DNA of 64,000 nucleotides from Veillonellaceae bacterium SB90 (GTDB lineage Bacteria; Bacillota; Negativicutes; Selenomonadales; Selenomonadaceae). A model generated the notes under the pieces. The model was not told the origin of the DNA, searched no databases, and saw only the letters and a program-made list of their open reading frames with translations. Positions 1 to 64,000 of this stretch are shown piece by piece. The position numbers and the translations under genes are program-made. The DNA lies in assembly GCA_902364065.1 (NCBI GenBank), contig CABJCJ010000013.1, positions 1-64,000 on the forward strand. The letters run 5' to 3'. Positions within the stretch are counted from its first letter, which is position 1. The number at the start of each line of letters is the position of its first letter.

Positions 1-13
1 CCCTCTTGTTTTT

Positions 14-41
14 GGGGATCTGTTATTTCACAGCCCCTTTT
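14..41 (+). terminator. Hairpin with T-tract downstream of rsmG
   Basis: GGGG-AT-CTGT and ACAG-CCCC pair around a short loop and are followed by TTTT when read on the + strand. The rsmG stop codon (complement of 43-45) lies just beyond. The T-tract is on the + strand, so it would best stop a rightward transcript entering from the left edge; on the minus strand it is only a 3' hairpin for the rsmG message. Confidence 0.4.
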
Positions 42-42
42 G

Positions 43-756
43 TTAAAGCGGATTCTTTGCCGGTGTGCCGGCCTTGCGCGGATAGGCCTTGGGGGTCGGC
101 ATAGTCTTGGTCACGGTGATGATGGCACGCTTGTCATCAAGGCCCGGCAGATGGACTTCGCGCACCTCCGTGTGGCTGCCGCCCATGACCCTGATGGCTT
201 TCTGAGCCTCCTCGACTTCTTCGGCAAAAGCCCTGCCCTTGAGCGCGAGAAAGTGGCCGCCGCGTTTGACGAACGGCAGGCAGTATTCACAAAGGATGGG
301 CAGCCGTGCGACGGCGCGCGAGACGGCAAGGTCAAACTGCTCGCGGTACTTCTTGTTGCGCGCCCCCTCCTCTGCCCTTGCATGGACGCATTCCACATCC
401 TGCAGACCCAGCTCGTCGACGACCGTCTGCAGGAAGTTGACGCGCTTGTTCAGGGAATCCATGAGCGTCAGATGCACCTGCGGGCAGAAGATTTTGAGCG
501 GCAGTCCCGGGAAGCCGGCGCCTGTGCCGACATCGATTATCGATATCTCACCTTTAAAGATAGCAGGATCATACGCGGAAAGCGAATCGACCATATGCTT
601 GACAGCTACCTCATGTGCCTCTGTAATGGCAGTGAGATTCATTTTCTCATTCCATTCCACCAGCAGCTCATAGTAACGCGTGAACTGCGCGAGCTGCCGC
701 TCACTCAGCGTCAGGCCGAAATCCTCTGCGGCCTTCTTCATCTCATCTTGAAACAT
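43..756 (-). CDS. rsmG: 16S rRNA (guanine527-N7)-methyltransferase RsmG
   Basis: RsmG (GidB) methylates N7 of G527 in 16S rRNA using S-adenosylmethionine; it acts on the 30S subunit in the cytoplasm. The 237-residue length is usual for the family. The SAM-binding loop GTGAGFPG is at about residues 77-84, preceded by the conserved 'EWNEKMNLTAI' stretch. I placed the start at the ATG at 756 because GAGGGGG lies seven bases upstream; an upstream in-frame start at 774 would overlap the mnmG stop. It is the last gene of the leftward rpmH-to-rsmG group and directly follows mnmG, the classic gidA-gidB pairing. Identification is by family motifs and position. Confidence 0.95.
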   Translation of the reverse strand: MFQDEMKKAAEDFGLTLSERQLAQFTRYYELLVEWNEKMNLTAITEAHEVAVKHMVDSLSAYDPAIFKGEISIIDVGTGAGFPGLPLKIFCPQVHLTLMDSLNKRVNFLQTVVDELGLQDVECVHARAEEGARNKKYREQFDLAVSRAVARLPILCEYCLPFVKRGGHFLALKGRAFAEEVEEAQKAIRVMGGSHTEVREVHLPGLDDKRAIITVTKTMPTPKAYPRKAGTPAKNPL

Positions 757-770
757 CTTCACGCCCCCTC

Positions 771-2672
771 TCAAACCTTCGCATGTTCTGCATCGCGAAG
801 CCGTTTCTGCTGCTCGAGCCAGACGAGCAGAACCGATACATCGGCCGGCGAAACACCGCTGATGCGGCCAGCCTGCCCGACCGACCGTGGACGGATGGCT
901 GCGAGCTTTTCACGGGCCTCGTCGCGCAGGCTTGGCACATCCTGATAATCAATATCTTCCGGTAGGAGCTTCGCCTCGAGTTTCTCCATATGCGCTACCT
1001 GCTCGAGCTGCTTCTTGATATACCCTTCGTACAGGATGGACGTCTCGACCTGCTGCCGGACCTCGGGCGTGAGTTCCGGCAAATCCGGGTAGGCAGCGCG
1101 CAGTGTATCATAATCGACATCCTGACGGCGCAGCAGGTCAGCAAGCGGCTGTGCACTCTTGATGGGCTCGATGCCGGCAGCCTTCAGCCGGTCATTCGTC
1201 TCCTGGCTCGGATTGATGGCGGTACCCTTGAGCAGTTTCATCGCCTGCTCGATGGCCTCCTTCTTCTTCGTGAAGCGGGCCCAGCGGTCGTCTTTGACGA
1301 GGCCCACGCGGCGGCCGTGCGGTGTGAGTCTCAAATCCGCATTGTCCTGGCGCAGCAGCAGGCGGTATTCAGCCCGGCTCGTCATGATGCGGTACGGCTC
1401 ATTCGTCCCCTTCGTCACGAGATCATCGATGAGCACGCCAATATACCCTTCGGACCGCTTGAGCACGAGCGGCTCCTGCCCTTTGATGAGCATGGCCGCA
1501 TTGATGCCGGCGATGATGCCCTGGGCCGCAGCTTCCTCGTAGCCTGAGGTACCGTTGGCCTGACCGGCCGAGAAAAAGCCATGGATATCCTTGAATTCAA
1601 GCGTCGGCTTGAGCTGTGTCGGGTCGATGCAGTCGTATTCAATGGCATAGCCGGCGCGCATGACATGGGCATGCTCAAGGCCGGGGATGGTCTTGAGAAA
1701 CGCGAGCTGGACATCCATCGGCATGCTCGTGCTCATGCCTTGCACATAAACCTCATTCGTGTGCAGGCCCTCCGGCTCGAGGAACAGCTGATGGCGGTCC
1801 TTATCGGGAAAGCGCAGGATCTTCGTCTCGATGGACGGGCAGTAGCGCGGGCCGATGCCCTCGATGATGCCGTTGGCCATCGGCGCACGGTCCATATTGT
1901 CGCGCAGAATCTTATGCGTCGCCTCATTCGTATATGTCAGCCAGCACGGCACCTGCTCGCGCGTCTTCACATCACTCATGAACGAGAAATTGCGCGCTTC
2001 TTCATCGCCGGGCTGGATCTGCATCTTCGCATAATCGAGCGTACGGCCGTCGACACGGGCCGGCGTGCCCGTCTTGAAGCGCATGAGGCGGATGCCCACC
2101 GCCTTGAGTGAATCCGAGAACTTCATGGCCGGGCGCTGCCCGTTCGGGCCGCCGCTGTACGTATGCTCCCCGACGATGATGCGTCCCTTGAGATACGTGC
2201 CCGTCGCCATGATGATCACGGGAGCCAGATAGACCTCCCCCGTCTCGACCACGACGCCGCTTACAGCCTTCTTGTCCTCAGTCAGGAGCAAATCGGTAAT
2301 GAGAATCTGTTTTACGTCCAGATTTTCGGTATTCTCACAAGTCTCCTTCATCGTGAACTGGTAGAGCTTCTTGTCGGCCTGCGCGCGCAGTGCGTGGACG
2401 GCCGGGCCCTTGCCGGTATTGAGCATGCGGAACTGGATGCAGGTCTTGTCGGCATTGACGCCCATCTCGCCGCCGAGTGCATCCACTTCGCGCACGAGAT
2501 GGCCCTTGCCCGGTCCTCCCACGGAAGGGTTGCAGGGCATCAGGGCGATATTGTCCATCGAAAGCGTCGCCAAAAGCGTCCGACAGCCGATGCGCGCCGC
2601 GGCGAGCGCCGCTTCCACGCCGGCATGGCCTGCACCGATGACGATGATATCGTATTTTCCAGCAGTAAACAA
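771..2672 (-). CDS. mnmG: tRNA uridine-5-carboxymethylaminomethyl modification enzyme MnmG (GidA)
   Basis: MnmG is the FAD-dependent partner of MnmE; together they install the (carboxymethyl)aminomethyl group at C5 of the wobble uridine U34 in certain tRNAs. The 633-residue protein begins with the dinucleotide-binding motif [16 protein letters not shown] (about residues 12-27) and has the family signature [14 protein letters not shown] near residue 50; the C-terminal helical domain that contacts MnmE is present. The order mnmE-mnmG-rsmG is conserved in Firmicutes near oriC. A 48-bp gap separates it from mnmE, so all are probably on one transcript. Length and motifs are complete; no damage is seen. 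Confidence 0.97.
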
Positions 2673-2720
2673 CGATAACTCCTCCTTATTTATATAGTAA
2701 CGATTGGCAAGCCATAATCC

Positions 2721-4103
2721 TTACTTGCCGATGCAGAATTTGCTGAAGATCTCATTAATGATATCCTCACCGACCGTCTCGCCTGTCAGTTCACCGAGCT
2801 TTTCCCAGGCCGAACGCAGGTCGATGGATATGAAATCCAGCCCCATGTCGGCCTCGATCGTCCGCAGTGACGCCTCAAGATGTGCGTCAGCCTGACGCAG
2901 TACCTCGGCCTGGCGGGCATCCGTGACAAAATCGCCTTCCTCACCGGCAGCTGCGCCGGCGTAAACGCGCGAGCGAATGCTTTCCACCAGGCGCGTGAAG
3001 CCGGCCTGCGTATGCGTCGAAATGGGAATGACCGTCTGGCGCGGGGCGCGTGCAGACAGGAGCTCGGGTGTCGTCACCATCGGCAGGTCGCATTTGTTGA
3101 GCAGAAGGATGGCATCGTGCTGCGCGCTGAGCGCGAGGATTTCCTCATCTTCGCGGCCGAGCGGGCGTGACGCGTCGAAAAGTGCCAGTACCAGAGAAGC
3201 CCGGTCCGCATACGAGCGGGCCTTCTCGACGCCGATGCGTTCGACGACATCATCCGTCGAGCGGATGCCGGCCGTGTCGATGATGCGCAGGGGGATGCCG
3301 CCGACATCGGCGTATTCCTCAATCGAATCGCGCGTCGTGCCGGGAATCTCCGTGACAATGGCCCGTTCCTCGCGGAGCAAAGAATTGAGCAGGCTGGACT
3401 TGCCGACATTCGGCTTGCCGATGATGGCCGTCATGAGTCCATCCCGCAGGATGCGTCCGGCATGTGCCGTTTTCAGTATGCCGGAAATTTTGTTGCGCAT
3501 ATCAACCACTTTTTTCTGTATATCGTAAGTCAGCACATCGTCCACTTCATCCTCCGGGAAATCGATGGCGGCTTCGATATGGGCAATCATGCCGAGTATA
3601 TCGTGGCGCATCGCCTGGATGCCCTGTGAGAAATGTCCCGTCAGGTGCCCCGCAGCCATGGCCAGCGAAGCATCCGTGCGCGCTTCAATGATGTCCATGA
3701 CGGCCTGAGCCTGCGACAGATCAAGCCGCCCGTTGAGGAAGGCGCGCTTCGTGAACTCGCCGCGCTCGGCGGGACGCGCTCCCTGCTGCCACGTCAGGGA
3801 CAGGATCTTGCGCAGCGGCATCATGCCGCCATGGCATTGCAGTTCCACGACATCCTCCACCGTATACGAATGCGGCGCACGCATGACGAGGGCAATGGCC
3901 TCATCAACGACCCGCCCGTTCTCATCGATGATCCGGCCGTAAACGGCACGATAACTCTCCGTATCCGCCAATTTGCGGCCGCCGGCCGATTGAAAAACGG
4001 CCTCGGCCACTTCAATGGCATGCTCTCCGCTGATGCGGACAATGCCGATGCCGCCCTCTCCGCGAGGCGTGGCAATCGCACTGATGGTATCTCCCTGCTG
4101 CAT
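2721..4103 (-). CDS. mnmE: tRNA modification GTPase MnmE (TrmE)
   Basis: GTPase half of the MnmEG complex that modifies tRNA wobble uridine U34. The 460-residue product has the N-terminal folate-binding domain, a helical domain split by the G domain (P-loop GKPNVGKS at about residue 227, switch region IPGTTRDS, NKCD motif) and the invariant C-terminal CIGK, whose cysteine is required for tRNA modification. The start at 4103 (protein begins MQQGDTISAIATP) is chosen because AAGGAAGGG lies just upstream; the longer reading from 4178 adds unconserved residues. The gene lies between khpB and mnmG in the leftward operon. Confidence 0.97.
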   Translation of the reverse strand: MQQGDTISAIATPRGEGGIGIVRISGEHAIEVAEAVFQSAGGRKLADTESYRAVYGRIIDENGRVVDEAIALVMRAPHSYTVEDVVELQCHGGMMPLRKILSLTWQQGARPAERGEFTKRAFLNGRLDLSQAQAVMDIIEARTDASLAMAAGHLTGHFSQGIQAMRHDILGMIAHIEAAIDFPEDEVDDVLTYDIQKKVVDMRNKISGILKTAHAGRILRDGLMTAIIGKPNVGKSSLLNSLLREERAIVTEIPGTTRDSIEEYADVGGIPLRIIDTAGIRSTDDVVERIGVEKARSYADRASLVLALFDASRPLGREDEEILALSAQHDAILLLNKCDLPMVTTPELLSARAPRQTVIPISTHTQAGFTRLVESIRSRVYAGAAAGEEGDFVTDARQAEVLRQADAHLEASLRTIEADMGLDFISIDLRSAWEKLGELTGETVGEDIINEIFSKFCIGK

Positions 4104-4186
4104 GATACCCTTCCTTTCAAAAAAGCAAAAAGGGCTTGCTCCCAGGATAGGAGACAGCCCTTTCACAGCTCTCTGCATGATTTCTT

Positions 4187-4942
4187 TTATTCTCGTTTGT
4201 AATCGTCGCGCTCGCGGCGGCGACGCTTCGGCGCAATGACCACGTAGCGGCGCGGCTCTTCACCGGCACTATACGTCGACACCTTGCGGCTGTCCTGCAG
4301 CGCCATGTGGATGATCTTGCGCTCGTGGCGGTTCATCGGTTCGAGATGGATCTCCTGCCCGATGCGGCAGGCCTTCTCGGCCAAATGCCCCGCAAGGCGC
4401 GTCAGCGTCTCCTCGCGGCGCGCGCGGTAGCCCTCCACATCGAGGATGACGTGCAGGCGCTCCGAGCTCGTGCCGTGATTGGCCGCCAGATTTGCCAGAT
4501 ACTGCAGTGCATCGAGCGTCTGCCCGTGCTTGCCGATGAGGATACCGAGGTTCTTGCCTTCCAGATGGAAGATGATGCCATCCTCGTGCTCTTCGCGCAC
4601 GAGCTCCACCTCGATCTTCATCGCGGCAAAGACATCCTCGAGGAATTTCCTTGCCCGCTGCTCCTGCTCAAGGAGCGTCGGCGCCGCAGCACCGGCTTCC
4701 TCGGCCAGACTTTCTTCGAGCTCCTCTACATCAGCCGATGCATCCGTAAGGGGCGCCTTTTCCGGCTCTTCCTGACGCACGCGGATGCGGGCCGGCTTGC
4801 GGCCCAGGATGCCCAGGAAACCGCGGGATGGCTGCTCGAGCACCGTGTACTCAAGGCTTTCCTCGCTGCAGCCGAGCGATGCGGCCGCGGCGGCCAATGC
4901 CGCCTCGACCGTCTTCCCCGTCCATTCCATGGTTTCTGCCAT
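4187..4942 (-). CDS. khpB: RNA-binding protein KhpB/Jag (Jag_N-KH-R3H)
   Basis: KhpB (Jag, SpoIIIJ-associated) is a cytoplasmic RNA-binding protein linked in Firmicutes to cell elongation and sRNA/mRNA control. Of the 251 residues, the first ~55 form a Jag_N domain. An acidic, Glu/Ala-rich linker follows, then a KH domain with the GKHG loop (GILIGKHGQTLDALQYLAN), then an R3H domain with MNRHERKIIHMAL. The start at 4942 (MAETMEW) follows AAAGGAGG and lies one base past the yidC stop, suggesting translational coupling; a longer frame to 5005 overlaps yidC and lacks support. The yidC-jag pairing is conserved at Firmicutes origins. Confidence 0.93.
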   Translation of the reverse strand: MAETMEWTGKTVEAALAAAAASLGCSEESLEYTVLEQPSRGFLGILGRKPARIRVRQEEPEKAPLTDASADVEELEESLAEEAGAAAPTLLEQEQRARKFLEDVFAAMKIEVELVREEHEDGIIFHLEGKNLGILIGKHGQTLDALQYLANLAANHGTSSERLHVILDVEGYRARREETLTRLAGHLAEKACRIGQEIHLEPMNRHERKIIHMALQDSRKVSTYSAGEEPRRYVVIAPKRRRRERDDYKRE

Positions 4943-4943
4943 A

Positions 4944-5618
4944 TCAGGCAGCCTCCTTTTTCTTGGTGTCGTTGCTATCGCGGTACATCCACCACTGCTG
5001 GGCAATCTGTACGATGTTCATCGTGACCCAGTAGAGCACGAGGCCCGAGGGGAAATTCAAGCTGATCCAGCCGATGAAGAGCGGCATAACCGTCATCATG
5101 ATCTTCATCTGCTGATTCATTTCCGTCGTCGTCTGCTTCTGCTGCAGGAACGTCGTCAGTGCCGAGAGCACCGGCAGGATGTAGTACGGATCCGGATCAG
5201 ACATGCTCGGCAGCCAGAGGAACTGCGCGGATTCCGGCGTCGGATACGTGAAATTGTACAGGGAATAGTACATGCCCATGAGAATCGGCATCTGGATGAG
5301 CAGCGGCAGGCAGCCTGCGAGCGGATTGACGCCGGCTTCCTTGTAGAGCGCGCCGACCTTCTGCTGCATGACCTGCGGATTGTCCTTGTACTTCTCCTGA
5401 ATCTTCTTCATCTTCGGCGAAAGCTCCTGCATCGCCTTCATGGAACGAACCTGCTTTACCGTCAGCGGATAGAGGATCATCTTGATGACAATCGTCAGGA
5501 GGATGATGGCCACGCCGTAGCTGCCGGGGCCAACCAGCTCCGTGACATGGTAGAGGGCCTGCAGGACAACCTGCAGGATATGTTCAATCGGCTCGAAAAT
5601 CGTTGCAAAGAAACCCAA
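4944..5618 (-). CDS. yidC: Membrane protein insertase YidC/Oxa1
   Basis: YidC inserts and folds membrane proteins in the inner membrane, alone or with SecYEG. The 224-residue product is the short form without the large periplasmic domain of proteobacterial YidC. It has about five membrane segments, the cytoplasmic basic loop between TM1 and TM2 (PLTVKQVRSMKAMQ) and a lysine-rich tail. The start is taken as TTG at 5618, which follows AGGATG and gives the expected short N-terminus (GFFATIFEPIEHIL); no in-frame ATG occurs between there and a distal one at 5693. No lipoprotein signal is seen. It lies between yidD and khpB. Confidence 0.92.
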   Translation of the reverse strand: MGFFATIFEPIEHILQVVLQALYHVTELVGPGSYGVAIILLTIVIKMILYPLTVKQVRSMKAMQELSPKMKKIQEKYKDNPQVMQQKVGALYKEAGVNPLAGCLPLLIQMPILMGMYYSLYNFTYPTPESAQFLWLPSMSDPDPYYILPVLSALTTFLQQKQTTTEMNQQMKIMMTVMPLFIGWISLNFPSGLVLYWVTMNIVQIAQQWWMYRDSNDTKKKEAA

Positions 5619-5700
5619 TGTATCACATCCTAATCTAAAAGAAACGTTATTAATTTGCACACACGATGCAGGCGGCAGGCGCCGCACATACAAGAATCAT

Positions 5701-5913
5701 TCACGGTACAGGATCATAGCCGCCCTTGTGGAAGGGATGGCAGCGCAGGATGCGCTTCAAGGCCAGATAACCGCCGCGGCGGGCGCCGTAGCGCTCGATG
5801 GCGATGAGAGCATACTCCGAACAGGTCGGGACATAGCGGCAGGAAGGCGGCAGAAGCGGTGAGATAAAGCCGCGATAAAACCGCACGAGCAGCAGGAGCA
5901 CCTTCTTCATCAT
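5701..5913 (-). CDS. yidD: Membrane protein insertion efficiency factor YidD
   Basis: Small (70 aa) membrane-associated protein of the YidD/DUF37 family, which assists YidC-dependent membrane insertion. Family hallmarks are the N-terminal hydrophobic/basic segment ([20 protein letters not shown]), the cysteine motif [15 protein letters not shown] and the C-terminal [13 protein letters not shown]. The start at 5913 follows AGAGG. Only three bases separate its start from the rnpA stop, so rpmH-rnpA-yidD-yidC is probably one transcript as in most bacteria. Confidence 0.95.
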
Positions 5914-5916
5914 CCG

Positions 5917-6291
5917 TCAGGACCTCTTTCCTCTATCCGGGACAGGCGATGCGAAAATGCCGGCCTTCTTCCCGACTTTCAGGAAAGCTTTCTCGACGAC
6001 CTGGCACTTGGCTTCGACCATGGCCTTGCGTCCGACGAGGAGCAGGGCGACATCGTCGCGCAGAAGCTCCTGATGCAGCCGGTAACTTTCGCGCAGCAGA
6101 CGCTTGACGCGATTGCGTACCACGGCACAGCCCAGCTTCTTGCCGGCAGCAAAGCCAACCCGCCCGCGGACATTCGCAGCCGGGAATACATAGAGCACAA
6201 AATACCGGTTCGCATACGAACGGCCAACCCGGTAGACACGCTGGAAATCACTGCGCCGCTTGATGATCCGTTTTCTCGGTAAGGTAAGCAT
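5917..6291 (-). CDS. rnpA: Ribonuclease P protein component
   Basis: RnpA is the protein subunit of RNase P, which removes 5' leaders from pre-tRNAs together with the catalytic RNA RnpB. The 124-residue protein has the RNR-type signature in KKLGCAVVRNRVKRLLRE and the early FQRVYRVGRSYANRYFVLYV strand. The start is assigned to ATG at 6291 (MLTLPRKRIIKR), with GGGGAA upstream; TTG at 6297 would sit almost on that ribosome-binding site. It follows rpmH, the near-universal arrangement. Confidence 0.95.
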   Translation of the reverse strand: MLTLPRKRIIKRRSDFQRVYRVGRSYANRYFVLYVFPAANVRGRVGFAAGKKLGCAVVRNRVKRLLRESYRLHQELLRDDVALLLVGRKAMVEAKCQVVEKAFLKVGKKAGIFASPVPDRGKRS

Positions 6292-6372
6292 TCGCAATTC
6301 CCCAAAAACAAACAGAAAAGTAAAACGCGTTCATCATAGTAAAAAAGGCCACCGAAGTGACCTCATCTCGAT

Positions 6373-6507
6373 TTATGCCGAAAGCTTCTTTCTGCCGCGC
6401 TGGCGTCTTCTCTTCAGAACGAGACGGCCGCCCTTCGTCTTCATGCGCTCACGGAAGCCATGGGTCTGCTTTCTCCAATGGTTGTTCGGCTGATAAGTCT
6501 GTTTCAT
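6373..6507 (-). CDS. rpmH: 50S ribosomal protein L34
   Basis: Forty-four codons encode the very basic L34 protein of the large ribosomal subunit. It begins [18 protein letters not shown] and ends [12 protein letters not shown], matching the family from end to end (MK-TYQP, HGFRERM, C-terminal K-LSA). The start at 6507 follows AGGAGGTGTTGAGGGA. It is the first gene of the leftward operon and is divergent from dnaA across the origin, as in most bacteria. Confidence 0.97.
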
Positions 6508-6561
6508 TCCCTCAACACCTCCTTTGGTTTTGCTGTTTTCTGAACTAAATGGCTGTATAGA

Positions 6562-6591
6562 AGCATAGTATCAGAATTTTAACTATGTCAA
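6562..6591 (-). promoter_or_regulatory. Probable sigma-70 promoter for rpmH-rnpA operon
   Basis: On the minus strand TTGACA (complement of 6586-6591) is followed after 18 bases by TATGCT (complement of 6562-6567), about 55 bases upstream of the rpmH start. The -35 is perfect and the -10 matches at four of six positions. Confidence 0.6.
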
Positions 6592-6650
6592 ATTATAGAC
6601 TAGCCGCTTGTGGAATGTCAAGGATTTTCCCTTGTCTTTTTCCCCCGGCC

Positions 6651-6883
6651 TGTGGATATTTCGCGCCTCATTGGGACTTGCTCACATAAAAACTGTTGAT
6701 AAGTCCCCCTGATTTTGATAAGATATTGTTGATTATTGTGCGGAAAACCCATTGGTGCCCTGCCTGACAAGGCTCGCGAATCTCTAAGCAATATCCACGC
6801 TTCCCGCCTCAACCCCAGGAGAACCTTCGAGTTATCCACACGTGTGGATAAAAATGTGGATAAAATTATGCACCTGTGGAAAA
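6651..6883 (+). other. oriC: oriC, upstream DnaA-box cluster (rpmH-dnaA intergenic)
   Basis: The 415-bp gap between rpmH and dnaA contains the first half of the origin. DnaA boxes (consensus TTATCCACA on either strand) are at 6651-6659 (TGTGGATAT), 6791-6799 (ATATCCACG), 6832-6840 (TTATCCACA), 6843-6851 and 6855-6863 (TGTGGATAA twice) and 6875-6883 (TGTGGAAAA). Four lie within 52 bp just before dnaA, as expected both for origin function and for DnaA autorepression. The rest of the gap holds the two divergent promoters; I see nothing else in it. Confidence 0.9.
6696..6724 (+). promoter_or_regulatory. Candidate dnaA promoter
   Basis: TTGATA (6696-6701), a 17-base spacer and TAAGAT (6719-6724) form a good sigma-70 promoter about 200 bases upstream of dnaA. 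DnaA boxes lie between it and the gene, which would allow autoregulation. Confidence 0.5.
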
Positions 6884-6922
6884 AGTTTCTACATATTCTA
6901 ATAGCAGGAAAGGATTTTTTTC

Positions 6923-8362
6923 ATGGAGCAGACACAGCTGCAGGCTGTCTGGGAGCAGATCCTCACCAAGATGAAGGAATCGCTCGCCGAGTCAGCCTTC
7001 AAGTGGTTCGCATCAGTCAAACCGCTCTCCCTGGCTGACGACGAACTCATCCTCAGCGTGCAGAATGATCTCGTCAAGGACTGGATTACCAGCCATTACC
7101 TCACGATTGTCGAAGACGCCGTCAGTGCCGTCCTCGGCAGCAAGCATAAAGTGACACTCGAAATCATTCCAGCCGCCCCCGTCCCTGAAAAGCCAAAGGA
7201 AGAACCATCTCCGGCCGTCAGTACGCATACGGGCGGCCGCGCGAAAAAAGAAAACCCGGACCAGGGCTCGCTCTTCCAGGAGCAGCCGGCACCAGTCGTC
7301 GACAATGGCGACATGCACATCGTCGCCCCCGGCGACCGCTCTTCCCTGAACCCCAAATACACCTTCGAGACATTCGTAACCGGCAGTTCCAACCGCTTCG
7401 CTCATGCGGCGGCCATGGCTGTCGCCGAATCGCCAGGCAAGGTGTACAATCCGTTCTTCATGTACGGCGGCGTCGGACTCGGCAAGACGCACCTGATGCA
7501 CGCCATCGGCAACCGCGTGCTGCAGAACCATCCTGAGATGCGCGTGCTCTACGTCTCGAGCGAACAGTTCACGAACGAAATCATCCGCGCGATCCAGGAA
7601 GGCAAGGCCGAGCTTTTCCGCCAGAAATACCGCACCATCGACATCCTGATGGTCGACGATATCCAGTTTCTCTCAGGCAAGCAGAGCACGCAGGAAGAAT
7701 TCTTCAATACGTTCAACGCCCTGCACGTGGCGGACAAGCAGATCATCCTGTCATCCGACCGCCCGCCGCGCGAAGTGCAGAAGCTCGAAGACCGCCTGCG
7801 CTCCCGCTTTGAAGGCGGCCTGATCACCGATATCCAGGCGCCGGACCTCGAGACGCGCATCGCCATCCTCAAGAACAAGGCCCTGCTCGACCATGTCGAC
7901 GTGCCGAACGATGTGCTGATGTTCATCGCCAACCGCATCGACAGCAACATCCGTGAGCTCGAAGGCGCGCTGACCCGTGTCGTCGCTTACGCCTCGCTCA
8001 TCAAGAAGCCCGTGACAACCGAGGTCGTCGCCGAAGCGCTCAAGGATGTCTTCCCGAACAACCGCAAGAAAGAAGTGACGCTCGAGGTCATCCAGGAAAT
8101 CGTCGCTTCCTACTTCAAGATCAGGATCGAGGACCTGCACGCGAAGAAGCGCACGCGCAGCATCGCCTTCCCGCGTCAGATTGCCATGTACCTTTGCCGC
8201 GAGCTCACCGATACGTCGCTGCCACAGATTGGCAACTTCTTCGGAGGCCGCGACCATACGACCGTCCTGCACGCTTACGATAAAATTAACAAGGAACGTG
8301 AGGACAACCCGAAGCTCCATAAGATTATCAACGACCTTATCGAGAGCATCCAGAAAATGTAA
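6923..8362 (+). CDS. dnaA: Chromosomal replication initiator protein DnaA
   Basis: DnaA binds DnaA boxes at oriC, oligomerises with ATP, melts the origin and recruits the replicative helicase. The 479-residue protein has domain I (about 1-85), a variable Pro/Lys-rich linker domain II (about 85-140), the AAA+ domain with Walker [11 protein letters not shown] near residue 181 and Walker B LMVDDIQF near 242, and the C-terminal DNA-binding domain IV with the signature [11 protein letters not shown] near 440. The start follows AGGAAAGGA. It sits between two DnaA-box clusters that together make the origin. Confidence 0.99.
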
Positions 8363-8379
8363 AAAAGCGAACCATACGA

Positions 8380-8593
8380 CGTGGATAACCTTGTGGAGAA
8401 CCCTATGGATTTCCTGTCGACACAATGTGGATAACCGAAAGGGGAGTTTACCGCCGTGGAAACTGTGGATAACCTCCCCTATTGTTATGAACAAGTTACC
8501 CACAGCAAACGGTGAACACCCAAGCGCCATACAGCCACTTATCCACTTTTCCACACGGCCTACTACTACGTCGGCTATTTATATATATATTTC
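8380..8593 (+). other. oriC: oriC, downstream DnaA boxes, DnaA-trio and AT-rich unwinding region
   Basis: The 266-bp dnaA-dnaN gap holds the second box cluster: 8380-8388 (CGTGGATAA), 8392-8400 (TGTGGAGAA), 8426-8434 and 8464-8472 (TGTGGATAA), 8496-8504 (TTACCCACA), 8539-8547 (TTATCCACT) and 8547-8555 (TTTTCCACA). Four bases after the last box is CTACTACTAC (8560-8569), then a GC-rich spacer and the alternating A/T run 8576-8593. This order (box, short GC spacer, CTA repeats, AT tract) is that of the DnaA-trio basal unwinding system described in Bacillus subtilis, so strand opening is predicted at about 8560-8593. Confidence 0.88.
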
Positions 8594-8628
8594 AGTCCTA
8601 TCATAGAAAAACAGAGAGAAGGCCCAAC

Positions 8629-9741
8629 ATGAAAATAACCTGCCAGAAAAATGAACTCGCCAATGCCCTGCAAATCGTATCGAAAGCCGTGGCCAACAAG
8701 CCGCAAACCCCCATCCTCTCAGGAATTTACCTCAAAGCAGCCAATGGCATCCTGGAACTCCAGGCCACCAATTATGAGATTGGACTCGTGGCACGCATCG
8801 AAGCAGACGTCACGGAAGAAGGGGAAATCGCCCTCGCAGGCCGTTATTTCCAGGAAGTTGTCCGCAAGCTGCCTGGGGATACCGTCAAACTTTCCTTCAA
8901 TCGCGATGCCAACATCGTCCTGATTGAATCGAATCAGGCAAAATTCACGCTTCTTTCGATGAACGCCGCAGAATTCCCGACCATCAAACCATTTGAAGGC
9001 AACCTTTCCTTCAGCATCAAGGACAATATCCTGCGCGGACTCATCAAGAAAACGGTCTTTGCCTGCAGCAGCGATGAATCCCGTCCGGTCTTCACGGGCT
9101 GCTCGCTTGAAGTCACCGAGAACAAAGTCACGATGGCTGCAACAAACACACACCGTCTGGCCGTCAAAGCCGAGACGTTCGATCAGTCCATCGGCAACAT
9201 CAAGATCATCATCCCCGCTCGTATCCTGCAGGAACTTCTCCACAACATGGTTTCGGATATCCCGACCGATGTCAAAGTAACCTGCTCGTACAACCAGATC
9301 AGCTTCTCCTTCGACAATCTCTACATGATGTCCCGCCTCATCGAGGGACAGTTCCCGAACTACCGCGGCGTCATCCCGCCGAAGTTCGCAACGCATGTCC
9401 TCGTCAACACGGCGGAGTTCAGTGCGGCCGTCGATCGTGTTTCCCTGATTTCCCGTTCGGGCGAATACAACATCATCAAGCTTGAATTCGATGGCCAGCA
9501 GATTCATATCACGTCGAACAATCCAGAAATCGGTAATGCCGAAGAGTACGTGCCGGCCGAGATCGATGGTCCGGCTCTCACCATCGCCTTCAATGCACAG
9601 TACATCATCGATGTGCTCAAGAACATCGATGGCCAGCAGTGCCGCATCAGCCTCAATCAACCGCTCTCGCCGGCTTCCATCCAGGAAGCTGAAGACGAGG
9701 CATTCATCTACATCGTGACGCCGGTGCGCACGGCTCACTGA
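8629..9741 (+). CDS. dnaN: DNA polymerase III beta sliding clamp
   Basis: The beta clamp is a ring-shaped dimer that tethers DNA polymerase III and other enzymes to DNA. The 370-residue product is the normal family length, made of three similar domains. It starts MKITCQKNELANALQIVSK, and the C-terminus ends in the characteristic YIVTPVRT. The start at 8629 follows GAGAGAAGG; the longer open frame from 8512 would read through origin DNA and is rejected. Its position after dnaA is conserved. Confidence 0.98.
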   Translation: MKITCQKNELANALQIVSKAVANKPQTPILSGIYLKAANGILELQATNYEIGLVARIEADVTEEGEIALAGRYFQEVVRKLPGDTVKLSFNRDANIVLIESNQAKFTLLSMNAAEFPTIKPFEGNLSFSIKDNILRGLIKKTVFACSSDESRPVFTGCSLEVTENKVTMAATNTHRLAVKAETFDQSIGNIKIIIPARILQELLHNMVSDIPTDVKVTCSYNQISFSFDNLYMMSRLIEGQFPNYRGVIPPKFATHVLVNTAEFSAAVDRVSLISRSGEYNIIKLEFDGQQIHITSNNPEIGNAEEYVPAEIDGPALTIAFNAQYIIDVLKNIDGQQCRISLNQPLSPASIQEAEDEAFIYIVTPVRTAH

Positions 9742-9766
9742 TTCTGCCACAGAGAAAGGACGCATC

Positions 9767-9994
9767 ATGAATATCGAAAACGTCAAGATTGATACCGCAG
9801 AAATCCAGCTCGACCAATTCCTCAAATGGGCAGGCATCCTGCCCTCCTGCGGCGAAACGAAAATCCTCATTGAGGAACGCCGCATCAGGCGCAACGGCGA
9901 GGTCGAAAGCGCCCGCCGCCGCAAGCTCCATGACGGTGACATCATCGAGATCGAGGGCCTCGGAGCCTGGAAGGTCGTCCACGAAGAAGGATAA
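9767..9994 (+). CDS. yaaA: S4-domain RNA-binding protein (YaaA family)
   Basis: A 75-residue protein made of a single S4 RNA-binding domain: LDQFLKWAGILPSCGETKIL, then an RRNGEVESARRRKL loop and GDIIEIEG. YaaA-type proteins lie between dnaN and recF in many Firmicutes and have been linked to ribosome assembly, but the exact role is uncertain. It begins 25 bases after dnaN and ends six bases before recF, so it is almost certainly co-transcribed with both. Confidence 0.9.
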   Translation: MNIENVKIDTAEIQLDQFLKWAGILPSCGETKILIEERRIRRNGEVESARRRKLHDGDIIEIEGLGAWKVVHEEG

Positions 9995-10000
9995 AAGAGA

Positions 10001-11104
10001 ATGTATGTTCGTTCTATTAAGCTGAGAAATTATCGGAACTATAATGAGCTGAATCTCGAGCTTTCGCCGAGCATCAATATCTTTCTCGGGGCCAACGCCC
10101 AGGGCAAGACGAATATCGTCGAAGCCGTCTGCTATGCTTCCCTGGGCCGTTCGCACCGGACGCATGCCGATGCCGACCTCATCCGCTGGCAGGCGGATGA
10201 CGCGAGCATCGAGCTGACCTTCGAGCGCCGCGGTGTCGCCAACAAGCTCGCCTTTGCGTTCAGCCGCAACAAGCGCCGCCGCATGCTGCTCAACGGGCAG
10301 ACGATTCCCCTGAAGGAACTCGTCGGCAATCTCAATACCGTCCTCTTCTCTCCGGAGGACCTCTTCCTCATCAAGGGAGCGCCGGCTGGCCGCCGGCGCT
10401 TTTTAGACAGTGAGATCTCACAGGCGAGCCCTGCCTACTATCACGAGCTCCTGCAGTACAACCGCATCCTCTCGCAGCGCAATACGCTCTTGAAGCGCAT
10501 CCGCGAACACCGGGCGGATGCCTCGATGCTTGACCTCTGGGATGTGCAGCTCGCCGCGAGTGCCGAGAAGATCACGCAGAAGCGCCAGGAAGCCGTGCGG
10601 AAGCTCAACATGCTCGCCAATCTCATGCAGCGCCGCATCTCCGGCGACCAGGAGAACCTCGCCGTGACCTACGAGATTGCCGGGCTCGAGCAGGAACACA
10701 TGACAAAGCCTCTCGCTTCATGGTATAATGAAATGCTGGAGAAATGCCGCGGTACGGATATCCTGCGCGGCTCGACGAGCATCGGGCCGCATCACGATGA
10801 CATGGTCCTCTTCGTCAACGGCATCAATCTGCGGACCTTCGGCTCGCAGGGGCAGCAGCGCACGGGCGTCCTCTCGCTGAAGCTCGCGGAACTGGAATTC
10901 TTGCGCTCGGAGACGGGCGAATACCCCATCCTGCTGCTCGATGACGTCATGAGCGAGCTCGACGCCCTGCGCCGGCGCCAGCTCCTGGACTTCATCCGCC
11001 GCGAGCGCATCCAGACGCTCATCACGGCCACGGATGCGGCTTACTTCCCGCAGGAACGCTTCGGCACGTATTATCAGGTGAAACAGGGAACCGTCTCGAG
11101 GTGA
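10001..11104 (+). CDS. recF: DNA replication and repair protein RecF
   Basis: RecF is an SMC-like ATPase that, with RecO and RecR, loads RecA at single-strand gaps. The 367-residue protein has the Walker A motif GANAQGKTNIVEA at about residues 30-42 after the LRNYRNY strand, and ends with the ABC-type signature and Walker B region (LKLAELEFLR, ILLLDDVMSELD). Length and order match the family. It lies in the dnaA-dnaN-yaaA-recF cluster, with the next gene starting four bases after its stop. Confidence 0.97.
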   Translation: MYVRSIKLRNYRNYNELNLELSPSINIFLGANAQGKTNIVEAVCYASLGRSHRTHADADLIRWQADDASIELTFERRGVANKLAFAFSRNKRRRMLLNGQTIPLKELVGNLNTVLFSPEDLFLIKGAPAGRRRFLDSEISQASPAYYHELLQYNRILSQRNTLLKRIREHRADASMLDLWDVQLAASAEKITQKRQEAVRKLNMLANLMQRRISGDQENLAVTYEIAGLEQEHMTKPLASWYNEMLEKCRGTDILRGSTSIGPHHDDMVLFVNGINLRTFGSQGQQRTGVLSLKLAELEFLRSETGEYPILLLDDVMSELDALRRRQLLDFIRRERIQTLITATDAAYFPQERFGTYYQVKQGTVSR

Positions 11105-11108
11105 TTGC

Positions 11109-12125
11109 ATGGCAAGACGCATGCCGGGACTGGAGCATACGGCGACCATCATCCCGAAAGCCATTCATGCTCTTGGTCCGAAACAGGAAAAGGAGTTTTA
11201 TGCGCACTGGGTGCTTTGGCACTGGGTGGACATTGCGGGCGACGCCATTGCACGCCATGTCAAGGTCATGGGCATCCGCAACAAGGTGCTCTATGCGACG
11301 AGCGATGATTCCGTCTGGGCGCAGGAGATCCGCATGATGATGCCGCAGATTGTCCAGAATGTCAACAACTATGCCGGACAGGCACTCATCAAGGAGATGC
11401 GCTTCGTCAAGAAATGGGAGAAGCCGGCCGTGCCGGACCGTTCGAGCGGAGGGACCTGGCTCGCACGAGACGCCGGTGAGGAAGAACCCGACATCGGCAG
11501 GAAGCGCCGCCAGATCCCCCTGACGGAGCAGGATATAGCCGACGCGCAGAGGCTGGCCGCAGGCATCGAGGATGAAGACCTGGCCATGTCCCTGCGCGGT
11601 CTCTACCGCAAGCAGCGCCAGCTCGACAAGCTGCACGCTCAGGAAGAATGGCATCCCTGCGCCTCATGCGGCAGGCTCTGTGCACCGGAAGACCGGCTCT
11701 GTCCGGCCTGCCGCATGAAGAAAGAGGAGGAGCTTCGCGCGAAGGTGCGCGGCGTGCTGCGGGACATCCCCTGGGCCCGCTACGCTGAGGTCCATGAATA
11801 CGTGCCGGACTGCACGACCAAGATCGTCAATGAGCAGCGCGCCCTGCTCGTCCAGCAGCTGGCGTCCACTGTTGAGGTAACGGATACGGAGAGCCTCGCG
11901 GCCAAGAACCTCGTCATGCTCTACCGCTGCCTGCCGCCCGACAAGCTGACGGAGGAGGTCATGAAGCGCGCCATCTACGACCTGCGCTTCAACCTGCACC
12001 GCCCGAAGGACTACAAGGCTCCGCGGCGCTACGAGGTCGTCCCGCTGCGCCATGCTGAACACGGCAGGAAGGCGGCAGCCTCCAGGCCGCGGGGCGCACA
12101 AGACGTGCAAGAAAAGAAAGGATGA
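11109..12125 (+). CDS. DUF721 (DciA-like) protein with C-terminal zinc ribbon
   Basis: The first ~105 residues match DUF721, the family of DciA, which loads or assists the replicative helicase in bacteria lacking DnaC/DnaI (HWVDIAGDAIARHVKV and YATSDDSVWAQEIRMMMPQI are typical). The remaining ~230 residues are not part of classic DciA. They include a four-cysteine zinc ribbon (CASCGRLC...CPACRMKK, about residues 184-203) and a basic C-terminal half. The gene starts four bases after recF and its stop overlaps the next ORF, so it is in the replication operon. Role in helicase loading is an inference from the family and location; the C-terminal half is of unknown function. Confidence 0.8.
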   Translation: MARRMPGLEHTATIIPKAIHALGPKQEKEFYAHWVLWHWVDIAGDAIARHVKVMGIRNKVLYATSDDSVWAQEIRMMMPQIVQNVNNYAGQALIKEMRFVKKWEKPAVPDRSSGGTWLARDAGEEEPDIGRKRRQIPLTEQDIADAQRLAAGIEDEDLAMSLRGLYRKQRQLDKLHAQEEWHPCASCGRLCAPEDRLCPACRMKKEEELRAKVRGVLRDIPWARYAEVHEYVPDCTTKIVNEQRALLVQQLASTVEVTDTESLAAKNLVMLYRCLPPDKLTEEVMKRAIYDLRFNLHRPKDYKAPRRYEVVPLRHAEHGRKAAASRPRGAQDVQEKKG

Positions 12126-12130
12126 GCGTC

Positions 12131-14450
<2,320 letters not shown>

Positions 14451-14465
14451 TTTTTTGACTTTTAC

Positions 14466-14494
14466 TTGCCAAAGCCGCTGCATTGTGCTATATT
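14466..14494 (+). promoter_or_regulatory. Promoter of the terC riboswitch transcript
   Basis: TTGCCA (14466-14471), exactly 17 bases, then TATATT (14489-14494), placed about 30 bases before the conserved start of the yybP-ykoY element. Confidence 0.6.
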
Positions 14495-14520
14495 GAGATT
14501 ATGAAATATGCATACTTCCA

Positions 14521-14645
14521 ACAGGGGGAGTAGCTGAACGACCACCATCGTCAGTACGGACATGAGCTGTCCCGGTGTGGCCGGCGCGAGTAAGCAAGAC
14601 CCTGCCCTATCCAACCGCTCGGCGGCAGGTAGGGCAGGGTTTTTC
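14521..14645 (+). ncRNA. yybP-ykoY manganese riboswitch with terminator
   Basis: The region has the hallmarks of the yybP-ykoY class: GGGGGAGTAGC near 14525, a GGTGTGGCCGGCGCGAG core (about 14574-14590), and TAAGCAAGACCCTGCC following. Known members bind Mn2+ and control TerC-type metal exporters. The 3' part CCCTGCCCTA (14620-14629) pairs with TAGGGCAGGG (14630s) and runs into TTTTT, giving an intrinsic terminator. Mn2+ binding is expected to favour read-through into terC. Assignment rests on consensus recognition and the downstream gene. Confidence 0.85.
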
Positions 14646-14679
14646 GTATATTTCGTCACATCTTGGGGGAGTGATACTT

Positions 14680-15384
14680 TTGGATAATCTGTTTGCAGGC
14701 ATGTTCTCGCCGGAGTGGCTGGCTGCGCTCTCGGGCATCCTGCTGCTGGACCTGCTGCTGTCGGGCGACAACGCGATCCTCATCGCGCTGGCCTGCAAGA
14801 ATCTGCCGCAGCACAACCGGCGCAAGGCCATCATCGCGGGCGGCCTCGGCGCCGTGGGCATCCGCATCGTCTGCACCCTGTTCGCCACGGGGCTGCTCGC
14901 CTCGCCTTACGTCGAATTTGTCGGCGGCGCCGCACTGCTCTTCATCGCCGTGCGCCTCCTGACGGACCGTCACGATGAAAAGCCCGGCGAGGGGAAAAAG
15001 CAGCCGGCCACCTTCGGCGAGGCCGTGCGCACCATCCTCATTGCGGATTTCATTATGAGCATCGACAACATCCTGTCGCTCGCCGGCGTCGCGAATACCG
15101 TGCCGCACGGCAAGTGGAGCCTCATCATCTGCGGCCTCATGATCTCCATCCCCATCGTGCTGTTCGGCGCACAGATCTTCCTGATGATCATGCTGAAAGT
15201 GCCCGCGCTCATCTATCTCGGCGCCGGCATTCTCGGCTGGACCTCGGCCGAACTCATGACGGAAGACCCCGCCGTCGGTGCTTTCCTCACCCCCTACGCA
15301 CTCCCGCTCAAGATAGGCTTTGTCATCCTCGTACTTGCTGCGGGATACTGCCTGAACCGCCGTGCCGCGCAGAAGAACGCCTGA
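14680..15384 (+). CDS. TerC-family membrane protein (YjbE/YkoY type), probable Mn2+ exporter
   Basis: Integral membrane protein of 234 residues with about seven hydrophobic segments. The paired acidic motifs of the TerC family are present: SGDNAILIALACKNLP near residue 24 and MSIDNILSLAGV in the second half. TerC homologues under Mn2+ riboswitches export manganese or metallate exoenzymes. The start is the TTG at 14680, nine bases after GGGGGAG; GTG 14671 abuts that site and ATG codons lie further in. It lies directly behind the yybP-ykoY riboswitch, which supports metal export as its job. Confidence 0.88.
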   Translation: MDNLFAGMFSPEWLAALSGILLLDLLLSGDNAILIALACKNLPQHNRRKAIIAGGLGAVGIRIVCTLFATGLLASPYVEFVGGAALLFIAVRLLTDRHDEKPGEGKKQPATFGEAVRTILIADFIMSIDNILSLAGVANTVPHGKWSLIICGLMISIPIVLFGAQIFLMIMLKVPALIYLGAGILGWTSAELMTEDPAVGAFLTPYALPLKIGFVILVLAAGYCLNRRAAQKNA

Positions 15385-15428
15385 CGGCAGCTTACCTTTT
15401 GCCTTTTTCTGTTGAAGGAGGAGTTTTT

Positions 15429-16292
15429 ATGAATAACCTCAAGACCTTGTTCCTCATGGTGCTCATGGCCGCTCTGATGATCTTCATCGGCGGGCTCGTG
15501 GGCGGCCGCAGCGGCATGATGATCATGCTCATCATCTCGCTGGCCATGAATGCCTATACCTACTGGTGCAGTGATTCCCTCGTGCTGCGTTCCACGGGTG
15601 CGCAGGAAGTCACGCGCGAAGAAGCGCCGCAGCTCTACGCGCTCGTCGAGCGCCTCGCGGAGCGCGCTGGCCTGCCGATGCCGCGCGTCTGCATCATCGA
15701 TACGGACGTGCCGAATGCCTTCGCGACCGGCCGTGATCCCTCGCATGCCGCCGTGGCCGTCACGACGGGCATCATGCGCGTCCTCGACTACGACGAGCTC
15801 TCAGGAGTCCTCGCACATGAGCTCTCCCACGTCAAGAACCGCGACATCCTGACCTCGACGGTCGTCGCCATGATGGCCACGGTCATCGGCTACGTGGCGC
15901 AGTTCTTCGCGTTCTTCGGCGGTGGCAGCAGCGACGACGAGGGCAGCAGCGGCAACATCCTCGTGAGCCTGGCCGTCATCATCCTGGCCCCGCTTGCCGC
16001 CCTGCTCATTCAGATGGCCATCTCGCGTTCGCGTGAATACGAGGCCGACAAGGATGGCGGCGAGATCTGCGGCAACCCGAATTACCTCGCCGCAGCTCTC
16101 GAGAAAATCGACTACTACGCCACGCACGCTGCCCCGATGCCGGAAGCTCAGCCGGCCACGGCACACATGTACATCGTCAACCCGTTTGAGGGCACCGGCA
16201 AAGCCATCACCAAACTCTTCAGCACGCACCCCGACACCGCCGACCGCATCGCCCGCCTCCACGAACAAGCCCGCGAAATGCGCGTCCGCTGA
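15429..16292 (+). CDS. htpX: Membrane-bound zinc metalloprotease HtpX (M48B)
   Basis: HtpX degrades misfolded membrane proteins from the cytoplasmic face. The 287-residue protein has two N-terminal membrane segments, the zinc site HELSH (about residue 131, in GVLAHELSHVKN), two further membrane segments, and the third ligand region SREYEADKDG. Start at 15429 follows AAGGAGGAG. It is 44 bases after terC and could share its transcript, but that is not certain. The longer upstream open frame in the same register is not conserved. Confidence 0.95.
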   Translation: MNNLKTLFLMVLMAALMIFIGGLVGGRSGMMIMLIISLAMNAYTYWCSDSLVLRSTGAQEVTREEAPQLYALVERLAERAGLPMPRVCIIDTDVPNAFATGRDPSHAAVAVTTGIMRVLDYDELSGVLAHELSHVKNRDILTSTVVAMMATVIGYVAQFFAFFGGGSSDDEGSSGNILVSLAVIILAPLAALLIQMAISRSREYEADKDGGEICGNPNYLAAALEKIDYYATHAAPMPEAQPATAHMYIVNPFEGTGKAITKLFSTHPDTADRIARLHEQAREMRVR

Positions 16293-16368
16293 GCGTTCCC
16301 CGTGCGCTGCGCTGCTTGCTGCACGCGCTGCACGCATTGTTCTGCCGCAGGGGAAGATTCCCCAAGCC

Positions 16369-16440
16369 GTCTCCCGCAGGGCGCGAAGCGCGGGATGCCG
16401 GTGGCATCCCCGGGGAAGGGGGACCGCGCAGCGGTGGAAG
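16369..16440. repeat. Modular hairpin repeat, single copy between htpX and prepilin peptidase
   Basis: Contains the modules GCGCGAAGCGC, GGGATGCCGGTGGCATCCC and GGGGGACCGCGCAGCGGTGGAAGAG. Each is a short perfect or near-perfect hairpin, and the same modules recur at about 20.1, 22.2 and 27.1 kb. No coding function is apparent. Confidence 0.8.
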
Positions 16441-16442
16441 AG

Positions 16443-16484
16443 AAAAGCCTTGCTGCTGGCAACTGCCAGTGGCAAGGCTTTTTG
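16443..16484. terminator. Bidirectional terminator between htpX and prepilin peptidase
   Basis: AAAAGCCTTGC (with an inner CTGGCA/TGCCAG stem) pairs with GCAAGGCTTTTT. The A-tract on one side and T-tract on the other suit the two convergent genes. Confidence 0.75.
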
Positions 16485-16497
16485 CATGCGCGTGCAT

Positions 16498-17139
16498 TCA
16501 GAGCAGCGTAAACGCCAGCGCACTCAGCGTAAAATACGGCCCGTACGCGAAATAATCCTGACGCCCCTTCTTCTTCGTCACGAGCATGATGATTGCGGCA
16601 ATGCCGGCAAGCACCACACCCGAAATCACGATCGTCAGCAGCATATCCGTGCCGAGCCACAGCCCGAGCACCGCAATGAGCTTGATATCGCCGCCGCCAA
16701 TCCCTCCGTGCGTCACGATGGCCAGCAGCAGGAACACGATGCCGCCGACCGCTGCCGCCTCAATATGATCCGTCACAACGCGCTCGAGCACCGGCAGCGA
16801 GATCACGCCGAGCACGGCAAACGGGATCATCATGCGGTCAAACATGACATGCTGCTCCATATCGGTCCAGGTGTAGAGCAGCATGAAATATTGGAACACG
16901 AGCAAAAATGCCAGGCGCAGCGGATGCAGATGATGCATCGTGATGAGCGTGAACGCGAAGAGCAGGAAAAGCGTCGGGATGAACTCCCGCGGGCGGCGCG
17001 CCTGCTGAGAAGCCACCTTGTCCGGAAAGCTCAGGATGGCCGTGGACTTCTGGTACAGGGCATCAATCCAGCGGCAGCCGAGCAAGCCGCTTCCCGCGGC
17101 GAGCAGCCCGGCCAGTACGCATTTCATCAAGATGAACAT
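16498..17139 (-). CDS. Prepilin peptidase (A24, TadV/CpaA-like)
   Basis: Membrane aspartyl protease that cleaves the leader of type IV/Flp prepilins. The 213-residue protein has 6-7 hydrophobic segments and the two active-site aspartates in YTWTDMEQHVMFD and GGIGGGDIKLIAVLG (GxGD motif). The N-terminal cysteine-containing methylase domain of PilD is missing except for a short remnant, as in smaller A24 enzymes. It lies just before cpaB but on the opposite strand, so it is transcribed separately. It is presumably the enzyme for the two Flp pilins and TadE at 24.4-25.4 kb. Confidence 0.9.
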   Translation of the reverse strand: MFILMKCVLAGLLAAGSGLLGCRWIDALYQKSTAILSFPDKVASQQARRPREFIPTLFLLFAFTLITMHHLHPLRLAFLLVFQYFMLLYTWTDMEQHVMFDRMMIPFAVLGVISLPVLERVVTDHIEAAAVGGIVFLLLAIVTHGGIGGGDIKLIAVLGLWLGTDMLLTIVISGVVLAGIAAIIMLVTKKKGRQDYFAYGPYFTLSALAFTLL

Positions 17140-17216
17140 GATAAGACCCCCAAGAATATAAGCTAGGTATCATCTGTCCCCTATCCTAGCAAAAACCGGC
17201 ACAATCGTCAAAAAAG

Positions 17217-17247
17217 TTGAACCAACTTATAGCGGATATGGTATACT
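17217..17247 (+). promoter_or_regulatory. Candidate promoter of the Tad operon
   Basis: TGG-TATACT (17239-17247) is an extended -10 element, with TTGAAC at 17217-17222 (19-base spacing) upstream. It lies about 100 bases before cpaB in the gap divergent from the prepilin peptidase gene. Confidence 0.5.
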
Positions 17248-17348
17248 GGATATTAAAGAATGGGGAATGTTGCATCATCCCCGGCAGCAAGGAATACAGC
17301 ATTCATCGTCGAACGCTTCGACCAAACGATTACAGAAGGAATGACAGT

Positions 17349-18335
17349 ATGGCAAATCGTATGAAATTTGCGGAACGCATCCGCGAATTCCTGGACAAAA
17401 TTACATATCGTCAATGGGTCATCGCAGCTGCCGTTGTCAGCTGCCTGCTCGGCCTCATGGTTTACTTCGCGATGTCCGGCTCGGACGAAAAGCCCGTAGC
17501 CAAGACCCCGTCGAACCTCGTGCAGGTCGTCGCGGCCAAGCAGGATATCCCCGAGCGCACCGTCGTCAAGGAAGACATGCTGAAGGTCGTCGAAGTCCCG
17601 AGTGACATGGTGCCCGAAGGCGCCTTTCACGACGTGGCGGACGCCATCGACCATCCGGCCAGCACGGCCATCCAGCAGGGCGACATCGTGACCTCACGCA
17701 AGGTCTACAGCGACATCCGCATGGCCGGCTTCACCGGCATCATCCCGCCGGACTGCCGCGCCGTCACGATTCCCATCTCCGATGTCACGGGCGTTTCCGG
17801 CTTTGCACATCCCGGCGACTACGTGGACATCATGGTCATCACGGGCTCCAAGGAAAGCGGCATGAACGGCCGCATCATCCTGCAGAACGTCCTCCTGCTC
17901 GGCATCAACAAGAATGCCAATCTGCCGGCAGCCAGCACCGATTCAAGCGGCAACACGAGCACGAGCACCAAGGCGGCCTCGGACAGCATGGCGACGGCTA
18001 CCGTGGCGCTCAAGCCCGCCGAAGCCCTCAAGCTGGCCGTGGCCTCCCAGGAAGGCACGCTCTACCTGGACCTCCGCCCCTTCAAGCCGCGCGACATGTA
18101 CACCTTTGATACCGACTACACGGGCGTGCCGCAGGGCACGGGCGGCTCCCAGAATCAGCCGGCACCGCCGGCCTCCTCGGCTCCTGCCCCATCCTACAGC
18201 TACAGCGCACCGGCGGCACAGTCGGCGCCCCCCTCTGTCCCATCTGCGGGCTCCGCGGGCGGCCCCGTCCCCGTCCTCGGGCATACCATCGAAGTCATCC
18301 GCGGCGTGACCGCAACGAGGGAGGGAGTCAAATGA
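17349..18335 (+). CDS. cpaB: Flp pilus assembly protein CpaB (RcpC)
   Basis: CpaB/RcpC is a periplasmic, membrane-anchored component of the Tad secretion machine that works with the secretin. The 328-residue protein has one N-terminal membrane segment (about residues 22-42), a SAF-type domain (VVAAKQDIPERTVVKEDMLK), and a RcpC domain with PGDYVDIMVITG. A Pro/Ser/Ala-rich low-complexity stretch (about 255-300) precedes the end. The start at 17349 follows AAGGAATG; an in-frame upstream ORF is unsupported. Its stop overlaps the cpaC start (ATGA). Confidence 0.9.
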   Translation: MANRMKFAERIREFLDKITYRQWVIAAAVVSCLLGLMVYFAMSGSDEKPVAKTPSNLVQVVAAKQDIPERTVVKEDMLKVVEVPSDMVPEGAFHDVADAIDHPASTAIQQGDIVTSRKVYSDIRMAGFTGIIPPDCRAVTIPISDVTGVSGFAHPGDYVDIMVITGSKESGMNGRIILQNVLLLGINKNANLPAASTDSSGNTSTSTKAASDSMATATVALKPAEALKLAVASQEGTLYLDLRPFKPRDMYTFDTDYTGVPQGTGGSQNQPAPPASSAPAPSYSYSAPAAQSAPPSVPSAGSAGGPVPVLGHTIEVIRGVTATREGVK

Positions 18336-19924
18336 AAAACGCCTTATTCGGCCTGGCCGCAGGCACCCTGGCTGTGACGGCCGTACTGGCCCCGGCTCCC
18401 GCCTATGCGCAGTACACGCCGGTCTCCATCGACCTCAACCAGTCGTATTATCTCAACACGGGCCGCAGCATCACGCGCGTGGCCATTGCCAATCCGAAAA
18501 TCGCCGACGTCAGCCTCGTCGACCGCTCCTCGCTCAACATCATCGGCATCTCGCCGGGCACGACGACTCTGAACGTCTGGGCCAGCAACGGCTACCGCTA
18601 CGAATATCGCGTCACCGTCTCCAATCAGGACTCGGGCCTCGCGAAGATCGTCCAGGAAGCCATTGACCTGCCGGGCGTCCGCGTCCAGATGATCGGCGGC
18701 AAGATTCTCCTGCGCGGTGCCGTCAAGAACCAGTACGAGCGCGACCTCGCCTACAAGATCGCCAAGCTCTATGCGGGCACGGGCAGCAGCACGGGCGGCT
18801 CCTCCTCCGGCAAGAGTCAGAGCAGCTCCTCGTCCTCGGGCAGCGGCTCGCTGCAGTCGCTGGGTTCGAGCCTCGGCTCCTCGGACGACTCGCGCGGCGA
18901 CATCGACGATTCCGTCGTCAACATGCTCGAGATGACGAATCCCGACCAGATTAACATCGAGGCGATGTTCGTCGAGCTGAGCTCGACCGATGCCAAGAAC
19001 CTCGGCATCAACTACACCTCGCAGGATATGAGCGATACGGATAATAATGGCATCACCATGAACAACGCCGGCACGTTCTATGCCGGTGAATCGTACGGCA
19101 GCCAGCGCAGCGCCGGCAGCCACTGGTACAACCGCAACTGGCTCTTCACGCATTTCTCGAAGATCAACGCCGAGATCCATGCGCTCATCGAGAACGGCAA
19201 GGCCCGCGTCGTCTCGCGTCCGAATGTCACGACCATGAGCGGCAAGGACGCCAAAATCCTCATCGGCGGCGAGATTCCGTATGAATCCTCGAACGGCTTT
19301 GGCTCGACGACGACGGAATACAAGGAATACGGCATCGGCCTCGACCTCAAGGCCCCGACGGTTGACCAGGACGGCAACATCACGACGGAGCTCGAGACGC
19401 AGGTCAGCCGCCTCGACTGGAACAACGCCGTCACGAAAGACGGCTACCGCATGCCGGGCATCGCGACTCGCTCCGCCTACACGACCGTCAACATCCCTTC
19501 GGGCATGACCATGGTTATCGGCGGCCTGCTGAATTCCGACGACGCCAAGACCATTCAGAAAGTGCCGCTGCTCGGCAACATCCCGCTGATCGGCGAACTC
19601 TTCAAATACCACAACAACTCGCATACGCGCACGGAAATCATTGTCCTGATTACGCCGCGCGTCGTCAGCGAAGAAACACCGGCCCGCATGTCGGCTGATA
19701 TGGAGGATGCCTACAATGACAGCCGCCGTGAAGACCGCAGCATGAAGCAGGTCGACCTCAACGGCGAAATCCCCGAGAAATCCAACGAGCAGCTGGCCAA
19801 AGAAGCCAAAGCCGCATCTAAGTCCTCAGCCCTGACCACAAGGGTCGAGACAGAAAGCAGCGAAGCCCCCGGCGACCGCATCAAAGCGAGCGCCCGCGAG
19901 ATCCTCAGCCACATGGACAAATAA
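18332..19924 (+). CDS. cpaC: Tad secretin CpaC (RcpA)
   Basis: Outer-membrane secretin through which the Flp pilus passes. The 530-residue protein has a signal peptide (cleavage after AYA, about residue 26) and a pilus-assembly N-terminal domain (RVAIANPKIADVSLVDRSSL). A BON-like segment, a Ser/Gly-rich insert (about 150-185) and the secretin core follow (ARVVSRPNVTTMSGKDAKIL, VPLLGNIPLIGELF, IIVLITPRVV). A secretin requires an outer membrane, which argues for a diderm host. It overlaps cpaB by four bases. The C-terminal ~70 residues are polar and probably periplasmic. Confidence 0.95.
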   Translation: MKNALFGLAAGTLAVTAVLAPAPAYAQYTPVSIDLNQSYYLNTGRSITRVAIANPKIADVSLVDRSSLNIIGISPGTTTLNVWASNGYRYEYRVTVSNQDSGLAKIVQEAIDLPGVRVQMIGGKILLRGAVKNQYERDLAYKIAKLYAGTGSSTGGSSSGKSQSSSSSSGSGSLQSLGSSLGSSDDSRGDIDDSVVNMLEMTNPDQINIEAMFVELSSTDAKNLGINYTSQDMSDTDNNGITMNNAGTFYAGESYGSQRSAGSHWYNRNWLFTHFSKINAEIHALIENGKARVVSRPNVTTMSGKDAKILIGGEIPYESSNGFGSTTTEYKEYGIGLDLKAPTVDQDGNITTELETQVSRLDWNNAVTKDGYRMPGIATRSAYTTVNIPSGMTMVIGGLLNSDDAKTIQKVPLLGNIPLIGELFKYHNNSHTRTEIIVLITPRVVSEETPARMSADMEDAYNDSRREDRSMKQVDLNGEIPEKSNEQLAKEAKAASKSSALTTRVETESSEAPGDRIKASAREILSHMDK

Positions 19925-19934
19925 AGCTCTGGCG

Positions 19935-20215
19935 CCCGAGGACTTCTTCCCCGCTGCGCACGGGCGCGAACAGCTTCCCCCTTCGGGGGAAGTGGCCCGT
20001 AGGGCCGATAGGGGGACGCCCCAGCCTTCCCCGCGCACGGGGAAGGTGGCCCGCAGGGGCGGAAGAGGTCCTTGAACTATCGGGGAAGAACCATGTTCGC
20101 CTGCAAGTTTTTGCAAGCGGCGCAGCCCCGCGCACGGGCGCGAAGCGCGGGATGCCGGGGGCATCCCCGGAGAAGGTGGCAGCCACAGGCTGACGGATGA
20201 GGTCCATGGACTTGC
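19935..20215. repeat. Modular hairpin repeat block between cpaC and cpaE1
   Basis: The 328-bp gap has no gene. It holds several repeat modules: CTTCCCCCTTCGGGGGAAG, GTGGCCCGTAGGGCCGATAGG, GGGGACGCCCCAGCC, CGCGCACGGGGAAGG, GCGCGAAGCGCGGGATGCC and GGTGGCAGCCACAGGCTGACGGATGAGG. Each contains a small hairpin with GGGG or GATGAGG at its border. Related modules appear in the other Tad gaps. Confidence 0.85.
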
Positions 20216-20252
20216 AACCCAAGAAGCAATCATCAACGAAAGGAAGATGCCT

Positions 20253-21089
20253 ATGTCAACAGAAAACCGGCCGACGCCTGTCAATGGCATCGTCATCACC
20301 TTTTTCAGCACCGCCTCAGCCGTCGGCAAAACCCTCGTCGCCTGCAACATGGCCTCGGAACTCGCCCATGAAGGCTATCGCGTCTGCCTCGCCGACTTCG
20401 ACCTGCAGTTCGGAGACGTCTGCAACTACCTTCATCTCGAGCCACTGCGGACCCTGGCTGACGTACAGCGCACCATGCAGGTCGAAGGCGACTCCTGCCG
20501 CGTCCAGGACTTTCTGACGCCCTACCAGAACGGCGACGTCTCCTTCTCGGTACTCGCGGCACCCAAGGCCCTCGAAGAAGCCTACAACATCCATCACGAC
20601 TACGCCGTGCGCGCCATACGCAAACTTCAGGTCCAGTACGACTACATCCTCATCGATATGGCCTCGATGTTCAGCACCCTGAACCTCGCCATGCTCGACC
20701 TCTCCACCATCGTCACATTCCTCGGCATCGTCGACTTTATCCCGACCATAAAAAATATGAAAATTGGTATGGACACATTGAAGATGCTGGGCTATGATAA
20801 GAACAAAATAAGACTGGTGCTGAACCGCAGCGATGCCAAGACACGCATCAGCCTGGCTGACGTGCAGAAGCTCCTCGACGAGCCCTTCTACCACGTCCTG
20901 CCCAACGACTTCCGCGCTGCCAGCCAATCCCTGCGCGACGGCGTCCCCCTCGTGCTCGCCAAAGAGCACACCGACCTCGGCGATGCCCTCAAGGCCCTCG
21001 TAGCCCGCTACACCAATCACACCACAGCCCCCGCCGAAACCGAGAAAACCCGCGAAGAATCATCCTGGCTCAGCCGCATCTTCAGCTGA
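20253..21089 (+). CDS. CpaE/MinD-like ATPase without receiver domain (Tad locus)
   Basis: A 278-residue MinD/ParA-like protein. The nucleotide-binding loop near residues 18-28 reads STASAVGKTLVA: the GKT core is kept but the upstream signature lysine and glycines of KGGxGKT are replaced. VCLADFDLQFGDV (switch I-like) and YDYILIDMASMF (Walker B) follow. CpaE/TadZ proteins position the Tad machine at the cell pole. The start is put at ATG 20253, correctly spaced from AAAGGAA, rather than 20247. It stands alone between two repeat blocks. It may partner with the longer CpaE downstream; whether it hydrolyses ATP is unclear. Confidence 0.8.
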   Translation: MSTENRPTPVNGIVITFFSTASAVGKTLVACNMASELAHEGYRVCLADFDLQFGDVCNYLHLEPLRTLADVQRTMQVEGDSCRVQDFLTPYQNGDVSFSVLAAPKALEEAYNIHHDYAVRAIRKLQVQYDYILIDMASMFSTLNLAMLDLSTIVTFLGIVDFIPTIKNMKIGMDTLKMLGYDKNKIRLVLNRSDAKTRISLADVQKLLDEPFYHVLPNDFRAASQSLRDGVPLVLAKEHTDLGDALKALVARYTNHTTAPAETEKTREESSWLSRIFS

Positions 21090-21109
21090 TCCCCGCAGAG
21101 GACTCGGGC

Positions 21110-22230
21110 TTGTACGCGGAGCTTCCCCCAATGGGACGCCCAGCCTTCCCCTCTGGGGAAGGTGTCAGCGCAGCTGACGGATGAGGTTGCCTTCCCCGCG
21201 CACGGGCGAGAACAGCTTCCCCCTTCGGGGGAAGTGGCCCAAAGGGCCGATAGGGGAAACAAACGGCATCGATATGGCTGCTCGATGAAAATCGAACTCA
21301 TTACATCGACGCTATTTGCTGCTGCGAGCAGGTACCCCTTCAGACGGATGCGCCGCCAGCTTCCCAAAAGGGGACGCCAAGCCTTCCCCTCTGGGGAAGG
21401 TGTCAGCGCAGCTGACGGATGAGGTTGCCTTCCCCGCGCACGGGCGAGAACAGCTTCCCCCTTCGGGGGAAGTGGCCCAAAGGGCCGATAGGGGAAACAA
21501 ACGGCATCGATATGGCTGCTCGATGAAAATCGAACTCATTACATCGACGCTATTTGCTGCTGCGAGCAGGTACCCCTTCAGACGGATGCGCCGCCAGCTT
21601 CCCAAAAGGGGACGCCAAGCCTTCCCCTCTGGGGAAGGTGTCAGCGCAGCTGACGGATGAGGTTGCCTTCCCCGCGCACGGGCGAGAACAGCTTCCCCCT
21701 TCGGGGGAAGTGGCCCGCAGGGCCGATAGGGGGAACAAACGGCATCGATATGGCTGCTCGATGAAAAACGAACGTATTGCATCGACGTCATTTGCTTATG
21801 CGAGCAGGGACCCCTTCAGACGGCTGCGCCGCCAGCTTCCCCAAAGGGGACGCCAAGCCTTCCCCGCGCACGGGCGAGAACAGCTTCCCCCTTCGGGGGA
21901 AGTGGCCCGCAGGGCCGATAGGGGAAACAAACGGCATCGATATGGCTGCTCGATGAAAATCGAACGTATTGCATCGACGTCATTTGCTTATGCGAGCAGG
22001 TACCCCTTCAGACGGCTGCGCCGCCAGCTTCCCCAAAGGGGACGCCAAGCCTTCCCCGCGCACGGGGAAGGTGGCCCGAAGGGCCGGAAGAGGTCTTTGA
22101 ACTGGCGGGGAAGGACCATGCTCGCCTGCAAGTCTTTGCAAGCGGCGCAGCCCCGCGCACGGGCGCGAAGCGCGGGATGCCGGTGGCATCCCCGGAGAAG
22201 GTGGCCCGAAGGGCCGGAAGAGGTCCTTGG
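21110..22230. repeat. Tandem hairpin-repeat array (about 1.1 kb) inside the Tad operon
   Basis: The 1,180-bp gap between the two cpaE genes has no real gene. It is a tandem array whose unit begins CCTTCCCC: copies start at 21144, 21382 and 21620 (period 238 bp), with the first two nearly identical. The block CCTTCCCCGCGCACGGGCGAG then recurs at 21666, 21858 and 22050 (period 192 bp), where the shorter units have lost the CTCTGGGGAAGG plus GTCAGCGCAGCTGAC hairpin part. Each unit also contains a non-hairpin stretch with AAACGGCATCGATATGGCTG. The last 200 bp carry the modules seen near 20.1 and 16.4 kb. Open frames across it are repeat artefacts. Confidence 0.95.
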
Positions 22231-22269
22231 ACCTGTTTGCTCAAACTTGACTTGAAAGGAGGTGTTTTC

Positions 22270-23397
22270 ATGGATTACCGCGTCATGATGGTCGAAAAAG
22301 ACCGCCTCATGCTGCAAAAACTCTCAGGCGTCATCGAACGCACCCCCGGCTTCACTATGGCCGTACGCTACCAGAACGCCAGCGACGCCCTCGGACAAGG
22401 CAAGATGTTCAACCCAAACCTCATCCTGCTTGACATCGACCATGAAAACACCATCCCGCTCATCGAATCCTTCCACGAATCCTACCCGCACGCCGACATC
22501 CTCTGCATGGCCGAAGAATGGCAGCCCGAAAGCGCCAGCCATCTCGTCGCGGCCGGCGCCCGCGGCTGCCTCATCAAGCCCTTCAACGGCGTCGAACTCC
22601 AGGACGCCGTCAAGGAATTTGCTCAGGCCGGCCTCGAAAAAGAATGCGAAACGCTCGTCTTCTTCAGCCCTAAGGGCAAGAGCGGCAAGACCACGCTCAT
22701 TGCGAACCTCGCTGTAGCTCTGGCCCGCCGCACGCATGAACAGGTCGGCATCATCGACGCCGATCTCCAGTTCGGTGATATGGCCGTTTTCTTCAACATC
22801 ACGCCGCAGTCGACCATCGTCGAAGCAGCACGCGACATCCGCTTTCTCTCGCCGGTCACGCTCAAGCGCTACTTCGTGCCCGTCTCGGAACGCGTCCACG
22901 TCCTCTGCGGCACGACGCGCCCCAATTACATCGACAAGGTATCGATACCGGCGCTCGAGAACCTCATCCGCATGAGTAAAAGCCTGTTCCGCTACCTGCT
23001 CATTGATGTGCCGCCCGGCTTCAATCCAACATCGATTTCAGCCGCAGAAGCCTCGACGACAACGTATCTTTGTGCTATGATTAACGGGGCATACGAAATC
23101 GACCACATGCGCAAGGCGCTGGAAATCTTCAAGGACTGGCCCGACGTCGAGGAACGCGCGAAAGTCATTTTCACGCGCGTCTCTCCCTGCACGGAGGAAA
23201 TGCGCGGCAAGCTTGAGACGCAGCTTGGCTACCCCGTCACGGCCATTATCCCGAACGAATACCTCGTGGTTTCCCACGCGGCGGATAATGGCCAGATGGC
23301 AACGGAAATCCAGCCGGATAACCCGCTTGCCAAAAGCGTCGACCGCCTGGCCGAGCAGATTGCCGGCCACCGCGTGCCAGAGAGGTGGTCCACATGA
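22270..23397 (+). CDS. cpaE: CpaE-like receiver-ATPase fusion of the Tad pilus
   Basis: A 375-residue protein with an N-terminal response-regulator receiver-like domain (1-120; candidate phospho-acceptor D55 in LILLDIDH and lysine in CLIKPF) and a C-terminal MinD/ParA ATPase (PKGKSGKTTLIANLA at about 134-148, VGIIDADLQFGDMAVF, YLLIDVPPGF). This is the usual CpaE architecture; such proteins localise Tad assembly. The start follows AAAGGAGG. The stop overlaps the tadB start (ATGA), so the two are translationally coupled. Confidence 0.92.
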   Translation: MDYRVMMVEKDRLMLQKLSGVIERTPGFTMAVRYQNASDALGQGKMFNPNLILLDIDHENTIPLIESFHESYPHADILCMAEEWQPESASHLVAAGARGCLIKPFNGVELQDAVKEFAQAGLEKECETLVFFSPKGKSGKTTLIANLAVALARRTHEQVGIIDADLQFGDMAVFFNITPQSTIVEAARDIRFLSPVTLKRYFVPVSERVHVLCGTTRPNYIDKVSIPALENLIRMSKSLFRYLLIDVPPGFNPTSISAAEASTTTYLCAMINGAYEIDHMRKALEIFKDWPDVEERAKVIFTRVSPCTEEMRGKLETQLGYPVTAIIPNEYLVVSHAADNGQMATEIQPDNPLAKSVDRLAEQIAGHRVPERWST

Positions 23398-24362
23398 AGG
23401 CACTCCTGGCCATCTTCATCGCCATCCTGTGCTTCGGCCTCCTGCTGATGTTGCTCTCCATCCGCTCGCGCTCGCGTGAGGATCACACGCTGACGGAGCG
23501 CATGAACTACTTTGCTGGCGTTGGTCCTGAGCAGCCACAGCAGGCAAAGGGCGCGAGTCCAAGGGAAATGCTCGTTCACCTCGTCGAGAGCATCTCCTCC
23601 GGCCTTGGGCGCATCCAGAAAGGACAGAAGCTTGAGCTCCTCATGCAGCAGGCCGACTGGCCGCTGCACGGCACGGAGTTTGAAGCCATCCTGCTGCTCT
23701 GGGGCCTGCTCGTGGGCTTCATCACGTTTCTCGTGACGCTCAAGGGATCGATGTTCTTCATCGGTGCCATCGTGGCCATCCTGCTCGGCTTCCTGCTGCT
23801 GGCCCTGCGCATCCGCAGGCGGCGCAAGAAATTCACGAACCAGCTCGGCGACATGCTGACCATGGTCGCGAACGCCCTGCGTGCCGGCTTCAGCTTCATG
23901 CAGGCCTTCGAGCTCATCTCCCGCGAGATGGACGCTCCGATGGGCAAGGAAGTCAGGCTCGTCGTCAACGAAGTCAACCTCGGCAACACCTTGGAGACGG
24001 CTCTCGACAACATGCAGAAACGCGTCGCCAGTCCCGACTTCGAACTCGTGGTCACCGCCGTCCTGATCCAAAGGCAGGTCGGCGGCGACCTCGCTCAGAT
24101 TCTTGATACGATCAGCGAGACGATTCAAGAGAGAATCCGAATGCGGCGAGAAGTCATGACTTTGACGGCACAAGGACGAGCATCTGCATTGGTTGTTTCA
24201 TGTATACCGATTGGAGTGGCAGCGGCTCTTTCTGTATTGAATCCAAACTATTTAAAACCTTTGCTTGAGACAGAAATCGGCAGGATGTTTATTGTCGGCG
24301 CTGTTATATTACAATTGATAGGTTTTATTATCATCCATCGTATTGTAGATATCAGAATTTAA
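23394..24362 (+). CDS. tadB: Tad inner-membrane platform protein TadB
   Basis: TadB and TadC form the inner-membrane platform of the Tad machine and belong to the type II secretion F family. The 322-residue protein has two hydrophobic segments near the N-terminus, a long cytoplasmic T2SSF domain (LGDMLTMVANALRAGFSFMQAF) and two C-terminal membrane segments. GC content and codon use drop abruptly after about 24,110: the last ~80 codons use TTT, ATT and GAA far more than the first 240. The reading frame is intact, so this looks like a recombination join rather than decay. Confidence 0.92.
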   Translation: MKALLAIFIAILCFGLLLMLLSIRSRSREDHTLTERMNYFAGVGPEQPQQAKGASPREMLVHLVESISSGLGRIQKGQKLELLMQQADWPLHGTEFEAILLLWGLLVGFITFLVTLKGSMFFIGAIVAILLGFLLLALRIRRRRKKFTNQLGDMLTMVANALRAGFSFMQAFELISREMDAPMGKEVRLVVNEVNLGNTLETALDNMQKRVASPDFELVVTAVLIQRQVGGDLAQILDTISETIQERIRMRREVMTLTAQGRASALVVSCIPIGVAAALSVLNPNYLKPLLETEIGRMFIVGAVILQLIGFIIIHRIVDIRI

Positions 24363-24382
24363 TCTCTAGTAAGAGGGCGTAT

Positions 24383-24610
24383 ATGATAAAACGATTCTAC
24401 TCTTGTATAAAATCCTTACTGGTTTGTCAGAGTGCACAGGCATTGGTAGAATATACTTTGATTCTAGCGTTTGTTTCGATTATTGCACTGTGCTTCTATT
24501 ACAATATCACGATTGATGAAAATGGAAGAGAAGAATTACACTCATTTGTATTGTCTATTAAAGATGCAATTTATCGTATTTCAAATTTATTGAAACACGT
24601 ATCAATGTAG
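24383..24610 (+). CDS. Flp-type pilin 1
   Basis: A 75-residue small pilin. The class IVb cleavage region is SAQALVEYTLILAFVSI: glutamate and tyrosine at +5/+6 are kept, but the residue before the predicted cut is Ala rather than the usual Gly. A single hydrophobic helix follows, then a 45-residue polar C-terminus that is longer than in typical Flp and contains Glu/Asp/Lys pairs. It is AT-rich, unlike flanking tad genes. It begins 21 bases after tadB with AGAGGG upstream. Major or minor pilin status cannot be told. Confidence 0.85.
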   Translation: MIKRFYSCIKSLLVCQSAQALVEYTLILAFVSIIALCFYYNITIDENGREELHSFVLSIKDAIYRISNLLKHVSM

Positions 24611-24679
24611 TATGTAATCCGAAAGGATTCACATAAAGTAGAGTTTATTGCAACATTATGTTTTAGGGAGGAGTTTACC

Positions 24680-24706
24680 ATGGTTCTCGGGTTCTCGAAA
24701 TTATGA
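24680..24706 (+). CDS. Eight-codon leader ORF overlapping the second pilin start
   Basis: ATG at 24680 stands eight bases after the strong site GGGAGGAG (24665-24672) and encodes MVLGFSKL followed by TGA at 24704-24706. The stop overlaps the pilin ATG (24703-24705) as ATGA. The pilin itself has no other ribosome-binding site at a proper distance. This is the pattern of translational coupling or a leader peptide. A one-base sequencing error is an alternative, though the pilin is complete without it. Confidence 0.55.
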   Translation: MVLGFSKL

Positions 24707-24906
24707 AGTATTTGAAAGCTCGTTATGTGAGCGAAAAGGCACAGGGCATTGTAGAATATGCTCTAATTCTGGCATTTGTAGCCGTTATCGCAGCGGCATT
24801 GTTTACTAACAATGGAATTAAGGATCATATTGTCAAGATTTTTGAAAATATTAGTTCTTTGCTTCAGAATGGTGAAGCTGCGTCTTCGTCCAGTGGCGGT
24901 AAATGA
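24703..24906 (+). CDS. flp: Flp-type pilin 2, likely the major pilin
   Basis: A 67-residue Flp pilin: basic leader MKYLKARYVSEKA, predicted prepilin peptidase cut before QGIVEYALILAFVAVIAA, one hydrophobic helix and a short Ser/Gly-rich tail, as in classic Flp subunits. The -1 residue is Ala. The start codon overlaps the stop of an eight-codon leader ORF, which holds the only good ribosome-binding site, so translation is probably coupled. AT-rich composition as for its neighbours. Short length and fit to the family make this the best candidate for the main fibre subunit. Confidence 0.9.
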   Translation: MKYLKARYVSEKAQGIVEYALILAFVAVIAAALFTNNGIKDHIVKIFENISSLLQNGEAASSSSGGK

Positions 24907-24967
24907 TTTTTTGTCTAGTCAGACGAATGTTTTTGTTTTAGTATGATAGGTTGAAAGAGGTAGAATT

Positions 24968-25432
24968 ATGAGATTCCAAAAGGGACAATCCATTGTGGAA
25001 TTTACATTAATCCTACCCCTTTTTCTTTTATTTTTATTCGCTATTGTATATTTCTCAATGATATTTTTGGATTATATGACTTTGAGTACCGTGGCCCGTA
25101 ATAGTGCTCGTGAAGCAGCTGTGGTAACAAGTGAAACAGAATCGGCAAATGGTTATCCGACCATCCGAGAGCATTATAAAAATCAGAAATTACCTGTCGA
25201 TATTTATGATTGGGACCCTACTTCATCTGATTTTGTTATAGAGTACGTGCCATCACAAAATACAAATGAACATGGCAATGTAAGGGTTACTGTCAAGGCT
25301 AAACTTAATGATGATGGTTCTTGGTTATCGGGGATCCTCGATGGTTTGACCGATAATAAAAATACCAATAAATTGAATTTGAATATAACTTGTACGATGT
25401 ACAGTGAAGATAATTGGAAGATGCAGAAATAG
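24968..25432 (+). CDS. tadE: TadE-like pseudopilin
   Basis: A 154-residue minor pseudopilin with a prepilin-like N-terminus: KGQSIVEFTLILPLFLLFLF, with Gly before the predicted cleavage site and Glu-Phe at +5/+6, followed by the TadE motif of small and acidic residues (STVARNSAREAAV). The C-terminal two thirds are extracytoplasmic and contain one cysteine. The ribosome-binding site is AAAGAGG. It is the last gene in the AT-rich stretch 24.1-25.4 kb; cpaF, 16 bases on, returns to GC-rich codon use. Confidence 0.88.
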   Translation: MRFQKGQSIVEFTLILPLFLLFLFAIVYFSMIFLDYMTLSTVARNSAREAAVVTSETESANGYPTIREHYKNQKLPVDIYDWDPTSSDFVIEYVPSQNTNEHGNVRVTVKAKLNDDGSWLSGILDGLTDNKNTNKLNLNITCTMYSEDNWKMQK

Positions 25433-25448
25433 TAAGAGGTGAGATACG

Positions 25449-26855
25449 ATGTCTTTATTGACGCGCCTGGGACGGGCGGCTGGGGAGAACCGTCAGGTCA
25501 ATATTTTTGGCTCCCGCAGTGAAGGGCAGGACACGGCGGCGGAACGCTCCTATCAGCAGGTCAAGCAGCGTATCCACCAGCGCATCGTTGACGAGATGAC
25601 GCCGGCCGAGCAGGCCATGCTCTCCTCGGTGCATCAGGACCCGCATCAAGTCGAGACGCTGATCGGCGATTACTGCCAGCGCGTGCTCGATGAGGACCCG
25701 TTCGCCATTCCGCAGGGCGAGAAGCCGCGGCTCATTGCCGATATCCGCGACGAAGTCCTGGGCCTCGGTCCGATTGAAGCCCTGCGCAAGGACGATTCCA
25801 TCACCGAAATCATGGTCAACGGGCCGCATCAGGTCTTCGTCGAGCGCATGGGCAAGCTCGAACTGACCGACGTGAAATTCCACGATACGGCGCACCTCAT
25901 GAACATCATCGAGCGTATCCTGACGCCGCTCGGACGCCGCGTCGATGAATCCTCGCCGCTCGTCGATGCCCGCCTCGAAGATGGCTCGCGTGTTAACATC
26001 ATCATCCCGCCGCTATCGCTCATCGGCCCGTGCCTGACCATCCGCAAATTCTCCAAGACTCCGCTTACCGTCGACAATCTGATCTCCTTCGGCACGATGG
26101 ATGAGAAGATGGCGACCTTTTTGCGCGCGTGCATCAAGGCGCGCGTCAATATCCTCGTCTCGGGCGGCACGGGCTCCGGTAAAACGACGACGCTCAACGT
26201 CATCTCGTCGTTCATCCCCGAGGGCGAACGCATCGTCACCATCGAGGATGCCGCCGAGCTGCGCCTGCAGCAGCAGCACGTCGTCACGCTCGAGGCGCGT
26301 CCGGCCAACCTCGAAGGGCGGGGGGCCATTACCATTCGCGACCTCGTGCGCAATGCCCTGCGCATGCGCCCCGACCGCATCATCGTCGGCGAGGTCCGCA
26401 CGGGCGAGGCCCTTGACATGCTGCAGGCTATGAACACCGGCCACGACGGCTCCCTGACCACGGCCCACGCCAACAGCCCGCGTGACGCCCTGTCGCGCCT
26501 TGAGACGATGGTCATGATGTCCGGCCTCGACCTGCCGGAGCGCGCCATCCGCGAGCAGATTTCCTCGGCCATCGACCTCATCCTGCACCAGTCCCGCATG
26601 CGCGACGGCAGCCGCAAGATCACCTACATCACCGAAGTCCAGCACATGGAAGGCAGTACCATCACCACGCAGGACCTCTTCCGCTTCGAACAGACCGGCT
26701 TCGACAACAACGGCAAAGTCATCGGCCACTTCATGCCCACCGGCATGCAGCCCGAGTTCCTCGAGAAGTTCGAGATCAGCGGTATCAAACTCCCTGAAGG
26801 CTTCTTCACCCCTGGCGGCAACAACGACATCGCCTTCACCGGCGGCCGCTTCTAA
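25449..26855 (+). CDS. cpaF: Tad secretion ATPase CpaF (TadA)
   Basis: Hexameric secretion ATPase that powers Flp pilus assembly at the inner membrane. The 468-residue protein has an N-terminal helical region (to about 100), the CpaF N-domain (DDSITEIMVNGPHQVFVERM), Walker A SGGTGSGKTTTLNV at about 238-251, Asp box and Walker B (IIVGEVRTGEALDMLQAMNTG) and the His box TTAHANSPRDALSRLE. Complete and canonical. The gene usually precedes tadB and tadC, but here it lies between them. Confidence 0.96.
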   Translation: MSLLTRLGRAAGENRQVNIFGSRSEGQDTAAERSYQQVKQRIHQRIVDEMTPAEQAMLSSVHQDPHQVETLIGDYCQRVLDEDPFAIPQGEKPRLIADIRDEVLGLGPIEALRKDDSITEIMVNGPHQVFVERMGKLELTDVKFHDTAHLMNIIERILTPLGRRVDESSPLVDARLEDGSRVNIIIPPLSLIGPCLTIRKFSKTPLTVDNLISFGTMDEKMATFLRACIKARVNILVSGGTGSGKTTTLNVISSFIPEGERIVTIEDAAELRLQQQHVVTLEARPANLEGRGAITIRDLVRNALRMRPDRIIVGEVRTGEALDMLQAMNTGHDGSLTTAHANSPRDALSRLETMVMMSGLDLPERAIREQISSAIDLILHQSRMRDGSRKITYITEVQHMEGSTITTQDLFRFEQTGFDNNGKVIGHFMPTGMQPEFLEKFEISGIKLPEGFFTPGGNNDIAFTGGRF

Positions 26856-26879
26856 GCGGAGGAAGAGATTTTTGGGCGG

Positions 26880-27175
26880 TAGAGCGAGATACGCTGTCCC
26901 CTTTGGGGAAAGTGGCCCGTAGGGCCGAAAGGGGAAACACCCGTCCCAGGCATCTATCCCCGCTGAAATTCGCACGCTAAGGATTTGTTTTCAGCGAGCC
27001 AGAATGTTCATGCGAGCAGTCGCCCCTTCAGTCGCTTGCACGACAGCTTCCCCAGAGGGGACGCCAAGCCTTCCCCTATGGAGAAGGTGTCTGCGCAGCT
27101 GACGGATGAGGTCGCCTTCCCCGCGCACGGGGAAGGGGGACCGCGTAAGCGGTGGAAGAGGTCCTTGGACTTTTG
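26880..27175. repeat. Modular hairpin repeat block between cpaF and tadC
   Basis: The 353-bp gap has no gene. It contains CCCCTTTGGGG, GTGGCCCGTAGGGCCGAAAGGGG, GGGGACGCCAAGCC, GTGTCTGCGCAGCTGACGGATGAGG, CGCGCACGGGGAAGG and GGGGGACCGCGTAAGCGGTGGAAGAGG. The core AATTCGCACGCTAAGGATTTGTTTTCAGCGAGCCAG... recurs almost identically in the next block (28.2 kb), so these two are the closest pair. Confidence 0.85.
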
Positions 27176-27208
27176 TAGAAATATGTTGGGAATGAAAGGA
27201 GCGCAACG

Positions 27209-28141
27209 ATGCTGAAAGTACTATTTGCCATATCGCTGACCGCCATCATCTTCCTCGTACTCTTCGGCATCATCCGGAGCATCGTACAGCCCAAAACCAC
27301 CATCCGCAAGCGCATGGCCAGCCTGGAAACGATGGACGAAGCGAACGACCCCTTTGCCGTACCGGCCTATGAAGCCGTCTCCACCGTCCAATCCGCGCCT
27401 CAAACGGGCGGCTTCAAACAGACCATGGAAGAACTGGCTGAGCACCTGATGCCCAAGGGCCTGCGCCCCATCATCCAGAAACGCCTCGTACTGGCCGGCA
27501 AATCCCGCGAATGGGGCGTCGCCGAATTCTTTGGCAGCTGCCTGCTCGGTGCCGTCGTCATGTGGCTCTTTGCCACCGTACTCGTGCGCGGCGGCTCCTT
27601 TGCGCCCGTCCAGAAAACCATGATGGTCTTCCTGCTGGGCCTTCTCGGCGGCCTGATGCCCGTTGTTTTCCTCAATACCACCATCGACCGGCGGCAGAAA
27701 CAAATCGAACGCCAGCTGCCCCAGGTACTCGATTTGCTCTGCGTCAGTGTGCAGGCCGGCCTTTCTTTCGACGCCGCCCTCGCCAAGATCACAGCCCGCA
27801 TGAAAGGCCCCTTCATCGACGAATGCCGCCGCCTGCAGGAAGATATCCGCATGGGCGTCGTGCGCCGCACCGCCATGCGCGCCCTCGCGGATCGCTGCGG
27901 CCTCGAGGACGTCTCGCTCTTCATGACTTCCATTATCCAGGCCGAACGCCTCGGCACGAGCATGGGCAAGACCCTCAAGAACCAGGCCGACAACATCCGC
28001 GAACGCCGCCGCCAATACGTCAAAGCCCAGGCCATGAAAGCCCCGGTCAAAATTGTCTTCCCGCTCGTCCTCTTCATCTTCCCCGCCATCTTCGTCGTCA
28101 CTCTCGTACCGAGTTTACTCTATCTGTTGAAGAACTTGTAA
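27209..28141 (+). CDS. tadC: Tad inner-membrane platform protein TadC
   Basis: Second F-family platform protein of the Tad machine. The 310-residue protein has an N-terminal membrane segment, a cytoplasmic helical region, paired membrane segments at about 105-150, the T2SSF domain (LPQVLDLLCVSVQAGLSFDAAL) and a C-terminal membrane segment. Start follows AAAGGAGCG. Composition is GC-rich like cpaF. It is separated from tadB by 2.8 kb and from cpaF by a repeat block. Confidence 0.93.
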   Translation: MLKVLFAISLTAIIFLVLFGIIRSIVQPKTTIRKRMASLETMDEANDPFAVPAYEAVSTVQSAPQTGGFKQTMEELAEHLMPKGLRPIIQKRLVLAGKSREWGVAEFFGSCLLGAVVMWLFATVLVRGGSFAPVQKTMMVFLLGLLGGLMPVVFLNTTIDRRQKQIERQLPQVLDLLCVSVQAGLSFDAALAKITARMKGPFIDECRRLQEDIRMGVVRRTAMRALADRCGLEDVSLFMTSIIQAERLGTSMGKTLKNQADNIRERRRQYVKAQAMKAPVKIVFPLVLFIFPAIFVVTLVPSLLYLLKNL

Positions 28142-28375
28142 GCTGTCCCCTTCGGGGAAAGTGGCCCGCAGGGCCGAAAGGGGAAGCAACCGTCACTGGC
28201 ATCCATTCCCGTTGAAATTCGCATGCTAAGGACTGGTTTTCAGCGAGCCAGCATGTTCCTGCGAGCAGCCGCCCCTTCAGTCGCTTGCGCGCCAGCTTCC
28301 CCAGAGGGGACGCCAAGCCTTCTCCTAGGGAGAAGGTGTCAGCGCAGCTGACGGATGAGGCGGAAGAGGTCCATG
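28142..28375. repeat. Modular hairpin repeat block between tadC and the DUF192 gene
   Basis: Starts in the tadC stop codon region and holds CCCCTTCGGGG, GTGGCCCGCAGGGCCGAAAGGGG, GGGGACGCCAAGCC and GTGTCAGCGCAGCTGACGGATGAGG. The intervening AAATTCGCATGCTAAGGA stretch matches the block at 26.9 kb. No gene is seen. Confidence 0.85.
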
Positions 28376-28417
28376 GGCATGCGGCAGATGAAAGAAACAG
28401 AAAGGACAATTTAGCGC

Positions 28418-28771
28418 ATGAAGCAATGCATATTCATCCATCCGGATAACGGCCGCAGCATCCAGGTTCATATGGCTGATACATTCTGGACGCGCCTGGC
28501 GGGGCTGATGTTTCGCCGTCCTCTGCCGCCCGCGACAGGGCTCCTCATTACGCCCTGCAACAGCATCCACATGTGCTTCATGCGCTTCGCCATTGATGCC
28601 GTCTACCTCGACCAGCATGGCAAGATCCTTAAAATCACCCGCTACCTGCGCCCCTGGCTCGGCCTCTCCGCCTGCTGGCAAGCCCACAGCGTCCTCGAGA
28701 TGACCGCCGGTCAGGCCGATGCCCTGGGCCTAAAGCCAGATCAAATCCTTACTTTCCAAGAACAAAAATAA
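28418..28771 (+). CDS. DUF192 family protein
   Basis: A 117-residue protein of the DUF192 (UPF0127) family: FWTRLAGLMFRRPLPPATGLLI, then the diagnostic CNSIHMCFMRFAIDAVYLD and the VLEMTAGQADALGLKPDQ end. DUF192 genes often accompany Tad loci, but the biochemical role is not known. No signal peptide is present, so it is probably cytoplasmic, in contrast to exported DUF192 proteins. It follows a repeat block behind tadC and ends in a strong terminator, which may mark the end of the main Tad transcript. Confidence 0.85.
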   Translation: MKQCIFIHPDNGRSIQVHMADTFWTRLAGLMFRRPLPPATGLLITPCNSIHMCFMRFAIDAVYLDQHGKILKITRYLRPWLGLSACWQAHSVLEMTAGQADALGLKPDQILTFQEQK

Positions 28772-28806
28772 AGTCAGGCTCGACAAAATATCGTGCCTGA
28801 CTTTTT
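28771..28806 (+). terminator. Intrinsic terminator after the DUF192 gene
   Basis: AAGTCAGGC pairs with GCCTGACTT across a 15-base loop, followed by TTTTT. It begins at the DUF192 stop codon. Confidence 0.85.
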
Positions 28807-28868
28807 GCTATCCAATAATTTAAGTTCGGTCAGGAAAATGGATTAACTGTCTTTTTTTTGCATGTTTA

Positions 28869-28924
28869 CACCTCTTTATATATAATTATGTGTAAAAAGT
28901 CACATAATTATATATAAAGAGGTG
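28869..28924. repeat. Perfect 24-bp inverted repeat covering the ribosome-binding site of the DUF4143 ATPase
   Basis: 28869-28892 (CACCTCTTTATATATAATTA...) and 28901-28924 are exact reverse complements separated by eight bases. The right arm contains AAAGAGGTG, the ribosome-binding site for the ATG at 28931. A transcript covering both arms would bury that site; alternatively the DNA palindrome is an operator or the scar of an insertion. Confidence 0.9.
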
Positions 28925-28930
28925 ATTATC

Positions 28931-30268
28931 ATGGAGAGACTGGTGATGAAGCGGCTGGTAGCTTGGAAGAAGTCGCCTTATCGGAAGCCACTGATATTGA
29001 AGGGGGGCCGTCAGGTCGGCAAGACTTGGCTTCTGAAGGAATTGGGACGGCGGTATTATGAGAATATGGCGTATTTTAACTTTGATGAAAATCCGGAGTA
29101 TAGGGATTTTTTCAAGACGACGAAGGATGTTTACCGTATAGTGCCGAATCTGGCGATGGCGAGCGGGCAGCAGATTTTGCCCGGCAAGACCTTGCTGGTC
29201 TTTGATGAGATACAGAATTCTCCAGAGGTGCTCAACGCGCTGAAGTATTTCCATGAGAATGCGCCGGAGTACCATGTTGCCTGCGCAGGGTTGCTGCTGG
29301 GCATTACGTTGGCAAAACCGTCGTCGTTTCCTGTGGGGCAGATAGACTTTTTGTCAGTCTATCCGATGAATTTTTTGGAATTTCTTATGGCGACTGGCAG
29401 TGGGAATCTGGCCGCCTATCTGGAGCAGGTTGAAGATTTGGCGCCTTTGCCGGAGGCGTTCTTCAATCCGCTGGTGGAGAAACTCAAGATGTACTACATT
29501 ACAGGTGGTATGCCGGAGGTGGTTCAGCGCTGGATTGAGACGCAGTCGGTCGGGCAGGTGCAGGAAACGCTGATGAACATCCTGAATGCCTATGTGCGTG
29601 ACTTTATGAAGCATCCAGAGACACGGGAATATCCTAAGATTACTATGATCTGGGATTCATTGCCGTCGCAGCTGTCTCGTGAGAACAAGAAGTTCTTGTA
29701 CAATGTTGTCAGGCCTGGGGCGCGTGCGCGCGAATACGAAGATGCGCTGCAGTGGCTTGTCAATTCGGAGCTCGTTTACAAGATATTCCGCATCAAGGCG
29801 CCGGGGCTGCCACTATCTGCCTATGATGATCTCAGTGCTTTCAAGATATATCTGACTGATGTCGGCATCTTGAGACGGCTGTCCAAACTCGATCCTTCAG
29901 CATTCCGAGAGGGCGCGCGTCTTTTTGTGGAATTCAAAGGCGCGCTGACCGAGAACTTCGTCCTGCAGTCGCTGGTTCCACAGCTGGATGTCACGCCTCG
30001 TTATTGGTCTCGCACCAATCCACCGTATGAAGTTGACTTCGTCATCCAGCGTCAGAACGATATCATCCCCGTTGAGGTCAAGGCAGACACGAACATCAAA
30101 AGCACCAGTCTGAAGAAATACGCGGAAACCTATCCTCAAGAAACAAAACTCAGGGTACGTTTTTCCTTGAATAACCTGAAATTCGATAACGGCGTCCTGA
30201 ACATCCCTTTGTTCATGGCCGACCAAGCTAGTACACTCATGGGCATAGCCTTGGCAGAGAAGGGCTGA
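28931..30268 (+). CDS. AAA-type ATPase with C-terminal DUF4143 domain
   Basis: A 445-residue protein: N-terminal AAA_14 ATPase (Walker A KGGRQVGKTWLLKELG near residue 25, Walker B LLVFDEIQNSPE) and C-terminal DUF4143 with a PD-(D/E)xK-like core (EVDFVIQR...IIPVEVKAD). Such proteins are common, frequently transferred, and of unknown function. The expected sensor sequence after Walker B, usually TGS, here reads CAGLLLG, so ATPase activity may be altered. It is less GC-rich than cpaF/tadC and sits behind a terminator, between the DUF192 gene and tadG, so it looks like a cargo gene in the Tad locus. Confidence 0.85.
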   Translation: MERLVMKRLVAWKKSPYRKPLILKGGRQVGKTWLLKELGRRYYENMAYFNFDENPEYRDFFKTTKDVYRIVPNLAMASGQQILPGKTLLVFDEIQNSPEVLNALKYFHENAPEYHVACAGLLLGITLAKPSSFPVGQIDFLSVYPMNFLEFLMATGSGNLAAYLEQVEDLAPLPEAFFNPLVEKLKMYYITGGMPEVVQRWIETQSVGQVQETLMNILNAYVRDFMKHPETREYPKITMIWDSLPSQLSRENKKFLYNVVRPGARAREYEDALQWLVNSELVYKIFRIKAPGLPLSAYDDLSAFKIYLTDVGILRRLSKLDPSAFREGARLFVEFKGALTENFVLQSLVPQLDVTPRYWSRTNPPYEVDFVIQRQNDIIPVEVKADTNIKSTSLKKYAETYPQETKLRVRFSLNNLKFDNGVLNIPLFMADQASTLMGIALAEKG

Positions 30269-30362
30269 ATCTGAGCATGTCCTTTTTCTTGCCTGTGCAG
30301 GGAGATGTTGCTATACTGGAGTCGTAGGATTTTATTGAAGGATCAGGAAAGAAGGAGTCGTC

Positions 30363-31778
30363 ATGGGCAGACCGATACACGCGCAACAAGGAGCCATACT
30401 GGTCCTGACGGCTTTTCTGCTGCCTTTTATCATCGCATTTACGGGACTGGCTGTTGACTTTGGCAGTGCCTACGTGCGCCGCTCGCAGCTGCAGAACGCA
30501 GCGGATGCCGCGGTTTTAGCTGGTGCTTATCATCTCGACGATAATCAGGCTGATGGCGTTGTTCTTCAGTATTTGCAAACGAATTTAGGGCCATATTTTA
30601 AAAATTATTCGTATCAAACTGGTGATGATTTTCCTAATGAATATGAAACCTTGAATTATCATACCGATAAGCAGAAAGATGAATTGGATGTAACCTTGCG
30701 GGGCAGTGTAGAAGCGTCATTCTTGAAGTTGTTTGATATCAATACGATACCAGTGTCCGTTACGGCAACAGCAAAAGTATCTAGTGAAGATAATCCATCT
30801 ATTCCATCAGACGATATGTTTAATTATGCAATAACTACTGGTAAAGAGGTTCCTTTGCATGATGATTATAACGATCCTAATACATCAGGATTATATATTA
30901 ATACAAACAATGTAACGATAGAAGGAAATATAAGAACTAATGGAAGAATTGCTATGGACCAGAGTCGGAGTAATACGTTGTTAGGAAAAATATATACATC
31001 CGAAGATGTAACATACGGAACTCCTAAATTTAAAAATTTTGATTATGGAGGATTTAAGGGAAAAGTGGATATTGACCCAAATGTTTGGGGTAGATATGGA
31101 TGGTATAATGGAAGAGAAGAATTTTATACCTTTATCGATAAAGATGGGCAGCCTATTTCTGAAATGAAATTAAAATATCCTGATAACCCTGCCTATAAAG
31201 ATATTTATTATTATAAGACTAATCCTGATAAAGTTCAGTATGGTGATAATATTGATATTTCCATAGAGAAGAATAAGGGAATACAATCATTAATTGAGCA
31301 ATATAAAAAAATGAAACCTGAAGATAGAGAAAAAAATCATGTTTATTATGATGATGATGCAACAAAGAAAGATTGGAGCTATTCATTTCATAGTTGGCAG
31401 GGAAATCCTCAAAAGACATATCCGAATTTAACCATGAATGATAACAATTACTATAGGGTTATCATCGTTCCAGGAAACTTGACGGTTAGCTTTGAAAATA
31501 CTCCACAACCGACAAAAGATGAGTTTTTTATTTTCATATCACTATATGGCAATATAACAGTCCCTGTTGATTTACCTGAATTAAATGGAATAATATATGC
31601 TCCTAATAAGAATAAGACGGTTACTATACAAACATATAACACAAATTTTAATGGTAGTATCGTTGCCAATAGAGTGCTTATAACAGGCGGAAACAAAACA
31701 ATACGATGGGCTAATTACCTTTCTGGAGGATCAAATCCATCTGGAGAAGGAAAAAAGACGGTCCACTTAGTAAAATAG
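30363..31778 (+). CDS. TadG-like pilus-associated protein
   Basis: The N-terminus (AILVLTAFLLPFIIAFTGLAVDFG, one membrane helix, then AYVRRSQLQNAADAAVLAGAY) is the TadE/TadG-like Flp pilus assembly domain. The remaining ~400 residues are exported and rich in Asn, Tyr, Lys and Asp, with an apparent beta-rich C-terminal region (residues about 380-460) and no motif I recognise. The first ~60 codons are GC-rich like the host; from about 30,540 the DNA becomes strongly AT-rich to the end of the gene. The frame is intact. It probably is the surface-exposed or tip-associated TadG equivalent. Confidence 0.85.
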   Translation: MGRPIHAQQGAILVLTAFLLPFIIAFTGLAVDFGSAYVRRSQLQNAADAAVLAGAYHLDDNQADGVVLQYLQTNLGPYFKNYSYQTGDDFPNEYETLNYHTDKQKDELDVTLRGSVEASFLKLFDINTIPVSVTATAKVSSEDNPSIPSDDMFNYAITTGKEVPLHDDYNDPNTSGLYINTNNVTIEGNIRTNGRIAMDQSRSNTLLGKIYTSEDVTYGTPKFKNFDYGGFKGKVDIDPNVWGRYGWYNGREEFYTFIDKDGQPISEMKLKYPDNPAYKDIYYYKTNPDKVQYGDNIDISIEKNKGIQSLIEQYKKMKPEDREKNHVYYDDDATKKDWSYSFHSWQGNPQKTYPNLTMNDNNYYRVIIVPGNLTVSFENTPQPTKDEFFIFISLYGNITVPVDLPELNGIIYAPNKNKTVTIQTYNTNFNGSIVANRVLITGGNKTIRWANYLSGGSNPSGEGKKTVHLVK

Positions 31779-31848
31779 TTTTTATGGGGGATATATTTAC
31801 AATCTAAGTGCAATAGAGCCTATAAACTCAAATTAAATCTGTTTAATC

Positions 31849-31891
31849 AAAAAAGCCACTTTCCAGGTTACCATCCTAGGAAGTGGCTTTT
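31849..31891 (+). terminator. Terminator downstream of tadG
   Basis: AAAAGCCACTTTCC pairs with GGAAGTGGCTTTT (one bulged T), about 70 bases after the tadG stop. A-tract and T-tract flank the stem. Confidence 0.8.
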
Positions 31892-31971
31892 GCCATGTGG
31901 GTTATTGTGCTTATCCACGCTGATTCCATTCTATCACATCTGTACCGTCTGACAAGTCTTTTTTACAATAC

Positions 31972-32003
31972 AAAAGCGGGAACAACCGAACGTTCCCGCT
32001 TTT
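31972..32003. terminator. Second hairpin in the tadG-threonine synthase gap
   Basis: AAAAGCGGGAAC and GTTCCCGCTTTT are exact complements around an eight-base loop. The 491-bp gap 31,779-32,269 has no convincing gene. Besides the two terminators it contains a weaker hairpin CCTACCACATACTAGATGTAGTAGG (about 32,026-32,050 without exact symmetry) and nothing else I can name. Confidence 0.65.
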
Positions 32004-32269
32004 GCCGCCTCTATACCTTCTGCCACCTACCACATACTAGATGTAGTAGGCCTCCCATGACTATATTACAACAAATGGGGGCGTATTTCAATAGAGGGCG
32101 AGAGAAATTTTCTTACTGGCTGGTGGCGGCACGGAGCGGTTGCGTTTTTCTGAAAGTTTCTTGCGGGACTGACAGGGGAACGGAGAAGCAATGACGAATC
32201 TAATAAGTGAATGGATTTATGTGAGAAATCGACGCGGGGGCGCTTGTTGTAGGAAAGGAAGCGATTCAC

Positions 32270-33265
32270 ATGTACTTTTATTGTGAAACATGCAAGAAGG
32301 AATATCCGCTGAATACGCATCTTTACCGCTGTGAATGCGGGGGCATGCTGAGCCTGCATAAGGATCCCGAGGATGTGCTGGCCTCGGGCATCACGCTCGG
32401 GGAGTTCGAGACGCCGCTGCTGCCGTTTACCGTGGATAAGCTGGATTTCCTGCTGAAACTCGAGAATCTGCAGCCGACGGGTTCTTTCAAGGACCGCGGA
32501 GCGTATACGCTCATCAATGAGCTTCATCGCCTCGGCATCAAGGAAATCGCGCTCGATTCCTCGGGCAATGCCGGTGCATCGATGGCTGCCTACGCGGCTG
32601 CAGCGGATATGAAGTGTACGGTTTATGTGCCGGATGATATCTCGCAGGAGAAGGTGGCTCAGATCGAGGCGTATGGCGCGAAGATCGTCAAGGTGGCCAA
32701 CGGGCGCATGAAGGCGTGTGCGGCCGTCAAGCAGAATCTCGGTAAGGCGTATTATGCGTCGCATGTCTACAATCCGCTGTTCTTTGAGGGCATCAAGTCG
32801 ATGGCGTATGAGATGTATCATCAGCTGCACGAGCATGTGCCGGATTACATCTTCGTGCCGGTCGGCAATGGCACGCTGCTTTTGGGGCTGTTCCTCGGCT
32901 TCTGGGAGATTGGCCGCCTGCCGCAGTTCGTGGCGGTGCAGTCGGAGAAATGTGCGCCGGTCTATGAAGCGTTCCATGGGCTGCCGAAGGGACCGCGCCG
33001 TTCGACGATTGCCGAGGCCATCCGCATCTCGGAGCCGAAGCGCATGAACGATATTGTGCGCGTGCTGAAGCTCTCGCATGGCGATGCCATCACGGTGGCG
33101 GATAAGGATATCCTCAAGGCGCACAAGTACCTCGGTCATCGCGGCGTCTATGTCGAGATGACGTCGGCAGCGGCTCTGGCGGGAGCCGTGCAGTATTTCA
33201 AGGACGGCAAACCGGATAATTACAAGGTCGTCATTCCTCTGACGGGCAATGGGCTCAAACGGTGA
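32270..33265 (+). CDS. Threonine synthase-like PLP-dependent enzyme
   Basis: Fold-type II PLP enzyme of 331 residues. A four-cysteine N-terminal zinc-ribbon (C5, C8, C21, C23) precedes the PLP lysine K74 in PTGSFKDRGA, the SSGNAGASMAAYA phosphate-contact region and a VPVGNGTLLLGLFLGF glycine loop. This layout matches class II threonine synthase (O-phosphohomoserine to threonine); cysteate- or diaminopropionate-forming relatives cannot be excluded. No hom or thrB is adjacent. AAAGGAAGCG precedes the start. It is the first of a short rightward group with ppx. Confidence 0.75.
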   Translation: MYFYCETCKKEYPLNTHLYRCECGGMLSLHKDPEDVLASGITLGEFETPLLPFTVDKLDFLLKLENLQPTGSFKDRGAYTLINELHRLGIKEIALDSSGNAGASMAAYAAAADMKCTVYVPDDISQEKVAQIEAYGAKIVKVANGRMKACAAVKQNLGKAYYASHVYNPLFFEGIKSMAYEMYHQLHEHVPDYIFVPVGNGTLLLGLFLGFWEIGRLPQFVAVQSEKCAPVYEAFHGLPKGPRRSTIAEAIRISEPKRMNDIVRVLKLSHGDAITVADKDILKAHKYLGHRGVYVEMTSAAALAGAVQYFKDGKPDNYKVVIPLTGNGLKR

Positions 33266-33300
33266 TAATGACGCATGGCAGATGAGAAAGGACGAGAAGT

Positions 33301-34209
33301 TTGTTATACGGAATGATTGATATTGGCTCCAATACTGTGCGCATGGCGATTTACTTCATCGAGGGCACGCATGTGGAGATGCTCATGAAGAAGAAGCATA
33401 CGGTCGGACTGGCGGCGTATCTCAAAGATGGCGTCATGCAGCAGCAGGGCATCGATAAGACGGTGGAGATCCTGACGGAGTTCAAGAGCTTCCTGATGAA
33501 CTTCAATATCACGCATGTCGTGGCCTTTACGACGGCGGCGCTGCGCAATGCGAAGAACAGTCAGGCGGCCGTCGGGGAAATCGAGCGGCGTACGGGACTT
33601 CCCATCCGCGTCATCACGGGCGATGAAGAGGCCACGTACGATTTCATCGGGGCGACGCATGGCCTGACGGCTGAAGGCGGCCTGCTCATCGATATCGGCG
33701 GTGCGAGCACGGAGATCGTCGTGTACCGCGGCCGTGAGATTCAGGAGAAGGTCAGCCTGCCCATCGGTTCGCTGGCGTTCTATACGAAGTATGTCGCAGG
33801 CGTCCTGCCGACGGCGGAGGAGTGCCAGGCGATGCGCGAAGAGGCCCGGGCGACGCTCGCAGCGGCCGATGGCTTCGAGGATGTCAAGGAAGGGGCTATT
33901 GCCGGCATCGGGGGCACGTTCAAGGGGGCCTGTGCGCTCTACAATGCATTGTTCCATGAGCCTGAGGACAATGTGAAGATGGAGGCCGCGAAGCTATCGG
34001 AGATCGTCCGCCGCTTCACGTTCGAGCATGGTCTGACGGAGGAGATGACGGTGATGCTGATGCGCACGGTGCCGGAGCGCATGCATACAGTCATCCCGGG
34101 GCTCATCATCGCCGAGGTGCTCGCAAGCCGTTTCCACAGTCAGGTCATCACCTACAGCGATTCAGGCGTACGTGAAGGGTACATCTACGCTGAAGTCTTG
34201 GGGCGCTAA
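33301..34209 (+). CDS. Exopolyphosphatase / GppA-type phosphatase
   Basis: Ppx/GppA family protein of 302 residues with the ASKHA phosphate-binding motifs: IDIGSNTVRMAIY at the N-terminus, ITGDEEATYDFIGA, and LLIDIGGASTEIVVY. It hydrolyses polyphosphate and/or pppGpp; which of these is not visible from sequence, and this short form lacks the C-terminal extension of E. coli Ppx. The start is TTG at 33301, ten bases after AAAGGA. It lies 35 bases after the threonine synthase-like gene and ends before a terminator. Confidence 0.85.
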   Translation: MLYGMIDIGSNTVRMAIYFIEGTHVEMLMKKKHTVGLAAYLKDGVMQQQGIDKTVEILTEFKSFLMNFNITHVVAFTTAALRNAKNSQAAVGEIERRTGLPIRVITGDEEATYDFIGATHGLTAEGGLLIDIGGASTEIVVYRGREIQEKVSLPIGSLAFYTKYVAGVLPTAEECQAMREEARATLAAADGFEDVKEGAIAGIGGTFKGACALYNALFHEPEDNVKMEAAKLSEIVRRFTFEHGLTEEMTVMLMRTVPERMHTVIPGLIIAEVLASRFHSQVITYSDSGVREGYIYAEVLGR

Positions 34210-34231
34210 CGCACCACATCATGAAAAACCA

Positions 34232-34264
34232 AAGGCCCGCCGGATTGACTACCCGGCGGGCCTT
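34232..34264. terminator. Terminator after ppx
   Basis: AAGGCCCGCCGG and CCGGCGGGCCTT are perfect complements around a nine-base loop, followed by ATT; a bidirectional-type stem. Confidence 0.8.
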
Positions 34265-34306
34265 ATTCGTATTGGGGCCGTTCAGCCCTTGTGAGACGGG
34301 CGTTTG

Positions 34307-34335
34307 TGGACTTTTGAGCGGGAAAATGGTATAAT
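34307..34335 (+). promoter_or_regulatory. Promoter of gyrA
   Basis: TGG-TATAAT (34327-34335) is an extended, perfect -10 element; TGGACT lies 17 bases upstream at 34307-34312. It stands about 60 bases before the gyrA start, so gyrA has its own promoter, consistent with its separation from gyrB. Confidence 0.6.
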
Positions 34336-34393
34336 TAAATGCTAAATGATTTTGTAAAAAATGAGTTTATTTTTTAGATTTTGAGGTGAGATT

Positions 34394-36820
<2,427 letters not shown>

Positions 36821-36854
36821 TGACTTGAAGAATGATTTGGGAAGGGGTGATTGT

Positions 36855-37439
36855 ATGGATCATGCAGTAGAGAGGGAATACCAGACGCCATTTGAACTCA
36901 TCGATGGCAAAGTGGTCATGATGTCGCCGCGTCCTCGTGTGCGCCATGTTCAAGTGGCTGCTCGTATTGCCAACTTATTTGACCAGAAGTTACGCGGCAA
37001 ACGATACACGGCCCTGCCGGACGGCGTCGACCTCATCCTGGATGAGAAGAACCACTTCATACCGGACGCGATGATTGTCTGCGACCCGGACAAGATCAAG
37101 GATACCTGTGTGGAGGGCGCGCCAGACCTCGTCGTTGAGGTCCTGTCGCCAAGCACGGCGAAGCGGGATCGTGGCGACAAGGCAAAGGCTTACGCAAAGG
37201 CTGGCGTCCGCGTCTACTGGATTGTCAGCATCGAGACGCGCAGTATCGAGATCTATCACAATGAAGAAGGCCGCTTCGAGCTTGCGCAGGTCTACACCTA
37301 CTACTCCGAAGCTGACCGTGCTCGCAACGCCGAGCTGCTCGAGGAGCACCGGGAAGAAGAGGCAGACATGCCATACACCATCCCCGTTGAGCTCGCCCCC
37401 GGCTTCGATATCACCCTGGCTGATATCTTCGAGAACTGA
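36855..37439 (+). CDS. Uma2-family (DUF820) endonuclease-like protein
   Basis: A 194-residue protein of the Uma2/DUF820 family with a PD-(D/E)xK nuclease fold: ELIDGKVVMMSPRPRVRH, PDAMIVCDPD, and PDLVVEVLSPSTAKRDRGDKAKAYAKAG, followed by VRVYWIVSIE. Function of the family is unknown; it is abundant in cyanobacteria and sporadic in Firmicutes. The start follows GAAGGGGTGA. It stands 34 bases after gyrA and ends with a terminator; co-transcription with gyrA is possible. Confidence 0.85.
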   Translation: MDHAVEREYQTPFELIDGKVVMMSPRPRVRHVQVAARIANLFDQKLRGKRYTALPDGVDLILDEKNHFIPDAMIVCDPDKIKDTCVEGAPDLVVEVLSPSTAKRDRGDKAKAYAKAGVRVYWIVSIETRSIEIYHNEEGRFELAQVYTYYSEADRARNAELLEEHREEEADMPYTIPVELAPGFDITLADIFEN

Positions 37440-37455
37440 ATCACGTAAGTAACGT

Positions 37456-37502
37456 AAAAAGGCTATTTCCTTGAGCTGGTTGCTCAAGAGAATAGCCTTT
37501 TT
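37456..37502. terminator. Bidirectional terminator between Uma2 gene and YczE-like gene
   Basis: AAAAAGGCTATT with inner TTGAG pairs with CTCAA and AATAGCCTTTTT. It lies between two convergent genes. Confidence 0.85.
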
Positions 37503-37507
37503 GTGTG

Positions 37508-38167
37508 TTATGATTTATGCGTATGCGGTGCGAGGTAGATGCGGCCGTGGGCATCGACGCGGCTCAGGTGGCGCAGGTAGAAGCGGGCGATGATGCCGGT
37601 CAGCAGCGCGGAAATCAGCGTGCCTTCGCGGATGCCCTCGATGGTGCCCATGGTCAGCAGTGAGATGATGGCCGCAAGCACGACGAGGCTGATGTCATTG
37701 CCGACCTTGACCTTGCCGAAGTCGATGTGGAATTTATGGGCAAAGATGTAGACGGCGCCTTCGCCGGCGAGCATGAGGACGTCGGCGATGCCTTGTCCAG
37801 CCACGCCGAGCGCGACGAGAGCGGTACCGAGCACACAGAGGGCAATCTGGAGCGAGTAGAAATCCGGCACAATGGCAAAGAGCCGCATGAAAAAGTCAAT
37901 GCAGAGGCCGAAGAGAATCGTCACGGGAATCTGCAGCCAGAAGACTGTCGGGAAGTCGCGCCGCAGCATCAGGAGCTCGAAGATGACGAAGACCATGTTG
38001 ACGGCAAATGTCGTCTGGCCGAAGGTGAACGGCGAGATCAGGCTCAGGACATACGGCAGGCTGGAGATCGGCGACGTGCCCAAGAGGCTTTTGACGACAA
38101 GGGCGATGCCGGCCGATTGGATCATGACAGCCAGGATCAGCAGCAGGTAACGTTTTGGTGTAGACAA
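37508..38167 (-). CDS. YczE/YyaS-like integral membrane protein
   Basis: A 219-residue membrane protein with about five hydrophobic segments, resembling the YczE/YyaS/YitT group (SAGIALVVKSLLGTSPISSLPYVLS, then GVAGQGIADVLMLAGEGAVY). Function of the group is unknown; some members are transporters by prediction only. The start is TTG at 38167, following AAGGATTTAT. It is a single-gene unit convergent with the Uma2 gene. It is distinct from the DUF2179-bearing YitT protein at 49.2 kb. Confidence 0.8.
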   Translation of the reverse strand: MSTPKRYLLLILAVMIQSAGIALVVKSLLGTSPISSLPYVLSLISPFTFGQTTFAVNMVFVIFELLMLRRDFPTVFWLQIPVTILFGLCIDFFMRLFAIVPDFYSLQIALCVLGTALVALGVAGQGIADVLMLAGEGAVYIFAHKFHIDFGKVKVGNDISLVVLAAIISLLTMGTIEGIREGTLISALLTGIIARFYLRHLSRVDAHGRIYLAPHTHKS

Positions 38168-38275
38168 ATAAATCCTTCTTTCACGGTGTTTTTTTTATTA
38201 TACAATGCCCGGCAGACAAAGAAAAAGACGAATGGCATGTTTTTATCATGTCATTCGTCTTTTGTGTCACGGCAA

Positions 38276-38770
38276 TCATTCAATCCAGTGGATTTTCCTG
38301 GCATCGTAGCGGTCGACCTGGGGCTTCTTGCCGACGGGGTAGCCGAAGGGCAGCAGGGCGAAGGCGTACTGGTTGTCGGGCAGGCTCAGGATCTGACGGA
38401 CGGCCTCCATGCGCTCGGGGACGGGAGAGACGGCCATCATGACGCCGCCGAGGCCAAGCTCTTCCATTTCAAGCCAGATGTTTTCCGTTGCAATCGCACA
38501 GTCGATATCCGTGATACTTGGGAAGATGACGTCCTTGCGGGCAGCGATGACGAGTACGACGGGAGCTTTGGCGGCTGCTCCCGCATAGGGGCTCGTCTTG
38601 GCAAGCGCTTCAATCGTCTCGCGTTTCGTCACGACATAGAATTCCCAGGGCTGCTGATTGCCTGCCGATGGCGCGACAAAGCCAGCCTGAAGTAGTTTCT
38701 CAATCTTCTCTTTTTCTACGGGCCTGTCCTCGAACTTGCGGACGCTCGTGCGGGTGAAGATGGCGTTCAT
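38276..38770 (-). CDS. Nitroreductase-family FMN oxidoreductase
   Basis: A 164-residue member of the nitroreductase superfamily: RTSVRKFEDRPVEKEKIEKL, APSAGNQQPWEFYVV and CAIATENIWLEMEELGLGG are the FMN-contact segments. It is short, typical of the single-domain anaerobe forms that reduce nitro-compounds, quinones or flavins. The start at 38770 gives the usual MNAIFTRTSVR N-terminus. It is divergent from a SRPBCC-HxlR-DJ-1 group across a gap that contains a candidate HxlR-type operator, so they may form one electrophile-stress regulon. Confidence 0.88.
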   Translation of the reverse strand: MNAIFTRTSVRKFEDRPVEKEKIEKLLQAGFVAPSAGNQQPWEFYVVTKRETIEALAKTSPYAGAAAKAPVVLVIAARKDVIFPSITDIDCAIATENIWLEMEELGLGGVMMAVSPVPERMEAVRQILSLPDNQYAFALLPFGYPVGKKPQVDRYDARKIHWIE

Positions 38771-38833
38771 AGTATCGTCCCTTCTCTTTAGTTGTTGTCT
38801 ATTATCATTATAGCAGATGCGGCCCATCCTCAA

Positions 38834-38902
38834 TACTATCCTTTTGGGTACTATCATACAATAAAGTGCATTCTTAACAAAAGGATTCTTTGTGGCTATA
38901 AT
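38834..38902. promoter_or_regulatory. Divergent promoters with candidate HxlR operator
   Basis: Rightward: TTAACA (38874-38879), 17 bases, TATAAT (38897-38902). Leftward: a TATAAT complement lies at 38807-38812. Between them TACTATC repeats at 38834-38840 and 38849-38855, and the near-palindrome TATCC-TTTT-GGGTA spans 38837-38850, placed over the leftward -35 region. HxlR-family regulators commonly bind such sites, and an hxlR-type gene lies at 39.56 kb. Confidence 0.5.
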
Positions 38903-38978
38903 GAATGCATCAGCTGAAATGAGCCGCTGCGGCAAAAGGAAAATCTATGAGATACGACGAAATAAATGGAGGATATTT

Positions 38979-39497
38979 ATGTTAAACGAAATTAACTGGC
39001 CGCATGACTACCTGCCGGGGCTGACAGATAACTTCGCCTCGAATGAGGTCATCGTCAAGGGCATCGACGCTGCGGAGACGTTTGCGAACCTTATCGACAC
39101 GAGCATCTGGCCGACGTACTACAGCAATGTCGCGGACGTCGAGTTCGACAATACGGAGGGCACGAAGCTAGCACCGGATACGCGCTTCCGCTTCAAGACG
39201 TTCGGCTTCCCGATTGAAGCGGAGATCACGGAGTTCGAGGCACCGCACGATGGTGAGCCGGGCCGCCTGGCTTGGCATGGTTGGGCAGAGGGCGATGCAG
39301 AGCACCGCCTCGATGTCATCCATGCCTGGCTTATTGAGGACCTCTCGGAAGGCCGCGTGCGCATCCTGACGCAGGAATCGCAGAAGGGAAAGCCGGCAGC
39401 TGAGCTCCACGAAGACCCGAAGGACCCGATGAATGTCGGTCATCAGGAATGGGTTCGCGGCCTCGCTGCTACGGTATTAGCGGCACATCAGGCATGA
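38979..39497 (+). CDS. SRPBCC (START-like) family protein
   Basis: A 172-residue protein resembling the SRPBCC/polyketide-cyclase fold: a helix with TFANLIDTSIWPTYYSNVADVEF, then alternating strands (FRFKTFGFPIEAEITEFE, RLAWHGWAEG) and a long C-terminal helix. Members bind hydrophobic ligands; no substrate can be inferred. The start follows GGAGGATATTT. It is first of three rightward genes (SRPBCC, HxlR regulator, DJ-1-like). Confidence 0.75.
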   Translation: MLNEINWPHDYLPGLTDNFASNEVIVKGIDAAETFANLIDTSIWPTYYSNVADVEFDNTEGTKLAPDTRFRFKTFGFPIEAEITEFEAPHDGEPGRLAWHGWAEGDAEHRLDVIHAWLIEDLSEGRVRILTQESQKGKPAAELHEDPKDPMNVGHQEWVRGLAATVLAAHQA

Positions 39498-39557
39498 GTG
39501 TTGCTGGAGCTGGCCGGATGGTTGTAGAAGGTGTTGGCAGATGGGAGTGAGCGTTTG

Positions 39558-39914
39558 ATGAAGGAAGCAATGTTCCATTGCCCGGTTGAAGCAGCGCTGA
39601 GCCTGATTGGCGGCAAATACAAATGCATCATTATCTGGCACCTGATGCAGCGGACGCACCGCTATGGCGAGCTGCACCGCCTTATTCCGCAGGCGACTCC
39701 GAAGATGCTGACACAGCAACTTCGCGAGCTCGAGGCAGATGGCGTCATCCATCGCAAGGTTTACCCCGTCGTGCCGCCGCGCACGGAATACAGCCTGACC
39801 GAGTTCGGGAAAAGCCTTACGCCTGTCGTTCAGGCTATCTGCGACTGGGGCAAGGCAAATATGAAAGACAGGATTTTACCGGATCCACACGAAGATCAAC
39901 AGGAGGGATTTTGA
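39558..39914 (+). CDS. HxlR-family transcriptional regulator
   Basis: A 118-residue MarR-like winged-helix regulator of the HxlR family: CPVEAALSLIGGKYKCIII (the conserved cysteine near the N-terminus), WHLMQRTHRYGELHRLIP, KMLTQQLRELEADGVIHR, and SLTEFGKSL. Several HxlR proteins (YodB, HypR) sense electrophiles or hypochlorite through that N-terminal cysteine. The stop overlaps the next gene's ATG (TGATG). It probably controls its own group and the divergent nitroreductase. Confidence 0.9.
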   Translation: MKEAMFHCPVEAALSLIGGKYKCIIIWHLMQRTHRYGELHRLIPQATPKMLTQQLRELEADGVIHRKVYPVVPPRTEYSLTEFGKSLTPVVQAICDWGKANMKDRILPDPHEDQQEGF

Positions 39915-40759
39915 TGAAGCAGGTGCTATTCTTATGCCTGGCAGCGCTCCTGTTGCTGCCAATCTTCAGCGCCCATTCAGAAGCGGCCGCGAGCAAGGGC
40001 AAGATCCTCGTCGTGGTTTCGAGTCAGGATAAGATGGAGCTTGCCGACAAGAGCATCATGGATGTCGGCTTCTTTCTCAATGAATTCGCCGTGCCGACGG
40101 AGTATCTGGCAGAGCGCGGCTATGAGATCGTGCTCGCCACGCCGAGCGGCCAGATGCCGGTCATGGACAAGAGCTCGAACGACAAGAAATTCTTTGGCGG
40201 CGATGAAGCAGCGCGCGCCAAGGCTGTGGCGTTCGTCAATGGTCTCAAGCCCATCTCGCTGCAGGACGCCATCAAGGACGGCCTCGAGCAGTATGCGGCC
40301 ATCTTTGTGCCGGGCGGCCATGCGCCGATGACGGACCTCATGCAGGATAAGGATCTCGGCACAATCTTGCGCTACTTCCACGAGAAGCAGAAGCCGACGG
40401 CGTTCATCTGCCATGGCCCGTCTGCGATGCTTGCAGCTCTGCCGGATGCCGCAGCTTACCGTCAGGCGCTTGTCTCGCATGATGCGAAGGGAGCCATGGC
40501 TGCTGCCAAGGGCTGGATCTACAGCGGCTACGAGATGACGGTCCTCTCGGATGCAGAAGAGTGGCCTGGCGAAGTCGCCAAGGGCACGGAGATGCCGTTT
40601 CACGTCGAGCAGGCCCTGCAGATTGCAGGCGGCAGGATGCGTGTCGATGGCATGTATGGCAGCCACGTCGTCCATGACCGCGAGCTTATTACGGGGCAGA
40701 ATCCGTCTTCAGATCTTGAGCTGGCCAGGGAACTCGATAAAACACTGTCGGCAAAATAA
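39914..40759 (+). CDS. Exported DJ-1/PfpI-family protein
   Basis: A 281-residue DJ-1/PfpI (class I glutamine amidotransferase-like) protein with an N-terminal signal peptide (hydrophobic 4-20, cut near SEA-A). The nucleophile cysteine is C166 in FICHGPSAML, with the acidic and glycine elbow in VPGGHAPMTDL, as in Hsp31-like chaperone/deglycase enzymes; it has the extra length of the Hsp31 group. Export is unusual, as most are cytoplasmic. Co-transcribed with the HxlR regulator (1-base overlap), suggesting a role in carbonyl or oxidant stress; this is an inference. Confidence 0.82.
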   Translation: MKQVLFLCLAALLLLPIFSAHSEAAASKGKILVVVSSQDKMELADKSIMDVGFFLNEFAVPTEYLAERGYEIVLATPSGQMPVMDKSSNDKKFFGGDEAARAKAVAFVNGLKPISLQDAIKDGLEQYAAIFVPGGHAPMTDLMQDKDLGTILRYFHEKQKPTAFICHGPSAMLAALPDAAAYRQALVSHDAKGAMAAAKGWIYSGYEMTVLSDAEEWPGEVAKGTEMPFHVEQALQIAGGRMRVDGMYGSHVVHDRELITGQNPSSDLELARELDKTLSAK

Positions 40760-40784
40760 ATCAGGTCTTCAGCGCCTTCCGGAA

Positions 40785-40827
40785 AAAACGGCTTATCCGT
40801 ATCGTGTGATGCGGATAAGCCGTTTTT
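40785..40827. terminator. Bidirectional terminator between DJ-1-like gene and malic enzyme
   Basis: AAAACGGCTTATCCG pairs with CGGATAAGCCGTTTTT around a 13-base loop, between convergent genes. Confidence 0.88.
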
Positions 40828-40845
40828 GTTTTTGTTTTGAAATTG

Positions 40846-42102
40846 TCAAGCCGTAGCTTCCTTGGCGCGTTCGTTTTCAAGCAAATCGTGCGTATGGCGG
40901 GCTACCTGCTCCGGCGTGACGTCCGTGCGGCGGGCTACGCCGCTCTCGATGGCTGCCTTGGCGACAGCAGCTGCGACGGTCGGTGCGACGCGCGGGTCGA
41001 ACGGGCTCGTGATGACGTGATTCTCGTCGAGCTCCTTGGCGTCGATGAGGCCGGCGATGGCCTTGGCTGCGGCCATCTTCATTTCTTCATTGATGGCTTT
41101 GGCGCGGACGTCGAGAGCGCCGCGGAAGATGCCCGGGAAGGCCAGCAGGTTGTTGACCTGGTTCGGGTAATCGCTGCGGCCCGTGCAGACGACGCGGGCA
41201 CCGGCGGCATGGGCGTCTTCCGGCATGATCTCAGGCGTCGGGTTGGCCATGCCCATGATGATCGGGTCTTTCTTCATCGAGCGGACCATGTCCTTCGTGA
41301 CACAGCCGGCTACGGAAACACCGATGAAGACATCGGCATCCTTGATGACATCCGCCAGCTTGCCGGCCTGATGCGCGGGGTTCGTGATCGTGGCGATGTC
41401 GTCCTTGTACGGATTCATGCCTTCCGGACGGCCTGTGTAGATGGCACCCTTGGAATCGCAGAGGATGATGTTGCGGCCGCCCATGTTGTAGATCAGGCGC
41501 GTGATGGCCTGGCCGGCTGCACCGGCGCCATTGATGACGAATTTCGAGTCCTGGAAGTTGCGCTTCGTGAGCTTGAAGGCATTGATGAGAGCCGAGACGA
41601 CGACGATGGCCGTGCCGTGCTGATCATCGTGGAAGACCGGGATATCGAGTTTCTCGCGCAGGCGCTTCTCGATGTCGAAGCACTGCGGTGCCTTGATGTC
41701 CTCGAGGTTGATTCCGCCAAACGTCGGGGCCATGAGCTCGACGGCGCGGACAATCTCATCGACATCCTGCGTGTCGAGGCAGATGGGGACGGAATCGACA
41801 CCGGCAAAGCCCTTGAACAGGATGGCCTTGCCCTCCATGACCGGCAGGCCGGCGCCGGCACCGATGTTGCCGAGGCCGAGTACGGCGCTGCCGTTCGTCA
41901 CGACGGCGACGAGATTGCCCTTGGCCGTATAATCATAGATCGTTTCGGGATTCTTCTTGATCTCGAGGCACGGTGCGGCGACGCCCGGCGAATAAGCCAG
42001 CGTCAGATCACGTGATTTTTCGAGAGGCACCTTGCTGCGCATCTCGATTTTGCCCTGGTTCTCTCTATGCAAAGCCAATGCCTTTTCATTGATGTTATTC
42101 AT
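40846..42102 (-). CDS. NAD(P)-dependent malic enzyme
   Basis: Oxidative decarboxylation of malate to pyruvate (EC 1.1.1.38/40 type). The 418-residue protein is the short bacterial form: LAYSPGVAAPCLEI (malic N-domain), VFHDDQHGTAIVV (metal-binding), VINGAGAAGQAITRL (nucleotide-binding) and IMGMANPTPEIMPEDA. Start at 42102 (MNNINEKALALHREN) is spaced properly from AAAGGGTG; two other ATGs lie at 42108 and 42120. A symmetric CRP-like site lies about 85 bases upstream. Confidence 0.93.
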   Translation of the reverse strand: MNNINEKALALHRENQGKIEMRSKVPLEKSRDLTLAYSPGVAAPCLEIKKNPETIYDYTAKGNLVAVVTNGSAVLGLGNIGAGAGLPVMEGKAILFKGFAGVDSVPICLDTQDVDEIVRAVELMAPTFGGINLEDIKAPQCFDIEKRLREKLDIPVFHDDQHGTAIVVVSALINAFKLTKRNFQDSKFVINGAGAAGQAITRLIYNMGGRNIILCDSKGAIYTGRPEGMNPYKDDIATITNPAHQAGKLADVIKDADVFIGVSVAGCVTKDMVRSMKKDPIIMGMANPTPEIMPEDAHAAGARVVCTGRSDYPNQVNNLLAFPGIFRGALDVRAKAINEEMKMAAAKAIAGLIDAKELDENHVITSPFDPRVAPTVAAAVAKAAIESGVARRTDVTPEQVARHTHDLLENERAKEATA

Positions 42103-42181
42103 ATTCATACACCCTTTCATATGCTCGACTTATCGAGCTCCTACCGATGTTTCCAGTTTAACGATTGTAATTATGAATTAC

Positions 42182-42197
42182 TGTGACTGATGTTACA
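42182..42197. promoter_or_regulatory. CRP/FNR-like palindrome upstream of malic enzyme
   Basis: TGTGACTGATGTTACA matches TGTGA-N6-TCACA with one mismatch, about 80 bases upstream of the malic enzyme start in a markedly AT-rich gap. A Crp/Fnr-family regulator could act here; no such regulator gene is in the window. Confidence 0.35.
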
Positions 42198-42333
42198 CTT
42201 TAAAAATTATTTTTAGTTATGACTCAATAATCTGTAAAATCGTGTTGAATACTATTATATAGTTTTATACGGAAATTACAAATATCCATTATTAATTAGG
42301 CCTATAACCGGAAGTTATATGCGCAAAGAAAAA

Positions 42334-42364
42334 GAGAAGCAGACAGGAAAAATGTCTGCTTCTC
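42334..42364 (-). terminator. Terminator of the LCP gene
   Basis: GAGAAGCAGACA and TGTCTGCTTCTC are exact complements. On the minus strand the stem is followed by TTTTTCTTT. It lies 30 bases past the LCP stop codon. The rest of the 291-bp gap to malic enzyme is AT-rich and holds that gene's promoter region. Confidence 0.85.
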
Positions 42365-42393
42365 TATATGTTCCTATGGATTTATCGAAAAAA

Positions 42394-43656
42394 TCACTGT
42401 GTCTTGCTATTGTTGCCGCTGTTTTTTGTTGGAGCGGCAGGAGCCGTGCCCTGGCTGACGCTGCTGGACGGGGACCTGCTTTCCTGCGTCTGGGAGGAAC
42501 TGCGGCTCTGGCTCTCCGTTGAAGAGGAGCTGTGCGACTTCGCAGAGCTGGAGGACTGGGATTTGCTTGAGCTCTGCGTGCTCTTCTGCGTGCTGCTCTT
42601 GCTGTTTGACGATTTCGTCGCCGGGGCAGCCGTAGCATTGGCCGGGATCGAGCTTTCGTACTCGTGCTCGGCACGGTCGAGCAGGGCGCGTTCGCTGGCG
42701 TTGAGCTGGATGCCGAGCGTGTCGGCAAGCGTCGTGCGCAATTTGCGCAGATCCGGGATCCAGTAGCTGACGCCGTCGATGTAGAGGGGCTTGCCCGGGA
42801 CCATTTCCGTCTTGAGTCCATTCTTCTGGGCTTCCTTGAGCGTGCCGGCGAATTCCAGCATCTGGCGGAAGGAGAGGTCGGTCTTGACGGAGGACATGAC
42901 TTCCTTGATGACTGAAGGCAGTTTCGGGATGATGGTCGGCGAGGTGACCTTGTCCATGCAGGCCTTCATGAATTTCTGCTGACGCTTGATGCGCCCGATG
43001 TCGCCTTCCTCGTCGCGGTAACGCACGTAGGTGACGGCGGTCTTGCCATCCATATGCTGCATGCCCGGCTTGAGGTCGATGATGAGGCCGCCGTCGTCGT
43101 CCCAGGGATCCTCGTAGTACATGCGCTTCTCGACATCGATGTCGATGCCGCCGATGGCGTCGATGATCTTCTGGAACGCCTGGATGTTGATGACGACGTA
43201 GTGGTCCATATTGACGCCGAGGAAATCCTCCACGGTGCGCTGAGCGAGCTTCTCGCCGCCTTCCGTGCCACCCTTGGCACTGCCGTAGGCGTAGGCGGCA
43301 TTGATCTTATCCCAGCCGTGTCCCTTGATCTTGACGCGGGTATCGCGCGGGATGGACATGAGAGCGGCCTGGTCCTTCTTCGGATCGATGGTGGCGACCA
43401 TCAGTGTGTCGCTGCGTCCGACGTCGTCTGCTCGTTCATCGACGCCCATGATCATGATGGTCGATTTGTCCTTGGCCGTAAGCAGGCCGTCTTCGACAAC
43501 GTCGTCGGCTGATTTGTCGAGCAGGCTGTTCGATGCGAACAGGGCACCGGCGGCTGCTGCGCCGACAAAGGCCAGGACCAGCAGCACCCAGAGCCAGACG
43601 CGGCGTTTGCGGCGTGAACGGCGTGGCTGGCGCGGCGGGATCGGATTTGTTTGCAA
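42394..43656 (-). CDS. LytR-CpsA-Psr (LCP) family protein
   Basis: LCP proteins transfer anionic polymers or polysaccharides to peptidoglycan from undecaprenyl-linked donors. The 420-residue protein has a basic cytoplasmic N-terminus (PRRSRRKRR), one membrane segment (about 21-42), and the LCP core with MIMGVDERADDVGRSDTLMV, SIPRDTRV, KINAAYAYG and YVRYRDEEGDIGRIKRQQ, containing the conserved Arg/Asp residues. A Ser/Gln-rich, low-complexity tail of about 85 residues follows. The start is TTG at 43656 after AAGGTATCAA. It is a single-gene transcript with its own terminator. Confidence 0.92.
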   Translation of the reverse strand: MQTNPIPPRQPRRSRRKRRVWLWVLLVLAFVGAAAAGALFASNSLLDKSADDVVEDGLLTAKDKSTIMIMGVDERADDVGRSDTLMVATIDPKKDQAALMSIPRDTRVKIKGHGWDKINAAYAYGSAKGGTEGGEKLAQRTVEDFLGVNMDHYVVINIQAFQKIIDAIGGIDIDVEKRMYYEDPWDDDGGLIIDLKPGMQHMDGKTAVTYVRYRDEEGDIGRIKRQQKFMKACMDKVTSPTIIPKLPSVIKEVMSSVKTDLSFRQMLEFAGTLKEAQKNGLKTEMVPGKPLYIDGVSYWIPDLRKLRTTLADTLGIQLNASERALLDRAEHEYESSIPANATAAPATKSSNSKSSTQKSTQSSSKSQSSSSAKSHSSSSTESQSRSSSQTQESRSPSSSVSQGTAPAAPTKNSGNNSKTQ

Positions 43657-43841
43657 ATTGATACCTTCTTTTCTGATGATAGCAAAACTTCCCCATTATT
43701 GGGGTATATTCTTATTATAAAGAGCGGCGGGCTCCCATGCAATTACTTTCTTGATATCCACATCATATCGTAAGCAACAAGACTGAAAAAAAACTGTAGG
43801 CGTGTTAGAATAGCATGAGGATAAGAAAGGGGAGGATTTTC

Positions 43842-44312
43842 ATGGCAGATGAGATTGAACGCAAATTCCTCGTGAAAGAGGGCTGGCAGCCACAGCATGT
43901 GGGCGTGCGCATTGCGCAGGGATATCTGTTGTCTGCGCCGGAACGCATCGTGCGCGTGCGCATCAAGGGGGACAAGGGATTCCTTACGATCAAGGGACGC
44001 AATGAGGGCATCCGGCGGCTGGAGTTTGAGTACGAGATTCCCTGTGCGGATGCCGAGGCTCTGCTGAAGCTCTGCGAGCAGCCGCTCATCGAGAAGACGC
44101 GCTATCTCGAAGAGGTGGGCGGTTTTACCTGGGAGGTCGATGTCTTCGCGGGAGACAATGCGGGGCTGCGTGTGGCAGAGATTGAGCTGCCGGCGGAGGA
44201 TACGCCGTTTGAAAAGCCCGAGTGGACAGGGCAGGAGGTTTCCGGCGATGCACGGTATTACAATTCGAGCCTGATTGCCCATCCGTATTGCCTGTGGAAA
44301 ACAAGGTCATGA
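43842..44312 (+). CDS. CYTH-domain protein (putative triphosphatase)
   Basis: A 156-residue CYTH protein: N-terminal ExExK signature EIERKFLV, then IAQGYLL, VRVRIKGDKGFLTIKG, FEYEIP, IEKTRYL and VDVFAGDNAGLRVAEIEL give the alternating charged strands of the tunnel fold. Bacterial CYTH proteins hydrolyse inorganic triphosphate or nucleoside triphosphates; the substrate here is not known. The start at 43842 follows GGGGAGG. The last codons contain a DnaA box (44,294) that belongs to the cluster downstream. Confidence 0.88.
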   Translation: MADEIERKFLVKEGWQPQHVGVRIAQGYLLSAPERIVRVRIKGDKGFLTIKGRNEGIRRLEFEYEIPCADAEALLKLCEQPLIEKTRYLEEVGGFTWEVDVFAGDNAGLRVAEIELPAEDTPFEKPEWTGQEVSGDARYYNSSLIAHPYCLWKTRS

Positions 44313-44557
44313 GGTGATTGAGATATCCACAGGATATGGTGGGGAAAATCGCGGTAAAAAGCGCAAGATATGGGCGTTGACAAGTTGATTTTCGTATATA
44401 TGGTGGTTATCCACGGATTTATCCACATTATCCACAGAAAAGGAGAAAAATTTTAGCCACAATATGCACATAGCCCTGTATATATTATAGTAGGAAATGA
44501 AAAAATGGGCTTGTGGAAAAACAGTTTATCCACAGGTGTGGATTCTTTTGTGGATAA
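44294..44557. other. Second DnaA-box cluster, between CYTH and mgtC-like genes
   Basis: Perfect DnaA boxes (TTATCCACA or its complement) lie at 44419-44427, 44428-44436, 44526-44534 and 44549-44557. Near-perfect ones lie at 44294-44302 (TGTGGAAAA), 44324-44332 (ATATCCACA), 44407-44415 (TTATCCACG), 44512-44520 (TGTGGAAAA) and 44537-44545 (TGTGGATTC). TTGACA-16-TATGGT (44377-44404) gives a candidate promoter for the mgtC-like gene that runs straight into the boxes. The density equals that at oriC. A role in titrating DnaA or in DnaA control of the downstream gene is inferred. Confidence 0.8.
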
Positions 44558-44576
44558 CAGAAAGGGATGCAGATGT

Positions 44577-45278
44577 ATGGGGACTATGATGATATCGAAT
44601 GAGGAGCTGCTGCTGCGGCTGGTGCTGTCCTGTATCCTGGGCGGCATCATCGGCTATGAGCGGCAATCGCGGCGCAAGTCAGCGGGCCTGCGGACGAATG
44701 TGCTCGTCTGTCTCGGCGCCTGCCTCATCATGGTGATGTCAGAAGGGATTTATCAGGGCGTCGAAGGGCATACGAATGCCGATCCGGCGCGTCTGGCGGC
44801 GCAGGTCGTCAGTGGTATCGGTTTCCTCGGCGCCGGTGCTATCATGAAGGAGGGGCTGACGGTTACGGGGCTGACGACGGCGGCCTGCCTCTGGGTCGTG
44901 GCGGGCGTGGGGCTGGCCGTGGGCGGCGGCTTCTATTCCGGTGCGCTCATCACGACGGCACTCGTCTTCGTGACGCTTGGCACGCTTTCAAAGCTTGACG
45001 AGTGGGTGGATCATGAGAAGAATTTCTCGCTATCCATCCACACAATAGACCGTCCGGGACAGATGCTTTTGATCAACAATTGCCTGGAGGGGCTGCATCT
45101 GCGCATCCGCGGCGTCAAGATCAAGTCGGATGACTTCGATGATGGCCGCTGGGGCAAGAAGGGGCGCAAGTATCTTTCCATCGACCTGGAGGTCTACAAT
45201 CCACAGGGCGTCAAGGGTGTCATCGTGGTCGATGCCGTGCGCAGCCTCGAGGGTGTGCAGGGGGTCGATCTGATTTGA
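44577..45278 (+). CDS. MgtC/SapB-family membrane protein
   Basis: A 233-residue MgtC-family protein: LLRLVLSCILGGIIGYERQ, then SAGLRTNVLVCLGACLIMV and QVVSGIGFLGAGAIMKEG with the typical GIGFLGAGAI motif; four to five membrane segments and a cytoplasmic C-terminal domain of about 85 residues with an ACT-like pattern. MgtC proteins affect Mg2+ or acid adaptation and ATP synthase in pathogens; ordinary members are of unclear function. The start at 44577 is after AAAGGGA; an ATG nine bases later is possible. Its promoter region is packed with DnaA boxes. Confidence 0.88.
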   Translation: MGTMMISNEELLLRLVLSCILGGIIGYERQSRRKSAGLRTNVLVCLGACLIMVMSEGIYQGVEGHTNADPARLAAQVVSGIGFLGAGAIMKEGLTVTGLTTAACLWVVAGVGLAVGGGFYSGALITTALVFVTLGTLSKLDEWVDHEKNFSLSIHTIDRPGQMLLINNCLEGLHLRIRGVKIKSDDFDDGRWGKKGRKYLSIDLEVYNPQGVKGVIVVDAVRSLEGVQGVDLI

Positions 45279-45289
45279 ATCATGGCAAT

Positions 45290-45319
45290 AAAAAACGTGT
45301 CCGTCCGGACACGTTTTTT
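45290..45319. terminator. Bidirectional terminator between mgtC-like gene and fruA
   Basis: AAAAAACGTGTCCG and CGGACACGTTTTTT are exact complements with a two-base loop centre, between convergent genes. Confidence 0.88.
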
Positions 45320-45347
45320 GTTGCTTGTTTTGATGGGGTGAATGCTC

Positions 45348-47258
45348 TTATTCCTCGCCCTTCTTGAGCGGCTTCTTGAGGATGGAGAGCACGATGCAGC
45401 CGATGACGGCACCGACGAGGATCGATACGAGGTACATCAGCGGGTTGCCGATGGTCGGGACGACGAAGATGCCGCCGTGCGGAGCGCGCAGCGTGCAGTC
45501 GAAGGCCATCGTCAATGCACCGGTCACGGCCGAGCCGATGACGCAGGATGGGATGACGCGCAGCGGGTCAGCTGCGGCGAACGGGATGGCACCTTCCGTG
45601 ATGAAGGAGAGGCCCATGACGTAGTTCGTGATACCGGCTTTGCGCTCGCTCTCCGTGAAGCGGTTCTTGAAGAACGTCGTGCAGAGGGCAATTGCGAGCG
45701 GTGGGACCATGCCGCCTGCCATGACGGCAGCCATGACGTGGAACTCACCGGAAGCTAAGAGGCCCGTGCCCGTGACGTAAGCAGCCTTGTTGATCGGGCC
45801 GCCCATGTCGACAGCCATCATGCCGGCGACAATCATGCCCATGAAGATACGGGCGGACGGATCCATGTTCTTCAGCGTGTCGACCATCCAGCCGTTGATG
45901 GCGGAGACCGGCGGCGCGATGATGAAGAGGCTGATGAAGCCCATGATCAGGATGCCGAAGAACGGATAGATGAGCATCGGCTTGATGCCTTCGAGGGACT
46001 CCGGCAGGCACTTCGAAGCTTTCTTGAGAAAGTTGACGATGTAGCCGCCGAGGAAGCCGGCGATCAGGGCACCGAGGAAGCCGGAGCCCGTCGTGCCGGC
46101 GAGAGCACCGCCGACGAAGCCGACAGCAAGGCCCGGGCGGTCAGCAATCGACATGGAGATGAAACCGGCGAGGACCGGCAGCATGAAGCCGAAGGAGGCG
46201 CCGCCGATATCCTTGAAGAATTTGGCGAGCGGCGTGTTGGAGCCGAAGTTCTTCGGGTCGATGGAGTAATCATCGAACAGGAAGGCCAGGGCGATGAGGA
46301 TACCACCGCCGACGACGAACGGCAGCATGTGCGAGACGCCGTTCATCAGGTGCTTGTAGATCTGGCGGCCGAGGCTCTCGCCCTGGACGTCAGCAGCGCT
46401 TTCTTCCGTGTCGCTGCCCGAAGCGTGGTAAACGGGGGCATCGCCTGCGAGCGCGCGGTCGATGAGCTCATCGGCCTTGTTGATGCCGTCGGCAACCTTT
46501 GTGATGACGACTTTTTTGCCATTGAAGCGGGCCATGGCGACGTTCTTGTCGGCGGCGACGATGATGCCGTCAGCTGCGGCAATCTCAGCGTCCGTCAGGA
46601 TGTTCTTGGCACCGCCGGAGCCGTTCGTCTCGACCTTGATGGAGATGCCGCGCTTCTTGGCATGCTGCTCGAGGCTTTCGGCAGCCATGAAGGTGTGCGC
46701 GATGCCCGTCGGGCAGGCCGTGACAGCCAGGACCTGGATATGGTCGCTCTTGGGGGCTTCTTCGACCGTTTCCGCTTCTTCCGCTTTCGGTGCTTCGAAC
46801 TTGCCATCTTCCTTGAGGTCGATGAGGTGCAGGAACTCTTCCTTCGTCTTGGCAGCGATCAGGGCTTCCTTGAAGTCCGGGTCCATGATCATCATGGCAA
46901 GCTGCTGCAGAATCTGGATGTGAGCGTCATTGGCGGAATCCGGAGCTGCGATCATGAAGAACAGGCGGGCGGGGTTGCCGTCCATGGACTCGAAGTCCAT
47001 GCCCTCAGGAACCGTCATGGCGGCGAGGCCGGCTTCTTTGACGCCTTTGCTCTTGGCGTGCGGCGTGGCAATGCCGTCGCCGAGGCCCGTCGTGCCAGAA
47101 GCTTCGCGGGCGAAGACATCGTTTAAGTACTGTTCCTTATCCGCGAGATTGCCGGACGCTGCCATGAGGTCGGCGAGCTGACGGATGGCTGACTTCTTGT
47201 CAGTCGGCTTTACGCCCAGAGCGATGCTCTCACTCTTGAGCAAGTCAGTGATACGCAT
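45348..47258 (-). CDS. fruA: PTS fructose transporter, EIIABC fusion
   Basis: Takes up fructose and phosphorylates it to fructose-1-phosphate. The 636-residue protein has EIIA (1-148; phospho-histidine H67 in GDGIATPHAKS), a Glu-rich linker, EIIB (about 173-270; phospho-cysteine C182 in TACPTGIAHTFMAAE) and the EIIC membrane domain (about 295-630; HMLPFVVGGGILIALAFL). Length and order match FruA of Firmicutes. The start follows AAGGAGAG. It is the last gene of fruR-fruK-fruA, 32 bases after fruK. Confidence 0.95.
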   Translation of the reverse strand: MRITDLLKSESIALGVKPTDKKSAIRQLADLMAASGNLADKEQYLNDVFAREASGTTGLGDGIATPHAKSKGVKEAGLAAMTVPEGMDFESMDGNPARLFFMIAAPDSANDAHIQILQQLAMMIMDPDFKEALIAAKTKEEFLHLIDLKEDGKFEAPKAEEAETVEEAPKSDHIQVLAVTACPTGIAHTFMAAESLEQHAKKRGISIKVETNGSGGAKNILTDAEIAAADGIIVAADKNVAMARFNGKKVVITKVADGINKADELIDRALAGDAPVYHASGSDTEESAADVQGESLGRQIYKHLMNGVSHMLPFVVGGGILIALAFLFDDYSIDPKNFGSNTPLAKFFKDIGGASFGFMLPVLAGFISMSIADRPGLAVGFVGGALAGTTGSGFLGALIAGFLGGYIVNFLKKASKCLPESLEGIKPMLIYPFFGILIMGFISLFIIAPPVSAINGWMVDTLKNMDPSARIFMGMIVAGMMAVDMGGPINKAAYVTGTGLLASGEFHVMAAVMAGGMVPPLAIALCTTFFKNRFTESERKAGITNYVMGLSFITEGAIPFAAADPLRVIPSCVIGSAVTGALTMAFDCTLRAPHGGIFVVPTIGNPLMYLVSILVGAVIGCIVLSILKKPLKKGEE

Positions 47259-47290
47259 TTATTTCTCTCCTTTTTGATAAATGGATGGAA

Positions 47291-48199
47291 TTACGCAATG
47301 GTTTTCAGGAGTGCTTCGACTTCCGGGCGCGTGGCGAGATTCTCGCTGAAGGCGGAAGCGGAGCCCGTGGCGACGCCCATGTGGAAGGCAGTCTCGAAGT
47401 CGCCGTTCGATTCCATGTAGCCCGTGATGAAGCCTGCAACCATGGAGTCGCCGGCGCCGACGGAGTTCACGAGCTTGCCCTTCGGTGCCGGGCATTTGAA
47501 GTGGCGGCCGTCTGCCGTCAGCATGATGGCGCCGTCGCCGGCCATGGAGATCAGCACGTTCTGTGCGCCTTTCTCCTGCAGTTTCTTGGCGTAGGTGATG
47601 ATTTCCTCGTCCGTCGTGAGCTTGACGCCGAACATGTCGCCGAGCTCGTGGTTGTTCGGCTTGATGAGGAACGGATGATACTTGAGGACATTGAGCAGGA
47701 GCTTCTTCTCGGCATCGACGACGATGCGGATGCCGCGGCCTTCAAGGCGTGCCATGATCTTTTCATAGATGTCATCCGGCAGCGTCTTCGGGATGGAGCC
47801 GGCGAGCACGAGCGTATCGCCCTCCTGGAGCTTGTCGAGCTTGTCGAAGAGCTCTTCGCGCTTGGCTTCGCTGATGTCCGGTCCCTGGCCGTTGATTTCC
47901 GTCTCATTCTCGGCCTTTACCTTGACGTTGATGCGCGTGAAACCTGCCGGCAGCTGCACGAAGTCGTGCTTGACGCCGAAGGTATCGAGCTGGCGCTTGA
48001 TCTCTTCGCCCGTGAAGCCTGCCGTGAAGCCGAGGGCCGTGCTCTCGTGGCCGAGGTTCCCGAGGACAATCGAGACATTGATGCCCTTGCCGCCGCCGAG
48101 TACCTGCTCGTAGTTCACGCGGTTGATTTCGCCTGCCGTGAAGGAATCGAGCCGTACGATGTAGTCGAGGGACGGGTTGAATGTTACGGTGTAGATCAT
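47291..48199 (-). CDS. fruK: 1-phosphofructokinase
   Basis: PfkB-family kinase converting fructose-1-phosphate to fructose-1,6-bisphosphate. The 302-residue protein has MIYTVTFNPSLDYIVRLDSF, GGGKGINVSIVLGNLGHEST (substrate-binding GGKG) and the C-terminal catalytic NSVGAGDSMVAGFITG with the base Asp. Normal length. It starts three bases after the fruR stop, with AAGGAGAG upstream, so it is coupled to fruR and precedes fruA in the operon. Confidence 0.95.
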   Translation of the reverse strand: MIYTVTFNPSLDYIVRLDSFTAGEINRVNYEQVLGGGKGINVSIVLGNLGHESTALGFTAGFTGEEIKRQLDTFGVKHDFVQLPAGFTRINVKVKAENETEINGQGPDISEAKREELFDKLDKLQEGDTLVLAGSIPKTLPDDIYEKIMARLEGRGIRIVVDAEKKLLLNVLKYHPFLIKPNNHELGDMFGVKLTTDEEIITYAKKLQEKGAQNVLISMAGDGAIMLTADGRHFKCPAPKGKLVNSVGAGDSMVAGFITGYMESNGDFETAFHMGVATGSASAFSENLATRPEVEALLKTIA

Positions 48200-48202
48200 T
48201 TC

Positions 48203-48949
48203 TTACTCTCCTTCCAGTATCGTGGTGCAGTCCAGATACTTCCTATCGATGAGATGACCGGTGATGATGGTGGCACTTGAGATATTGGCAAATGTGATCG
48301 GTGAGATCTTGTTGAACTTTGACTGATCGGCCAGGACGTACGCGTGCTCGCAGCGGGAGAGTGCCTCGCTCTTGACGAGCCCCTCGCTCGAATCCGGAGT
48401 GGAGAAGCCGGACTTGACGCTGATGCCGTTGACGCCGAAGAATCCCTTCGTGAAGTTGTAGAGCTCCAGGTTGTGCAGGGCTTCGGTGCCGATGACGGCT
48501 TCCGTGACGGATTTGATCTGTCCGCCTAACATGAAGACTTTGAAGCCTTTGGCGGAAAGGCGGGAGGCATGAGGCAGGCCGTTCGTCACGTAGACGGCCT
48601 GACGTTCCTTGAGAAAATCCACCAGATGCAGCGTCGTCGAGCCGGCATCGATGTATACGAAGTCGCGCCTCGTCACGAGCGCGGCCGCGCGGCGCGCAAT
48701 GGCGATTTTTTCTTCGGTGCAGCGGCTGTTCTTGGTCGGCATGTCTTCTTCCATGGCGCTGTAGTTGTTGTCGATGGAAGTGGCGCCGCCGTAGACCTTG
48801 TAGAGGAGTCCGCGTTTGTGGAGTACCGTCAGGTCGCGGCGGATGGTGGATTCCGACGTGCAGAGTGCACGGGTCAGTTCCGGAACGGTCACGGCCCGCT
48901 TCTCCTTGAGGATGCGCAGGATCGTGGCATATCGTTCTTCCGTAAGCAT
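48203..48949 (-). CDS. fruR: DeoR-family fructose operon repressor FruR
   Basis: A 248-residue DeoR-type regulator: N-terminal HTH (LTEERYATILRILKEKRAVTVPELTRALCTSESTIRRDL) and C-terminal sugar-phosphate-sensing domain (YIDAGSTTLHLVDFL, YVTNGLPHASRL, GVNGISVKSGFSTP). Expected to respond to fructose-1-phosphate or fructose-1,6-bisphosphate. The start at 48949 (MLTEERY) fits AAAGGTGTG; a GTG nine bases upstream is an alternative. It is first in fruRKA and its promoter carries GACTTTGA repeats. Confidence 0.92.
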   Translation of the reverse strand: MLTEERYATILRILKEKRAVTVPELTRALCTSESTIRRDLTVLHKRGLLYKVYGGATSIDNNYSAMEEDMPTKNSRCTEEKIAIARRAAALVTRRDFVYIDAGSTTLHLVDFLKERQAVYVTNGLPHASRLSAKGFKVFMLGGQIKSVTEAVIGTEALHNLELYNFTKGFFGVNGISVKSGFSTPDSSEGLVKSEALSRCEHAYVLADQSKFNKISPITFANISSATIITGHLIDRKYLDCTTILEGE

Positions 48950-48974
48950 GGCGTTCACACCTTTCTATACGCCT

Positions 48975-49003
48975 ATAATATCATCAAAGTCAGTCAAAGT
49001 CAA
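48975..49003 (-). promoter_or_regulatory. fruRKA promoter with FruR-type operator
   Basis: On the minus strand TTGACT (complement of 48998-49003), exactly 17 bases, TATTAT (complement of 48975-48980). The spacer repeats TGACTTTGA at an 11-base interval, resembling FruR operators of lactic acid bacteria, and covers -35 and -10, consistent with repression. Confidence 0.65.
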
Positions 49004-49210
49004 TCATATCCGCTTATGAATACAAAAGAAATGAGCATAAATAATTGGTAACGATTGCAAATCATATGCGTTCAAGTTTCTTGTGCACACCCATGGACAG
49101 GAGAAGGACGTCGTATAGAGATTTCACATTTTTTTCATGGAGAAAGCAGGTGTTTTCTTATATAATGTAAAGTACAGAAGCGCAGTATAAATAGGAAAAG
49201 AGGAAGATAG

Positions 49211-50128
49211 ATGACCGATATCAAGCAAGATGTACAGAAGATTGTGCCCACGGAGCGTGCCAAGGCGGTAATCCAGCAGCACCGCAAGGCGTCATTTTAC
49301 GTCAAGAAATACCTGACGATTTTCCTGGGTGCCATCATCGCGTCCGTAGGACTCGAATTGTTCCTGATTCCGAACAACGTTATCGATGGCGGCATCGTCG
49401 GTATTTCCATCATGATGAGCTCAATCACGGGGCTGTCGCTCGGCGTATTCCTCGTGCTGCTCAACATCCCGTTCTTGTATCTCGGCTACAAGCAGATCGG
49501 CAAGAACTTCGCCATCGCGACGACGATTGCCATCTGCCTGCTCTCGGCCTGGTCGGCTGTCTTTGCCCCGATTCCGCGCGTGACGGACGATCCGTTCCTC
49601 GCGGCCATCTTCGGCGGCATCATCGACGGCCTCGGCGTGGGCCTCATCATCCGCGCGGGCGGCTCGCTGGACGGCACGGAGATCGTCGCCATCATCATGG
49701 ACAAGAAGTCCGTGTTCTCGGTTGGCGAGGTCGTCATGTTCATCAACCTCTTCATCCTGTCGAGCGCCGGCCTGCTCTATGGCTGGGATAAGGCTATGTA
49801 TTCTCTGGTGGCTTACTTCGTCATCTCGAAGATGATCGATGTCGTCATCAAGGGCCTCGATGAATCGTACGCCGTCATGATTGTCACGAACGAGCATGAC
49901 GAGATTACTTCCGCCCTCAACGACCGCCTGGGCCGTGGCGTCACCCTGCTGCACGGCCAGGGCGGCTACACGGGCGAGCCAAAGGAAGTCCTCTACTGTG
50001 TCGTCACCCGTCTCGAGGTCGACAAGCTCAAGGAAATTGTGCTCGAGAAGGATGAGAATGCCTTCGTGACAATCAATGCCGTGCACGATATCGTGGGCGG
50101 CCGTTTCAAGAAAAAGGCCATTCATTGA
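49211..50128 (+). CDS. YitT-family membrane protein with C-terminal DUF2179
   Basis: A 305-residue YitT-family protein: cytoplasmic N-terminus of about 35 residues, five membrane segments (LELFLIPNNVIDGGIVGISIM and GGSLDGTEIVAIIMDKKS are diagnostic) and a C-terminal DUF2179 domain (about 215-300; AVMIVTNEHDEITSALNDRL, GQGGYTGEPKEVLYCVVTR). The family's function is unknown. Start 49211 follows AAAAGAGGAAG; a TATAAT at 49161-49166 marks a likely promoter. It is divergent from the fru operon, the gap between holding both promoters. Confidence 0.9.
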   Translation: MTDIKQDVQKIVPTERAKAVIQQHRKASFYVKKYLTIFLGAIIASVGLELFLIPNNVIDGGIVGISIMMSSITGLSLGVFLVLLNIPFLYLGYKQIGKNFAIATTIAICLLSAWSAVFAPIPRVTDDPFLAAIFGGIIDGLGVGLIIRAGGSLDGTEIVAIIMDKKSVFSVGEVVMFINLFILSSAGLLYGWDKAMYSLVAYFVISKMIDVVIKGLDESYAVMIVTNEHDEITSALNDRLGRGVTLLHGQGGYTGEPKEVLYCVVTRLEVDKLKEIVLEKDENAFVTINAVHDIVGGRFKKKAIH

Positions 50129-50187
50129 TTCTGGCAGTGCTGCACGCGAAAACGGCTGCTGCCTGAGATGTTCTGGAGGTGTTTATC

Positions 50188-50859
50188 ATGCGCAAGTTAC
50201 TCTCTTTTCTCTGTATGCTCGTGATGCTGACGGCTTTCTGCGGCGTGGCGGGAGCGGCGGAACGCCAGCCCCTGAAGGTGGCGCAGTTCCCGCTCATCGT
50301 GCAGTCGTCCTGGCTCGAGCCGGGCCTGGAGGTGACGGACGACCTCGAGAGGCAGATCGACAGGGCCCTGCATGTGCCGCTCAACGGCACGCTGCACCGT
50401 GTGGAGTACCTGCCGGAGAAGGACTGCCTGGCTGCCTGGGACGAGGCCGCAGCTGAAAGCAGCTCACGGAAAGTCAAGGACAGGGCAAAGGCCATAGCCG
50501 ATAAGCTCGGCGCGGATCTCGTCGTAATCCCCATCGTTAACGACTACGTCCAGTACACGACGATGAGCTGGCACTGGGACCGCGACATCATCCTGCACAG
50601 CTACGTTTCGCTTGAGCTCGTCGTGTACGACCGTGCGACGGACAAGGCCGTCGACAAGAAGGCCTCCCGTTTCTACGATGACGACTATTCCACGACGGGC
50701 ACGGCTTCCTATCTGGCGCGTGAGGCCATGACGGATCTCATTCAGCAGGTGAACCTGCGCGGCTATATCTGGAATCGTCCGGATGCGGACAGCAAGGCAG
50801 ACGGTTCGGCTGATAAACAGGCTTCTGCTGGTGATGGACAGACGACTGTAAAAAAATGA
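50188..50859 (+). CDS. Exported protein of unknown function
   Basis: A 223-residue protein with a clear signal peptide (MRKLLSFLCMLVMLTAFCGVAGA, cut after about 23) and no motif I recognise. The mature part has mixed alpha/beta character (ADLVVIPIVNDYVQYTTMSWHW, HSYVSLELVVYDRATDKAV) and a Lys/Ala/Gly-rich tail. The LGADLVVIP / VYDRATDKAVDKK pattern resembles periplasmic or lipoprotein families that couple to the cell envelope, but there is no lipobox. ATG 50188 is well spaced from GGAGGTG. It sits alone between the YitT gene and the metY promoter. Confidence 0.8.
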   Translation: MRKLLSFLCMLVMLTAFCGVAGAAERQPLKVAQFPLIVQSSWLEPGLEVTDDLERQIDRALHVPLNGTLHRVEYLPEKDCLAAWDEAAAESSSRKVKDRAKAIADKLGADLVVIPIVNDYVQYTTMSWHWDRDIILHSYVSLELVVYDRATDKAVDKKASRFYDDDYSTTGTASYLAREAMTDLIQQVNLRGYIWNRPDADSKADGSADKQASAGDGQTTVKK

Positions 50860-50868
50860 GCCTGCCCC

Positions 50869-50923
50869 TTGACAAGTTACAGTGTTACAATTATAATGTA
50901 AACATATTAAATAGATATGTTTA
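50869..50923 (+). promoter_or_regulatory. Consensus promoter and palindromic operator upstream of metY
   Basis: TTGACA (50869-50874), exactly 17 bases, TATAAT (50892-50897): a perfect consensus promoter. The palindrome TAAACATAT-N7-ATATGTTTA (50899-50907 and 50915-50923) begins two bases after the -10, over the transcription start, the place for a repressor. The cognate regulator is not identified. Confidence 0.75.
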
Positions 50924-50965
50924 AACACCATTCGGGTGAGCCGTCATAGAAAGGGGCCGTTATTC

Positions 50966-52261
50966 ATGAGTGAAGAGAGAAAGTATCATTTTGAAACGCT
51001 GCAGCTGCATGTTGGTCAGGAGCAGGCTGATCCTGCCACGGATGCGCGTGCCGTACCGATTTATCAGACGACGTCCTTCGTGTTCCACAATGCGCAGCAT
51101 GCCGCTGACCGCTTTGCGCTCAAGGATGCCGGCAACGTCTACGGCCGTCTGACGAATCCGACGGAGGATGTCTTCTCCAAGCGCATCGCAGCACTCGAGG
51201 GCGGCGTGGCCGCTGTTGCCGTTGCTTCCGGCGCAGCTGCCGTCACGTATACGCTCGAGGCTCTCGTTCACCATGGCCAGCACATCGTCGCTGCCACGAC
51301 GATCTACGGCGGCACGTACAACCTCTTTGAGCACACGTTCCCGAACTATGGCATCGAGACGACGTTCGTCGATCCGACGAAGGGCGTAGAGGTCTTTGAG
51401 GAGGCTATCAAGGAGAATACGCGCGCCGTTTACATCGAGTCCGTCGGCAACCCGAATGCCAACCTCATCGATATCCAGGCTGTGGCTGACATCGCGCATA
51501 AGCACAAGATTCCGCTTGTCGTCGACAGCACGTTTGCAACGCCGTATCAGCTGCGTCCGTTTGAATACGGTGCCGATATCGTCGTGCATTCCGCAACGAA
51601 ATTCATCGGCGGTCACGGCACGACGCTCGGCGGCGTGCTTGTCGACGGCGGCAAGTTCGACTGGATCGCTTCGGGCAAGTTCCCGCAGTTCGTTGAGCCG
51701 AACCCGAGCTACCATGGCATCAGCTTTGCCAAGGATGTCGGCGCCGCAGCCTTTGCGACGTACGTCCGCACGCTGATCCTGCGCGATGAGGGCGCAACGC
51801 TCTCGCCGTTCAATGCCTTCCTGCTGCTGCAGGGCACGGAGACGTTGTCGCTGCGCGTTGAGCGCCATGTCGAGAACGCCCTCAAGGTCGTCGATTATCT
51901 GGCCAAGAACCCGCATGTCGATAAGGTCAACCATCCGTCGCTGCCGAACCATCCGGATCATGAGCTCTACAAGAAGTACTTCCCGAACGGCGGCATCTCG
52001 ATTTTCACGTTCGAGATCAAGGGCGGCGCTGAGGCTGCCAAGAAGTTCATCGACCACCTCAAGGTCTTCAGCCTGCTGGCAAATGTGGCCGATGTCAAAT
52101 CCCTTGTCATCCATCCGGCTTCGACGACGCATTCCCAGATGAACGAGCAGGAGCTCGCCGCTTCCGGCATCACACCGTCGACGATCCGCCTGTCCATCGG
52201 TACGGAGCATATCGACGATATCATCTACGATCTCGACCAGGCGTTCAAGGCTCTGGACTAA
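50966..52261 (+). CDS. metY: O-acetylhomoserine sulfhydrylase (MetY)
   Basis: PLP enzyme of the Cys/Met metabolism family that makes homocysteine from O-acetylhomoserine and sulfide. The 431-residue protein has [40 protein letters not shown], the PLP lysine K212 in [18 protein letters not shown], and [12 protein letters not shown]. The length (over 420) and the [11 protein letters not shown] sequence fit the sulfhydrylase rather than cystathionine enzymes. Start 50966 follows AAAGGGG. Single gene with a strong promoter, an operator-like palindrome and a terminator. Confidence 0.9.
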
Positions 52262-52276
52262 GCGCATAGTATTTTC

Positions 52277-52318
52277 AGCAGGGCTGTCTGTCTTTCGTGC
52301 AGGCAGCCCTGCTTTTTT
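52277..52318 (+). terminator. Terminator of metY
   Basis: AGCAGGGCTG pairs with CAGCCCTGC followed by TTTTTT, starting 16 bases after the stop codon. Confidence 0.9.
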
Positions 52319-52339
52319 GTAAAAAAACTATTTTTCTTT

Positions 52340-52375
52340 TTGACTTATTGACTTTTTGACTAATTTGAGTATAAT
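52340..52375 (+). promoter_or_regulatory. Promoter of hsp20 with three TTGACT repeats
   Basis: TTGACT occurs at 52340, 52348 and 52356, an exact 8-base period, and TATAAT at 52370-52375. The middle copy with a 16-base spacer is the best -35. The repeated hexamer could be an operator or a repeat-length-variable promoter. I see no CIRCE (TTAGCACTC-N9-GAGTGCTAA) element. Confidence 0.6.
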
Positions 52376-52377
52376 AA

Positions 52378-52531
52378 GAATTGTAAGGAGGTTGAGAGAG
52401 CAGGAAGGCCGGAAGGTCCGAGAGCGAACCGCAAACCTCCGGACGTAACCTCAACAATTCGCAAAAGGGTCCGGGCAAAGAGCCGCAGGGCTTATGCCAC
52501 GGGCTGAGACTTCAGAAAGGGGATCTTGATT
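52378..52531 (+). ncRNA. Structured 5' leader of hsp20, class not recognised
   Basis: The 150-base leader can fold into a long stem: GAATTGT (52378-52384) with ACAATTC (52454-52460), and GAGGTT (52388-52393) with AACCTC (52447-52452), enclosing GTCCG (52416-52420) with CGGAC (52440-52444). A second AACCTCC at 52434-52440 competes for the same GGAGGTT. CTGA/TCAG forms a small hairpin right before AAAGGGG, the ribosome-binding site. It does not match a riboswitch I know. A thermosensor or translation control role is only an inference from the gene it precedes. Confidence 0.5.
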
Positions 52532-52981
52532 ATGTTTGGTTTGGTTCCATTTGCATCACGTCATGATTTAGCTAAGGAAGACAACGTATTCGATCGCCTG
52601 CTGGACGTCTTTGATGAACCGTTCATGACGAGCTTCAAGGCTCCGGAATTCAAGGTTGATGTCAAAGATAATGGCGACAGTTACGATCTTACGGCTGAGT
52701 TGCCTGGCCTCAAGAAGGAAGACATCTCCCTTACCTACGAGAACAATTACCTGACCATCGCCACGAAGAAGGATGAGAAGTCCGATGAAAAGGACGAGAA
52801 GGGCAACTATGTACGCCGCGAGCGTCATACGAGCTCGATGAGCCGTTCGTTCTACATCGACAACATCGATGATGCCAAATGCACCGCTGAGTACAAAGAT
52901 GGCGTTCTCGCCGTCCATATGCCGAAGACGGCCAAGACCGAGGCAAAAGGTCATGAGATCAACATTACGGATGTTGCATGA
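52532..52981 (+). CDS. Hsp20/alpha-crystallin small heat-shock protein
   Basis: ATP-independent holdase chaperone. The 149-residue protein has a short N-terminal region, then the alpha-crystallin domain (about 45-135): FKVDVKDNGDSYDLTAELPGLKKEDISL, NNYLTIATKKDEK, and a C-terminal AEYKDGVLAVHMPK with the G-V-L motif. A Lys/Glu-rich loop interrupts strands 3 and 4. The ATG at 52532 is used rather than TTG 52526, because AAAGGGG then has 8-9 bases spacing. A structured leader precedes it; two hairpins follow it. Confidence 0.93.
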   Translation: MFGLVPFASRHDLAKEDNVFDRLLDVFDEPFMTSFKAPEFKVDVKDNGDSYDLTAELPGLKKEDISLTYENNYLTIATKKDEKSDEKDEKGNYVRRERHTSSMSRSFYIDNIDDAKCTAEYKDGVLAVHMPKTAKTEAKGHEINITDVA

Positions 52982-52994
52982 AGCTGACTAAGCC

Positions 52995-53110
52995 AAACAC
53001 CGGCTCGCCGCCTGCGAGCGGCAGCTGGTGTTTGCTTCCATATTACATTGTGAAACATTCTATAAACAAAGAGCAGGAGCTGTTTTTTTACGGTTCCTGC
53101 TCTTTGTTTT
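52995..53110. terminator. Two hairpins between hsp20 and yhdT
   Basis: First, AAACACC...GGCTCGC with GCGAGC...GGTGTTT (52,995-53,033). Second, AACAAAGAGCAGGA with TCCTGCTCTTTGTTTT (53,065-53,110), a strong terminator with a T-tract. No gene is seen in this 211-bp gap. Confidence 0.85.
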
Positions 53111-53192
53111 GTTTGGCATTTCCTCCCAATCGTGTTATCATAAAAACGACGGTACGCATGGATTAAGGTGCGACTGTACAAGGAGGAAAAAC

Positions 53193-53456
53193 ATGAATAA
53201 CTATGAGAAGTACCAGCAGGTCAAGAAAGAAGCTGGTGCGACGGGAGCGCTGCTGCTCACGCTGATCCTGTTCTGGACGGCGGCGGGCTTTGGCCTCGCG
53301 GGCACACAGGTGGAGTTTTTGCATCTGCCGCTCTGGGTCTGGGCATCGAGCCTCGGTGTATGGGTGTTTGCCATCGTGGGCGTCAAGGCGCTGACGCATT
53401 TCGTCTTCCGCGATATGTCGCTTGAGGATGAGGAGGTGACTCGTCATGACAAATGA
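53193..53456 (+). CDS. YhdT-like small membrane protein (DUF997)
   Basis: An 87-residue protein with two membrane segments (GALLLTLILFWTAAGFGLAG and WVWASSLGVWVFAIVGVKAL) and polar ends. The YhdT/DUF997 family is almost always paired with PanF, as here, and is thought to assist the sodium:pantothenate symporter. The start follows AAGGAGGAAAA. It overlaps panF by 11 bases, so they are translationally coupled. Confidence 0.88.
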   Translation: MNNYEKYQQVKKEAGATGALLLTLILFWTAAGFGLAGTQVEFLHLPLWVWASSLGVWVFAIVGVKALTHFVFRDMSLEDEEVTRHDK

Positions 53457-55023
53457 GGGGAATCTCTTGGCACTCTTGCCGTTGCTCGTCTTCATGGGCA
53501 TCATGGTGGGCATCAGCTTCTGGGTCCGGCGCTCGAGTCATGGGCTTGGCCGCGATTTTGTCTCCCAGTATTTCATCGGCAACCGCGATCTCGGCGGCTT
53601 TGTGCTGGCCATGACGACGGTTGCCACGTACAGTTCTGTGAGCTCGTTTGTCGGCGGGCCGGGCATGGCATTTTCCATTGGTTTCGGCTGGATCTACATG
53701 GCCGTCGTCCAGGTCACATCCATCTTTCTCGTGCTCGGCATCTTTGGCAAGCGCGTGGCGTTGCTCTCGCGCCGCTTTGATGCTGTGACTGTTGTCGATA
53801 TCATTCGTGAACGGTTCCAGTCCGATGGCCTCGCGGCCATGGCGGCCTTCATCATCGTGCTGTTCTTCTGCGGCACGATGACGGCTCAGTTTGTCGGCGG
53901 CGCCAAGCTCTTCGCGACCGTCACAGGCTACAGCTACGAGACGGGGCTCCTGCTCTTTGGCCTCGTGGTCGTCGTCTACACGAGTATCGGCGGCTTCCGG
54001 GCCGTGGCCTTTACGGATACCTGCTGCGCCCTGATGATGATGGGCGGCATCGTGCTGCTTCTCTATTACGTATTATCGGCTGGCGGCGGCTACACGGCCA
54101 TCATGGAAAACATTCACGTGCAGCATCCCGAGATGCTGGAACCGCTTTCGGCCGGACACATGCCCGTTGGCCTCTATCTCACGCAGTGGATTCTCGTGGG
54201 CATCTGCACGATTGCCCTGCCGCAGTCCGTCGTGCGCGGCATCAGCTACAAGGACACGAAGAGCCTGCACCGCGCGATGCTCATCGGCACGGTTGTCGTG
54301 GGCTTCATGAACATCGGCGTCAATTTCACGGGCATCCTGGCTCATGGCGTGCTCACGGGCTCGCCGGCCGATTACGGCGGTGTCGACTACATCATCCCGA
54401 AGACCATCGTCGCGGCCATGCCCTCGGCGCTCGTGGGCTTTGCCATCATCGGGCCGCTGGCGGCGTCAATCTCGACAATCTCGGGCCTCCTGATCGTCGC
54501 GTCATCGGCCATTGTCAAGGATGTCTATCTGCACTATAAGCAGAAACATGAAGAAGAGGTTCCGGCACGCCGCCTGCGCCTGCTCTCCGTTGTCGTGACG
54601 GCTGCCATCGGCGTGGCGGTCTTCTTCATCGCGCTGACGCCGCCGAGCCTCATCTGGATCATCAATATGTTTGCGTTTGGCGGCCTGGAGACAGCCTTCT
54701 TCTGGACGCTGCTCTTCGGGCTCTTCTGGAAGAGGGCCAATAAGCTCGGCGCCATCCTGTCGATGGGCGGCGGCACCCTTGCTTACTGCCTGACGCAGGG
54801 CCTTGGCTTCAAGGTCATGGGCCTCCACCAGATCACCATCGGCATCACCGTCTCGCTGCTGTTCTTCCTGATCGGCGCTTATGCGGGAAAACCGGCTGAT
54901 GCGCGCGTCCTGCAGGTCTTCTTTCCCTCGCGTCCCGAAGGCAGCAAAGGGGAGCCGGAGCAGACGGAACTGCTGGCAGAACCTGTTTGTCCTTTCGGGG
55001 GGGGGCAAAAATACCTGAAATAA
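53446..55023 (+). CDS. panF: Sodium/pantothenate symporter PanF
   Basis: Sodium:solute symporter family (SSF) transporter for pantothenate, the coenzyme A precursor. The 525-residue protein has 13 predicted membrane segments; SSVSSFVGGPGMAFSIGFGW, GGFRAVAFTDTCCALMM and AASISTISGLLIVASSAIVKD are SSF/PanF signatures. It is about 40 residues longer than most PanF: the tail after the last segment is hydrophilic and ends through a run of nine G (54,997-55,005). If that tract changes length, only the tail would change. Coupled to yhdT. Confidence 0.92.
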   Translation: MTNEGNLLALLPLLVFMGIMVGISFWVRRSSHGLGRDFVSQYFIGNRDLGGFVLAMTTVATYSSVSSFVGGPGMAFSIGFGWIYMAVVQVTSIFLVLGIFGKRVALLSRRFDAVTVVDIIRERFQSDGLAAMAAFIIVLFFCGTMTAQFVGGAKLFATVTGYSYETGLLLFGLVVVVYTSIGGFRAVAFTDTCCALMMMGGIVLLLYYVLSAGGGYTAIMENIHVQHPEMLEPLSAGHMPVGLYLTQWILVGICTIALPQSVVRGISYKDTKSLHRAMLIGTVVVGFMNIGVNFTGILAHGVLTGSPADYGGVDYIIPKTIVAAMPSALVGFAIIGPLAASISTISGLLIVASSAIVKDVYLHYKQKHEEEVPARRLRLLSVVVTAAIGVAVFFIALTPPSLIWIINMFAFGGLETAFFWTLLFGLFWKRANKLGAILSMGGGTLAYCLTQGLGFKVMGLHQITIGITVSLLFFLIGAYAGKPADARVLQVFFPSRPEGSKGEPEQTELLAEPVCPFGGGQKYLK

Positions 55024-55130
55024 ATACAGGAATATTCGTTCTTCTGGCGAATAGGATATAATGATTGGGGAGGAACCAATCTCAGACATTCATTTGTTTA
55101 TGGATTGCAGTCGGACGGAAAGGATTTGTC

Positions 55131-57227
55131 ATGAAGCTGTTTTACTCGTTAAAACGAAAGGTTTTGGCCGTGTGCCTTGCCGGCATGCTTCTGATGGCCC
55201 TTTGCATGGGTGGTATCAGTATCTGGACAATTTCACATCTGACGCATGACTATGAGCTGCAGAACATGAATCATATTGTCGACGGGAAGACGGCTGATAT
55301 GAATGATGAACTGCTGCGTTCCGAAAATATCGTGGATTATGCGACGCATTCGGTCGAACGGGAAATCACGGATACCCGGCTGCTCCGGGATCCGGCGTTT
55401 CAGCGGGACGTAGCCAGACTCGTGGACAATGACTTCCAGGGCGCTGTGCCGGGCCTCAGCCTGATCTGTTCGTATTATCTGTATTATCCGTCGGAGAATG
55501 TTTCCGCTCTCTGGAAGGCGGATATGGACAAGAATGGCACATTTACCGATGTACGGGCAAAAGCTCGTGCAGAGGGGCTTTATTCCTCGCCACGCCATGT
55601 CAAGGCATTTTCCTACATGACCGAGCAGGGACAGGCCGCCTGGCTCGCGCCGTATTATTCAGAGGCCTTGCAGCGTTATATCATCTCCTACGTATGCCCT
55701 GTCTATAAGCAGGGGGTCATGGTAGCTATCTTGGGCATCGACCTCGATTTTGAGTCGTTTATGCGCGACATTTATGGGGACGAACCGCCGGAAGGCGATC
55801 ACGGCATGATGATTCTCAGCGATGCCAGCGGTAAGATGACGTATTCACCGGAAGATCCTCAGGGCGTGCGGCTCGAGGATCTCGATATCCATCTGGAAAG
55901 CTCCGCGGATGAAGTGAAAGTTGCCGGCATGACCGATGCCAAGATGATTTCGTATCAATGGAAAGGCAAGGACAGCATCGCGGCGGTGACGTCGCTGCGC
56001 AACAACATGAATCTCATGGATCTGCGCAATGTCCGTCAGATTTATTCCCGGACGCATAAAGCCCTGATGCAGATGGGCATCGGCCTGATTCTCGTCTGCC
56101 TCATCGTCTCGCTGCTGCCAGTCTTCATGATCAACCGCCTGTCCATCCGCCTGCAGAAGGTCATCGGCGCGGCAAAATCGGTGGAGGCTGGTCGTTTCGA
56201 TATCGATCTGCATGATACGCATCAAGATGATATCGGCGAGCTCAGCCGCAATTTCCAGTCGATGGTGCAGAAGGTGGCTGCGTCGCAGCAAAATCTGCAA
56301 TACGTTTCGCGCCATGATCCCCTGACGGGCATTCTCAATCGCATGGGACTCGACCATGCCATCCAGACCTGGCTGCTGCGCCATCCCAATGAGCCGGGTG
56401 CGCTCATCAGCATCGACATCGATGCGTTCAAGTTCATCAATGATCTTCATGGCCATCTGGCCGGCGATGAAGCCCTGCGTACACTGGCACGCAAACTGCG
56501 TGCCGCCTTCGGCGAGAATCACATCATCGGGCGCAACGGCGGCGATGAGTTTGCCATCTTTATGAAGAATGCTACGCCTGAAGAAGTCCTGGACAAGATC
56601 AAGTCTTTTTCTGCACAGCCGAAGTATTTCTGTTTCGGCGGCGAGACGCATGATTTTTCCGTGTCCATCGGCTATGCCCTGTATACGGGCGCCGATATGA
56701 CGCTCTCGAAGCTCTTCCATCAGGCTGATGCGGCGCTTTACGCTGTCAAGCTGCGCGGGCGCAACCACTACCGCTGCTATGAGGAGACGATGGAGAAGCT
56801 CAACCGCACGTCGCTCGGCTTCAACCTTGAGACAATCGCGAGCAATCTGCCGACGGCCTTGCTCGTCTGCGAGGCTGCACCGCGCGGCAGGATCCTTTTC
56901 GTCAACAAGACAATGCTCGAGCTATTTGAGTGCCAGAATGTCAATGAGTTCATGAATTTCACGCAGGGCATCCAGGAAAATATCATTTGTGGATGTGACC
57001 GGGAACGTGTCAAGGAAATGGTTCATCAGCAACTCGCTAATGCGGAGTCCGGCAAGGAGAGAAGCGTGATTTACTGCATCCATACGCTTAAGGGCAACAC
57101 GAAGCGGGTGTATTCCATCTGGCGTCTGGCCGATAATGCCAATTACGGCAAGGTATTCTACGCTTCGCTAGTCGAGCATCGCCTGATTGAAAAGGATGTA
57201 GTACATGATATAGGTGAAAACTCTTGA
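55131..57227 (+). CDS. Membrane diguanylate cyclase (dCache-HAMP-GGDEF-PAS-like)
   Basis: Makes cyclic di-GMP in response to an external signal. The 698-residue protein has TM1 (about 13-35), a periplasmic dCache-type sensor (36-300), TM2 (about 315-334), HAMP (to about 385), GGDEF with GGDEF at 470-474 (in RNGGDEFAIF) and a C-terminal PAS-like module of 110 residues (PTALLVCEAAPRGRILFVNK). I do not see the RxxD inhibitory site ahead of GGDEF, so product inhibition may be absent. The ATG at 55131 follows GGAAAGGA. It stands alone with its own terminator. Confidence 0.92.
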   Translation: MKLFYSLKRKVLAVCLAGMLLMALCMGGISIWTISHLTHDYELQNMNHIVDGKTADMNDELLRSENIVDYATHSVEREITDTRLLRDPAFQRDVARLVDNDFQGAVPGLSLICSYYLYYPSENVSALWKADMDKNGTFTDVRAKARAEGLYSSPRHVKAFSYMTEQGQAAWLAPYYSEALQRYIISYVCPVYKQGVMVAILGIDLDFESFMRDIYGDEPPEGDHGMMILSDASGKMTYSPEDPQGVRLEDLDIHLESSADEVKVAGMTDAKMISYQWKGKDSIAAVTSLRNNMNLMDLRNVRQIYSRTHKALMQMGIGLILVCLIVSLLPVFMINRLSIRLQKVIGAAKSVEAGRFDIDLHDTHQDDIGELSRNFQSMVQKVAASQQNLQYVSRHDPLTGILNRMGLDHAIQTWLLRHPNEPGALISIDIDAFKFINDLHGHLAGDEALRTLARKLRAAFGENHIIGRNGGDEFAIFMKNATPEEVLDKIKSFSAQPKYFCFGGETHDFSVSIGYALYTGADMTLSKLFHQADAALYAVKLRGRNHYRCYEETMEKLNRTSLGFNLETIASNLPTALLVCEAAPRGRILFVNKTMLELFECQNVNEFMNFTQGIQENIICGCDRERVKEMVHQQLANAESGKERSVIYCIHTLKGNTKRVYSIWRLADNANYGKVFYASLVEHRLIEKDVVHDIGENS

Positions 57228-57270
57228 GGCGCCATGGTGATTTACTGTTTTATACGGGAAGTCTGATAGC

Positions 57271-57315
57271 AAGAACACGCACGCATTTCTTGGAAATTGC
57301 TGCGTGTTCTTTTTT
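57271..57315 (+). terminator. Terminator after the diguanylate cyclase gene
   Basis: AAGAACACGCA pairs with TGCGTGTTCTTTTTT across a 19-base loop. Confidence 0.85.
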
Positions 57316-57320
57316 GGAAA

Positions 57321-57388
57321 AAGATGTAATAAAATTATTGACAACAATACTCGTGGATGGTATTATACGAAATGTAAGATGTAATAAA
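57321..57388 (+). promoter_or_regulatory. Promoter flanked by 13-bp direct repeats, oxidoreductase-sirtuin operon
   Basis: TTGACA (57338-57343), 17 bases, TATTAT (57361-57366, preceded by TGG) is a strong promoter. AAGATGTAATAAA occurs exactly at 57321-57333 and 57376-57388, one copy upstream of -35 and one just downstream of the start point, 55 bp apart, the arrangement of a looping or bidentate repressor. Confidence 0.65.
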
Positions 57389-57455
57389 GAAAGTTACATA
57401 ATTAATTGCGAAAGAAACGGGGCAGAGCCCTGAGCGTGAAAAGGAGAATGTTATC

Positions 57456-58088
57456 ATGAAAATCGCAGTTGTAGCAGCAAATGGACGTGTCGCTAAGAAA
57501 GTTATCGCCGAGGCTCTGAATCGCGGCCATGAGGTTGTCGCCTTTGGCCGCCATGCGGAAAATGACACGCAGGCAAAGGATTACCGCAAGAAAGACATCC
57601 TCGACCTCACGAAGGAAGACCTCGCTGGTTTCGATGCCGTTGTCGATGGATTCGGCGCTTGGAAGGAAGAGACACTGCCTCTTTATTCCACGACGACGCA
57701 GCACCTCGCCGACATCCTCTCGGGTACGGATACGCGCCTGCTGATCGTCGGTGGTGCCGGTTCACTCTACCTCAATCCAGAGCATACGATGCAGCTGTTC
57801 GATGCGCCGGATTTCCCGGCAGAGTATCTGCCGCTGTCCAAGGCAATGGCCAAATCCCTCGACGAGCTGCGCGAGCGCAAGGACGTCAAGTGGACGCACA
57901 TCAGCCCGGCCGCTGATTTCCAGGCCGACGGCGAGCGCACGGGCAAGTACATTCTCGCCGGTGAAGAGTTCACGCTCAACAGCAGGAATGAATCTGTCAT
58001 CTCGTATGCCGACTACGCCATTGCGATGGTCGATGAGATTGAGAAGGGCCATCACATCCAGCAGCGCATCTCGGTCGTCCGCGCATAA
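57456..58088 (+). CDS. NAD(P)-binding oxidoreductase (YwnB/SDR-like)
   Basis: A 210-residue atypical short-chain dehydrogenase: KIAVVAANGRVAKKVIAEAL (nucleotide-binding), AFGRHAENDTQAKDYRKKDI, LLIVGGAGSLYLNPE, and the C-terminal VISYADYAIAMVDEIEKG. Resembles the YwnB/NAD(P)H-binding family with unknown substrate. The Rossmann motif reads AANGRVAKK rather than GxxGxxG. It is 41 bases upstream of the sirtuin gene on the same strand and likely co-transcribed with it. Confidence 0.85.
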   Translation: MKIAVVAANGRVAKKVIAEALNRGHEVVAFGRHAENDTQAKDYRKKDILDLTKEDLAGFDAVVDGFGAWKEETLPLYSTTTQHLADILSGTDTRLLIVGGAGSLYLNPEHTMQLFDAPDFPAEYLPLSKAMAKSLDELRERKDVKWTHISPAADFQADGERTGKYILAGEEFTLNSRNESVISYADYAIAMVDEIEKGHHIQQRISVVRA

Positions 58089-58129
58089 GTTTCTTTTCTG
58101 CATGTAAAACAGGTACGGAGAATTACGAT

Positions 58130-59086
58130 ATGTTTGGTTTTCAAGACAAGGCCATCTATCCAGCAGCTGCCCTCTATGAAGAGGAGCTGGCGGTGCTGCG
58201 GGAGAAGCTGGCACAGGCGGATGCAGTGCTCGTGGGGGCCGGGGCGGGCCTCTCGACGGCGGCGGGTCTTACGTATGGCGGCACGCGCTTCCAGAAGTAC
58301 TTTGCTGACTTTGCTGAGAAGTACGGCATCCGCGATATGTACACAGGCGGGTTCTATCCGTTCCCGAGTCCTGAGGTCTACTGGGCCTGGTGGAGCCGTC
58401 ATATCTATTTCAACCGTTATATCGACGCACCATCCGATATCTATCCGCTGCTGTTGCAGCTCATGCGTGACAAGGACTACTTTGTGCTGACGACGAATGT
58501 CGACCACCAGTTTCAGAGGAATGGCTTTGATAAACGACGGCTTTTCTACACGCAGGGCGACTACGGCCTGCTGCAGAGCGTGCGGCCAGAAGTAGCGAAG
58601 ACGTATGACAACCGCGAGATGGTCGAATCCATGCTCGAGGCGCAGGGCTTTGTCCGCGGGGCAGACGGCAGCTTTGATGTGCCGTCTGCGGGCAAACTCA
58701 AGATGACTGTGCCGTCAGGACTCGTGCCGAAATGTCCCGATGATGGACGTGATATGATGGTCAGCCTGCGCTGCGATGATCGTTTCGTCGAGGATGAGGG
58801 CTGGCATGAGGCGCAGCGGCGTTATAAGGAGTTCCTGCGGAATCATGAAAAAAGCCGCATCTTGTATCTTGAGCTTGGCGTCGGCATGAACACCCCCGTC
58901 ATCATTAAGTACCCGTTCTGGTACTACACGAAGCAGAATCCGCAAGCGTTCTATGTCAGCATCAACAAAGGCGGCGCAGCCTGCCTGGAGGCCATTCGCC
59001 GCAGGAGTCTCTGCATGGAGGAAGATATCGGCAGGGTACTGCATGATTTGCATCAGGATAAGGAAGCGGGAGGTGTTGGCGTATGA
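58130..59086 (+). CDS. Class M sirtuin (SirTM-like protein ADP-ribosyltransferase)
   Basis: A 318-residue Sir2-fold protein: VLVGAGAGLSTAAGLTYGG (NAD-binding GAGxS), YFVLTTNVDHQFQRNGF, a CXXC-poor zinc module (one CPDDGRDMMVSLRC pair), and LYLELGVGMNTPVIIKYPFW. Class M sirtuins, described in Staphylococcus and Streptococcus, act as protein ADP-ribosyltransferases rather than deacylases and are coupled to a macrodomain hydrolase. The stop overlaps the next gene's ATG (ATGA). Upstream GGAG is the ribosome-binding site. Activity is inferred from family and pairing. Confidence 0.85.
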   Translation: MFGFQDKAIYPAAALYEEELAVLREKLAQADAVLVGAGAGLSTAAGLTYGGTRFQKYFADFAEKYGIRDMYTGGFYPFPSPEVYWAWWSRHIYFNRYIDAPSDIYPLLLQLMRDKDYFVLTTNVDHQFQRNGFDKRRLFYTQGDYGLLQSVRPEVAKTYDNREMVESMLEAQGFVRGADGSFDVPSAGKLKMTVPSGLVPKCPDDGRDMMVSLRCDDRFVEDEGWHEAQRRYKEFLRNHEKSRILYLELGVGMNTPVIIKYPFWYYTKQNPQAFYVSINKGGAACLEAIRRRSLCMEEDIGRVLHDLHQDKEAGGVGV

Positions 59087-59877
59087 TACAGGAGGAACGT
59101 CGCATCTGGCTCATCCGCTACCTGCAGCGTGAGATGCCGGAGTACGCTCATTACCGCATCCCAGACGATGAAGCCGGGCAATGGCATCTGTTGCGTGCAT
59201 TGTTCAATGTCCGTCCTCCCGCGCCGGTTCCTCGGGAATTCAAGGAAATCGAGGGCGCACTGCTTGAGCGGATGACAAAAGAAAAGGGCATTGTCGACGC
59301 CATGGAGTTGCCGCTATCCGCTATTGATCCACGGCTGGCTCTCTGGCGCGGCGATATCACGCGGCTGCGTATCGATGCGATTGTCAATGCGGCCAACAGC
59401 CAGATGCTCGGTTGCTTTCAGCCCAATCACAACTGTATCGACAACATCGAGCAGACGATGGCTGGTGTGGAGATGCGCTACGACTGCTACAAGCTCATGC
59501 AGGCACAGGGCCACGAGGAGTCGACGGGCAAAGCTAAGATTACTTCCGGCCATCACCTGCCTGCACGCTTCGTCCTGCATACGGTAGGACCCATCGTGCA
59601 GGGCAGATTGACGAACGAGCATCGCCGGCTGCTGGTCTCGTGTTACGAGTCGTGCCTTGCTCTTGCTCCAAAGCACGGCCTCAAGAGTGTTGCCTTCTGC
59701 TGTATATCAACAGGGGTATTTCACTTCCCTAAGGAAGAGGCTGCAAAAATTGCCGTTCATACTGTGCAGAAGTGGCTGGATGAGCGGCTGCATACTTCCA
59801 TCAAACGCGTCGTTTTCGATGTCTTTGAGCAGAGGGATTATCTTTTATACGCATCGCTCCTGGGTGAACAGGCATAA
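59083..59877 (+). CDS. Zinc-containing macrodomain protein (ADP-ribosylhydrolase)
   Basis: A 264-residue protein with an N-terminal helical extension of ~80 residues and a macrodomain (DAIVNAANSQMLGCFQPNHNC, HTVGPIVQG, CISTGVFHFPKEEAAKIAV). The GCFQPNHNC cysteines and histidine are the signature of zinc-dependent macrodomains that reverse ADP-ribosylation by SirTM. Overlap with the sirtuin ORF (4 bases) suggests a writer/eraser pair. The usual partner genes (GcvH-L and LplA2) are not next to it. Confidence 0.87.
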   Translation: MIQEERRIWLIRYLQREMPEYAHYRIPDDEAGQWHLLRALFNVRPPAPVPREFKEIEGALLERMTKEKGIVDAMELPLSAIDPRLALWRGDITRLRIDAIVNAANSQMLGCFQPNHNCIDNIEQTMAGVEMRYDCYKLMQAQGHEESTGKAKITSGHHLPARFVLHTVGPIVQGRLTNEHRRLLVSCYESCLALAPKHGLKSVAFCCISTGVFHFPKEEAAKIAVHTVQKWLDERLHTSIKRVVFDVFEQRDYLLYASLLGEQA

Positions 59878-59921
59878 AAATGAGCAGGAACTCCGTCATG
59901 TGCGGGGCTCCTGCTCATTTT
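59877..59921. terminator. Bidirectional terminator after the macrodomain gene
   Basis: AAAATGAGCAGGA pairs with TCCTGCTCATTTT, between convergent genes (macrodomain gene and azlD). Confidence 0.88.
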
Positions 59922-59957
59922 GTCATTGGTTATGGAATTGTCAGGACGTCGTGCCGG

Positions 59958-60266
59958 TCAGAGCAGGATGAACTCGCTGATGAAGACGACGAGGCAGCAG
60001 GCTGCTGCGACCTTGAAGAGACTCGCACCGTACCAGGCGAGGGCGATGCCGCAAACCAGGGCCAGCGTGCCGCTTACGGGCGTCTGCGTGGCTTCGGTAA
60101 TGGCCGGGAACGTCATGACGGCCAGTGTTACGTAAGGTACGTAAAACAGGAAGGAACGCCAGAAACGGCTGCGGATCTGGCCGCGGATCAGGGTCAGCGG
60201 CAGGATGCGGATGGCCAGCGTCACGGCTGACATCAGGATGAGGTAGATGTAGATATCATGCTGCAT
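59958..60266 (-). CDS. azlD: Branched-chain amino acid export subunit AzlD
   Basis: A 102-residue membrane protein with three or four hydrophobic segments (YLILMSAVTLAIRILPLTLI, FLFYVPYVTLAVMTFPAI), the small subunit of the AzlCD exporter of branched-chain amino acids. The start at 60266 follows AGGAGGAGA and overlaps the end of azlC by 11 bases, so translation is coupled. Confidence 0.9.
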   Translation of the reverse strand: MQHDIYIYLILMSAVTLAIRILPLTLIRGQIRSRFWRSFLFYVPYVTLAVMTFPAITEATQTPVSGTLALVCGIALAWYGASLFKVAAACCLVVFISEFILL

Positions 60267-61020
60267 GGCCGTCTCCTCCTTCTTCCTCGTCTTCGATGGA
60301 GTCCGTCTGATCATCAATTGGGAAGAAAATGGCGCCGAGCGCGGCGATGACGACAGTCAGGATGATCGTGCGCGTGCCGGATGAACAACTGGAGAGCACG
60401 GGAGCGAGTGAGGCGGCAAGGCTCAGCGCGAAGCTCAGGAGCACGAGTCCTGCGACGACGCGGTTCGTTCTTGCGGGCGGGATGATGACCCAGAGGAACA
60501 TGCCGTAGAGTGCGACGGAGAGGGCGCTGACCACGCTGCCGGGCAGGATGTTGCCGGCGACGACGCCGAGTGCCGTGCCGAGCGACCAGCCGGGCAGTGC
60601 AAGTGCCATGGCCCCGTAATTGTAATAGGGGTTGAGCGAGCCGTGGCGTGCGATTGTGATGCCGAAAATCTCGTCGGTGATGTCAAAGCCGACGAAGATG
60701 CGGTGCCAGATGGAGGTGCCGGGACGGAATTTCTGGCTGACAACGCAGCTCATGAGCATGTAGCGGGCATTGGCCACGAGCGTGATCAGGACGATCTCGA
60801 GGTACGGGGCGTCGGCCGCGATGACCGTGAAGCCCGCGTATTCACCGGCCGAGGCATTGTTGAAGAAGCTGGCCAGGAAGCCCTGCAGGGGGTCGAGCCC
60901 GGCGTTGCGGGCGGCGATGCCCAGCGTGAAGGAGACGACGAAGTACCCGAGGGCAATCGGCGTGCCGTCGTGAACTCCTTCGAGGAAGACCTGCCGGTTT
61001 GATTTCAGGAGCGTATGCAT
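60256..61020 (-). CDS. azlC: Branched-chain amino acid export subunit AzlC
   Basis: Large subunit of AzlCD, 254 residues, with seven to eight membrane segments. FLEGVHDGTPIALGYFVVSFTLG, FNNASAGEYAGFTVIAADAP and MLMSCVVSQKFRPG are AzlC family motifs. The C-terminus carries an acidic, disordered tail (DDQTDSIEDEEEGGDGHAA). Ordinary in length. No regulator gene adjoins it; an isolated leftward azlCD pair. Confidence 0.9.
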   Translation of the reverse strand: MHTLLKSNRQVFLEGVHDGTPIALGYFVVSFTLGIAARNAGLDPLQGFLASFFNNASAGEYAGFTVIAADAPYLEIVLITLVANARYMLMSCVVSQKFRPGTSIWHRIFVGFDITDEIFGITIARHGSLNPYYNYGAMALALPGWSLGTALGVVAGNILPGSVVSALSVALYGMFLWVIIPPARTNRVVAGLVLLSFALSLAASLAPVLSSCSSGTRTIILTVVIAALGAIFFPIDDQTDSIEDEEEGGDGHAA

Positions 61021-61089
61021 GTGCGTACCCGTAGGAAAAACCTTCTTTCTGAATGCGTATTACTTCTATTTTACTACGGGGCAGGAAAA

Positions 61090-61268
61090 AAGGCCATTGC
61101 CTTATGCGCGATTGACGCAAGACAATGGCCTTTCGGGCTGCAAGGGAAAAGGGGCTCCGGGGATATGCGGGCAACGCTGCGCGAAGTCGGCCTGCTAAAT
61201 CGATTCTTGACGCAGGGCGCCAACGCTTCGCTTATGTCCACATATCCCCTCCTCAAAAGTCCTTGCAG
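61090..61268. repeat. Structured intergenic element between azlC and the AGCS gene
   Basis: The 261-bp gap holds no gene. Two parts are seen. A hairpin AAAGGCCATTG...CAATGGCCTTT (61,090-61,133) suits a terminator for the leftward AGCS gene. Next to it a long imperfect palindrome has CTGCAAGG (61,138-61,145) against CCTTGCAG (61,261-61,268) and GGGGATATG (61,159-61,167) against CATATCCCC (61,241-61,249), with CAACGCTGCGCGAAG/CCAACGCTTCGC inside. Its nature is unknown. Confidence 0.65.
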
Positions 61269-61281
61269 CGTGTGTTTGTTA

Positions 61282-62649
61282 TCATCCGTGTTTTATGATG
61301 CGTTTGGCGCGCTGGCGGCGGTTGAGGTAGCGGTTCGTTTCCGCGACAATGACGCCGGAGAGTGCGATGAGTGCGATGAGGTTCGGGATGGCCATGAGGC
61401 CGTTGACGATATCGGCGAGCACCCAGATGGCTTCGAGCTTGAGGAAGGCACCGGATGCAATGAGAGCGATGAAGATCAGGCGGTAGGGCATGACACCCTT
61501 CGTGCCGAAGAGGTAGATGCAGGCACGTTCGCCGTAGTAGTTCCAGCCGAGGATCGTCGTGAAGGCGAAGAGCACGAGAGCGATCGTCAGGAGTTGGCTG
61601 CCGATGAAGCCGTAGGAGGTGGCAAATGCCGCGCTCGTCATGGCTGCGCCGGCGAGATCGCCCTGCCAGACGCCCGTGAGGACGAGCGAGAGGCCCGTCA
61701 TCGTGCAGATGATGATTGTATCGATGAAGGTACCTGTCATGGAAATCAGGCCCTGCTCGGCCGGCCATTTCGTCTTGGCCGCAGCGGCGGCGATCGGCGC
61801 GGAGCCGAGGCCGGATTCATTGGAGAAGACGCCGCGAGCGATACCGTTCTGCATGGCCATCATGACTGTGGAACCGGCAAAGCCGCCGGCTGCGGCCGTG
61901 CCAGTGAAGGCATCCGAGATGATGAGCCCGAGTGCTGCCGGGACCTGGTCGATGTTGATGACGATGAGACCGAGGCTGATGGCGATGTAGGAAAGCGCCA
62001 TGAACGGGATGACGCCCGAGGCGACTTTGGCGATGCTCTGCAAACCGCCGAGTGTGATGGCGGCGATGAAGACCGTCAGGATGACATCCGTGGCAATCTT
62101 CGGGAAGCCAAAGGAAATCTGCATGCTGTCGACGATGGCATTGACCTGTGGGAAGGTGCCGATGCCGAAGAAGGCAACGCCGATGCAGGCGAAGGCGAAG
62201 AAGGTCGCGAGCGGCTTCCATTTCTCGCCCATGCCGTTGCGGATGTAGAACATCGGGCCGCCGGCGATATCGCCCTTCTCATCGACGGAGCGGAATTTTA
62301 CGGCCAGCAGGCCCTCGGAGTATTTCGTGGCCATGCCGAAGAAGGCAGCGACCCACATCCAGAACAGAGCGCCGGGGCCGCCGACCTTGACGGCCGTAGC
62401 TACGCCGACGATGTTGCCCGTGCCGACTGTGGCGGCAAGTGCGACGCAGAGGGCCTTGAAGCTTGAGACATCGCCGCGGCCGTTGTTTTGTGCCTTGAAG
62501 ATCAGGCGCAGCGCATGCGGCAGGCGGAAGACCTGCAGCAGCTTCAGACGGATGGTCAGAAAGATGCCCGTGCCGACGAGCAGCGTGATGAGCGGGGGGC
62601 CCCACATAAAGGAGTCAATGGCATTGAGGATAGGGATGAATGATTCCAT
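61282..62649 (-). CDS. Sodium:alanine/glycine symporter (AGCS family)
   Basis: A 455-residue AGCS family transporter with about 11 membrane segments: FMWGPPLITLLVGTGIFLTI, GTGNIVGVATAVKVGGPGAL and ESGLGSAPIAAAAAKT are family signatures. It imports alanine or glycine with sodium. Start 62649 follows TTAGGAGGC. Single gene; terminator-like hairpin downstream. Confidence 0.93.
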   Translation of the reverse strand: MESFIPILNAIDSFMWGPPLITLLVGTGIFLTIRLKLLQVFRLPHALRLIFKAQNNGRGDVSSFKALCVALAATVGTGNIVGVATAVKVGGPGALFWMWVAAFFGMATKYSEGLLAVKFRSVDEKGDIAGGPMFYIRNGMGEKWKPLATFFAFACIGVAFFGIGTFPQVNAIVDSMQISFGFPKIATDVILTVFIAAITLGGLQSIAKVASGVIPFMALSYIAISLGLIVINIDQVPAALGLIISDAFTGTAAAGGFAGSTVMMAMQNGIARGVFSNESGLGSAPIAAAAAKTKWPAEQGLISMTGTFIDTIIICTMTGLSLVLTGVWQGDLAGAAMTSAAFATSYGFIGSQLLTIALVLFAFTTILGWNYYGERACIYLFGTKGVMPYRLIFIALIASGAFLKLEAIWVLADIVNGLMAIPNLIALIALSGVIVAETNRYLNRRQRAKRIIKHG

Positions 62650-62945
62650 GAAACAGCCTCCTAAGAAAGTTTGGTACAGTGTCTTTTATATGTGTACAAC
62701 TGTTTTCGATAGAGTATATGATAGCATAGAAAAGGACATTTGTCTCGACTTTCTTGGAAAAAATATATAATAAGTAAAAATATTATCCAACCGAAGAGAA
62801 ATGTGTAAAGAAATGCGCACAAATCGTACTACTTCCGTATCCTTTCTTGTGCTCTGTAACAAATGATACAGCCTGCAGGGGAAAATCACGTTACGATAGA
62901 GGCGAAGGTTGAAACAAGGATTCCAGCATTTGAGAAAAGTTTTTA

Positions 62946-62974
62946 TTGAAAATAACTCTTAACTATGATATGCT
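62946..62974 (+). promoter_or_regulatory. Promoter of eno
   Basis: TTGAAA (62946-62951), exactly 17 bases, TATGCT (62969-62974), 40 bases upstream of the enolase start. The remaining 300 bp of the 365-bp gap from 62,650 also holds the leftward AGCS promoter region; I see nothing else in it. Confidence 0.6.
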
Positions 62975-62984
62975 GAAGATGTAA

Positions 62985-64000
<1,016 letters not shown>

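Follow-up and report, generated by a model that had tools for sequence, protein, structure and literature searches.

Nine DnaA boxes packed into 265 bp, in the gap that separates a CYTH-domain gene from an MgtC-family gene of Veillonellaceae bacterium SB90 (both genes on the plus strand), probably act in cis as a DnaA-binding locus that is close to the replication origin without being part of it, namely a DnaA-box cluster (DBC) that titrates DnaA. The cluster lies 35.7 kb from the boxes at dnaA-dnaN, in agreement with the distance of about 36 kb from oriC given in an initial reading of the letters alone. This sequence-only reading had offered three functions for the cluster, namely titration in the manner of datA or DBCs, coupling of MgtC expression to DnaA, and a latent origin. 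Titration is the best supported of the three, through the geometry of the boxes, their independence of the flanking genes, and their usual proximity to the origin, and we infer that DnaA binds the cluster and that this affects initiation.

Box content and geometry of the cluster

The window, i.e., the whole stretch of 64,000 nucleotides that was analysed, contains the following features.

6832..6863, boxes at +6832, -6843, and -6855: oriC triad (0/+11/+23) upstream of dnaA
6923..8362, plus strand: dnaA, assigned by eye from its translation and neighbours and, when used as a query, recovered in relatives
8539..8568, plus strand: unwinding module at dnaA-dnaN, consisting of two overlapping boxes, a 4-base spacer, and CTACTACTA
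42394..43656, minus strand: LCP (LytR-CpsA-Psr) family glycopolymer transferase gene, the commonest synteny anchor
43842..44312, plus strand: CYTH-domain protein gene, start placed by eye (the ORF opens at 43815)
44293..44557, no strand: whole DnaA-box cluster, nine boxes that match TTATCCACA with no more than one mismatch, conserved in relatives
44293..44301, minus strand: box TTTTCCACA, overlapping the 3' end of the CYTH gene
44323..44331, plus strand: box ATATCCACA, conserved at -84 in clusters of the Selenomonas type
44377..44404, plus strand: promoter-like TTGACA-16-TATGGT
44407..44436, plus strand: three tandem boxes at 0/+12/+21 that make up the core (TTATCCACG, TTATCCACA, and TTATCCACA) and on which the search patterns were based
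44453..44461, plus strand: box TTAGCCACA (+46), found in part of the relatives
44478..44494, no strand: AT-rich element GTATATATTATAGTAGG containing trio-like repeats, a candidate promoter -10 or unwinding element whose conservation is confined to the Selenomonas type
44512..44520, minus strand: box TTTTCCACA, without a counterpart in any other cluster of the window's type
44526..44557: 3' triad at 0/+11/+23 (box on the plus strand at 44526, two-mismatch box on the minus strand at 44537, box on the minus strand at 44549)
44577..45278, plus strand: MgtC-family gene, starting at 44577 or 44589

A box scan of the window placed four perfect TTATCCACA boxes in the cluster (44419+, 44428+, 44526+, and 44549-), together with five that carry one mismatch (44293-, 44323+, 44407+, 44453+, and 44512-). 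These are the four perfect and five near-perfect boxes claimed initially, except that the first starts one base earlier. Likening their density to that of oriC was fair, as the box clusters on the two sides of the window's dnaA hold six boxes in 233 bp (6651-6883) and seven in 176 bp (8380-8555). The accompanying remark that the gap has no other need of boxes is an opinion.

When up to one mismatch is allowed, the whole window contains 32 boxes versus 7.2 expected, and none of 100 shuffles reached 32. Across 300 first-order Markov simulations of the window, no 265-bp segment held more than three boxes, and when the training was done on the stretch of the cluster itself (44294-44586), 5000 simulations yielded at most two, versus the eight observed there. 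Chance was rejected as an explanation on the strength of the shuffles and simulations. Like a DBC, the cluster thus comprises several boxes within a few hundred base pairs, above chance.

Aligned clusters from relatives fall into three types, which have the core in common. Counted from the first core box, the Selenomonas type has boxes at -84+, 0+, 12+, 21+, 119+, (130-), and 142-, where the outermost positions vary by a few bases. In the second type, represented by 13 genomes from the range G039 to G052, they are at -70-, 0+, 12+, 21+, 55+, 77-, 112+, and 135-. The 3' triad is absent from the third type (5 loci), as it is from locus L077, and two Propionispira clusters (L023 and L026) are laid out differently. 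Judged by eye, the geometry of the 3' triad is kept in the Selenomonas type and mirrored in the second type (+,+,- at 0/12/23). The layout of the window's triad (+,-,- at 0/+11/+23) also occurs upstream of dnaA in 12 of 12 genomes, the window included.

The mean frequency of the commonest base in box columns versus other columns is 0.988 versus 0.661 (23 clusters), 0.970 versus 0.711 (13 clusters), and 0.961 versus 0.757 (5 clusters), a contrast that is partly built in, because the alignments themselves served to define the box columns, as places where at least half of the aligned sequences have a box, with all sequences given equal weight regardless of kinship.

Upstream of the core, two AT-rich motifs, one at 44362-44373 (CAAAATATRG-like) and one at 44396-44403 (ATATATGG-like), recur by eye in all three aligned types at a near-fixed distance from the core.

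A loose echo of the box-trio-AT layout of oriC had also been proposed on the minus strand, where TTTTCCACA is followed after 17 bases by CCTACTATAATATATAC. Both parts are present as written (44512-44520 and 44478-44494). The echo itself was rejected, as the box is absent from the other clusters of the same type, the 17-base gap exceeds the published limit of 16 bp, and no cluster passed the trio test described below.

Occurrence in relatives, neighbouring genes, and distance from dnaA

The relative closest to the window's mgtC, at 97% identity, comes from a Selenomonadaceae MAG, and next are those of Selenomonas montiformis (77%) and of Selenomonas strains; the best 80 of 312 relatives were kept. 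Among these best 80 loci, the 500 bp upstream contained at least three boxes in 22 and none or one in 55, while three were cut too short. The 22 box-bearing loci belong to Selenomonas and close kin, with two from Propionispira and two from Megamonas. Relatives that keep the genes and lack the boxes, which the sequence-only reading had named as evidence against its proposal, are found in a restricted sense: 55 of the 80 mgtC loci are box-poor, but in the available stretches they are without the window's LCP and PTS neighbours, apart from a 54% LCP match in L031. The box-poor loci therefore look like another clade or location.

Searches with a core pattern of 30 bases (at most two mismatches) matched 60 of 189 genomes of the family, and a looser pattern (at most one mismatch) matched 65 of 380 genomes of the class. 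The cluster is missing from many family members, and a few looser-pattern matches (L085, L102, L211, and L213) had none of the neighbour genes beside them. The core pattern undercounts clusters: when the LCP gene was searched in 73 of the 129 genomes without the core pattern, 14 of the best 30 LCP loci (30 genomes) still carried a box cluster beside it. The other 16 had none, including L250, in which ME-LCP is kept and the boxes are absent. The core spacing of 0/+12/+21 was also seen at another locus in genomes of the class (L225 at 3485-3565, L226, L227, and L229), where in L225 and L229 the box triple lies, by eye, upstream of apparent amino-acid ABC transporter genes.

Neighbouring genes were scored at 52 distinct core-pattern loci, leaving out 15 duplicates or off-context matches, L023, L026, and the LCP loci of pattern-negative genomes. 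CYTH stood directly before and MgtC directly after the cluster in 33 loci, MgtC only was present in eight, CYTH only in nine, and neither in two. L067, scored as MgtC only, has its CYTH gene beyond mgtC. In L099 and L100, which are close relatives (LCP 95% and PTS 98% identical), a PTS gene directly follows the boxes and mgtC is absent, and in L084 and L212 only LCP and YitT, of the proteins searched, surround the cluster. LCP is the most constant neighbour, although it is absent within 3 kb in L077. Since the flanking genes differ between loci, the element seems to be kept for itself.

A dnaA gene was found in 19 of the 20 genomes searched. In all 15 genomes with both on one contig, the cluster lies 18-62 kb from dnaA, near the origin as in a DBC, bearing in mind that draft contigs favour short distances and that 7 of the 15 genomes have contigs of 2.35-3.00 Mb. 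In the remaining four of the 19, dnaA and the cluster are on separate contigs; the pattern match of G032 is off-context. The exception to proximity is G056, a draft genome of a relative of the window, in which dnaA and the cluster are on different contigs, the cluster being some 300 kb away from the closer end of its contig. In G056 (contigs C4 and C6), the window's order of genes is interrupted right behind gyrB, and the part that bears the cluster lies on another contig. In G040 and G043 the cluster lies upstream of dnaA, and its orientation relative to dnaA is reversed in G043, G050, and G052. Proximity to dnaA could be inherited synteny rather than the result of selection, as neighbouring genes move with the cluster.

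Possible origin function, mgtC control, or DnaA remodelling

BUS-type origins are described, in a portion of PMC8287927, as a DnaA box followed by a spacer of at most 16 bp and DnaA-trios on the proper strand. The trio test used here demanded two CTA/CTT trios and then NTN, which is stricter than the published form and misses looser trios. As a positive control, it recovered a box, a short spacer, and CTACTACTA at dnaA-dnaN in 10 of 12 genomes (not in G051 and G052), whereas this strict motif gave an unwinding module in none of 41 clusters. GC-skew switches were fitted for the window and 11 other genomes. In nine of these 12, the best skew point was at most 8 kb from the dnaA start, and in G044, G052, and the window it was elsewhere; in none of the 12 was it the cluster. 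The switch was fitted better by dnaA-dnaN than by the cluster in 10 of the 12, and slightly better by the cluster in G052 and the window. The switch that fits the window best, at about 29 kb, falls in the interval from oriC (7-8.6 kb) to the cluster (44 kb) and perhaps reflects a local rearrangement or insertion. Low-GC stretches were seen beside it (0.445 at 24-26 kb and 0.38 at 30-32 kb).

The missing module in 41 clusters and the better fit of the skew to dnaA-dnaN in 10 of 12 genomes indicate that the cluster is probably not an origin. A second or latent origin, which the oriC-like density, the triad common to the region upstream of dnaA, and the skew fits of the window and G052 would favour, was rejected on these two counts and appears highly improbable; in relatives, both skew and unwinding module point to dnaA-dnaN, so that the cluster, like a DBC, sits outside oriC. 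The bipartite oriC at dnaA-dnaN of the same genome is like the cluster in box density and in its 0/+11/+23 triad, and differs from it in having the unwinding module. Such partial resemblance, together with the many family members that have no cluster, might also be expected of a remnant left by an earlier origin or an integrated plasmid, or of a neutral repeat array that has no function today. This is very unlikely, as box columns are far better conserved than the intervening sequence in three groups and the cluster is kept where its neighbours differ. The same variation in neighbours weighs on the proposal that DnaA bound to the boxes acts as a repressor or activator on the promoter-like site, tying expression of MgtC (or CYTH) to DnaA. 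The candidate promoter does face the boxes in the window, as the sequence-only reading had stated, and CYTH, cluster, and mgtC are co-directional. Several binding regions in B. subtilis at which DnaA acts as a transcription factor, according to an excerpt of PMC4447404, support this reading as well. However, TTGACA was recognized by eye in only 8 of the 41 aligned clusters and not in the remaining 33, mgtC is missing after 11 of the 52 clusters (L099 and L100 included), CYTH is missing before 10, and both are missing in two, while 55 of the 80 mgtC loci are without a cluster. MgtC control is therefore not the shared function and was rejected as the conserved role. The regulatory reading as a whole is unlikely, and the cluster may control mgtC locally in the window's genome.

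The 3' triad can be compared by box layout with DARS1 and DARS2 of E. coli, which we take to lie at bioD-uvrB and rppH-mutH, respectively. In the same scan, the stretches at these places have box triads of +,-,- at 0/+14/+26, equal to the cluster's triad in orientation and in the second spacing of 12 bp and different in the first (14 bp versus 11 bp), and the resemblance to the DARS core thus appears partial. A DARS- or datA-like site would alter the nucleotide state of DnaA, beyond merely binding it, in that two DnaA molecules, placed head to head on the convergent pair of the triad, would be prompted to release ADP or to hydrolyse ATP. Head-to-head contact of DnaA is reported for DARS boxes I and II (PMC5742627 and PMC8682772, in the parts that deal with these boxes), and preservation of the triad geometry in the Selenomonas type, mirrored by eye in the second type, is consistent with such a site. 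Speaking against it, the first spacing is 11 and not 14 bp, the third type (5 loci) and L077 do without the triad, and the triad is not locus-specific, as the same one stands upstream of dnaA in 12 of 12 genomes. A site of this kind therefore seems improbable.

Probable DnaA titration and its meaning for Selenomonadaceae

Replication control is poorly known outside a few model bacteria. The oriC-proximal DBCs of Bacillus subtilis are reportedly treated by Okumura et al. 2012. Removal of six DBCs in this species results in early initiation, and the phenotype is strong only when all six are removed, as stated in an excerpt of PMC5295017. As far as they are described there, these DBCs are similar to the cluster in that they comprise several DnaA boxes that lie outside oriC yet close to the origin. 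The cluster differs in that its box geometry is kept across genera, geometry having been compared on the Selenomonadaceae side only, and in that YabA was found in none of seven genomes of its family. E. coli datA is a box cluster outside oriC and reduces the amount of active DnaA once initiation has occurred, a role which the Selenomonadaceae cluster may share; the two are likened by role alone, and datA works with IHF (PMC5742627, in part).

Titration would begin with cooperative binding of DnaA to the core and the 3' triad. At usual fork speeds, the locus would be copied within a minute or two of initiation, and its doubling would sequester freshly available DnaA and thereby delay re-initiation. 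In the seven genomes searched for YabA, Hda was likewise not found above the cut-off, the strongest matches being dnaA itself, while the control search found YabA in B. subtilis and Lactococcus. With neither YabA nor above-cut-off Hda, titration may bear more of the control than it does in B. subtilis or E. coli. A point against titration is that the fixed geometry exceeds what simple titration needs.

Perfect boxes genome-wide outnumber matches to the reversed pattern in G154 (111 versus 17), G155 (90 versus 9), G046 (34 versus 5), and G051 (21 versus 5). Eight genomes chosen for their missing core pattern have between 5 and 93 perfect boxes, so few boxes do not simply accompany the missing pattern; one of them, G013, shows no excess (13 versus 14 reversed). 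Low genome-wide counts were seen in G013 (13), G014 (5), and G077 (6), and the other five of the eight have 24 to 93. E. coli boxes are enriched near oriC and have a lagging-strand preference, according to a portion of PMC12371093. Among the matches listed for contig C1 of G154, tight groups of perfect boxes lie about 107, 122, and 399 kb to the right and 182 kb to the left of dnaA, and most single boxes of the right arm are on the minus strand, most of those of the left arm on the plus strand.

The kind of element is known from DBCs, datA, and DARS. Searched by title, the open-licence literature yielded no paper on this locus and none on a DnaA-box cluster in Selenomonas or Negativicutes.

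There is a small chance that Selenomonadaceae time initiation by a paired DNA device, in which the same convergent triad upstream of dnaA acts together with a dedicated cluster about 20-60 kb away that also remodels DnaA (DARS- or datA-like, with its own spacing) or loops to oriC. If so, the device would be a DNA-encoded replacement for protein regulators such as YabA and Hda. The triad common to the cluster and the region upstream of dnaA raises the question of whether the spacing of boxes, beyond their number, is functional. With a base-pair geometry that is conserved in culturable bacteria in which YabA and above-cut-off Hda were not found, the DnaA-titration model becomes testable in this family.
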